From Chloroflexaceae bacterium (GTDB taxonomy: Bacteria > Chloroflexota > Chloroflexia > Chloroflexales > Chloroflexaceae): DNA of 32,798 nucleotides. The number at the start of each line of letters is the position of its first letter. The first letter of the stretch is position 1. The position numbers and the translations under genes are program-made. Where the stretch lies: assembly GCA_028282325.1 (NCBI GenBank), contig JANQID010000015.1, positions 1-32,798 of the forward strand. Reading direction: 5' to 3'. The notes beneath the pieces were generated by a model that had not been told where the DNA came from, searched no databases, and saw only the letters and a program-made list of their open reading frames with translations. Positions 1 to 32,798 of this stretch are shown one piece after another.

Positions 1-296
1 GGGTTGCCCTCCGACATATATAAAAAATGCTTGTCACGCCTTTCTATCGGCGACGAATATGCTAGCATCCAGACCATAGAAAAGCGAACCGGCTCCTGCT
101 AATACAACAATGTAAACAGCTATAGAACGCCTGCACGACGTGGAAACCCATCAAATATGACGTTTCCGGCTTGACCAACGGTTCTGTTCGCAGGTTGCCG
201 CAAATGGAAAGGCTTGAAGATTGCTCTACGTATGTTGGCACGACAGAGGCAGAGTGAGTTGCCTGAGCAATTGTACTCCCAGAAAAGGTGTGTTTT

Positions 297-1070
297 ATGA
301 TCGCACATAGTGACATAACCACCGACAACGCCTCGCTCGCCGACCTCATCGAGGCGTATCAGGACACATTCGTACGCTGGCAATCAGCGCCCGTAGGAGA
401 AGGCAAAGAACAACATCGTAAAGAACTACGCGCCGTGGTGGAAATGCTCTGGCCCCGGCTCCAGGTTATCGTACAACCGTTAGCGCAACGTTGGGCCCGC
501 TGGTATCTTGTAGATCTCGGCGGTTCGCGCGGATGGTCCGACGCCGTCGATTCGGTCAATGCCAATATGTGCCTGGACTTGATCGACGAGCTTCCCGGTC
601 TTTCGATCCAACGCGATAAACGGATCGATGCTTTGCTCCGCACCATCGCCCAGCGCCGGATTATTGACGAGTATCGAAGTACGTTGCGCCGCAAGGGGTA
701 TCAACGTTCCAGTGACGACAGCGCCGCTCAGGCCCGCGATCATCCGCAAACCACGTACCTCGACGATGAGCTAATCAACGCGATCCCCGACGAATTGAGC
801 AGCACTATCACCACGCAAGTCCACGAATCGATGCACCTCCAACAATGCTGGGAAGCGGTGTCTGCGTTTCTCGACGCCCGTCTTTCTCCAAAGGAGCGGG
901 TCATCTTTCGGGAGCGACTGCGCGATCCCCCAACCTCGCACCGTGATATTGCTGTGATACTAGGTGAACCGTGGACGGAAAGCTCGACGCGCAAACGCTT
1001 TAGCCGTCTCATTGAAGAGGCGCGGGAGCATCTCAGGTCGCTTGGATTACTGCCTGGCGATATTTTGTAA
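297..1070 (+). CDS. RNA polymerase sigma-70 family protein (ECF-like)
   Basis: Probable alternative sigma factor that would direct RNA polymerase to a specific promoter set. A region-2-like stretch (RTIAQRRIIDEYRSTLRRKG, about residues 113-132) is followed by a region-4-like helix-turn-helix near the C-terminus (LSPKERVIFRERL, then HRDIAVILGEP and SSTRKRFSRLIEEAREHLR). A GTG lies nine bases upstream in frame, but the ATG at 297 is preceded by AAAAGG (284-288) at good spacing, so that start is preferred. The N-terminal 80 residues resemble no domain I know. No anti-sigma factor with a recognisable fold is adjacent. The next gene is a DNA-binding protein in the same direction, so the two are probably co-transcribed. 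Family call is fairly secure; the sigma subgroup is not. Confidence 0.75.
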   Translation: MIAHSDITTDNASLADLIEAYQDTFVRWQSAPVGEGKEQHRKELRAVVEMLWPRLQVIVQPLAQRWARWYLVDLGGSRGWSDAVDSVNANMCLDLIDELPGLSIQRDKRIDALLRTIAQRRIIDEYRSTLRRKGYQRSSDDSAAQARDHPQTTYLDDELINAIPDELSSTITTQVHESMHLQQCWEAVSAFLDARLSPKERVIFRERLRDPPTSHRDIAVILGEPWTESSTRKRFSRLIEEAREHLRSLGLLPGDIL

Positions 1071-1165
1071 TGTTCAGGCGTGTTTTGGCGATATATGCCC
1101 AACACAACCGATTAAGCTCAGAACAGCAGGTTTATGCTTACGAACAGACGAAACGGGGATTGGTT

Positions 1166-2017
1166 ATGAATACTCATGATTATCAAGACGAGCATGCAGG
1201 GAAGTCTCAGCGTACGGAGACGCATCTCGACAATGCAGCATTGATCGCATTCGAGAAATTGCTCGATCTGCAAGAAGCGCAAGGTCAGCCGACGGATGCG
1301 GACCTTCGCGCCGTACGCCGAGTCTGCGGTCGCTGGCTGATGTTGCGCCGCGTAACCCGCGATCTCTCGATTAGCGCTGTGTCCGCGCGCACGGGCATTG
1401 GCGAAGGTGCGTTGCAACTGCTTGAACTGGGGGTGGTTGATAATCCGCAGATTAGCGATGAAGCCTGGCGGCGTCTCTGCCTAGTGCTCGAACATCGCGC
1501 GAACGATTTCGAGCGCGTCGCCGACGTATTGCGCGTGGCACGGGGAGTAATCGTCGATTCGGCGTTGGACGAGTCCTTTCTCGACGCAATTGAGAAGGAA
1601 GCGGCGATCCCAGAAGATGAACCGGCTGTCGAGGTGCAGCGCCGGCCTGAATCCGTCGCTGCGCCCAATACCAGATCCACTGAGTTGCCAAAGCCGCTTT
1701 TCGAGATACTGGCATTGCTGCTTAAAGCCGATCCGAACGATCTGACCACCTATGAAATCAAGAAACGCTTGCAGAAAGAATATCAGATCGCGATCAACCT
1801 CGCGCACCTTCCCGACAAGCTCGCGCGGCTGACGAACAACAAACTCATCGAACGCAGCGCAACGCAGCGGGTCTCCTATCGATTGACGCCGTCGGGGCAT
1901 CAACTCATTCAACAAGCGATCCGCCATCGCGAAGCAGTTCGGAAGGCCGAAGAAGCCGAAGAGGATTGGCAGCGGATTGCGGGCCAATACCAGCCCGTAC
2001 TGAAGGGTTTGCAATAG
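1166..2017 (+). CDS. Two-domain DNA-binding regulator (HTH plus winged helix)
   Basis: Predicted transcriptional regulator. The N-terminal part has a Cro/C1-like helix-turn-helix (RRVTRDLSISAVSARTGIG followed by EGALQLLELG). The C-terminal part reads as a PadR/MarR-like winged helix (LFEILALLLKADPNDLTTYEIKKRL, then LARLTNNKLIERSATQRVSYRLTPSG), ending in a charged helix. An in-frame ATG at 1070 overlaps the stop codon of the sigma-like gene by one base and would add 32 residues. It has no convincing ribosome binding site, whereas the ATG at 1166 has GGGG at 1155-1158, so the shorter form is given. Either way it probably forms one transcript with the upstream gene. The middle (about residues 120-170) is acidic and linker-like. 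Its target is unknown; a partner or modulator role for the sigma factor is inference from position only. Confidence 0.65.
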   Translation: MNTHDYQDEHAGKSQRTETHLDNAALIAFEKLLDLQEAQGQPTDADLRAVRRVCGRWLMLRRVTRDLSISAVSARTGIGEGALQLLELGVVDNPQISDEAWRRLCLVLEHRANDFERVADVLRVARGVIVDSALDESFLDAIEKEAAIPEDEPAVEVQRRPESVAAPNTRSTELPKPLFEILALLLKADPNDLTTYEIKKRLQKEYQIAINLAHLPDKLARLTNNKLIERSATQRVSYRLTPSGHQLIQQAIRHREAVRKAEEAEEDWQRIAGQYQPVLKGLQ

Positions 2018-2230
2018 CATCACGCCGACGATACGGCCCATAAGTCCGGTGTCTTGTAATACTAAGGTAATAGTGAGGTACAAATGCCAAACATCTTGAT
2101 ATGATAAGCATAGTTTAAGATGCGCGTCGTGCCACAGCTCTCCCGCCATCACGCCACTCAACATCGCCGCGGCTGTGGAAAAAGCCGAGACCTTGAGAGC
2201 AAGCAGGGGATTTGGGAGGTATAGAACCAC

Positions 2231-3850
2231 ATGAATCGCCGCATCAGACAATTACTCAATACAATCCTCTTGCACGTCGCGCATCTATTCCCTCGGCGTA
2301 CCGAAGAGCTAAGTTCTTTACAAGAATTGATTGCTGATCCCGACAACCATGCTTTTACTATCGTCTGGGAATTCGCCAGCACGTTGAGCATCCTGGCTGT
2401 GCAGCAACTTGTTGATGATTGGCAGGGTATGCTGCGTCGCCTGGAACGTTTGTTGCCCTATATGATCCTGCTGCTGGGCGGGGTATTGCTAGTTCGTATC
2501 GTATTATTGGTAAATCCTAGTCCATACTGTTCGCCGGTTGGGAACACGGCGCAGCAATGCGCCGCCGCCGCAAACAGCGCCTCGCCCCCGCAAAGCGCTG
2601 CCGCCGATGTGTTTGACGCTCGCCAGGACAAAGTGCTCCTGGCAATTGACGTTGGCCAATCTGTCGAACAGACGGAAACGCCAACGCTGGCTATGCCAAC
2701 CACGCCCGCGTCGTCACCATTGTTTACCCCATCGCCTAGTTTTACAACAACACCGATTGTCGTGGAAATTACCCAGATACCCGATCCTTCCGCAACAGCC
2801 ATGGCGACCGCGACTGGAACAGCGTCATCCACGGCAATAGCAACGGCTACGATGCTGCCAACAATGACCGCTGCGGCAACGGCAACGCCTTCTGTTACAG
2901 AATCGCCCACAGCGACCAGAATGGCATGGGCTGGCGCAACGCCTTCCGCAACGATGACCAGGGCGCCTTCCGCCACCGTGACGGCTTCGCCCACAACCAC
3001 CGCACCAGCAACGGCGACCGCATCACCCACAACCACCGCTTCCGCATCGGCGACACCGACCGCGTCGCCCACAACGACCGCATCGCCCACTGCGACGCCT
3101 TCCGCCACTGCGACTGACTCAGCGTCGGCAAGTGCGACAGCGACGGCAAGCGCCACAGCGACTGCGTCGACAACATCAACCGCCTCAGTGACGCCCACTG
3201 CCACCGCATCGGCGACAGCGACGCCTTCCGCGACGCCCACGGCTTCGCCCACCGCGACGACTTCCGCGACGCCCACGGTGACAGCAACGCCGTGTATGTC
3301 ACGAACACAGCCGCTTGACATCATCCTGGTTCTTGATCGTTCGGAATCGATTGAGGAAAGCGGTTCGCTTCTCGATATACAGAATGCTGCGAAAGATTTC
3401 CTGAGCCAGATTCATCCATCGCGTGATCGCGTAGGCCTGGTAACATTCAGCGATGAAGCCGCGCTGGAGCAGCAACTGACAGATGACCACCAGGCCATTA
3501 TTGAGCGTATCGATGCCATCGAGACCGGAGGAGGAACGAATCTCGCCGACGGTTTGAGTGTTGCGCTGGAGGAATTGAAGAGCGAACGACATAACCCCGA
3601 CGCACAGCCGGTCATCATTCTACTCACCGATGGATGGGTCGAGGGTTCGGGAGCTGAACACGCGCTGGTCGAGGCGGAACACGCCAAGGATTATGGCACG
3701 CGCATCATCACCATTGGCCTGGGTGATGAGATTAACGCGGCGTTGCTCGAAGCGCTAGCTTCCGCGCCGGAAGATTATTACTACACCCCAACATCGGACA
3801 CCTTACGGGAAATCTACCTGGCCATCTCACAAGTTTTGATGTGTCAATAG
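2231..3850 (+). CDS. Membrane-anchored VWA-domain protein with Thr/Ala/Pro-rich stalk
   Basis: One transmembrane segment (about residues 74-94) separates a short cytoplasmic N-terminus from a long exported part. Residues about 150-354 are a low-complexity stalk of Thr, Ala, Ser and Pro (repeated ATASATATPS-like units), probably extended and possibly glycosylated. Residues 358-535 form a von Willebrand factor A domain with a complete metal-ion-dependent adhesion site: D368-x-S370-x-S372, T435 in GGGTN and D466 in LTDG. Such domains bind protein ligands through a divalent cation. The start is supported by GGGAGGT (2214-2220). A strong hairpin directly follows the stop codon. The partner is unknown; a surface adhesion or sensing role is inference. 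Confidence 0.8.
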   Translation: MNRRIRQLLNTILLHVAHLFPRRTEELSSLQELIADPDNHAFTIVWEFASTLSILAVQQLVDDWQGMLRRLERLLPYMILLLGGVLLVRIVLLVNPSPYCSPVGNTAQQCAAAANSASPPQSAAADVFDARQDKVLLAIDVGQSVEQTETPTLAMPTTPASSPLFTPSPSFTTTPIVVEITQIPDPSATAMATATGTASSTAIATATMLPTMTAAATATPSVTESPTATRMAWAGATPSATMTRAPSATVTASPTTTAPATATASPTTTASASATPTASPTTTASPTATPSATATDSASASATATASATATASTTSTASVTPTATASATATPSATPTASPTATTSATPTVTATPCMSRTQPLDIILVLDRSESIEESGSLLDIQNAAKDFLSQIHPSRDRVGLVTFSDEAALEQQLTDDHQAIIERIDAIETGGGTNLADGLSVALEELKSERHNPDAQPVIILLTDGWVEGSGAEHALVEAEHAKDYGTRIITIGLGDEINAALLEALASAPEDYYYTPTSDTLREIYLAISQVLMCQ

Positions 3851-3851
3851 A

Positions 3852-3882
3852 GACCTGACAGGTTCGAACAACCTGTCAGGTC
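3852..3882. repeat. 13-bp perfect stem-loop, ACCTGACAGGTT family, copy 1
   Basis: Perfect 13-bp inverted repeat, arms 3852-3864 and 3870-3882, with a five-base loop. It starts one base after the stop codon of the VWA gene. There is no T-run after it, so it is not a textbook intrinsic terminator, though it could end or stabilise the transcript. A related copy lies at 10236-10266. Confidence 0.85.
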
Positions 3883-3929
3883 CGATAGCCCAACTTATGA
3901 GCGGAGGTTGACGTTGCTTCTCACACGCG

Positions 3930-5111
3930 TCAGACCTCTTCCGGCAATTCCCATATCGTGAGGTTATCGAACCAGATTTCGACCTCGCCCTCTTCGCGAT
4001 AACAACTGGTAGCTACGCCTACTTTGCCTTCGGTAAAAGTGCTATCACTCACGCTGGCCAGCCATTCGCCATTGAGATACAATCCAATTTCTGCGTCGAC
4101 ATGGATCACACGTAGGCGGTTGGGATCATTTAATAGCACTGTGCTTGTCAAATCACCTTCGGCGATAATGAGCGGATCGGCAGCATCACTAAAGACATAG
4201 AGGCGGTAGTAGTCGTTGAATACTTCAAACTCGTAATAGCCGACATCATCGTTCTGAGCGAATACCAGGCTACAACTTCCATCTACGCCGCCGCGTACAA
4301 TGGCACAGTCCACTTCGGCAATAACATTACGGAACGAGCGAACACCGTAGACTTCATAGGATGTTCCATCGGCGTCCCATAGTACTTTGAAGACGCCATC
4401 TTCAATCACATCGGTTTCAATATCATTGAAACGACCGGTGAACCACTGATTACGGTTGTCGGTGAAATCATCACTGAAGATCTCACGCGCGCGCGCAAAC
4501 ATCGCATCGGCGTTGGCATATGCTGTTGCCTGCGCAGCCTGTGTCGGCCCTATCGTTGCGGTGGCATTGCCTGCCTCAGCAGTCGCCCGATCAGCTGCGC
4601 CAGCTTGAGCGGCCTGCAACGTTTGCTGCATACCTTGTACACCTTGCGCGCCCTGATTTGTCGGTTTGGCAGTCGCCGTCGGGTCTACCGCCGAAACCGT
4701 AGGAACGGCAGTCGAAACCGGTTGGGGGACGGTTGCGGCGATGACGGTCGTCGCGGCGACTATGACGACATCCTGGTCCCGGTTCTGATTAAACATAAAC
4801 AATGCGGCAATTGTTGTGGCAAAGATAATAAAACACAGCCCTGCAACGCCGAGTAACACAAAAATCCAGACCCGATTGACCCCACGCTTTGGCGGTTCCG
4901 CCGGCGGGATGTCGCCGGGTATCTGAAATTGCGGCGGCGGAGCCGGCGGCAGCGGCGCTTGCGTTGGCGGCGTCGGGCTTGTTTCATCTACTTGCGGCAG
5001 CGTCTGGGTGGCTGCCGATGATAGATCGTCCATCCGAGAACCGCAGTTCGCGCAGAAACGTTCATTTGGGCTGACCTGGGCGCCGCATGACGGGCATATC
5101 TTATTGGTCAT
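3930..5111 (-). CDS. Zinc-ribbon membrane protein with extracytoplasmic LamG/DUF1080-like domain
   Basis: N-terminal zinc ribbon with CPSC and CANC knuckles (C6, C9, C20, C23) in the cytoplasm, then a Pro-rich linker (about 45-75) and one transmembrane helix (about 81-107). An Ala/Thr-rich linker (about 115-205) follows, then a C-terminal beta-rich domain (about 212-393). That domain starts FSDDFTDNRNQWFTG and contains LYLNGEWLASV and EVEIWFDNLTIWELP, the pattern of concanavalin-like or DUF1080 (3-keto-disaccharide hydrolase-like) folds. Function is unknown; carbohydrate or cell-wall sensing is possible. The ATG is preceded by GGGAGG about eleven bases upstream. The gene converges on the VWA gene, with the stem-loop between them. 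Confidence 0.7.
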   Translation of the reverse strand: MTNKICPSCGAQVSPNERFCANCGSRMDDLSSAATQTLPQVDETSPTPPTQAPLPPAPPPQFQIPGDIPPAEPPKRGVNRVWIFVLLGVAGLCFIIFATTIAALFMFNQNRDQDVVIVAATTVIAATVPQPVSTAVPTVSAVDPTATAKPTNQGAQGVQGMQQTLQAAQAGAADRATAEAGNATATIGPTQAAQATAYANADAMFARAREIFSDDFTDNRNQWFTGRFNDIETDVIEDGVFKVLWDADGTSYEVYGVRSFRNVIAEVDCAIVRGGVDGSCSLVFAQNDDVGYYEFEVFNDYYRLYVFSDAADPLIIAEGDLTSTVLLNDPNRLRVIHVDAEIGLYLNGEWLASVSDSTFTEGKVGVATSCYREEGEVEIWFDNLTIWELPEEV

Positions 5112-5168
5112 CGTTGCTGTTTCCTCCCTGCTGTGAAACGTAGATACCCTGATGAGAGTCTGATTGCG

Positions 5169-5666
5169 CTACCATGTCTCACGGCATACTCCCCATTGAC
5201 CAAAAATTTCTTCCACTCCAATTTCTAATACGTCCAGTCGTTGTATGCCCATAGCGACTAGTTCGGCGCGAAGTTGGGCGCATAGGTACGCTGCCAGTTG
5301 CTCAACCGTGGTATTTTCGAGGGGCAGCAAGATTACATCTGCACGCGGGAATATGTAGCGTCGCTCGCGGGCCTCGGCGATGATGCTGTCGCCTTCCTCG
5401 CGGACGGACACCACCGGACTATGTAAAGGCAGGAGCATACGATGATCAAGCGCGTCAACCAGGCGGCGCATCGTTCGCTTTAGCGGTACGAAGTTCACGA
5501 CATAGCGGTTTTCGTCCAACGGTCCCTCGACCACAACGCGCACGCGGTAGTTGTGGCCGTGCAGCGGTTCGACCTTGTCGCCGTCATAGACGACGAAATG
5601 CGCCGCTGCAAAAGTCAGGTAGTCTTTACTAATCTCAACTCGGTAGGATTGCGTTTTTTCGCTCAC
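5169..5666 (-). CDS. 6-pyruvoyltetrahydropterin synthase family protein (PTPS-III-like motif)
   Basis: Member of the PTPS/QueD family (T-fold), acting on 7,8-dihydroneopterin triphosphate. Zinc ligands are visible as H23 and the HGH pair H36/H38. In QueD and PTPS a catalytic Cys precedes HGH; here no Cys is present in that stretch (DGDKVEPLHGH), and Glu33 lies three residues before H36. From memory this matches the PTPS-III class, in which Glu replaces Cys and the product is 6-hydroxymethyl-7,8-dihydropterin for folate synthesis. folK, the next enzyme on that path, lies at 17167-17679. ENTTVEQLA carries further conserved acidic residues. Start is GTG with GAGGG seven bases upstream (5674-5678). 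Family is secure; folate rather than queuosine is inference. Confidence 0.8.
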   Translation of the reverse strand: MSEKTQSYRVEISKDYLTFAAAHFVVYDGDKVEPLHGHNYRVRVVVEGPLDENRYVVNFVPLKRTMRRLVDALDHRMLLPLHSPVVSVREEGDSIIAEARERRYIFPRADVILLPLENTTVEQLAAYLCAQLRAELVAMGIQRLDVLEIGVEEIFGQWGVCRETW

Positions 5667-5797
5667 CAGGAAACCCTCGCTCTTTTTGGGGAAAATGTCC
5701 GCTGTGTTGCACGGCTTCCTGTGTCATTATAAACGAGGAGCCGATACGATGATACGCTATGCATTATTCGACAGAGAGGGAGGATGGAGAGGGATAT

Positions 5798-7072
5798 ATG
5801 TCACATTCGACAACAACGTCAACCGCCGATAGCGATAGTGATCCGAATTCGCCTGCGCGCGCCAGCCTGGGCGAGCTGGCGCGCTATTTCACCCGCCTGG
5901 GCTTCACCGCGTTCGGCGGTCCGGCAGCGCATATCGCGATGATGGAAGATGACCTGGTGACACGCCGTCGCTGGGTAAGCCGCCAGCATTTTCTCGACAC
6001 GCTGGCCGCAACACAGCTTGTGCCAGGGCCGAACTCGACCGAGATGGCGATTCATATGGGCTATAGTCAGCGTGGCGCGCTCGGCATGATCGTCGCCGGA
6101 GCCAGCTTTATTTTGCCGGCCTTTTTCCTGGTGCTGCTACTTAGCATCGTCTATGTGGCGTTCGGCGCGCTGCCTCAGGTCAGTGCGCTATTCTACGGCA
6201 TTCAGCCGGCGATCGTTGCAATCGTGCTGCTGGCGGCCTATCGCCTGGGGGTCAGCGCTTGCAGCCGTCCATCGATGATCGCTCTGGCCATTGTCGGCGC
6301 GCTCCTGACGTTGTTCACCACGCTGGATACGGTCTGGATCATCATCGGCGGCGGCGTGATCGGTGCAGCGCTGGCTTTTGGCCCGCGGCTAATACGCGCC
6401 GCTTCGGCCCTGATCGCGTTGCCGCTGCCGCTGGCATTTCAAGGCCCCAGCGGCGGCGGAGCGGATGCGCCGCTCTGGCAACTGGGTCTCTTTTTTCTCA
6501 AAGTCGGCGCGACTCTTATGGGCAGCGGCTACGTATTGCTCAGCTACCTGGAAAACGATCTGGTCGTCGGCAACGGCTGGCTCACAGCGCAACAGTTGAT
6601 CGACGCAATCGCCGTCGGGCAGATGACGCCCGGCCCGGTATTTACCACGGCGGCGTTCGTCGGCTACGTCATTCAGGCCGGGCCGGAGGGCGACATCGTG
6701 CGGGGTGTGCTGGGCGCGGCGGTCAGCGCACTGGCGATCTTCTTGCCTTCGTTCATCATCGTCTGGGCAATGGCGCCGTGGATTCCGCGTTTGCGCGAGT
6801 CGGCACTAGCCGGCGCATTTCTCGACGGCGTGAACGCGGTGGTGGTGGGCAGCATTGCGGCGACAACATGGACGCTCTTCGCCACGGCGACGATCAATCT
6901 GTCCGAGCCGATCTGGAGCATACCGCTCGCCGGCAACACGCTCGATCTGCCTGCAACGACGCTGGCGATTATTGCAATCGTGCTGTTGCTGCGCTATCGC
7001 AAGCTCAACTCGACCTGGCTGATTGGCGGCGGCGCATTGACGGGGCTAGGGTTATGGGCCGTCTGGGGATAA
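5798..7072 (+). CDS. chrA: ChrA-family chromate transporter
   Basis: Integral membrane protein of the CHR superfamily, known to export chromate in characterised members. Two homologous halves are visible. The first has FTRLGFTAFGGPAAHIAMM and ATQLVPGPNSTEMAIHMGY. The second has FLKVGATLMGSGYVLLSYL and IDAIAVGQMTPGPVFTTAAF. This is the long, two-domain form (about 424 residues). An upstream in-frame ATG at 5759 exists, but the ATG at 5798 has GGAGAGGG directly upstream and gives the usual N-terminus. Chromate as the true substrate is inferred from the family. No chrB-like regulator is adjacent. Confidence 0.88.
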   Translation: MSHSTTTSTADSDSDPNSPARASLGELARYFTRLGFTAFGGPAAHIAMMEDDLVTRRRWVSRQHFLDTLAATQLVPGPNSTEMAIHMGYSQRGALGMIVAGASFILPAFFLVLLLSIVYVAFGALPQVSALFYGIQPAIVAIVLLAAYRLGVSACSRPSMIALAIVGALLTLFTTLDTVWIIIGGGVIGAALAFGPRLIRAASALIALPLPLAFQGPSGGGADAPLWQLGLFFLKVGATLMGSGYVLLSYLENDLVVGNGWLTAQQLIDAIAVGQMTPGPVFTTAAFVGYVIQAGPEGDIVRGVLGAAVSALAIFLPSFIIVWAMAPWIPRLRESALAGAFLDGVNAVVVGSIAATTWTLFATATINLSEPIWSIPLAGNTLDLPATTLAIIAIVLLLRYRKLNSTWLIGGGALTGLGLWAVWG

Positions 7073-7177
7073 AGGCGACCTTTGGTTGAGGATTGCATCT
7101 CAGCCTTCTGACCGACGAGCCGGAAGTAAAATCCAGGTATACTACTATACATTGTTCATCATTACGTTAATGATTTG

Positions 7178-7221
7178 CTGCGCTAGTGCAGGCTAGCCGA
7201 GACAAGCCTGCACTAGCGCAG
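7178..7221. repeat. 17-bp perfect inverted repeat upstream of the MATE gene
   Basis: Arms 7178-7194 and 7205-7221 (CTGCGCTAGTGCAGGCT and its exact complement) around a ten-base loop, about 100 bases after the chrA stop. It may serve as a chrA transcript end or as a regulator site; no T-run follows. Confidence 0.85.
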
Positions 7222-7270
7222 ATCGCGTTTACTTCATAACCACATGTTTCCATAGGCGCTCACCGACAGA

Positions 7271-7321
7271 GGAGGTGTGGCGGTCTGGGTCAGCAATACT
7301 GACGCAAACCGCCACACCTCC
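7271..7321. repeat. 23-bp inverted repeat directly upstream of the MATE gene
   Basis: Arms 7271-7293 and 7299-7321 are complementary at 21 of 23 positions around the loop CAATA. It ends 27 bases before the MATE start codon, so a transcript crossing it would carry a very stable 5' hairpin. Attenuator, processing site or mobile remnant are all possible. Confidence 0.85.
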
Positions 7322-7348
7322 CGTATTTCCTGAACAATTGTTGAACGT

Positions 7349-8737
7349 ATGGCAACTGCAACAACGCTCATCAAACCTCTTCCCGGATCGGTGCGCCGCC
7401 GCGTATTCGACCTGGCGCTGCCGGCGGTCGGCGAGCAGGTGCTGAATATGGCGGTGGGACTGACCGATATCTACCTGGTGGGCAATCTCAGCTTGCGGGC
7501 CGCCGATCAGCTTGGCTACTCCAGCGCTACCGCATTGGCCGGGGCCGGGCTGGGTAACCAGATGGTCTGGCTGGTAACGGTGTTTTTCATCGCGCTGGGC
7601 ATTGGCGGCACAGCGCTGGTGGCGCGCGCCGTCGGGGCCGGAAACCATGCCGATGTGCAGCGCATTGTGCGTCAATCCATGCTCATCGGTCTGGCGTTTG
7701 GTTTGAGCGTGACGGTTGTGATGCTCGTAGGCGTTGAGCATTTTCTCCGCCTGCTTGGCGCATCCGACGAGGTGCTTCCGCTTGGCGCGCAGTATGTGCA
7801 TATCATCGCCCTGACTTTGATTCCGGCGGCGTTGCTGTTTGTGGGCAACGCATGTCTGCGCGGCGCAGGAGATACACGCACGCCGCTCTATGCGATGATC
7901 GGCGTAAACGGGACGAATATCCTGCTCTCGTGGCTGTTGGTCAACGGCAATCTCGGCTTCCCAACGCTTGGCGTCGCCGGAGCCGCAATCGGCGCTGCTA
8001 TCGGGCGTGGCGGCGGCGGCATCGTCCTCGTCGCGCTGTTGCTGCGCGGGCGCTCCGGCCTGCGTCTGGAGCCCGACTTGCGCCCCGATCCGGTCACGCT
8101 GCGCCGCTTGATCAATGTCGGATTGCCGAGTGCGGGCGAGCAGCTGGTGTTTCAGGGAGCGCTGTTGATCTTCACGCGCTTTGTTACCGGTCTGGGCATG
8201 GTTGCCTACGCGGCGCATAATGTCACCATCACCATCGAGTCGCTCTCGTTTCTGCCCGGCCTGGGATATGCTGCCGCCGCCAGCACGCTGGTCGGCCAGG
8301 CGTTGGGCGCACGCTCACCGCGTGAAGCTGAAGACATGACCTATGAGGCGCTCTGGCAAGGCGGACTGATGATGACGCTGGCCGGCGTGATAATGGCCTG
8401 TTTTCCGGGGCATATTTTGAGCGTTTTTATCAACGACCCGGCAGTGATTGAAGCGGCCACGCCCGCCTTGCGCGCCGGAGGATTGGTGCAGCCGGCGCTG
8501 GCAGTGAGCTTCATTTTGCTCGGCGGACTGCGCGGCGCGGGCGATACGCACTGGCCCCTCTACAGCCGGATGATGACCAACTGGGCGGTGCGGCTGCCGC
8601 TCACATTCTGGCTGGTGGGTATAATGGGCGCTGGCCTCGAAGGCATCTGGTTGGCGATGTGTACCGATTTCACGCTTCAGTCGCTGCTGGCGCTCTGGCG
8701 TTTTAGCGCCGGTCGCTGGAAGCATCTCGAAGTCTAG
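7349..8737 (+). CDS. MATE family efflux transporter
   Basis: Multidrug/toxin extrusion protein of the MATE (NorM/DinF) fold, which exports cationic compounds or drugs using a sodium or proton gradient. Length (462 residues) and about twelve hydrophobic segments fit the family. The two halves show the expected internal similarity: LRGAGDTRTPLYAMI in the first half and LRGAGDTHWPLYSRM in the second, plus FDLALPAVGEQVLNMAVGLTDI near the start and INVGLPSAGEQLVFQGA after the central loop. No strong Shine-Dalgarno is seen before the ATG; instead a large hairpin precedes it. The dehydrogenase-like gene follows after 21 bases, so the two are probably co-transcribed. Substrate unknown. Confidence 0.88.
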   Translation: MATATTLIKPLPGSVRRRVFDLALPAVGEQVLNMAVGLTDIYLVGNLSLRAADQLGYSSATALAGAGLGNQMVWLVTVFFIALGIGGTALVARAVGAGNHADVQRIVRQSMLIGLAFGLSVTVVMLVGVEHFLRLLGASDEVLPLGAQYVHIIALTLIPAALLFVGNACLRGAGDTRTPLYAMIGVNGTNILLSWLLVNGNLGFPTLGVAGAAIGAAIGRGGGGIVLVALLLRGRSGLRLEPDLRPDPVTLRRLINVGLPSAGEQLVFQGALLIFTRFVTGLGMVAYAAHNVTITIESLSFLPGLGYAAAASTLVGQALGARSPREAEDMTYEALWQGGLMMTLAGVIMACFPGHILSVFINDPAVIEAATPALRAGGLVQPALAVSFILLGGLRGAGDTHWPLYSRMMTNWAVRLPLTFWLVGIMGAGLEGIWLAMCTDFTLQSLLALWRFSAGRWKHLEV

Positions 8738-8758
8738 CAACAAGGGCAGTCAGAATCG

Positions 8759-9604
8759 ATGATCGATCTTGCGCCGCATAATCCCTATGGTCTGGATCTG
8801 CGCTCGCCGGTGATCGCGGCGGCGGGCGCGCTGGGCTATGGCGTCGAATATGCCCGCCTGCTCGATCTGGGCGCACATACGCCGACCCACGGTCTGGGTG
8901 CGCTGGTAACGCGCACAACAACGCTCTATCCACAGCGAGCGCGTTCGCTGCCCGGCATCATCGAAACGCCCGCCGGACTGCTCTATCACGGCGCAGAGCA
9001 CAATCCCGGCGTGCAGAAAGTGATCGTCCGGTACGCCGGGGCCTGGGCTAGATGGGGCCTGCCGGTCATCATGAGCATTGGCGGCGTCGATGCCACCGAA
9101 TGCGCTGATGTCGCCGCCGCCCTGGAAGGCATTGAGGGCGTGGCAGGCATTGAACTGCGATTGGCAAGCCTCAAAGCGATCCACGCCGAAAGCGCGGCGC
9201 GGGCGGTCGCGGCAGTGCGCGCGGCGACGTTGTTGCCGTTGCTGGTCAAACTGCCACCGGAAGCGCCCGACATCGCCGATCTGGCGCGGGCGGTGGTCGC
9301 GGCGGGCGCCGATGCGTTGGCGCTGATCGATGGTGCGCCCGGCATGGCGCTCGATCCGCAGACGGGCGAACAAGTGCGCGGTCGGGTTTCGGGACCGGCA
9401 GTGCGTCCGCTGGCGTTGGCGCTTACGGCGACGGTCGCGGCGGCAGTGGATGCACCGGTGATCGGCGGCGGTGGAATTTACGACGCCGATGATGCGCGGC
9501 AATTTCTGAGCGCCGGAGCAAGCGCAGTCGGCGTTGGCGCGGCATTGCTGTCCGATCCGCACCGAGCAGCAGTGATCGCGGCGGAACTCGCGGCGTCGGT
9601 GTGA
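8759..9604 (+). CDS. Dihydroorotate dehydrogenase-like FMN-barrel protein, active site altered
   Basis: TIM-barrel protein of the class 1 dihydroorotate dehydrogenase family. Conserved blocks are SPVIAAAGALGYG, ETPAGLLYHGAEHNPGV, LPLLVKLPP, VSGPAVRPLAL and the FMN-phosphate region VIGGGGIYDADDARQFLSAGA. Several expected active-site residues differ. The Lys of TKT is Arg52. The NISCPN strand aligns with RLASLK, so the catalytic Cys is Ser137 and both Asn are lost. The Asn of the INT motif is Asp191. FMN binding is likely to persist, but ordinary dihydroorotate oxidation is doubtful. It follows the MATE gene by 21 bases, away from any visible pyr gene. It may be a paralogue with a new substrate. 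Confidence 0.75.
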   Translation: MIDLAPHNPYGLDLRSPVIAAAGALGYGVEYARLLDLGAHTPTHGLGALVTRTTTLYPQRARSLPGIIETPAGLLYHGAEHNPGVQKVIVRYAGAWARWGLPVIMSIGGVDATECADVAAALEGIEGVAGIELRLASLKAIHAESAARAVAAVRAATLLPLLVKLPPEAPDIADLARAVVAAGADALALIDGAPGMALDPQTGEQVRGRVSGPAVRPLALALTATVAAAVDAPVIGGGGIYDADDARQFLSAGASAVGVGAALLSDPHRAAVIAAELAASV

Positions 9605-9616
9605 TTCGCACAGAGA

Positions 9617-9755
9617 TACCAAACAATATTGGAGACATCGCATGGGGTCATTCTGAGCGCAGCGAAGAATCTCCGATTCCCCCAACGCCGAGCCCCTGCA
9701 CGCTGCCTGCGGCGCCGTTCAGGGTGACATGCGGCATGGGTAGCATCGTTTGGTA
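9617..9755 (-). mobile_element. Dispersed 139-bp palindromic element, copy 1 (MITE-like)
   Basis: Begins TACCAAAC and ends GTTTGGTA. Inside are two inverted submotifs, TCATTCTGAGCGCAGCGAAG on one side and the complement of TGTCACCCTGAACG on the other. It lies just after the dehydrogenase-like gene. Flanking GA on both sides could be a short target duplication. Same length as copy 2 but opposite orientation. Confidence 0.85.
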
Positions 9756-10235
9756 GATACGCAGCCATCCACAATCGCAAATTAAGAGCATACTAACATC
9801 GGAACCGCGGCTGTCGTTTTGCAATCAGCGGCAGCTTCTTGCGTTGGGAGCGGCGGATCAAGTGGTGACGCTTGCCAATGGGCTGGCGAACATTGCCCAG
9901 GCGGCGGGTCTCAAACGCGGCGTGGCGCGCATACACGTTAAATCCTGGCTTAGGCATTTCGGGCCGTCAGATGGCTATCGGCGAAGAAGTCGGCAGCTTG
10001 CGCGCACGCGGTTATCGATGATTGTGCGTGGTGGGCGTAGGATCGGATGGATGGCAAACTGGCATCCATCCAGCGATACGACGGACAACATCGAGCCGGA
10101 TGGGATCGTACACGCGGCGCGGTTCGCCCTGGCAATGCTGCGGCATATCGACAAATGCCCGGCGGTATGAAGGCTCAATTTCTGGGAGGTTTCCAGCTTC
10201 ACGCACTATGCGTTCCATACCGCGATGAGCTGTCA

Positions 10236-10266
10236 GGCCTGACGGGTTGCCGAAACCTGTCAGGTC
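10236..10266. repeat. 13-bp stem-loop, ACCTGACAGGTT family, copy 2
   Basis: Arms 10236-10248 and 10254-10266 pair over 13 positions, two of them G-T. The right arm AACCTGTCAGGTC is identical to the right arm of the copy at 3870-3882. It lies 13 bases beyond the pheT stop, again directly after a gene. Confidence 0.8.
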
Positions 10267-10278
10267 TTTGTATACGAT

Positions 10279-12918
10279 TCAACTGCGAATACTTGCGCCG
10301 ATCTCGCGTTCAAGCAGCTTGATGATCTTCGTGCGCACCTTTGCCACGGCCTCGTCGCTGAGGGTGCGATCAGACGCGCGGAAGGCGAGCCGATAGGCCA
10401 GGCTGCGTTTGCCTGTGCCAATCTGCGGGCCGGTGTAGACATCAAACAACGTCAGCGATTCGAGTAAGTCCCCGGCGCCACGGCGGATCGCGGCGGCGAC
10501 TCGATCTGCAGAGACATCATCGGCGATGACCACCGCCAGATCTTGAACAGTGGCTGGATAACGCGAAATGGGCGTATAGCGGGGCAGTTGCGCAGCCTCA
10601 ATCAGCGCATCCAGATCGATCTCGGCGACGACGACACGCACACCTTCCAGATCGAAGCGTTCGCCGACCAACGGATGTATTTCGCCCAGCACACCCACCG
10701 GCTCGCTCAGGATCTCGGCGCGTCCTTTGCCGCTTTCGCGTTTCGCCCGCTCCGCCCTGGCATCGGCATCGGGAGACGCGCGGTTGATCAACAGCGTCGC
10801 CGCCCGACCGGGATGAAAGCGCTCATCGTCGGCGAGCGGTACAAACGCCGTCTGATCATCCAGCCCGAAGCGTTCGAGCAACGTCTCGACGATGCCTTTG
10901 AGGTCGAAGAAATCCAGCGATTCGCCCGCCGGTTCAGACCAGGAGAGCGTCGTACGCGGACCGGCGATCGCGATTCCCAGGCGGCGAGGTTCATCGGGCA
11001 GCCACTCACCGTGCGCGCCCGCGTCGGGTTGCGGCAAGTAGACTCGCCCCGTTTCAAACATCAGCGCCTGGTCGCGCTCGCGCAGATTTGCCGCCAATGC
11101 TTCGAGTAGCGTCGGGAGCATGCTGCGTCGAAGATATTCGCGCTCCGGCGAAATCGGATTGCTCAGTTTCAGATAGCGCGCGGCGACCGCCTTGGAAGGC
11201 TGCGTCAGCGCGACGGCTTCCATACTAGTAAGCGATGGAGTGATCACCTCGTTGAGACCGCAGCCGACAAGAATATCGCGGGTGCGCTGTTCCAGCACGA
11301 GGTCGGGGTGCGCATCGGCGACCGGAATCTCATCGGTCATCTGGGTTGCGGGAATGTATTCATAACCATGAAGCCGCGCCACTTCTTCGCATAGATCCGC
11401 CAGCAGCGTGACATCCTGGCGGAAAGATGGCACGGTAACATGCACAAGCAACGAATCGTTGCCACAGCCTATAGCATAGCCTGAGAAATCGCCCAGACCG
11501 CTGCTGCCGCGAATTTCGCAAACAAAGCCGGCCGAGCGCAGAATATCGGCGATCTGAGGAGCGCTCAGTTGAATGCCAACGATCCGCGTGATCTCGCACG
11601 GCGGCAGATCCAGCTTGACCGATTGCCAGGGACGCGGGTAGACATCGATAATGCCTTCGTAGATGACGCCGCCCGCCAGCGTGCGCATCAAATCCAGGGC
11701 GCGGCGTTGTGCCGCCAGCGGAATCTCGTAATCTACGCCGCGCTCAAAGCGGCGCGATGCCTCGCTGGGAAGCTTGAACGCCTGGGCCGTGCGTCGAATC
11801 TGACTCGGCTCCCAGATCGCCGCCTCCAGCAACACGCGAGTGGTGGTTTCGCGTACTTCGCTGTCTTCGCCGCCCATTACCCCGGCGATGCCCAGCGGCC
11901 CGGACGGATCGGCGACGAGCAGCGGGAAATGCGCCAGTCCGCTCTCCGGGCCAGGGGTCAGGTCGCGCTCCTTGCCGTCGAGCGTGGTCAGGCGTTCACC
12001 AGGTCGCGCCACACGCGCGATCAAGTGCTGATCGCGTACCTTGTCGGCGTCGAAAGCATGGGTCGGCTCGCCCCATTCCATCATCACATAGTTTGAAATA
12101 TCGACAATGTTATTGACCGGACGCATGCCGATATGGCGGAGACGACGCTGCATCCAGTGCGGTGATGGGCCAATGGTAATGTCCTCAACCAGGGCCGCCG
12201 TAAAACGCGGGCACAACTCAGGGTTTTCAATCGTCACCGTCACCTGGCCCTGAACCGGCGGGCCATCCATCTGCGCCTGCGGATCGGGCAGATGCAGCGG
12301 CGCGCCGGTCAGTGCGGCTATTTCGCGCGCCAGGCCGATGATCGAGAGGCAGCGAGCATTGTTCGGAGTGATGTCGATTTCAAACACGACCTCGCCGAGA
12401 AAATCACGCAGTGGCTGACCTACCGGAGCGTCGTCCTCCAGGAAGATGATCCCCTCGTGCTCGTCGCTGATGCCAAGTTCTTTCTCGCTACAGAGCATTG
12501 CATCGCTCATCACGCCGCGCACCGGACGGCCTTTGAGCGTGGTGATGACCTTGCCTTCGGCGTGACCATCGTAGAGGCGTGCGCCTTGCATAGCAAATAC
12601 GGCTTTAAGCGGATGTTCCAGCCGCCCCTGGCCCTTGTAGGGAAAGAGATTCGGCGCACCGGTAACAACCGTATGCGGTGTCGGGTCGCCGTAATCAACA
12701 TCGGCCAGCACCAGCCGATCGGCGTTTGGATGCGGCTTTACCTCCAAAACGTTCGCGACCAGAATTTTGTCCGGATCCCAGGGTAACTCCGATCCCTCCA
12801 GGCCAATAGAGTGAATAGCAGCAACCTCCAGGCCGCCCATCGTCAGGCGATGCGCCAGTTCTTCCGCTGAGATCGCAATATCGACAAACTCTTTCAGCCA
12901 GCTTAGGGGCGCTTTCAT
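10279..12918 (-). CDS. pheT: Phenylalanine--tRNA ligase beta subunit
   Basis: Beta subunit of the alpha2-beta2 phenylalanyl-tRNA synthetase, which charges tRNA-Phe in the cytoplasm. The start MKAPLSWLKEFVDI is typical, and AAAGG lies upstream; an earlier in-frame ATG would add 21 atypical residues. Next come an EMAP-like tRNA-binding domain (about 48-165, VKPHPNADRLVLADVD and SDAMLCSEKELG), the B3/4 region (FEIDITPNNARC onward) and B5 (about 420-500). The catalytic-like core follows, and then the ferredoxin-fold anticodon-binding domain (about 785-879, YTPISRYPATVQDLAVVI through SLAYRLAFR). At about 879 residues it is longer than the usual roughly 800. A charged stretch (SPDADARAERAKRESGKGRAE) near residue 720 looks like an insertion. 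pheS is not adjacent, unlike the common pheST operon. Confidence 0.95.
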   Translation of the reverse strand: MKAPLSWLKEFVDIAISAEELAHRLTMGGLEVAAIHSIGLEGSELPWDPDKILVANVLEVKPHPNADRLVLADVDYGDPTPHTVVTGAPNLFPYKGQGRLEHPLKAVFAMQGARLYDGHAEGKVITTLKGRPVRGVMSDAMLCSEKELGISDEHEGIIFLEDDAPVGQPLRDFLGEVVFEIDITPNNARCLSIIGLAREIAALTGAPLHLPDPQAQMDGPPVQGQVTVTIENPELCPRFTAALVEDITIGPSPHWMQRRLRHIGMRPVNNIVDISNYVMMEWGEPTHAFDADKVRDQHLIARVARPGERLTTLDGKERDLTPGPESGLAHFPLLVADPSGPLGIAGVMGGEDSEVRETTTRVLLEAAIWEPSQIRRTAQAFKLPSEASRRFERGVDYEIPLAAQRRALDLMRTLAGGVIYEGIIDVYPRPWQSVKLDLPPCEITRIVGIQLSAPQIADILRSAGFVCEIRGSSGLGDFSGYAIGCGNDSLLVHVTVPSFRQDVTLLADLCEEVARLHGYEYIPATQMTDEIPVADAHPDLVLEQRTRDILVGCGLNEVITPSLTSMEAVALTQPSKAVAARYLKLSNPISPEREYLRRSMLPTLLEALAANLRERDQALMFETGRVYLPQPDAGAHGEWLPDEPRRLGIAIAGPRTTLSWSEPAGESLDFFDLKGIVETLLERFGLDDQTAFVPLADDERFHPGRAATLLINRASPDADARAERAKRESGKGRAEILSEPVGVLGEIHPLVGERFDLEGVRVVVAEIDLDALIEAAQLPRYTPISRYPATVQDLAVVIADDVSADRVAAAIRRGAGDLLESLTLFDVYTGPQIGTGKRSLAYRLAFRASDRTLSDEAVAKVRTKIIKLLEREIGASIRS

Positions 12919-12952
12919 CACGCATAACCTTTCGACAGCCAAAACCGAAATG

Positions 12953-12981
12953 AGTATAGCCCAGGCATACCGCACTGTCAA
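12953..12981 (-). promoter_or_regulatory. Sigma-70-type promoter of pheT
   Basis: On the minus strand, -35 TTGACA (12976-12981) and -10 TATACT (12953-12958) are separated by 17 bases. The predicted start site is about 27 bases upstream of the pheT ATG. No T-box-like leader fits in so short a leader. Confidence 0.75.
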
Positions 12982-13067
12982 ACCTTTTTCCCTCTTCTCC
13001 GCACGTCACGCCGCTCGCGCATATGCAGGCGGACCGTCTGCACTCCCAGGATCTGGCGGCGCGACAC

Positions 13068-13095
13068 TTGACTCGCACGCCGATCTCGCTAGAAT
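13068..13095 (+). promoter_or_regulatory. Sigma-70-type promoter of the coiled-coil membrane protein
   Basis: -35 TTGACT (13068-13073) and -10 TAGAAT (13090-13095) with a 16-base spacer, 50 bases upstream of the ATG at 13146. It is divergent from the pheT promoter. Confidence 0.65.
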
Positions 13096-13145
13096 CGACG
13101 CAAACGCATCCATCATTGGCATCGGGGATACTTTCAGGAGCGATT

Positions 13146-13865
13146 ATGAGCGAGCCGTATGAGCCGCGAGAGACGCATGAGTCTCAACCAATCATCCAGC
13201 CGCGACGGAGTTGTATGAGCCGACTCGGCAATGCACTAGTCTGGCTTTTCTCACTGATATTGACCGTTGTGTTGACATTGGCGGCGACCGGTGCAATCGC
13301 TTACTATGTCCTGGGGTATAACCTAGATACGCCGGCACAGTTGCAGCGTACGCAGAGCGAGATGGAGGCATTGCGCGAGCAAAACAGCATTTTGCAAACC
13401 CAGATCGCAACGATCGAGCAGGGGTACGCGGACAGCGCCGTACAAATTGGCGGCAATCGCGAGTCGTTGGAAACGCTGGAAACTGAGATCAGCGGGATGA
13501 ATCAACAGGCGCGCGAGCTGAGCACGCTGGCCGCGGATTTGCGCGAAAACGTCGCAATGGCGGCGACGATTCAAGCCCAGACCCGCGACTATCAAACGTA
13601 CGTTGAAGTGTTTGCCACGGTGCAGATGCGGCAGGCTGAGGAAATCGCCGCAGTTGAGCGCCGCACCAACCGGATCGTCCGTTTCCTTGCACGCCTCGGC
13701 GACATCGCCAGCGACACGGCATTCGACCTGGAAGACACGTCCGGTACGCCAACGCCGACGCCTTTCCAAACAGTCGCGCCGACTGCGCTTACTGTGACGC
13801 CGACGACAACGCCGACCGCAACGGCTATCGAAGAAGACGCAGCGACCGCAACGCCCGAAGAATAA
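13146..13865 (+). CDS. Single-pass membrane protein with coiled coil and Thr/Pro-rich tail
   Basis: Unrecognised family. About 30 hydrophilic N-terminal residues are followed by one transmembrane helix (about 31-56). A long heptad-rich region (about 63-190: TQSEMEALREQNSILQTQIA, then ESLETLETEISGMNQQAREL) predicts a coiled coil, and a Thr/Pro/Ala tail (about 198-239) follows. The start at 13146 is supported by CAGGAG five bases upstream and by a promoter; longer in-frame starts would include the promoter. The layout suggests an envelope structural or scaffolding protein, but no function can be assigned. It converges on the MFS gene with only six bases between stop codons. Confidence 0.7.
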   Translation: MSEPYEPRETHESQPIIQPRRSCMSRLGNALVWLFSLILTVVLTLAATGAIAYYVLGYNLDTPAQLQRTQSEMEALREQNSILQTQIATIEQGYADSAVQIGGNRESLETLETEISGMNQQARELSTLAADLRENVAMAATIQAQTRDYQTYVEVFATVQMRQAEEIAAVERRTNRIVRFLARLGDIASDTAFDLEDTSGTPTPTPFQTVAPTALTVTPTTTPTATAIEEDAATATPEE

Positions 13866-13871
13866 TCGACG

Positions 13872-15032
13872 CTACAGCCCGCCGCGATCAATGGTCAATG
13901 ATGCCAACGCCGCTATACCGGCCAGCGCCCCGCCGAGCAGCAGCGGCGCGCCGGGCGTCACCGCTCCCAGCAGCCAGGTGGCCGGGATCGGAGCCAGAAT
14001 ACGCGTGAGGCTATCGAGCGAGGTAAACACGCCGAGCACCTGCCCCCGCTCGCCGTCGCCGCTCAAGCGCGTCAGCATACTCTGGAGGTTGGGTGTCAAC
14101 AACGCCGGACCGGTGGCGAGAAAGACGAACGCCACCAGCAAAAGGGGCCACGCCTCCGCCAGGCCCATTGTCACCAGCGCCGCTGCCAGCGAGATCGCCC
14201 CGGCGAGCGCCAGCCGCCATTCGCCGAAGAGCGCCACCAGCCGCCCCATCAAACCAACCTGCACGATGACGGTCAGCACGCCGGCATAGGCCAGCAGCAA
14301 TCCAATTTCCAGACCGCCGAAGTCATAGCGTCGTTCGGCATAGAGCGCGAAGGTGGCCTGGAAAAAGACCAGCGCCAGCGCGCCCATAAATCCGGTCAGG
14401 TAGATTCGGCGCAGGTGCGGACGTAGACTAATCGTCACCAACGCGGAGAGCATCTGGTCGGGGCCGTGCGCGGCGGCTGTCTGGCGCTGCTCCGGTTCGG
14501 GCAGCGTGAAGGCGGTGAAAACAAACAGGCCAACGGCGATAAGCGCTGCGGCATAAGCGGGAACTGCATAACCCCAACGGCTGAGAAAGCCACCAAACGC
14601 CGGGCCGAGAATAAACGCCGATCCGAACGCCGCGCCGATCAGACCGAGGCCACGCGCGCGATTCTTCTCGTCGGTGACATCGCTGATATACGCCTGGGCA
14701 ACGGTGATATTGCCGCCCATCGCGCCACCGATCAGCCGCGCAAGCAACAGCACCCACACCGCCCACGCCGCGCCAAGCAATGCGTAGCCCACCACCGAGC
14801 CAAGCTGGCTGATCAACAGCAGCGGACGTCGTCCATACCGATCCGAGAGGCTGCCGAGGATCGGCGCACCGAAAAACTGCGCCAGCGCGAAGGTCATCAG
14901 CAGCAGGCCGATCTCGATCTCGCTCGCGCCCATTTCCTCAGCGTAGAGCGGCAGTAGCGGCAGAATTAGACCGAACCCCAACGAGTTGATGAACACGACC
15001 ATAAAGATCGCCAGCAACGGCGAGCGGCGCAT
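13872..15032 (-). CDS. MFS drug exporter, TetA-like (DHA1 family)
   Basis: Major facilitator superfamily transporter with twelve predicted transmembrane segments (386 residues). The N-terminus FINSLGFGLILPLLPLYAEEMGAS and the motif A loop GSLSDRYGRRPLLL are typical of the TetA/drug:proton antiporter group, as is RLIGGAMGGNITVAQAYISD (motif C region). It probably exports a small hydrophobic compound with proton exchange; tetracycline as substrate cannot be claimed. AAGGAG lies upstream of the ATG. It is the last gene of a minus-strand run beginning with folK, 53 bases after the aminotransferase gene. Confidence 0.85.
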   Translation of the reverse strand: MRRSPLLAIFMVVFINSLGFGLILPLLPLYAEEMGASEIEIGLLLMTFALAQFFGAPILGSLSDRYGRRPLLLISQLGSVVGYALLGAAWAVWVLLLARLIGGAMGGNITVAQAYISDVTDEKNRARGLGLIGAAFGSAFILGPAFGGFLSRWGYAVPAYAAALIAVGLFVFTAFTLPEPEQRQTAAAHGPDQMLSALVTISLRPHLRRIYLTGFMGALALVFFQATFALYAERRYDFGGLEIGLLLAYAGVLTVIVQVGLMGRLVALFGEWRLALAGAISLAAALVTMGLAEAWPLLLVAFVFLATGPALLTPNLQSMLTRLSGDGERGQVLGVFTSLDSLTRILAPIPATWLLGAVTPGAPLLLGGALAGIAALASLTIDRGGL

Positions 15033-15085
15033 AAGCGACTCCTTGAACGACCAATCGTTGTGAACTTCTGGCGGGCAGTTCGCAA

Positions 15086-16357
15086 TTATCTGCGGCTTGT
15101 CTGCGTCGCACTCAGGGCGCGCAGAGCATCCAGCAGCCGGTCGATCTCCGCGACGGTGTTGTAGTGCGTGAGTCCTACGCGCACCATGCCGCCGCTCGAC
15201 TCAATGCCGAGGCGTTCGGTCAGACCAATCGCGTAGAAGTTGCCATTCCACACGAAGATGCCGCGTTCGCCCAGATACGCGGCGATGGCGCGCGGCGCAA
15301 CACCCTCGATGCGGAACGATGCCGTCGGCGTGCGCAGATCGAAGCGCTCCGGCTCGCCAATGCCGTATAGCGTGAGGCCGGGAATCGTCAGCAGCCCGGC
15401 GATCAACCGCTCGCTCAACGTCCGCTCGTAGGTTTTGATCGCCGTCATCGCCGCGACCAGCGCCGCGCGGCGATTCCCGATCGCCGATGCTCGTTCATCG
15501 ACGCCGGCGCCCAGCTCGGCGAGGTAGGCGACCGCCGCCGCGACGCCGGCCAGCCCTTCGTGGTTTTGCGTGCCGGTCTGCCAGCGGTCGGGGATGGCGT
15601 CGGAAGCCGGGCGCACTTTGTAAGGCCGAAGGCGTTGCAGATGCTCCCGTTTGCCGTAGAGGCAACCAACGTGCGGCGCGAAAAACTTGTAGGCGCTGCA
15701 CGTCAGAAAATCGCAGTCGAGCGCACGCACGTCGATTGGGCCGTGCGGCGCGTAATGCACCGCGTCGATGAACGCCAGCGCGCCGACACGATGCGCCATA
15801 TCGATGATCGTTTGCACATCGTTGATCGAACCGACGGCGTTGCTGGCATAGCCGACCGCGGCCAGCTTCGTGCGCGGGTTGATCGCGGCGGCGCAATCGT
15901 CCATATCGAGCGTGCAATCGGCTATGTTGACATCAACCGTGCGCACCACGACGCCGCGTTCCTCCAGAGCGCGCCAGGGGCCGACATTTGCATCGTGATC
16001 CAGCCGCGTCACCACAATCTCGTCGCCCGATCCGAGATCGCGCCCGATCGCGCGGCTCAATGCGAAGGCGAGAGTGGTCATATTCGCGCCGAAGACGACC
16101 TCGTCGGCGTCGCAGTTGAGCAGATCGGCGATGGCGGCATGGGCGGCGGAAATGGTTTCGTCGGTGCGTTGGCTAGTGATGAATGCGCCGTGGTCGTTGG
16201 CGTTACGGTTGGTCAAATAATCGACGACCGCATCGATCACCGTCTGGGGAACTTGCGTGCCGCCGGGCCCGTCGAAGAACACTGCCGGTTGTCCATTCAC
16301 CAATCGGCATAACGCGGGAAATCGACTGCGGATAGCGGACAGATCCAAAGAAAGCAT
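15086..16357 (-). CDS. Cysteine desulfurase-like class V aminotransferase (TIGR01976 type)
   Basis: PLP-dependent fold-type I enzyme of 423 residues. FFDGPGGTQVP near the start is characteristic of the cysteine-desulfurase-like subfamily TIGR01976, distinct from IscS and SufS. The PLP lysine is K224 (SAYKFFAPHVG); D198 and H201 (FIDAVHYAP) and H121 (RLDHDANVGPW) are the expected cofactor contacts. The C-terminal domain includes RTPTASFRIEGVAPRAIAAYLGERGIFVW. True cysteine desulfuration is unproven for this group. AGGAG precedes the ATG by seven bases. It sits 70 bases after the YhhN-family gene in a likely operon. No Fe-S assembly genes are nearby. Confidence 0.85.
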   Translation of the reverse strand: MLSLDLSAIRSRFPALCRLVNGQPAVFFDGPGGTQVPQTVIDAVVDYLTNRNANDHGAFITSQRTDETISAAHAAIADLLNCDADEVVFGANMTTLAFALSRAIGRDLGSGDEIVVTRLDHDANVGPWRALEERGVVVRTVDVNIADCTLDMDDCAAAINPRTKLAAVGYASNAVGSINDVQTIIDMAHRVGALAFIDAVHYAPHGPIDVRALDCDFLTCSAYKFFAPHVGCLYGKREHLQRLRPYKVRPASDAIPDRWQTGTQNHEGLAGVAAAVAYLAELGAGVDERASAIGNRRAALVAAMTAIKTYERTLSERLIAGLLTIPGLTLYGIGEPERFDLRTPTASFRIEGVAPRAIAAYLGERGIFVWNGNFYAIGLTERLGIESSGGMVRVGLTHYNTVAEIDRLLDALRALSATQTSRR

Positions 16358-16427
16358 CGTTCAACTCCTGAAACGCTCGAAACTCGATTTGCAGCCATAG
16401 GGTAATCGCGCACATTGCCGGCGCGCG

Positions 16428-17150
16428 TCACACGTGGCCGGGATCGCTTGCCGTCCAGACGATCAGCGCCTGGGCAGCGATGTAGGTCAGCCAGATGATC
16501 TCGTCGCGACTGGGAAAGTTGAGGCCACGCAGAAGCCGTGCGCCAAGAATGAGATCAGACGCGACGAACAGCTCGCCGCCCAGCGCCAGCGGCGCGTACC
16601 GCCGATCCTGTAGCGCCAGCGCAATCGCACTGCCGGACATAACACTCAAGAGCAGTCCGTATACCAGGGCGGCATAGCTCAGCACCAACCGTTCATCGTT
16701 GCGCACGTAGTGTTGCCAGGCCAGCGCACCAATTGCGACATTGACCGCCAGCGCCGCCCGAAACGCCCCGCGCCGCGTCAGACCGCGTCGTTGAGCCAGC
16801 TCGTAAAATGCTTGCACATACGCGATATGACCCGCGCCAAACGTCAGCATACCCAGCGGAACGTAGACCCGTTCGGGCAGCGGCAGCACCTTGCCCATCA
16901 CCACATCGCCCGCCAATCCGCAGGCCACGCCTCGAATCAGCAACTCGGTCACGGCGGCAGCACCGCGTGCCCGGGCGCGCCGCCACGCAACAATCGCCGC
17001 CCCCAACACGCCGATCGACGATGCCAGCTCATAGGGCTTGCTCAAACGCCCGCGCTCACAAAGAGCGCCGATCGCCAACGCGCCGGCGCTCGCGCCGATG
17101 AGCGCAGCCTGGATCGCTCGTTCACGCGGTTGTGTCGGGATATTCGTCAT
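16428..17150 (-). CDS. YhhN family membrane protein (lysoplasmalogenase-like)
   Basis: Polytopic membrane protein of 240 residues with about eight hydrophobic segments. YhhN landmarks are KPYELAS, GLAGDVVMG, PLGMLTFGAGHIAYVQAFYE, LGGELFVASDLILGARLL and the end IIWLTYIAAQALIV. Some family members (TMEM86B) hydrolyse lysoplasmalogen; bacterial function is less certain. The conserved acidic residues of GD and SD are present. The gene starts 16 bases after the folK stop, so translation is probably linked. No good Shine-Dalgarno is visible. Confidence 0.75.
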   Translation of the reverse strand: MTNIPTQPRERAIQAALIGASAGALAIGALCERGRLSKPYELASSIGVLGAAIVAWRRARARGAAAVTELLIRGVACGLAGDVVMGKVLPLPERVYVPLGMLTFGAGHIAYVQAFYELAQRRGLTRRGAFRAALAVNVAIGALAWQHYVRNDERLVLSYAALVYGLLLSVMSGSAIALALQDRRYAPLALGGELFVASDLILGARLLRGLNFPSRDEIIWLTYIAAQALIVWTASDPGHV

Positions 17151-17166
17151 ACTGATGCTTTACGGC

Positions 17167-17679
17167 TCATAGGTTGCCTGCATTCCGGCGCGATGCATAC
17201 ACCTTCACCACATCTGGCGAGGCGGCAAACGGTGCGGCAAGTTCAGTGATAGTGCGATTCAGCGTAGGATGGCGCAGATGCGGCGCAATTTCGGCCAGAG
17301 GCAGCAACACAAAGCCGCGCTCGGCGATGCGCGGATGCGGAATGCTCAGATCGGGCGTATCGATTGTCGCGTCACCGAACAACAGAATATCCAGATCGAT
17401 CAGGCGCGGACCGTAGCGCCGGGTCGGAACGCGCCCCATCGTTTGCTCAATATCCTTCAGGAAGCGCAAGAGCGCAACCGGCTCTAGCGCAGTTACACCT
17501 TCCAGCGCCATATTCAAAAATGACGGCTGGTTGGTGATGTACGCCGGCGCGGTTTCATAGACCGAGGAAAGGCGGACGACCCACACCTCCGTCGCAAGCC
17601 GCCGGATCGCCCGGTCGAGATTCGCCTGGCGTTCGCCCAGATTGGTTCCCAACGCCAGAAAGATTGTTGTTCCAGCCAT
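17167..17679 (-). CDS. folK: 2-amino-4-hydroxy-6-hydroxymethyldihydropteridine diphosphokinase
   Basis: HPPK of folate biosynthesis: transfers pyrophosphate from ATP to 6-hydroxymethyl-7,8-dihydropterin. Motifs present are FLALGTNLGERQANLDRA, the YET loop (SSVYETAPAY), FLNMALEGVT, and the signature RRYGPRLIDLDILLFG with its Mg-binding DxD (ATP and pterin site), followed by HPRIAERGFVLLPLAEIAP. An ATG 33 bases upstream would add eleven residues; the start given matches family proteins, although no clear ribosome binding site is seen for either. First gene of the minus-strand run 17679-13872 and divergent from the broken mobA. It would use the product proposed for the PTPS homologue at 5169-5666. 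Confidence 0.92.
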   Translation of the reverse strand: MAGTTIFLALGTNLGERQANLDRAIRRLATEVWVVRLSSVYETAPAYITNQPSFLNMALEGVTALEPVALLRFLKDIEQTMGRVPTRRYGPRLIDLDILLFGDATIDTPDLSIPHPRIAERGFVLLPLAEIAPHLRHPTLNRTITELAAPFAASPDVVKVYASRRNAGNL

Positions 17680-17767
17680 ATTGCTATCGCAAACAGTTGC
17701 CCATTGCTGCATACCGGCGCTATCATACCACCATTACGCGCGCACAGTTTCTACACGGGGGGCATCA

Positions 17768-18300
17768 ATGCAGCCAATCAGCGGAATCATCGTCGCCGGA
17801 GGTCGCAGCCGACGATTCGGCAGCGACAAGCGTGCTGCGTCTCTGGGGCGACCAAGGACTACCAAACGATGACACCCATGCCGCATGTCACCCTGAACGG
17901 AGCCGCAGGCAGCGTGAAGGGTCGCGGCGTTGGGGGAATCGGAGATTCTTCGCTGCGCTCAGAATGACATTATGCGGTGTCTCCCATATGGTTTGGTAGA
18001 CCGACGTTGCTGGAACATACGCTGGAGGTTATCGCGCCGCTCTGCACCGATGCGGATAACGCGCTGCGCATCGAGCCGCTGCATAGCATCTACGTGCGCA
18101 CGCTGCTGCCGTCGTTGCAGGCGGCGCTCGAACGCGGCGTGCGCCAGGCAACAGCGTTCCTCCGTTCGGCGAGAACGATCATCGTCGAACCGGCTAACAT
18201 TGCTCGCTATGATCCGCATGGTTATGCTTTCATCAACGTCAACACGCCGGACGATCTTGCGCTGGCGCGCCGCATTTTGGATGAGGAGGGGAAAAGGTAG
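17768..18300 (+). pseudogene. mobA: mobA remnant, split by a mobile repeat and internally deleted
   Basis: Molybdenum cofactor guanylyltransferase, which links GMP to molybdopterin. The N-terminal GTP-binding loop is intact (IIVAGGRSRRFGSDK, then AASLGRP, 17777-17856). The 139-bp element then interrupts the frame (17860-17998), and the gene resumes with GRPTLLEHTLEVIAPLC. It next jumps to RIEPLHSIYVRTLLPSLQAAL and finishes FINVNTPDDLALARRIL. Compared with MobA proteins, about 70 residues between VIAPLC and RIEPL are missing, including the acidic DMP motif. Thus at least two lesions exist, and the enzyme should be dead. The ATG is preceded by GGGG. Confidence 0.85.
17860..17998 (+). mobile_element. 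Dispersed 139-bp palindromic element, copy 2, inside mobA
   Basis: Begins TACCAAAC and ends GTTTGGTA, flanked by GAC on both sides (17857-17859 and 17999-18001), a possible 3-bp target duplication. Contains TGTCACCCTGAACGGAGC, and further on ATTCTTCGCTGCGCTCAGAA. Insertion within the coding sequence of mobA shows that this unit has moved. Confidence 0.88.
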
Positions 18301-18391
18301 AGCGAAGTTCTTTACGGGCTCCGGCGTCGGCGGGGTATCTCTTTATGAGCTGTATAGGCTTTACAGACGTATCGATGTTTTCTCGTTGGCC

Positions 18392-18650
18392 TCAGGCGTC
18401 TTCTGGTGAGAAACTGCGGACATGTTCCGGCTGGCAGCGCAGAACCTCTTTGACCAAGTAGTCCAGCACGAACCGGTGGCTGCCCGTGAACGATTGGATG
18501 AACCCGGCGAAGTCCGCCTGCCCCTGCATCGACAACGCCGCAGGTGCAAGCCCACGATCCAGCCCTCCGTGCGCCCCTCCAGAGCATCTGGCGCATCAAG
18601 CAGGCAATTAACTTGCGGTTCAGCAGAGCCTGCGCTTCATCGGTGGACAG
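18392..18650 (-). pseudogene. Fragment of a MalT-type LuxR regulator
   Basis: Three reading frames on the minus strand together spell pieces of the ATP-dependent MalT/LuxR family. LSTDEAQALLNR (18650 downward) is followed by DAPDALEGRTEGWIVGLHL. After a one-base loss come AALSMQGQADFAGFIQSF, then TGSHRFVLDYLVKEVLR and CQPEHVRSFSPEDA, ending in a stop at 18392. Only the segment after the ATPase core is left; the ATP-binding and DNA-binding domains are absent. It is decayed and not expected to make a functional protein. Confidence 0.75.
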
Positions 18651-18687
18651 ATTCGTACAACGTCTTCAAGAGCACCCTTATGAGACC

Positions 18688-18912
18688 TTATGCGAACTCA
18701 AACACCGGCGCTTGAACGTACCGAACCGGCTGGCGGTCTTCCCAGATAATGTGCTGCAACCGCTCAACTGTCTGCGGGGAGAAAAACTGCTCGCCTGTCT
18801 CCGAATTCACCCGCGCCGGCACGTGCTCAATGATGTAAAATTGGCCATCCTTCCACAAAGTATAGGTAACTTCCTGCTCCACAAGCTCTTCTTTTGGCAT
18901 CTTCATTGCCAT
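18688..18912 (-). CDS. YgiT-type antitoxin-like protein lacking the zinc-finger cysteines
   Basis: Short protein (about 74 residues) starting MAMKMPKEELVEQEVTYTLW. Its core, IEHVPARVNSETGEQFFSPQ followed by TVERLQHII, matches the YgiT/MqsA-like family, whose usual version has VPAxxCxxCGE. Here the two Cys positions are Asn and Thr. The start overlaps the end of the DUF4258 gene region: GGAGG within the last codons of that gene serves the ATG at 18912, three bases past its stop. Likely the antitoxin of a type II pair. A longer in-frame start at 18975 is less likely. Confidence 0.7.
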   Translation of the reverse strand: MAMKMPKEELVEQEVTYTLWKDGQFYIIEHVPARVNSETGEQFFSPQTVERLQHIIWEDRQPVRYVQAPVFEFA

Positions 18913-18913
18913 T

Positions 18914-19219
18914 TCATTTCCTCCGCATACGAAACTCTTTCCATGTATCGGGATCAGGCTCGTAGACCGTGACAATCTTGATTATCGGACGAGATGGATA
19001 ACTGCATTGAACGTGCAATGGCCTGCCATTTGGAGTGAAACCGAGTATCAGGCAACTTGACCCGTATTTGTCATGCGGATAATCTTCAATGACTTCTCCG
19101 ACATATATGGCTTGTCGGATCTCCCACACCCTGATTTTACGCAAAATGGATTGGTCGGCAGCATGTTTTGAGAACTCAAACTCATCTCGCACAAACTTTC
19201 GCCTGATTTCATCAATCAT
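18914..19219 (-). CDS. DUF4258 protein, probable toxin
   Basis: 101-residue protein with the DUF4258 pattern: FSKHAADQSILRKIRVWEIR near the start, then AIYVGEVIEDYP, LILGFTPNGRPLHVQCSY and the end IIKIVTVYEPDPDTWKEF. This family is usually the toxin partner next to a YgiT-like antitoxin, and resembles RelE/BrnT folds. The gene order here is toxin first, antitoxin second, with the two ORFs two bases apart. Preceded by an extended -10 box. Nuclease activity is inferred from family context only. Confidence 0.75.
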   Translation of the reverse strand: MIDEIRRKFVRDEFEFSKHAADQSILRKIRVWEIRQAIYVGEVIEDYPHDKYGSSCLILGFTPNGRPLHVQCSYPSRPIIKIVTVYEPDPDTWKEFRMRRK

Positions 19220-19231
19220 TGTCTTGTCCAG

Positions 19232-19240
19232 ATTATATCA
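19232..19240 (-). promoter_or_regulatory. Extended -10 promoter of the toxin-antitoxin pair
   Basis: Minus strand TGATATAAT, a TGn extended -10. The predicted start site is only a few bases before the toxin ATG (19219), so the leader would be very short. Two ACTGTG repeats lie just upstream and could be an operator for autoregulation (inference). Confidence 0.5.
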
Positions 19241-19476
19241 CAGTGCAAAACTGACCACAGTTTGTCGGAGATCTGAAAGCCCGTTGTTGTCTTATTTGTT
19301 TCGGGTACGCGCGTATTAGCGCTTCGCTAATATCTTGTTGCTCATATCCCATAGCCCAAGTTATGATGAGCCACTTGTTACTTTGTCGATTCAATTATTA
19401 AACTAACGCCCGCAAACCCTCATCCTAACCGCCTTCTGACACACCAGAAGCAGAATCTCGAACACCCCAGGACAGC

Positions 19477-19684
19477 TACCAAACGATCAAAGTTATGCCG
19501 CATGTCACCCTGAGCACCGATGGCCCGGCGGCGGGCCAATGGCGCCGGGAGAAGCTTGAACGCTACACGATAGCGTTCACGTTTCTGAGGAGCAAAGCGA
19601 AGGGGAAGGGTCGCGACCTTGGAGCCAGGGATTCTTCGCTGCGCTCAGAATGACCGCATGCGGCACATCCAATATTGTTTGGTA
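19477..19684 (+). mobile_element. Dispersed palindromic element, copy 3, enlarged to 208 bp
   Basis: Same TACCAAAC and GTTTGGTA ends as the others, with flanking GC on both sides. The middle is enlarged with extra small hairpins (GGCCCGGCGGCGGGCC around 19523, and GAACGCTA with TAGCGTTC around 19565). Shared submotifs are TGTCACCCTGAGC and ATTCTTCGCTGCGCTCAGAA. Confidence 0.82.
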
Positions 19685-19765
19685 GCTGCAGTACATCACA
19701 CGGAAATGCAGTTTATAAACCGCCGTGGATTCTTGCTGGGCATAGATACTCCGCAACAACAGTCC

Positions 19766-19774
19766 TGATATAAT
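19766..19774 (+). promoter_or_regulatory. Extended -10 promoter of the glycosyltransferase gene
   Basis: TGATATAAT, an extended -10, 49 bases upstream of the ATG at 19824. No matching -35 is apparent. Confidence 0.5.
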
Positions 19775-19823
19775 AGCCTGCGATCAGGCTCGCGTTTGCT
19801 AGCCGCACTGTCAGGAGACCGAT

Positions 19824-21818
19824 ATGCTTGATCTGTCGCCAGAAGCCACCGTCGACAACGAACCTTCAGATAAACGAGGCCGACGCTTCTTCTTCATTGT
19901 CCTGGCAGTTGTCGCAATTGCGCTCTTTGTGCGCCTGGTCCGTCTCGATGATCTGCAAGCCGAGATCTACGGCGATATTTCCATCGTCTGGGAATATCTG
20001 GATAGCATCCGCCAGGGCAACTGGCCGTCGTATTTCGTGCTCAGCTCAGGGCCGTTGTATCACTATCTAATCACACCGGTGATCGCCGCGACCGGGCTGA
20101 ATTATCTGGGCATCAAGCTGAGTTCCGTCATCGTCAGCCTCGGCGTGCTGGCCGCCGTCTTCGCGCTCGGACGTCAACTGATCGATGACGTCTTCGCGTT
20201 GATTGGCCTGTTCGTCGCCGGGGTCTCTTCCTGGTTGCTAATCTTCAGCCGGCTGGGCAATTCCCAAATCATCGTTCCTCTGCTCAGCACAACATCGCTC
20301 TGGCTGCTCGTGCGCTTTGTGCAGCATGGCAAACGACGCGATCTGTTCTTGTCCGCGGCCGTCGCCGCGATCGGGTTGTACGGCTATCCCCAGTCATTCA
20401 TCTTGCCGGGCGTCATCGGCGTCACCCTCGTCTGTCTGCGCCTGACCGGCTTGCAGGTGCGCTGGCGTGATGTCGGCATGTTCGCCCTGGTCAGCCTGGT
20501 TGTTGCGCTGCCGTTTGCCGCGATTGTTTTCAACGATCCGGCGAATTTCTTTACCGGCTACATTGGCGGCAAACTTGCTCCGGCGAGCGACACCGTCGGC
20601 AGTTTGCTGCAAAACCTCCGGCGCGTCGCGCTCTCGCTGCATATCAGCGGCGATACAACCTTTCGCAGCAACCCCTCAGGTATGCCACATCTTGACATTG
20701 TCAGCGGCGCGCTGTTTCTGCTCGGCGTCGTCTTCTGGCTGCGCCCGCAACGCTGGCGCTGGAGTCCGGCGCTCTTCCTGCCGCTCGCGCTTCAGCACAT
20801 CCCTTCAATGCTGGTATTGAGCACGCCTTCCGACGTACCCTCGGCCTCCCGCACGCTCGGCGCCGCACCTATGGCGTACCTGCTTGTCGCCAGCGGCATC
20901 TGGTGGCTGTTCAGCATGCTGCAAACGCGACGGCAGACAGGCGCGGTCATCGTGTTGGGCCTGTTAACGCTTATTCTGACACTGAATGCGCAACGCTACT
21001 TTCAGGATTACATCAGCGGCCTGCCATACGAGAACACCCCCGTCGCGCGCATTATTACGCAGTATGTCGATATGCTTCCCCCTGAGATGGAGGTCTACCT
21101 GATCAACTGTTGCTGGGCGCATAATATGCCCGAACCGAAGAGCATTCGTAATGCGATGGCGCGACCGGAGCGGTTTCACTATCACGATAAGTTGTCGCTC
21201 ACGTGTCAGGATCTGGCGACTTTCGTCGAACCATCCGTGCTGATCTGGAGCTTTCGCGAACCAACGCCGGATCCGAATCTGGAGCCGTGTATGAAATGGC
21301 TGCAACCGCAGCTCTATAGCAGTCGCTCCGGGCTGCCGGTCTTTCATGCCGCGTTTTTGCGGCGTGGCGCCAATGCCGCAGCGTTGGCCGCAACGTCGCC
21401 GGGAATGGATCAGCGCCGCGTTTCCATCGGCGACGAGATGGCGGAGGTGTATTACTCTAACCTTGATATTGGAGACATCACGGAGATTTTTGACGGCGAC
21501 CGCACAACGCTGATCCGGGGCGCTTCGGTCAACCCGCTGATCATCGAAGTGATATTCCCTACGGCACGGTCGCTCAGCCAGGTCACGCTTGATCTGGGCA
21601 CGATGCCGCGCTTCAAAGTAACCGTAGCGCTCCTGCACGACGGCGGCGGGCAGTCGCTGATCGCCCAGGAACACGCCTCGCCTGAACCCGACCCCCATGT
21701 GGTAATCCCCCTAACGAGCTCTGAGCCTGGCCGTATCATCCGGATCGAAATTCTCGATATTCGCCAGCCCCCCGCCGACGGCTGGCATATCCACGTCCGT
21801 GAGATATCATTTCAGTAA
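19824..21818 (+). CDS. GT-C-like membrane glycosyltransferase with C-terminal discoidin-like domain
   Basis: 664-residue protein. A cytoplasmic N-terminus and first transmembrane helix (about 22-42) are followed by an extracytoplasmic loop with acidic residues (LDDLQAEIYGDISIVWEYL), the place where family 39 enzymes carry their catalytic Asp. About ten further hydrophobic segments run to about residue 390. The whole resembles ArnT/PMT-type lipid-linked sugar transferases. The C-terminal 130 residues (DITEIFDGDRTTLIRGA onward to HIHVREISF) look like an F5/8 type C (discoidin) beta-sandwich, a carbohydrate-binding fold. AGGAG at 19813-19817 supports the start. Donor and acceptor are unknown. 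The classical DE pair is not obvious, so activity is unproven. Confidence 0.65.
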   Translation: MLDLSPEATVDNEPSDKRGRRFFFIVLAVVAIALFVRLVRLDDLQAEIYGDISIVWEYLDSIRQGNWPSYFVLSSGPLYHYLITPVIAATGLNYLGIKLSSVIVSLGVLAAVFALGRQLIDDVFALIGLFVAGVSSWLLIFSRLGNSQIIVPLLSTTSLWLLVRFVQHGKRRDLFLSAAVAAIGLYGYPQSFILPGVIGVTLVCLRLTGLQVRWRDVGMFALVSLVVALPFAAIVFNDPANFFTGYIGGKLAPASDTVGSLLQNLRRVALSLHISGDTTFRSNPSGMPHLDIVSGALFLLGVVFWLRPQRWRWSPALFLPLALQHIPSMLVLSTPSDVPSASRTLGAAPMAYLLVASGIWWLFSMLQTRRQTGAVIVLGLLTLILTLNAQRYFQDYISGLPYENTPVARIITQYVDMLPPEMEVYLINCCWAHNMPEPKSIRNAMARPERFHYHDKLSLTCQDLATFVEPSVLIWSFREPTPDPNLEPCMKWLQPQLYSSRSGLPVFHAAFLRRGANAAALAATSPGMDQRRVSIGDEMAEVYYSNLDIGDITEIFDGDRTTLIRGASVNPLIIEVIFPTARSLSQVTLDLGTMPRFKVTVALLHDGGGQSLIAQEHASPEPDPHVVIPLTSSEPGRIIRIEILDIRQPPADGWHIHVREISFQ

Positions 21819-22176
21819 TCTCTAGAGAACAAGTTTTGTGTTAATTTCCATTCTGCCAAAGGCGAATCCGGCATTACTAGGTATCGTACGACTTCTAACT
21901 GAATCTAACCACAACGACGATGCGTGCCAACCCTAATTGACGCGAATGACGCGGTCGCCCGCAAGCGAGGAGCTTCAGAGAGCCGCAGGCTCTCCGGATC
22001 TGCCGAAGGGAATCCGGCATTAATCGAGGACTGGCAGTCCTCCAGCCACTGTGACTATTTTCTCTCTGATAGTTCTATGAGCCGTTGTCTGTTTGTAATA
22101 CTGATCTGCTATAGTTCGTCAACATAACATATATTGTTATGCCATCGAAGCGCGTATCACTATCACGGAGCAGCTT
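21819..22176. other. Intergenic stretch with small hairpins and a direct repeat
   Basis: A roughly 23-base segment ending GGCATTA appears twice (21854-21876 and 22001-22022, imperfect). Two compact hairpins are GAGAGCC/GGCTCTC (21978-21994) and GAGGACTG/CAGTCCTC (22026-22042). An ATAACA/TGTTAT inverted repeat lies about 40-60 bases before the macro-domain gene. No coding region is supported. Confidence 0.6.
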
Positions 22177-22755
22177 ATGACAACCACCAGACGTTATCAC
22201 GCCGCAATTGCGGAACCATTCGTCGTTCAGATCGGCGCTGCTACGCTCGAACTCGTCGAAGGGGACATTGTAGTCCAGGAAGTTGACGCGGTGGTCAATG
22301 CAGCGAACGAACACCTTGCTCACGGCAGCGGGGTGTGCGGCGCTTTGCACAAAGCGTCCGGCGCTCGCGACTTAGAACACGCCTGCGCACAGCTCGGCCA
22401 CTGCCCGACCGGAGAGGCGCGACTGACGCCCGGCTTCAAATTGCCGGCCCGGTATATCATCCACGCCGTCGGCCCGCGTTATAATCGGCGCAACCCGACG
22501 CAATCCGCCAATCTGCTTGCCCGCGCCTATCGATCGAGTCTTGAATTGGCCAGCCAGAATAACGTGCATAGCGTCGCATTTCCGAGCTTAAGCACCGGCC
22601 TTTTTGGCTATCCGGTCAACACGGCGGCGCCGATTGCCTTGAGCACGGTGATCAAATACCTCAACGACTATCCCGAAGTCAAACACGTGCGTTTCGTGCT
22701 GCGTGAGGAGGCGTTCCCAGCGTATCGCGCTGCGTTGCGCAATCTGATGTCCTGA
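22177..22755 (+). CDS. Macro-domain protein (ADP-ribose or O-acetyl-ADP-ribose hydrolase-like)
   Basis: Single macro domain of 192 residues. Motifs: LVEGDIVVQEVDAVVNAANE (N-terminal phosphate/adenine-binding region), HGSGVCGALHKASG, ARYIIHAVGPRY, and SVAFPSLSTGLFGYPVNTAA (second ligand loop). In YmdB-type O-acetyl-ADP-ribose deacetylases the second motif is GGGVDGAIHRAAG; here the Asp is Cys, which removes a residue implicated in catalysis. It may therefore bind ADP-ribose without the usual hydrolysis. GGAG at 22167-22170 gives a good start. It is not obviously paired with neighbours. Family secure, activity uncertain. Confidence 0.88.
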   Translation: MTTTRRYHAAIAEPFVVQIGAATLELVEGDIVVQEVDAVVNAANEHLAHGSGVCGALHKASGARDLEHACAQLGHCPTGEARLTPGFKLPARYIIHAVGPRYNRRNPTQSANLLARAYRSSLELASQNNVHSVAFPSLSTGLFGYPVNTAAPIALSTVIKYLNDYPEVKHVRFVLREEAFPAYRAALRNLMS

Positions 22756-22944
22756 CGCCCGATGTTACACGTTTGAATGTATGCCCAGGCAACCCGGCGG
22801 ATGATTTCCTGCCGGGTCGTTTCTACGTTTCGATCCCTCGCCAATTCCTATGCTTCCCTGGATTCCCCTACGGGATGCGCATTGTCCACATAAAGTATGG
22901 ATGCGCTACAGTAACGGCCCATTTGCAGAAGAAAGGCGCACGGT

Positions 22945-23442
22945 ATGACACAAGCACATCTCGTGATTCGCCTGGCTACAGCCGCAGACGCACCGCGCCT
23001 GGAAACAATCCGCGCGGACGCCTTCGCGCCGGTGTTCGGATCGTTTCGGTCAATTCTCGGCGACGAACTCTACGAACTGGCCCAGGCCCGCGAGGACGAG
23101 GCTCAGGGTGCGCTTTTGGCCTCTATACTCGCACCGGAGTCCGGCTGGGAGGTCTATACCCTGGAGCAGGCGGGATCGATTGTCGGATTCGTTTCGCTCC
23201 AACTCAACCAGGACACGAAAGTGGGAGAGATTGGACTCAACGCCGTCCATCCAGACAACGCCGGCAGCGGTCTCGGAACCGCGATGTATGGATTCGCAGT
23301 CGCCCGGATGCAGGAAGCCGGGATGCGCGTCGCCACAGTCGCCACGGGCGGCGATCCAAGCCACGCGCCAGCGCGTCGCGCATACCAGAAAGCTGGATTT
23401 ACAGCGGAGATTCCCAGCGTTTGGATGTGCCGGATGCTTTGA
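22945..23442 (+). CDS. GNAT family N-acetyltransferase
   Basis: 165-residue GNAT fold. N-terminus VIRLATAADAPRLETIRADAF is typical. Motif A, which binds the acetyl-CoA pyrophosphate, is clear in GLNAVHPDNAGSGLGTAMYGFAV. ARRAYQKAGFTAEIPSVWMCRML is the usual C-terminal region with GF after the AxxxYxK pattern. The acceptor (an amine on a protein, antibiotic or metabolite) cannot be predicted. Start supported by AAGAAAGG nine bases upstream. Followed by a bidirectional hairpin region before the converging phoX gene. Confidence 0.82.
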   Translation: MTQAHLVIRLATAADAPRLETIRADAFAPVFGSFRSILGDELYELAQAREDEAQGALLASILAPESGWEVYTLEQAGSIVGFVSLQLNQDTKVGEIGLNAVHPDNAGSGLGTAMYGFAVARMQEAGMRVATVATGGDPSHAPARRAYQKAGFTAEIPSVWMCRML

Positions 23443-23485
23443 GCGCCGACGTTTGTGCGGAATAGGCGCCGCAGCAAGATAGTGT

Positions 23486-23525
23486 TGATCACAACGCCCT
23501 GTTCGCTGCCTGCTCGTTGTGATCA
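23486..23525. repeat. 11-bp inverted repeat after the GNAT gene
   Basis: Arms 23486-23496 (TGATCACAACG) and 23515-23525 are complementary, with an 18-base loop. It lies between two convergent genes and may act in transcript ending. Confidence 0.6.
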
Positions 23526-23556
23526 CTTCCGAGGGTTGGACGACAAATGTACTAGC

Positions 23557-23590
23557 CACAAAACGCACTGGAAACCCAGTGCGTTTTGTG
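23557..23590. terminator. Bidirectional terminator-like stem-loop between GNAT and phoX
   Basis: Arms 23557-23571 and 23576-23590, a perfect 15-bp stem around a four-base loop, with CAAAA and TTTTG tracts near the base of the stem. Placed between convergent genes ending at 23442 and 23640, it fits a shared terminator, though the T-run is short. Confidence 0.6.
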
Positions 23591-23639
23591 ACCCAAACGC
23601 TGATCGTATTGATCGCGTTACTTGCTCTTTTACACCTGC

Positions 23640-25640
23640 TTATACTTGCCCAATGACCGCACCGGATTCGGCCTGCACCGCAACAACGCTTGGGCGCGGG
23701 CCAACCTTGCCGTCAGGCCAGGTGCTGATCTGCTCGGCGAATATGCCACCCTCGCCCGGATGCTGAATAGCCAGGAAGATCGTCGTGTTGTCCGGCGTGA
23801 ACTCCGGACCGCAGACCTCGCCGCCGGCTACGCCCGAGAAGAACTGCTTGCAGTAGCCTCGCTCAGGACCTTCCACCGGAACGCCAAACAGGCCATCGTT
23901 GGCTTCAATCGTGCGTGGCTGGCCGTCGGTAGCGATCCACAGATTTCCGAACATGTCGAAGGCAAGATTGTCGGGATTGCTGATCGGGCTAACTTGCTCT
24001 TTCGGGAAGCCAGCGAAGTAAGTGCTCGGGTCTTCCGGATCGCCGCAGAGCATAAAGATTTCCCAACTGAACGTGGTTGCACTATGATCATCCCCGTCTT
24101 CGGTCAATTCCAGGATATGGCCATACCTGTTTTCCGCCCGCGGATTCGCGGAATCCGTATCGCCCTCTTCGCGCTTCGTATTGTTGGTCAGCGCAATATA
24201 CACTTTGTTGTTCACTGGGTTGGTCTCAATATCCTCCGGGCGATCCATCCGCGTGGCGCCCAGCAAGTCGCCCGCCAATCGCGTCTTGACCAGCACGTCG
24301 CCCTGTGAGGTGAAGCCGTTCTCCTCGGTCAGGGGGCCCGTGCCAAATTCCAGCGGCAACCACTCGCCAGTTCCGTCTTCATTCAACTTGGCGACATACA
24401 ACATACCGTCGTCAAGCAGGCTCATGTTTGCTTCGCGGTTCTGCGGATCAAAGTTGCCACTCGAGATGAACTTGTAAAAATACTCGAAGCGGGCATCGTC
24501 GCCGGTGTACGCAACTGCTTTGCCGCTCGGTGAAAGAACGAACGTCTGGGCTTCGTGGCGGAAGCGTCCCAGCCAGGTGCGCTTGATCGGCTTCATATCC
24601 GGGTTGTACGGATCTAGCTCCACGGGCCAGCCAAAGCGGAACGGCTCGTTGGGCTCCTGAGAAACATCGAAACGACTGTGGAAGTTCTCCCACAAACGCT
24701 GAGACGCCTCTTCGGGCACACCGTAGCGGCTGTGAACTTCTTTGCGCGGATCGTCGTCCGGCAGTTGGCCCATGTTCCCGAAGTACTGGTGGAAATTCTC
24801 TTCGGCAGTAACCACCGTGCCCCAGGGCGTTTTGCCAGCGGCGCAGTTATTGAGGGTGCCGCGAATATCCTTGCCAGACGGATCAGCGCTGGTCTTGAGC
24901 CACTCATGGTCGGCCGCCGGGCCCGAAATAGTCATAGGCGTCGTGCCCGTCAGACGACGGTTGTACGATGACCCGCGATCGTAGTTCCACACACCGTCGG
25001 CGCTGCGGCTGATTTCCACGACGGCAACGCCGTGGGCCTCAAGTTCCGTGTCCACGATCTGCTGTGAGGTCTTGACCGGCGCCTCGGTGTTCTCTGGATC
25101 GAGGTAGCCGGGGAACATGATCTCCGGGTTGGTGTACTCGAGATTGACCACCAGCAGACCGGAATCGGACGAAGATGATCCCAGCGGCAGCGGCATGAAG
25201 CCGACAAAATCGCAATTGTAGCCAAACTGCTTGGCCTGCGCCTCAGGCGTCTGGTTCTCCCAGTCGAATTCGGGTGCATCCGAGGTGATCGGATCACCCC
25301 AGCGCAAGAGAGGCGTCACCACATATCCCGCGGGAACAGCAGTCTGATCTTCGGTGATTGGCCGTGGATCGATTGCCGTAAAGGGCAACTTAGATTCCGC
25401 CGTCGCCGCAGTGGGCTCAGCGGACGGCGTTGCTGCCGCCTCAGTCTCAGCAGCGGTTGGCTCGACTGTAGGCTCGGCAGCGGGTCCGCAGGCGGCAACC
25501 GCCACAACGAGCGAAGACGCTGCCGAGCCTTTGATAAAGGCGCGACGACTCAGGCGGCGCTGCATAATCTCGCTGAAAGTCTCGCCTTTTCCTTTCGCCG
25601 AGCGAACAACATGCCAATCTCTTTCATCAGAGGCTCCCAT
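23640..25640 (-). CDS. PhoX family (DUF839) Tat-exported phosphatase
   Basis: Predicted PhoX-type alkaline phosphatase, a calcium/iron enzyme that releases phosphate from esters outside the cell. Twin-arginine signal SRRAFIK (residues 31-37) is followed by a hydrophobic stretch and a lipobox-like VAAC (C51), so it may be a Tat-exported lipoprotein. A Thr/Glu-rich linker follows. Family blocks include NNCAAGKTPWGTVVTAEEN, RYGVPEEASQRLWENFHSRF, RAENRYGHILELT and DNLAFDMFGNLWIATDG. Start supported by AAAGGA upstream. No recognisable pho box was found upstream. Phosphatase action is inferred; some DUF839 proteins may act on other substrates. Confidence 0.83.
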   Translation of the reverse strand: MGASDERDWHVVRSAKGKGETFSEIMQRRLSRRAFIKGSAASSLVVAVAACGPAAEPTVEPTAAETEAAATPSAEPTAATAESKLPFTAIDPRPITEDQTAVPAGYVVTPLLRWGDPITSDAPEFDWENQTPEAQAKQFGYNCDFVGFMPLPLGSSSSDSGLLVVNLEYTNPEIMFPGYLDPENTEAPVKTSQQIVDTELEAHGVAVVEISRSADGVWNYDRGSSYNRRLTGTTPMTISGPAADHEWLKTSADPSGKDIRGTLNNCAAGKTPWGTVVTAEENFHQYFGNMGQLPDDDPRKEVHSRYGVPEEASQRLWENFHSRFDVSQEPNEPFRFGWPVELDPYNPDMKPIKRTWLGRFRHEAQTFVLSPSGKAVAYTGDDARFEYFYKFISSGNFDPQNREANMSLLDDGMLYVAKLNEDGTGEWLPLEFGTGPLTEENGFTSQGDVLVKTRLAGDLLGATRMDRPEDIETNPVNNKVYIALTNNTKREEGDTDSANPRAENRYGHILELTEDGDDHSATTFSWEIFMLCGDPEDPSTYFAGFPKEQVSPISNPDNLAFDMFGNLWIATDGQPRTIEANDGLFGVPVEGPERGYCKQFFSGVAGGEVCGPEFTPDNTTIFLAIQHPGEGGIFAEQISTWPDGKVGPRPSVVAVQAESGAVIGQV

Positions 25641-25959
25641 AATAATGCTGTCCTTTCAAGTCAAACATCTGTGAATTCCTGCTGCACAATCCCATCAATA
25701 ATGCCAATGTGCGGATATCTGGAGCGCCAAAATGGCGCTTCTGAGACGCAGATACCCGTTATGCGGCGTGCTTACGCAAGCGCATAAGAGCAACGTGGCA
25801 ACATTGAATGCGCGGGCATACGCCCTGTGCTGGAAGGTGTGCGCGGATGAGTATACTTGAGGCTCATTAACAAAAATTTGTCCTTTTGTTATAGCATTGT
25901 TAAAGATACTTGCGTTTTTCCAAGAGCTCTTGCGAATATGTATGCCTGCAAGAGTATCC
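25641..25959. other. Intergenic stretch upstream of phoX
   Basis: Separates phoX from the end of the response regulator gene. It contains a short hairpin (AGCGCCA/TGGCGCT, about 25725-25742) and an AT-rich inverted repeat (AACAAAA/TTTTGTT, about 25868-25889). No gene is supported. Confidence 0.5.
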
Positions 25960-26601
25960 TCACCGATCACCCAACCCATGCTGGAGAGCGATCACAGCCG
26001 CCTGGGTGCGATCGGCGACATCCAGCTTGGCGAAAATGGCGCTGAGGTGATTGCGCACGGTCCCCTCGGAAAGGTGCAGCCGGTCGGCGATGGCGGCATT
26101 GTTGAAACCGCGCGCTAGCAAGCACAGCACGTCGATCTCGCGTTCAGTCAGCTTATCGGTGATGAGCGTAGCCGGTTGCGCTTGTTGCCCGGCCACCTGG
26201 CCAAGCAATTTGCCCGCCACCGCCGGATCGACAAACGATTTGCCCTCGACCGTGCCCCGCACTGCCTTGATCACCTCTTCACGGGGCGTATCCTTCAGCA
26301 GATACCCAGCAGCCCCGGCCCGGATGGCGTCGAATACCCATTCGTCATCGTCGTAGGTGGTAAGCGCCAGCACTTTGATCGCCGAATAGCGGGCGCAAAT
26401 CTGCCGGGTGGCCTCAATGCCGTTCAGTCCCGGCATCTTCAAATCCATCAACACCAGGTCGGGCTGGAGCCGCGCCGCCAGTTCGACGCCTTCCGCGCCA
26501 TCCTGGGCTAATCCCACAACCTCGATGTCCTTCTCCAGCTTCAATAGCATTTCCAGACCATCGCGAATGAGCGCCTGATCATCGCAAATCACTACTTTCA
26601 T
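25960..26601 (-). CDS. NarL/LuxR-family response regulator
   Basis: 213 residues. Receiver domain with the acidic pocket D7/D8, phospho-acceptor D53 (LVLMDLKMPG), and the switch residues T and K (ALTTYDDDEW, GYLLKDTPREE). A C-terminal LuxR helix-turn-helix (LTEREIDVLCLLARGFNNAA, then IADRLHLSEGTVRNHLSAIF) binds DNA after phosphorylation. It lies 42 bases downstream of the partner histidine kinase in the same direction. phoX lies further downstream after a 319-base gap, but regulation of it is not shown. Confidence 0.93.
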   Translation of the reverse strand: MKVVICDDQALIRDGLEMLLKLEKDIEVVGLAQDGAEGVELAARLQPDLVLMDLKMPGLNGIEATRQICARYSAIKVLALTTYDDDEWVFDAIRAGAAGYLLKDTPREEVIKAVRGTVEGKSFVDPAVAGKLLGQVAGQQAQPATLITDKLTEREIDVLCLLARGFNNAAIADRLHLSEGTVRNHLSAIFAKLDVADRTQAAVIALQHGLGDR

Positions 26602-26643
26602 CTCGCGCTCCCAGTGTCAAAGTAATAGGAAAACGTCGCATAG

Positions 26644-27930
26644 CTATGTGGCTTCTGTTCCATCATTTTTCGCGGCTGCCGACGAATGGACAAGGTTGTT
26701 AGCAGGAATAACGAGGCGCACCTCGGCGCCCTGCTGCGGACGGCTGACAATGCTCAGACGCGCGCCAACCAGCGCCGCCCGCTCGTGCATCCCGGCGAGG
26801 CCATAGTGACTCGTCGATTCCACTCGCTGCGGGTCGAACCCGCGACCATCATCGCGCACGTGCAGCGCGATCTCGCCGTTGCAGACGAGCTGCACGGTCA
26901 GTGTTCGAGCGTTGGCGTGATGAGCCACGTTGGCCATCGCTTCTTGCGCCACCCGGTAGAGGCATTGTTCTACCGCCAGAGGCAGCGGCGGCAGGTGATC
27001 GGGCAGCGTCAGATGAAGCTGCAAGTTGGCGCGTTGCGCGGTCTCGGTCGCCAACTGGCGAAGCGCCAGCGGCAGCCCCAGGTCATCAAGCGGACTGGCC
27101 CGCAATGATTTGAGCGCCCGACGCGTTTCTTGCAAGCCGGAGCGGGTGGCGATGAGCGATTGGTTCAGCAGGTGTTGCGCCGCGGTTGGGTCAACCTGCC
27201 AGTAGGCTTTGACCGTTTCCAGTTGCACGCTCAGCGCGCTCAGGGTATGCGCCAGGGTGTCGTGCAGCTCCCGCGCCATCCGATTGCGCTCCCGACTGAT
27301 GGTCAACTCTTCGAGCGCAGCCGCGTAGTCGCTCAGTTGCGCGTTGGCCTGCGCCAGCGAAGTTTGCTGCATTTTTAGGCGGCGCATCAACGAGTTGATG
27401 AAATAGCCGACGGTCAGAAAACTGATCGTCTGAATGAGCAGCACCGTGATCGGCGGCAGGAGCGACGGCCTGCCGGGCCGGAAAAACAGCAGATGCAGCC
27501 CCAGGGTAAACACGGCCACGCCTATGCTGAACACAATGACCGATCGCCACCGGTATTGCCAGGCGGTTAGCACCAGGGCCATAAGCAGCACCGGCATCAG
27601 CCGTAGCGTGATCGCTTCCATACTGCGCGCCTGGCTGGGCGGCAGCGGCAGCACAACCAGATGACTGGTGATAATCGGCGCCGCCGACATCAAGCCGATC
27701 ACCAACGGCAGGAAGGCGCCCCCCAGCCGGTTCCGTGCGCGCGGCCACAGCGCCAGCCCCAGCACGACCAGCGCATACCCGCCGTTCAGCAGGTAATACA
27801 CCGGTGCAAACACCGGGTGTGGATAGAACAGGCGGTCGATCAAGGCCAGCGCCAGCAAGTAGCCCAACCACAACACCGCCGTAAGCGGCAGCAAGCTTAT
27901 AACATTGGTTTGCACATCGTGTTCTTGCAT
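26644..27930 (-). CDS. NarX/DegS-type sensor histidine kinase
   Basis: 428 residues. About six transmembrane helices occupy residues 10-180, with little extracytoplasmic loop, suggesting a membrane-embedded sensor. A coiled linker (about 183-212) leads to a HisKA_3 dimerisation domain with phospho-acceptor H223 (RNRMARELHDTLAHTLSALS) and a GHKL ATPase domain (VAQEAMANVAHHANA as N box, VRDDGRGFDP as G1, HYGLAGMHERAALVGARL as G2). It should phosphorylate the response regulator encoded 42 bases downstream. Only seven bases separate a perfect -10 box from the ATG, so a leaderless transcript is likely. Signal unknown. Confidence 0.92.
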   Translation of the reverse strand: MQEHDVQTNVISLLPLTAVLWLGYLLALALIDRLFYPHPVFAPVYYLLNGGYALVVLGLALWPRARNRLGGAFLPLVIGLMSAAPIITSHLVVLPLPPSQARSMEAITLRLMPVLLMALVLTAWQYRWRSVIVFSIGVAVFTLGLHLLFFRPGRPSLLPPITVLLIQTISFLTVGYFINSLMRRLKMQQTSLAQANAQLSDYAAALEELTISRERNRMARELHDTLAHTLSALSVQLETVKAYWQVDPTAAQHLLNQSLIATRSGLQETRRALKSLRASPLDDLGLPLALRQLATETAQRANLQLHLTLPDHLPPLPLAVEQCLYRVAQEAMANVAHHANARTLTVQLVCNGEIALHVRDDGRGFDPQRVESTSHYGLAGMHERAALVGARLSIVSRPQQGAEVRLVIPANNLVHSSAAAKNDGTEAT

Positions 27931-27936
27931 ACACAG

Positions 27937-27942
27937 ATTATA
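27937..27942 (-). promoter_or_regulatory. -10 box of the histidine kinase, probable leaderless start
   Basis: Minus-strand TATAAT at 27937-27942, followed by CTGTGT and then the ATG at 27930. Transcription would be expected to begin at about the A of the ATG. No convincing -35 is seen, so confidence is moderate. Confidence 0.5.
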
Positions 27943-27998
27943 GCCCAGAAGCGCCGCGTTCGTCTCCGCGCGCAGTCATCATCCTGGTCGTCACGCCG

Positions 27999-28010
27999 TG
28001 ACAATTGTCA
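27999..28010. promoter_or_regulatory. 12-bp perfect palindrome in the divergent intergenic region
   Basis: TGACAATTGTCA, a perfect palindrome, lies between the divergently transcribed kinase and DUF1566 lipoprotein genes. Such a site suits a dimeric regulator. Functional role is inference. Confidence 0.4.
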
Positions 28011-28131
28011 TGCATATGTGTGAACCCGATCACGGCTGAAGGCGAAAAACGATGATTGGTGAAACTATCGCCCGGCGGCGGGTTTTGCTAGACTGGCGGC
28101 ACGTAATCGGTTTACACTCTGGAGAAACATC

Positions 28132-29544
28132 ATGTTCAGGAACACCATCTTTCTTTTGATCCTAATTACGTTGGCGGCTTGCGCCGCAGCGACACCGACA
28201 ACGAACCAGGCCGCGCCCGCGATGAACCCTGCAAGCCCGTCCGCGTCACCCGCGCCATCCGCAACGCCATCGCCATCAACCGACGCGTCGGCTGCGGTCG
28301 AACCGGCGACAACGCCGAGCTACGCCATCGTCGATACTGGCCAGACCACCTGCTACAACAGTGCTGGCAGAGTGATCGACTGCTCGAACACCGGCAATGT
28401 CATTGGTCAGGACGCCCAGCACACCGGCAATGCGCCGAGCTACACCGATAATGGCGACGGCACCGTCACCGACAACGTCACTGGCCTGATGTGGTCGCAA
28501 AGCCCGGATCTGAACGGCGACGGAACCATCGATGTCAACGACAAGCTGATGTACGACGAGGCTGCCGCCGGGGCAGAGTCGTTCAATCTGGCAGGCTATG
28601 ACGACTGGCGCCTGCCGACGATCAAGGAGCTCTACTCGCTGATTATGTTCACCGGCATTGATCCCAGCGGCTACAACGGCAACGACACGGCGAACCTGAC
28701 GCCCTTCATCAACACCGACTACTTCGACTTCGGCTACGGCGATGTCAGCGCCGGCGAGCGGATCATCGACGCGCAGTTCGCTTCACGCACGATCTATGTC
28801 TCGACCACGATGGGTGGCGCCGAGACGATGTTCGGCGTCAATTTCGCCGACGGACGGATCAAGGGCTATCCGGTCGGGCCGATGCCCGGACAGTCCGAAG
28901 ACAAGGGCTACTACGTTCTCTACGTGCGCGGCGACAGCGCCTACGGCGAGAACAGCCTCGTCGACAATGGCGACGGCACAATCACCGATGACGCCACCGG
29001 CCTGATGTGGACTCAGAACGACAGCGGCGCGGGTATGAATTGGGCAGAAGCGCTGGCCTGGGTTGAGGAGATGAACGCTGCCAACTACCTGGGCCACAAC
29101 GACTGGCGCCTGCCTGACATCAAAGAGCTGCAGAGTCTCGTCGACTACAACCGCTCGCCCGACACGACCAACTCGGCGGCAATCGACCCGTCCTTCAACG
29201 CAACGGCGATCACCAACGAGGCCGGCCAGACCGACTACCCGGTCTACTGGAGCAGCACCACGCACGCGAATATGCAGAACGGGATGAACAGCGCCTATGT
29301 CGCCTTCGGACGGGCAATGGGCTATATGAACGGCGCCTGGATGGATGTTCACGGCGCCGGCGCCCAGCGCAGCGACCCCAAAGCGGGCGACTCCGCCGAC
29401 TACCCTACCGGCCATGGGCCGCAGGGTGATGCTATTCGCATCGACAACTATGTGCGCCTTGTGCGCGATGCAGAGACCTCAGCCGGGCACGATGCGAGGG
29501 AGCAGTACAGCGTCTATGCGCCGCTGATGATGTTCGCCGCATAG
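28132..29544 (+). CDS. DUF1566 (Lcl) domain lipoprotein with two repeats
   Basis: 470 residues. Signal peptide with lipobox LAAC (C17), then a Pro/Ser/Thr/Ala-rich linker (about 20-65). Two DUF1566 units follow. The first has [18 protein letters not shown] and [16 protein letters not shown]; the second has [18 protein letters not shown], then [20 protein letters not shown] and [11 protein letters not shown]. In legionellae and others this domain occurs in surface adhesins (Lcl family). A Ca-binding-like [12 protein letters not shown] lies in the first unit. GGAG lies close upstream of the ATG. Role in attachment is inferred only. Confidence 0.85.
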
Positions 29545-29560
29545 CGTGATCGCGGATCGG

Positions 29561-29694
29561 TACCAAACAATATTGGAGACACCGCATGCGGTCATTCTGA
29601 GCGCAGCGAAGAACCTCGGACTCCAATCGAGGCCCTTCCCTCCGCCTGCGGCTCCGTTCAGGGTGACATGCAGCATACGCATCATCGTTTGGCA
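29561..29694 (-). mobile_element. Dispersed palindromic element, copy 4
   Basis: Begins TACCAAAC and ends GTTTGGCA, 134 bp, just after the DUF1566 lipoprotein, with GG flanking both ends. It has TCATTCTGAGCGCAGCGAAG on this strand as in copy 1, so it is in the same orientation as copy 1. Confidence 0.82.
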
Positions 29695-29709
29695 GGTTCG
29701 GCAACTTCT

Positions 29710-29736
29710 GAGTGCGGGAGCCAGGCTCCCGCACTC
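29710..29736. repeat. 13-bp palindrome with one-base centre
   Basis: GAGTGCGGGAGCC, then A, then its exact complement (29710-29736). A partial extra copy of the right arm follows at about 29740-29756. Located between the dispersed element and the integrase remnant. Confidence 0.8.
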
Positions 29737-29831
29737 TTGGCACTCTGGCTCCCGCAAAGGAATCAAGCCGTATAGTGCGTAGGCGAGCGCCGTATCGAAC
29801 CGGCGGACTGGTCTGCCTGCTGGGGAAGTTC

Positions 29832-30362
29832 TTTCACGTATGGTCATCTGGCGGCGCGGGAAATCGAAATCTTTCACCCGCAGACGCAGGCACTCGAGGA
29901 GGCGTAGGCCGCTGCCATAGAGCAGCCGGGTCATCAACAGGCGCGGGCCCCGTGCAAGTGTTTCAGCATCGCGCGAACCTCTGCCCGGGTGAAGACGGCC
30001 GGCAAGCGCCGAGGCGTGCGAGCCGCCCGCACGGCCTCCAGCACATCGACCGGCAGCTCAAGGACGTAGCGATAGAGGGAGAGGGTGGCACTGCAGGTCT
30101 GGTTCTGGGTCGCCGCCGCAACGTGTTGTTCGACGGCGAGGTGGATCAGAAAGGCCTCGATTTCCGGGCAGCCCATTTCACGAGGATGGCGCTTGTGGTG
30201 AGACAGGATAAAGCGTTTCATCCAGTGCACGTAGGCTTCTTCGGTACGGATGGCATAGTGCTGAACACGCAGGGCTTGCCGAACCTGGTCGAGGAGTTTT
30301 GGTGTCTGGGATGCCAGAATAGAGAGCTCCGTGAGTACGTACAGGACGCTGAATTGGAACAT
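29832..30362 (-). pseudogene. Integron-type integrase remnant (intI-like), frameshifted and truncated
   Basis: Tyrosine recombinase related to integron integrases. The core-binding domain is intact: PKLLDQVRQALRVQHYAIRT, then EEAYVHWMKRFILSHHKRHP and AVEQHVAAATQNQ with SLYRYVLEL, up to [14 protein letters not shown]. The frame breaks near 29937-29945, and the next piece, [18 protein letters not shown] followed by [16 protein letters not shown], is read in another frame. It contains only the first catalytic Arg (GLR). Homology ends at about 29832, so the other catalytic residues and the IntI-specific patch are absent. Inactive. Its 5' end faces the cassette region, as expected of an integron. 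Confidence 0.75.
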
Positions 30363-30529
30363 AGGTTCTATTGTGACAGGACTTGACTATGCAGTCCAGC
30401 GGGAGTAGAATCAGCGAGTGTTTATCTGGAAGTTTCCGTATAAATGTTTATGTGGAAAGATCTGTCTAATAGTGGACGGAACAAAGGAACCTGAGTTTCG
30501 TGACTATCCGTCTGGAAGGAGTGTCATAC

Positions 30530-31300
30530 ATGCTGTCAATTACTGTCTGGGCCGGACTGATAATATTTTTCGTGGGGACATTCGGCCTTATTACTGGAAT
30601 CGTCGGAATCTCCAAGTCCGTCGTCCTCACCGTGGTGGGCACCGTCGCTTGGACATGGGGTGTGTTCTGGTTTGGCTACTTCAAGGACGTCACACGTCCA
30701 TCGGCGCCTGCCGAACGGGCTGGCCAGCTTCCAACCGCCTTAGCGCTGGCATTTGAGGACGCCACGCCGGCCGCCGTCCGGAGAGCAGGCAAGTTAGTGC
30801 CGGGCAAAGCGAATGAAGAGATAGCTGCGTGGCTCCGCGCCAATGCCAGCCTTTTCGATCGGATACTGACTCAAGAAGCGATTATGGTCGCGCTCTTCGG
30901 TGCTGATGCTAGGGACGGAACGTCTATTAATGGTACGCCTGTCTACCGTATGCATAGGCACGATGGAAAAATTAATATCCGCACACTTGAGAGTCTTTCT
31001 TGTGCGTTGCGACGATTGAAAACGCCCAACCAAGGCTCCAAACCGCTATTAGTCCTGGTCGCCCACGACAAGCAGTACGAAAGGGCGAGAGAAGACCTTG
31101 AGTGGCTGGAGGCATCCATTGTCGAGTCAGCGGTGCCGAAGATGACTCAGTACAAGACAAATAATGTGCTTGAGCCCTACTGGTGGGCGCGGCGCGAACT
31201 GTTCTTCGCCAGGCCGATTGAGTTCTTACAGCGGCGCTTTCTATCGCCCGCCGGGGGATGTTGTCGAACAACCATATGTTTGGAAACGATCAGACGTTAA
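30530..31300 (+). CDS. Two-helix membrane protein of unknown function, likely frameshifted near its end
   Basis: No family recognised. Two N-terminal transmembrane helices (about 3-24 and 27-47: ITVWAGLIIFFVGTFGLI and VVLTVVGTVAWTWGVFWFGY) precede a soluble domain of about 200 residues containing PLLVLVAHDKQYERAREDLE. GGAAGGAG (30514-30521) eight bases before the ATG fixes the start. The last 20 residues (RRFLSPAGGCCRTT) look spurious. From about 31225 the +1-shifted frame reads AFYRPPGDVVEQPYVWKRSD, then VKSLKVEPW, and runs into the first attC, which argues for a frameshift or assembly error. It sits between the integrase remnant and the first attC and is probably cassette-borne, but its 5' junction was not found. 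Confidence 0.55.
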   Translation: MLSITVWAGLIIFFVGTFGLITGIVGISKSVVLTVVGTVAWTWGVFWFGYFKDVTRPSAPAERAGQLPTALALAFEDATPAAVRRAGKLVPGKANEEIAAWLRANASLFDRILTQEAIMVALFGADARDGTSINGTPVYRMHRHDGKINIRTLESLSCALRRLKTPNQGSKPLLVLVAHDKQYERAREDLEWLEASIVESAVPKMTQYKTNNVLEPYWWARRELFFARPIEFLQRRFLSPAGGCCRTTICLETIRR

Positions 31301-31324
31301 GAGTCTCAAAGTTGAGCCATGGCC

Positions 31325-31404
31325 ACCCAACCCATCATTCCAGCGGACGGCGTGGGATTCCGCTTCGCTCCAGCCCACACCGCGCGCTGAATTCGTCGTT
31401 ATCC
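31325..31404 (+). other. Integron attC recombination site 1
   Basis: About 80 bp. R'' box ACCCAAC (31325-31331, fits RYYYAAC) and R' box GTTATCC (31398-31404, a GTTRRRY-like core with one deviation). Between them, CATTCCAGCGG and CGCTGAATTCG pair with an unpaired base, and inner arms GGCGTGGG and CCCACACC close a loop. The sequence CATCATTCCAGCGGAC is typical of attC sites. Cassette recombination occurs at G^TT. Confidence 0.8.
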
Positions 31405-32202
31405 TACAATACCCCTAAGGAATCGAATTTATATGTTTTCAAAATCAGCTGCACTTTATGATAGAATTTATGGCTCATTTAAAGACTACTCAAGTGAATG
31501 CCGAAGCATACATTCTTTAATTCAAAATGAGCACAGGAATGCGCAGACTCTTCTGGATGTAGCTTGTGGAACTGGAGAGCATGCTCGCATTTTAAGAAAT
31601 CAATATGAATATGACGTAGACGGTATTGATCTAGACGATGATTTGATATCTATCGCAATAAGCAAAAATCCTTTTGGTACTTTTCATCGGTGCGATATGA
31701 TTGATTTTGATCTTGGAAAAAATTTGATGTGGTTATGTGTCTATTCAGTTCTATTGGATATGTGAAAACCTTAGAAAATGTTGCTGCAAGTTTAAGGCGA
31801 TTTAGGGAACATCTTAAAGATGACGGAATTATTATTGTTGAACCATGGTTCCCACCTGGAAATCTAACAACGGGAAAGATTTTTCTTAATACTTTGGAAA
31901 ATGAGGAACTATCAGTCGCTAGAATGGCTTACAATGAGGTAAACGACCGAATATCAACTCTTCGCTTCGAATACTTAATTGGAGTTTCAGGCAAAATTAC
32001 TCATGAGGTAGAGTCTCATGAACTTGGGCTTTTCACAATAGATGAAATGAAAGACTGTTTTCATAGTGTAGGATTGAAAGTTGAATATGATCATGAAGGG
32101 CTTTCAGGTAGAGGATTGTATATTTCAAAAATCGGATAACATTTACATTCAGAGCGAATTCACCCGCCGCTGGCGCTCTGGGTGAATCGCCTGATGCCAG
32201 TG
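31399..32202 (+). mobile_element. Integron gene cassette carrying a methyltransferase
   Basis: Bounded by the G^TT of attC 1 and of attC 2. The first bases GTTATCC (31398-31404) are exactly complementary to the R'' box GGATAAC (32134-32140), as required if the cassette once closed into a circle. Much more AT-rich than the flanking host genes. Confidence 0.8.
31433..32139 (+). pseudogene. SAM-dependent methyltransferase (DesVI/TylM1-like), -1 frameshift at A6
   Basis: Class I methyltransferase related to dTDP-aminodeoxysugar N,N-dimethyltransferases (DesVI, TylM1). N-terminal part FSKSAALYDRIYGSF, then LLDVACGTGEHARIL (SAM motif I) and HRCDMIDFDLG. C-terminal part LFSSIGYVKTLENVAASL, then IIIVEPWFPPG, ARMAYNEVNDR, HELGLFTIDEM and EGLSGRGLYISK. 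The two parts lie in different frames, joined at the A run 31717-31722. Reading back one base there gives GKKFDVVMCLFSS, exactly the family pattern. The zero-frame heptamer is A AAA AAT, a possible slippery site, so a programmed -1 shift, a mutation or a homopolymer sequencing error are all possible. AAGGA lies upstream of the ATG. Confidence 0.75.
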
Positions 32203-32208
32203 TTAGAC
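32134..32208 (+). other. Integron attC recombination site 2
   Basis: About 75 bp. R'' box GGATAAC (32134-32140) overlaps the methyltransferase stop codon, and R' box is GTTAGAC (32202-32208), a perfect GTTRRRY. Inner arms ATTCACCC and GGGTGAAT form the stem; outer pairing is imperfect, as is usual for attC. Confidence 0.8.
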
Positions 32209-32678
32209 CCTGGAAATAGGAAGATTATATGTCAGTTGAAAAGAATAAAAAACTCATTCGAAGTTATATTGAAGAAGTGATAAACACAGGAAACGTTGAA
32301 TTAATGGAAAAATTCATTTCTCCAAACTATGTTGAAGTTCATGAAGGCAAGCGGTATGAGGTTGGGATACAGGGTGCAAAAGATCATATAGTTGGAGTAC
32401 GTGAAACATACCCGGATTTGACACTTACTGTTGATCAACAGATTGCTGAAGGGGATTGGGTTGCGACATGTATTACTGCTAAAGGTACCCACAAAGGTTC
32501 TTGGTTAGGGATGAAACCGACTGGCAAACAAGTTTCCTTTACTGGAGTTAACATAGAAAAAATTGAAAATGGAAAAATAACTGAACATGGTGGAGCTGCA
32601 AATCTTTTACTTCAGTTGCTTGAAATCGGTGCGATTCAAATTGTTGGTGAATAGTTAATCAGGATGATATGGTCTAAC
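32203..32678 (+). mobile_element. Second complete cassette body (SnoaL-like gene)
   Basis: Starts at G^TTAGACC of attC 2 (32202-32209). Its first eight bases are exactly complementary to GGTCTAAC at 32671-32678, the R'' box of the following attC. AT-rich like the previous cassette. Its right boundary is not in the window. Confidence 0.75.
32229..32654 (+). CDS. SnoaL-like / ester cyclase family protein (NTF2-like fold)
   Basis: 141 residues. N-terminus NKKLIRSYIEEVINTGNVELMEKFISPNYVEV is typical of the SnoaL/NTF2-like superfamily, as are GAKDHIVGVRETYPDLTLTV (helix and strand) and the C-terminal VSFTGVNIEKIENGKITEHGG. Members include polyketide cyclases and many proteins of unknown role with a small ligand cavity. 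It is the sole gene of its cassette. A TAGGAAG lies upstream of the ATG. Substrate unknown. Pairing with the upstream sugar-methyltransferase-like gene might suggest natural-product relevance, but cassettes assort independently, so this is weak. Confidence 0.78.
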   Translation: MSVEKNKKLIRSYIEEVINTGNVELMEKFISPNYVEVHEGKRYEVGIQGAKDHIVGVRETYPDLTLTVDQQIAEGDWVATCITAKGTHKGSWLGMKPTGKQVSFTGVNIEKIENGKITEHGGAANLLLQLLEIGAIQIVGE

Positions 32679-32710
32679 CAAGGCATCCACCGGGCGCTTA
32701 TTATGCTTGG
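32671..32710 (+). other. Partial attC site 3 (5' half)
   Basis: R'' box GTCTAAC (32672-32678, perfect RYYYAAC), followed by CCAAGGCAT, which pairs with ATGCTTGG (32703-32710) with one unpaired G. The expected GTTRRRY at the inner end is replaced by GCCCCTT. The R' partner is either degenerate or beyond the window end. Confidence 0.55.
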
Positions 32711-32798
32711 CCCCTTTGTCAAGACCACGAAAGCGCGAACCGAAGCAATCATGTGTCAAGCGTTTTGTCGGCGTGGGCCGCGCGTGTGGTGCGGGCCC

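Follow-up and report, generated by a model that had tools for sequence, protein, structure and literature searches.

Three independent lesions have turned the mobA gene at positions 17768-18300 of the analysed stretch into a pseudogene: a frameshift, the insertion of a 139-bp MITE-like element and an in-frame deletion of about 81 codons. Very probably, the gene became dispensable after the loss of the bis-MGD enzymes, and the molybdenum cofactor pathway was kept for enzymes of the sulfite-oxidase family. The stretch (32,798 nucleotides, referred to as the window) is one complete contig (C110) of a draft genome of 4.6 Mb in 140 contigs. The stated completeness of the draft is 99.98%, many of its contigs end in the 139-bp element, and an intact mobA or bis-MGD gene is possibly hidden in an assembly gap.

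The remains of mobA extend from the ATG at 17768 to the stop codon ending at 18300 and adjoin an intact divergent folK. The features of the window are listed below.

17167-17712, minus strand: folK (HPPK), intact divergent neighbour of mobA (PF01288, 131 bits)
17768-17833, plus strand: 5' part of mobA in the start frame, MQPISGIIVAGGRSRRFGSDKR, with the nucleotide-binding loop (LAGG-type motif) retained
17834-17836, plus strand: frameshift site in mobA, placed by comparison with relatives, the LRLWGDQG codons being out of the start-codon frame
17835-17859, plus strand: LRLWGDQG codons of mobA after the frameshift, with 17857-17859 as the left GAC
17857-17859, plus strand: left GAC of the 3-bp target duplication, from flank comparison across copies
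17860-17998, plus strand: MITE-like element of 139 bp with TIRs TACCAAACGAT/ATGGTTTGGTA, 6.5% off the family consensus
17999-18001, plus strand: right GAC of the 3-bp target duplication, from flank comparison across copies
18002-18051, plus strand: mobA codons PTLLEHTLEVIAPLCTD to the right of the element, from comparison with relatives
18046-18057, plus strand: in-frame junction of the internal mobA deletion, 78-85 aa missing, VVAADMP and LGGI motifs gone
18052-18300, plus strand: 3' part of mobA, ADNALRIEPLHSIY...NVNTPDDL..., open up to the stop
9617-9755, minus strand: second 139-bp copy of the element with a 2-bp duplication
19477-19684, plus strand: 208-bp variant of the element with GC/GC flanks
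29561-29694, minus strand: diverged 134-bp copy of the element, from end pairing

Two small overlapping genes are located on the minus strand at 18688-19219, one with a DUF4258 match (82 bits) and the other with no Pfam match; the pair is possibly toxin-antitoxin-like. The Rfam search of the window gave zero matches.

The best matches of the intact proteins of relatives were MobA models (TIGR02665 and the N-terminal part of PRK14489). Compared with these, the gene of the window has kept the loop at the N-terminus and the NVNTPDDL end at the C-terminus, whereas the catalytic middle is absent, the frame is shifted and the element is present. The frameshift, a further lesion overlooked in the first-pass annotation, lies between DKR (ending at 17833) and LRLWG (starting at 17835), upstream of the element. 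The element itself carries a TGA at 17870-17872, which is in frame with the mobA start codon. The deletion is seen as a jump from PTLLEHTLEVIAPLCTD straight to ADNALRIEPLHSIY. The earlier estimate of about 70 residues absent from the catalytic middle was right as to the deletion itself but somewhat too low: the size is 78-85 aa against 17 intact MobAs of relatives, 81 aa in the three closest of them. The deletion and the insertion are two separate events. A functional MobA is not encoded here, as there is no continuous frame and the catalytic middle with its DMP and LGGI motifs is missing.

The coordinates first proposed for the element, 17860-17998, were found to be exact, giving 139 bp inside the mobA coding region. 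The element is an inverted repeat, TACCAAAC...GTTTGGTA, flanked by two GAC copies, and it folds end to end (z -2.34). It is short, has no spanning ORF and thus carries no transposase gene of its own. The 2-bp and 3-bp duplications across copies set its boundaries at TACC...GGTA. In a separate test, the mobA flanks were joined after removing 0 to 6 nt of the right flank. Only the removal of 3 nt (GAC) yielded LWGxxGPTLLEH in one frame, reading LRLWGDQGPTLLEHTLEV. The flanks joined with a single GAC give LRLWGDQGPTLLEH, the LWGxxGPTLLE core of which matches nearly all of the 17 aligned relatives; the MobAs of the relatives start with DKR-x-LRLWG-xx-GPTLLEHT, the spacing after LWG being constant. 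Since one frame is restored only at GAC removal, the boundaries are independently confirmed, and the position of LRLWG outside the start-codon frame places the frameshift upstream of the element, at about 17834. The GAC repeat, initially described as a possible duplication, is therefore a true 3-bp target duplication of the rarer 3-bp class, as follows from the flank join and from the 2- or 3-bp duplications in 64 of 82 flank-resolved matches. A reading in the start frame (AASLGRP...), which would imply either TA as the target or a GACC duplication of 4 bp, was dropped because the other frame gives the relatives-like product with GAC; it is also contradicted by the 2-3 bp duplications of the copy population.

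At least 44 matches of the element (43 besides the mobA copy) were detected in the genome at E<=0.001. Exact left ends numbered 73 versus 0 for a reversed-pattern control, and the TIR pattern was matched 307 times versus 28 for the control. The copy counts are lower bounds because the element breaks the assembly and many contigs start or end in it; contigs C6, C17, C28 and C34, for example, start inside the element (the end lying at bases 89-99), and others do likewise. The 82 flank-resolved matches were obtained from stretches around known and isolated ends by pairing facing ends, and a few of them (>350 bp, three mismatches) are probably chance pairs. Direct duplications of 2 bp were present in 56 of the 82 matches (shuffled mean 18.8, maximum 31) and those of 3 bp in 8 (shuffled mean 0.7, maximum 3). 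The former were mostly GC, GA or TC, and six of the eight latter were GAC/GTC. The suggestion that the element is mobile is thus backed by the copy number, by the duplicated targets at numerous unrelated positions and by the mobA flank join.

No matching duplication was present at the copies L063, L071, L075, L079 and L081, which often have TC as the left and GC as the right flank. The copies L075 and L077 (contigs C24 and C23) have a common 26-base left flank and different right flanks; recombination between copies, variation among strains or a misassembly could account for this. Longer forms with tandem internal modules between one pair of ends were observed at L127:1330-1855, L128:1801-2037, L129:1278-1512 and at 19477-19684 of the window. 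A second clear gene disruption was not found among the other copies, the intragenic cases being mostly apparent antisense or spurious ORFs.

The short length with no transposase, the TIRs, the duplication of characteristic length and the insertion at many unrelated sites are those of a MITE. The flanking duplications are GC, GA, TC, GT, AC and GAC/GTC, with TA in few cases, which is not the pattern of an IS630/mariner-type MITE. RUP, Correia and ERIC are small non-autonomous repeats of bacteria (reviewed in PMC2229807). Like these, the element is shorter than 200 bp and non-coding, has TIRs starting with TA and target duplications, and occurs in high copy number, mostly in intergenic and sometimes in intragenic positions; unlike in these, the TA is inside the element and the duplication is 2-3 bp, variable and G+C-rich instead of TA. 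No parent insertion sequence was found for it in the stretches inspected. These covered part of the genome, and no convincing autonomous partner with the same ends and a length of up to 3.5 kb was seen in them; a search for rve-type transposases gave two matches only, neither bounded by the element ends. The case amounts to the insertion of a MITE-type element into a gene in decay, an event of a known kind involving a high-copy element which has been unnamed so far. IS30 and the IS427 group of IS5 produce target duplications of 2-3 bp. The duplication length is alike, but no transposase with TACCAAAC ends was found in the rve-type search, and descent from an IS30-like or IS427-like element is no more than a lead. 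The well-supported ends (TACCAAACNAT) and the target duplications make the search for the transposase concrete.

Elements of relatives (L023, L025, L026, L027 and L029, near 1501-1603) have a nearly identical inner core and other TIRs. The same holds for L034-L036, L040 and L041, where the inner core is nearly kept and the TIRs are different. The core of these elements, compared by eye, is GTCAYYCTGAGCG.AGCGAAG..., and the TIRs are, for instance, CTMCAACGAG or GCAGAAGTAACGC. It is conceivable, though rather doubtful, that they belong with the element to one set spanning the family, whose conserved inner core (GTCACCCTGARCGGAG...GATTCTTCGCTGCGCTCAGAATGAC) lies between quite different TIRs in different genera. 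If true, the core would act as a REP-like module in its own right, selected or copied alone and recruiting different transposases via new ends. The literature searches for the core motif and for MITEs of Chloroflexi returned no relevant paper and no paper, respectively.

The presence of the broken gene had been taken to suggest either that guanylation of the cofactor is dispensable or that another mobA exists. Both proposed searches, for a second mobA and for bis-MGD enzymes, were run, and the results favour dispensability. A search with the MobA fragments gave no matches beyond the two pieces in the window, and no second MobA was found in the genome; the other NTP_transf_3 matches read as sugar-nucleotide or other nucleotidyltransferases. 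A search of the genome_contigs set gave distant MobAs only. No intact gene of a bis-MGD enzyme was present among the PF00384/PF01568 matches of the genome. These matches were NuoG (524 bits, above the cut-off), an ActB/Qrc-like protein of 1004 aa (C56) and a gutted relic; NuoG and the ActB/Qrc-like protein are taken here as not needing molybdenum. The relic (C131:13952-14482, corresponding to L125:7953-8483) derives from a molybdopterin oxidoreductase of ~710 aa and contains a frame change. It keeps residues about 10-142 and 626-702, and about 480 middle residues are gone. On the same stretch (L125:12226-13680), a 484-aa ORF resembles the RuBisCO large subunit. The reverse strand of L181 contains a 366-aa ORF from 1099 with RFTPTGVGTA/VHPHGRGDG at regular steps, a pattern typical of a CRISPR array translated as protein.

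The cofactor pathway as such is probably kept, since the genome has intact genes for MoeA and for a MoaD-MoaE fusion. Xanthine-oxidase type enzymes (PF02738) were absent in the search of the genome. An intact MsrP was found on C136 with 450 bits versus the cut-off of 207, adjoined by a protein that reads as an MsrQ-like membrane protein. A second sulfite-oxidase-family (PF00174) protein, single-domain and 230 aa long, is intact as well. YedY/MsrP contains MPT and not bis-MGD (PMC4228395), and MobA mutants lose the activities of the DMSO-reductase family (DMSOR; PMC7759655). Judged by their enzyme family, MsrP and the second PF00174 protein would both be expected to use the unguanylated cofactor. 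The C136 protein passes the MsrP model and may explain why the cofactor pathway was kept in the absence of MobA.

MobA and bis-MGD enzymes go together across the family: of 40 further genomes, 33 contain both and seven neither (33/0/0/7). MobA was called in each genome with the fragment query at E<=0.001, by which a very diverged MobA may be missed. All 33 MobA-positive genomes have a PF01568 match above 48 bits. The seven MobA-negative genomes have none above 46 bits, and their weak matches are NuoG-sized, the identity of NuoG in relatives being deduced from length and score. The Fisher p value of 5.4e-8 treats the genomes as independent, which genomes of one family are not. The seven negative genomes represent six genera, two of which also include MobA-positive species. 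An intact homologue of the C131 relic adjoins mobA in the relatives G014 and G049, and in G013 and G007 fdhE and fdhD are followed by mobA.

The insertion is one of three lesions in mobA. It is unlikely that it was the primary event which killed a working gene, with the other two lesions and the loss of the bis-MGD enzymes coming after. The copy is fairly young (6.5% from the consensus), and alone it would end translation at 17870-17872. However, either of the other lesions, the frameshift or the deletion, would by itself destroy or severely impair the gene, and none of the three is datable. Moreover, MobA and bis-MGD enzymes are jointly absent in relatives with no trace of a mobA insertion, and an earlier loss of MobA would have disabled bis-MGD enzymes still in use.

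That the element caused the adjoining deletion during its transposition is very improbable. No more than about 50 bp lies between the two, but the deletion junction is situated downstream of the element instead of at its edge: intact mobA sequence (18002-18051, ~50 bp) separates them, and the GAC copies are intact on both sides. These two observations make the deletion a separate event, and together with the additional frameshift they mean that the insertion cannot be named as the cause of the mobA loss. Misassembly at a repeat, which a fragmented draft with numerous contigs ending in the element might suggest, is an equally improbable source of the lesions, given that both flanks are mobA in the correct order and orientation, that the element between them is complete and has a matching duplication, and that the frameshift and the deletion are outside the repeat. 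An element tolerated in a working MobA, as in the protein-coding palindromic elements (RPE) of Rickettsia, or a split enzyme made of the two halves can practically be dismissed: the 3' part does have 107 open codons up to the natural stop, but there is a stop in the mobA frame at the start of the element and no open in-frame read-through (TGA 17870-17872), in contrast to RPE, besides the upstream frameshift and the loss of about 81 catalytic residues.

The preferred explanation is thus decay of a gene no longer needed. The lineage would have lost its bis-MGD (DMSO-reductase-family) enzymes, which would have made MobA dispensable, and relaxed selection may then have allowed mobA to decay. The non-autonomous element would have entered the gene by means of a transposase acting in trans, creating the GAC duplication. 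The molybdenum pathway would have been retained for sulfite-oxidase-family enzymes such as MsrP, with a cofactor lacking GMP. As mobA is found in the family only where bis-MGD enzymes occur, the pseudogene gains a metabolic reason: mobA and an enzyme whose homologues adjoin mobA in relatives are decaying together, while the MsrP-type enzyme stays.

Follow-up and report, generated by a model that had tools for sequence, protein, structure and literature searches.

The gene and its two frames

A methyltransferase gene near one end of a Chloroflexaceae contig (31433-32139, + strand) is encoded in two frames that meet at a run of six As, and the question raised by this locus is whether the gene is recoded, recently broken or misread; all coordinates refer to the window, i.e. 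the whole 32,798-nt stretch of DNA that was analysed. The zero-frame ORF (31433-31765, +, 110 aa) extends from an ATG at 31433 to a stop at 31763-31765, its last 13 residues being out-of-frame, and encodes the N half of a predicted class I SAM methyltransferase, with the SAM-binding motif DVACGTGEH and core strands 1-3. The C half, from strand 4 on (31723-32139, +; FDVVMCLFSSIGY...GRGLYISKIG), lies in the -1 frame, which is open from 31711 to a stop at 32137-32139, the closest in-frame stop on the 5' side being at 31708. Both frames are open at 31711-31765, and the frame change falls within this overlap. Reading through the 707-nt gene gives a protein of 235 residues that has the same residue count across the joint as its relatives and retains 25 of the 26 columns invariant among 15 of them. 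The halves are encoded in a single frame across the joint in 17 of 17 relatives that possess both, which together with the ORFs confirms the earlier view of this region as complementary halves of one methyltransferase, well conserved apart from the joint. The gene has a G+C content of 35.5%, compared to 58.1% for the window. At 31604-31615, a two-residue insertion (YEYD) relative to the aligned relatives resembles a six-base near-repeat, TATGAATATGAC.

The N half scores above the Pfam cut-offs for Methyltransf_25 and Methyltransf_11 (PF13649, PF08241), while searches of Pfam and NCBIfam at E 0.001 yielded no family for the C half. Among solved structures, the C half comes closest to two dTDP-aminosugar N,N-dimethyltransferases, 3pfg (E 5e-24) and 3bxo (E 1e-20), which we take to be enzymes of the TylM1/DesVI type. 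The same two structures are matched by the nearest intact relative, L006, with E-values of 5e-47 (residues 6-231) and 7e-45, respectively. By homology, then, the gene is predicted to encode a class I methyltransferase akin to the dTDP-aminosugar N-methyltransferases, in agreement with its previous description as DesVI-like. In a structural model of L006 (pLDDT 94), the joint maps to the start of strand E96-101, presumably the fourth core strand judging by its order. With the joint at this position, the zero-frame product would retain the SAM motif, while its core would stop after the first half.

The A6 run and the site in relatives

The A6 run at the frame change (31717-31722, +), followed by TTT, is the only homopolymer of at least 6 nt in the gene as well as its longest. 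The zero frame reads the heptamer A_AAA_AAT (31717-31723) in slip register, as had been pointed out, and a second, overlapping heptamer that the earlier note had missed, A_AAT_TTG (31720-31726), is likewise in slip register. The peptide GKKFDVV was said to be restored by such a slip; a -1 slip after decoding of the heptamer would instead yield GKNFDVV, and GKKFDVV requires a message with one extra A. Because the break coincides with the single longest homopolymer of the gene, its placement there by chance is unlikely; the position itself fits mutation, read error and slippage equally well. Comparison with relatives suggests GGA AAA AAA TTT as the most likely ancestral string, of which the codons AAA AAA TTT are now read as AAA AAT TTG. 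Since loss of one A from AAA AAA TTT creates the heptamer automatically, its presence is not independent evidence for recoding.

Conservation of the site was scored at the 17 places for which a fetched locus holds both halves; lower-scoring matches in the phylum that lack a fetched locus, and plasmid matches, fall outside this count. Two related loci (L012 and L015), single-frame at the joint, represent one place and were counted once. Two others were left out, one from the same family with only the C half, located behind a different ORF (L008), the other distant, with N-half and C-half matches in different frames (L013). The heptamer occurs in slip register in 0 of the 17 relatives, so that the search for the same A run in related genes, proposed as a check, went against a conserved site. 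L006 has six As in another register (CGT AAA AAA TAT, i.e. AAA AAA T) and L043 reads AAT AAG AAA TTT; the remaining relatives have no such A run at the joint. L006, with a C-half identity of about 55%, was the one match in the genome contigs searched. Matches to the C half were found in 7 of 200 related genomes and 29 of 400 from the phylum, both tallies including the window's own genome, and in 25 plasmid records, every one at less than 60% identity. Plasmids yielded no close DNA relative, and the phages and viral contigs searched yielded no relative of the C half. The relative represented by L012/L015 (G139:C227) is frameshifted elsewhere, within the C half. Within the same family, one genome (L055, G007:C882, 1657-2058, - strand) has a relative reduced to the C half, beginning near the same residue and directly 3' of a different ORF.

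A gene cassette beside a degraded integrase

The methyltransferase gene occupies an 804-bp cassette (31399-32202, +), which starts at the T following the G of GTTATCC (31398-31404) and extends through the first G of GTTAGAC (32202-32208). Its 5' GTTATCC (31398) and its own R'' box GGATAAC (32134) are perfectly reverse-complementary, its attC (32134-32208, +) folds into a hairpin with z-scores of -3.0 and -3.5 (0 of 200 shuffles as good), and the cassette taken as a closed circle folds into one long hairpin. The exactly complementary cassette ends and the attC hairpin uphold the claim that the gene is cassette-borne. The next cassette encodes an intact SnoaL-like protein of 141 aa (32229-32654, +), and its 5' box GTTAGAC (32202) is complementary to its 3' box GTCTAAC (32672). 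Each of the box motifs of the two cassettes is unique within the last 3.5 kb. An attC-like site (31325-31404, +) on the 5' side of the methyltransferase cassette shows the R''/R' pattern with a hairpin z-score of just -0.4 to -0.6. Complementary ends were not found for the segment 5' of this first site, nor in any of 16 methyltransferase relatives, and contig C10 gave only scattered matches under the same rule.

The features that characterise an integron cassette, complementary own boxes, an attC hairpin and a neighbouring integrase, are thus all present here, the integrase being frameshifted and half missing. The intI pseudogene (29833-30317, - strand) can be aligned to IntI residues 11-133 and, beyond a frame change around 29949, to residues 133-171; the remaining half is absent. 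Elsewhere in the genome, contig C10 encodes one complete integrase (496.8 bits, cut-off 265), and contigs C130 and C16 carry two more intI remnants. Such pseudogenes are common in integrons, amounting to nearly one third of the intI genes surveyed in PMC2426708. An ORF of unknown family (30500-31300, +, 266 aa) separates the intI remnant from the first of the attC-like sites. Within 30500-31418, this ORF may pass at around 31240 to the 31164-31418 frame, a segment for which searches returned weak matches only. A dispersed repeat whose translation contains 'CHPERSRR' was found at 29479-29760, 9478-9780, 17664-17999 and 19557-19700; a search with the ORF at 29479-29937 gave 107 genome matches, most of them to this repeat part.

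Beyond the SnoaL cassette the array breaks off: the third attC is interrupted by one end of an IS3-type insertion sequence (32704-32798, +), with which the contig also ends. This IS end is present at four places in the genome, one of which (contig C103) has orfA/orfB with a nine-A run near the end of orfA; the IS3 family name is our assumption from this orfA/orfB layout.

Recoding, split enzyme, assembly error or base loss

Recoding would imply that a -1 ribosomal slip at A_AAA_AAT or A_AAT_TTG, or transcriptional slippage, yields some full-length enzyme. The locus does have two in-register heptamers of the X_XXY_YYZ form in the frame overlap, as expected for a programmed -1 shift, as well as a weak hairpin (-9.1 kcal/mol) starting a few nt 3' of the site, and in E. 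coli 39 of 64 X_XXZ_ZZN heptamers (61%) are measurably shift-prone without a stimulator, as reported in PMC4066793. The same report, however, ranks heptamers with a mixed ZZN end codon such as AAU as a weaker class than homogeneous ones, and neither of the stimulators suggested for inspection, an internal Shine-Dalgarno sequence or a stem-loop, was detected at the site. There is no SD-like motif within 30 nt on its 5' side, and the downstream hairpin does not stand out from synonymous shuffles, 16% of which equal or beat it (p 0.16); for a longer downstream fold the figure is 30% (p 0.30). Relative to dinucleotide shuffles, downstream structure has z-scores of -0.1 to -1.6, and the first pairs of the hairpin fail the G-C-plus-three rule of PMC4066793. 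A programmed shift would further be expected to show a conserved site and layout, whereas the relatives with both halves are uniformly single-frame. As for slippage during transcription, it is typical in bacteria from nine As on, with selection against it typically visible at nine, although shorter runs may slip in some bacteria, according to PMC1088944; the gene has six As against this length of about nine A or T or more, and against the 11 of the tssM rescue (PMC4256274). Recoding is thus unsupported by anything found here, and we consider it very unlikely. It would be at least as improbable that low-level -1 slip at A_AAA_AAT_TTG, as an accidental and not an evolved site, preserves some function of a newly frameshifted cassette gene. 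An enzyme of two separate polypeptides, its C half made from its own start at GTG 31729 or ATG 31735, could draw on these in-frame codons just past the joint; either start, however, drops part of core strand 4, at or inside which the split falls, and the halves are fused in all 17 relatives, making such an arrangement extremely improbable.

A read or assembly error, with one more A in the true sequence and an intact gene, is a more serious contender, which we nevertheless regard as on balance unlikely. The shift lies exactly within a homopolymer, all else in both halves is intact, the gene is close to a contig end formed by a repeated IS, and singletons with homology support are expected to be mostly sequencing errors, as stated in PMC3711429. 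Against this speaks a sample of the same assembly, 20 chosen stretches from 20 contigs (391,961 of 4,617,442 bases): ORFs no shorter than 150 aa contain, away from their ends, 58 homopolymers of at least 6 nt, and 38 of these are A6 or T6; another 39 runs lie elsewhere. The sampled coding fraction is 0.895 and the median kept ORF 289 aa. Only two same-strand ORF junctions have a run of at least 6 nt nearby, and neither shows a protein family split across the run: one joins a gas vesicle protein to GvpL/F, the other a family-less ORF to a complete valyl-tRNA synthetase-like protein, leaving a little room for a split at the latter. With detection limited to cases where both halves have at least 80 aa, no homopolymer-split gene was recognised in the 391,961 sampled bases, which together with the 58 intact in-gene runs argues that the assembly is not generally homopolymer-prone. 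The missing half of the neighbouring intI, moreover, is inexplicable as a homopolymer read error, and this adjacent decay, taken with the intact sampled runs, makes a real one-base deletion likelier than a read error.

The cassette methyltransferase was probably broken recently by such a real deletion in the A run, inside a decaying integron. Replication slippage at the run would have removed one nucleotide from the gene, after which translation would proceed out of frame at the start of core strand 4 and meet a stop 14 codons on. A product with the SAM motif and without half of the Rossmann core suggests a null allele, and with the two halves otherwise undamaged the loss is presumably recent. 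The setting is that of an integron whose own integrase is frameshifted and truncated. This intI remnant speaks for the explanation, as do the two others in the genome; the intact adjoining SnoaL cassette and the two-residue insertion, unseen in the aligned relatives, count against it. The four explanations previously left side by side can therefore be ranked in part: young mutation is favoured over read error, and both programmed shift and transcriptional slippage recede in the face of 0 of 17 conserved sites, the lack of a stimulator and a run of six bases. In sum, the case is an ordinary one, either of a cassette gene broken not long ago or of one affected by an assembly error.

Comparison with known systems

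The locus means little past annotation, yet it offers a tidy example of how base loss from a Lys-Lys codon pair makes a slip-like heptamer automatically, so that the motif alone is no evidence of recoding. It also illustrates cassette decay beside a dead integrase despite an intact integrase gene elsewhere in the same genome. Enzymes of the TylM1/DesVI type have the same length and core as the methyltransferase read-through; here, by contrast, the gene is split, its neighbour is SnoaL-like, and no amino-sugar pathway genes were recognised beside it. The -1 frameshifting of IS3-family transposases likewise involves two overlapping frames in -1 relation at an A run. The IS3-type element on contig C103 of this genome, whose layout we take to be typical for its family, has a nine-A run at the end of orfA as opposed to the six As of the cassette gene, and the cassette gene is without relatives of the same layout. 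In tssM1 of Citrobacter rodentium, a gene is likewise interrupted near a poly-A tract, which there comprises 11 As with transcriptional slippage proven, as described in PMC4256274, whereas the methyltransferase gene has six As. The frameshift pseudogenes of chromosomal integrons are comparable in that a gene is shifted by one base in an integron whose integrase is degraded; in the present case the gene affected is at the same time cassette-borne, and an intact integrase is encoded elsewhere in the genome.
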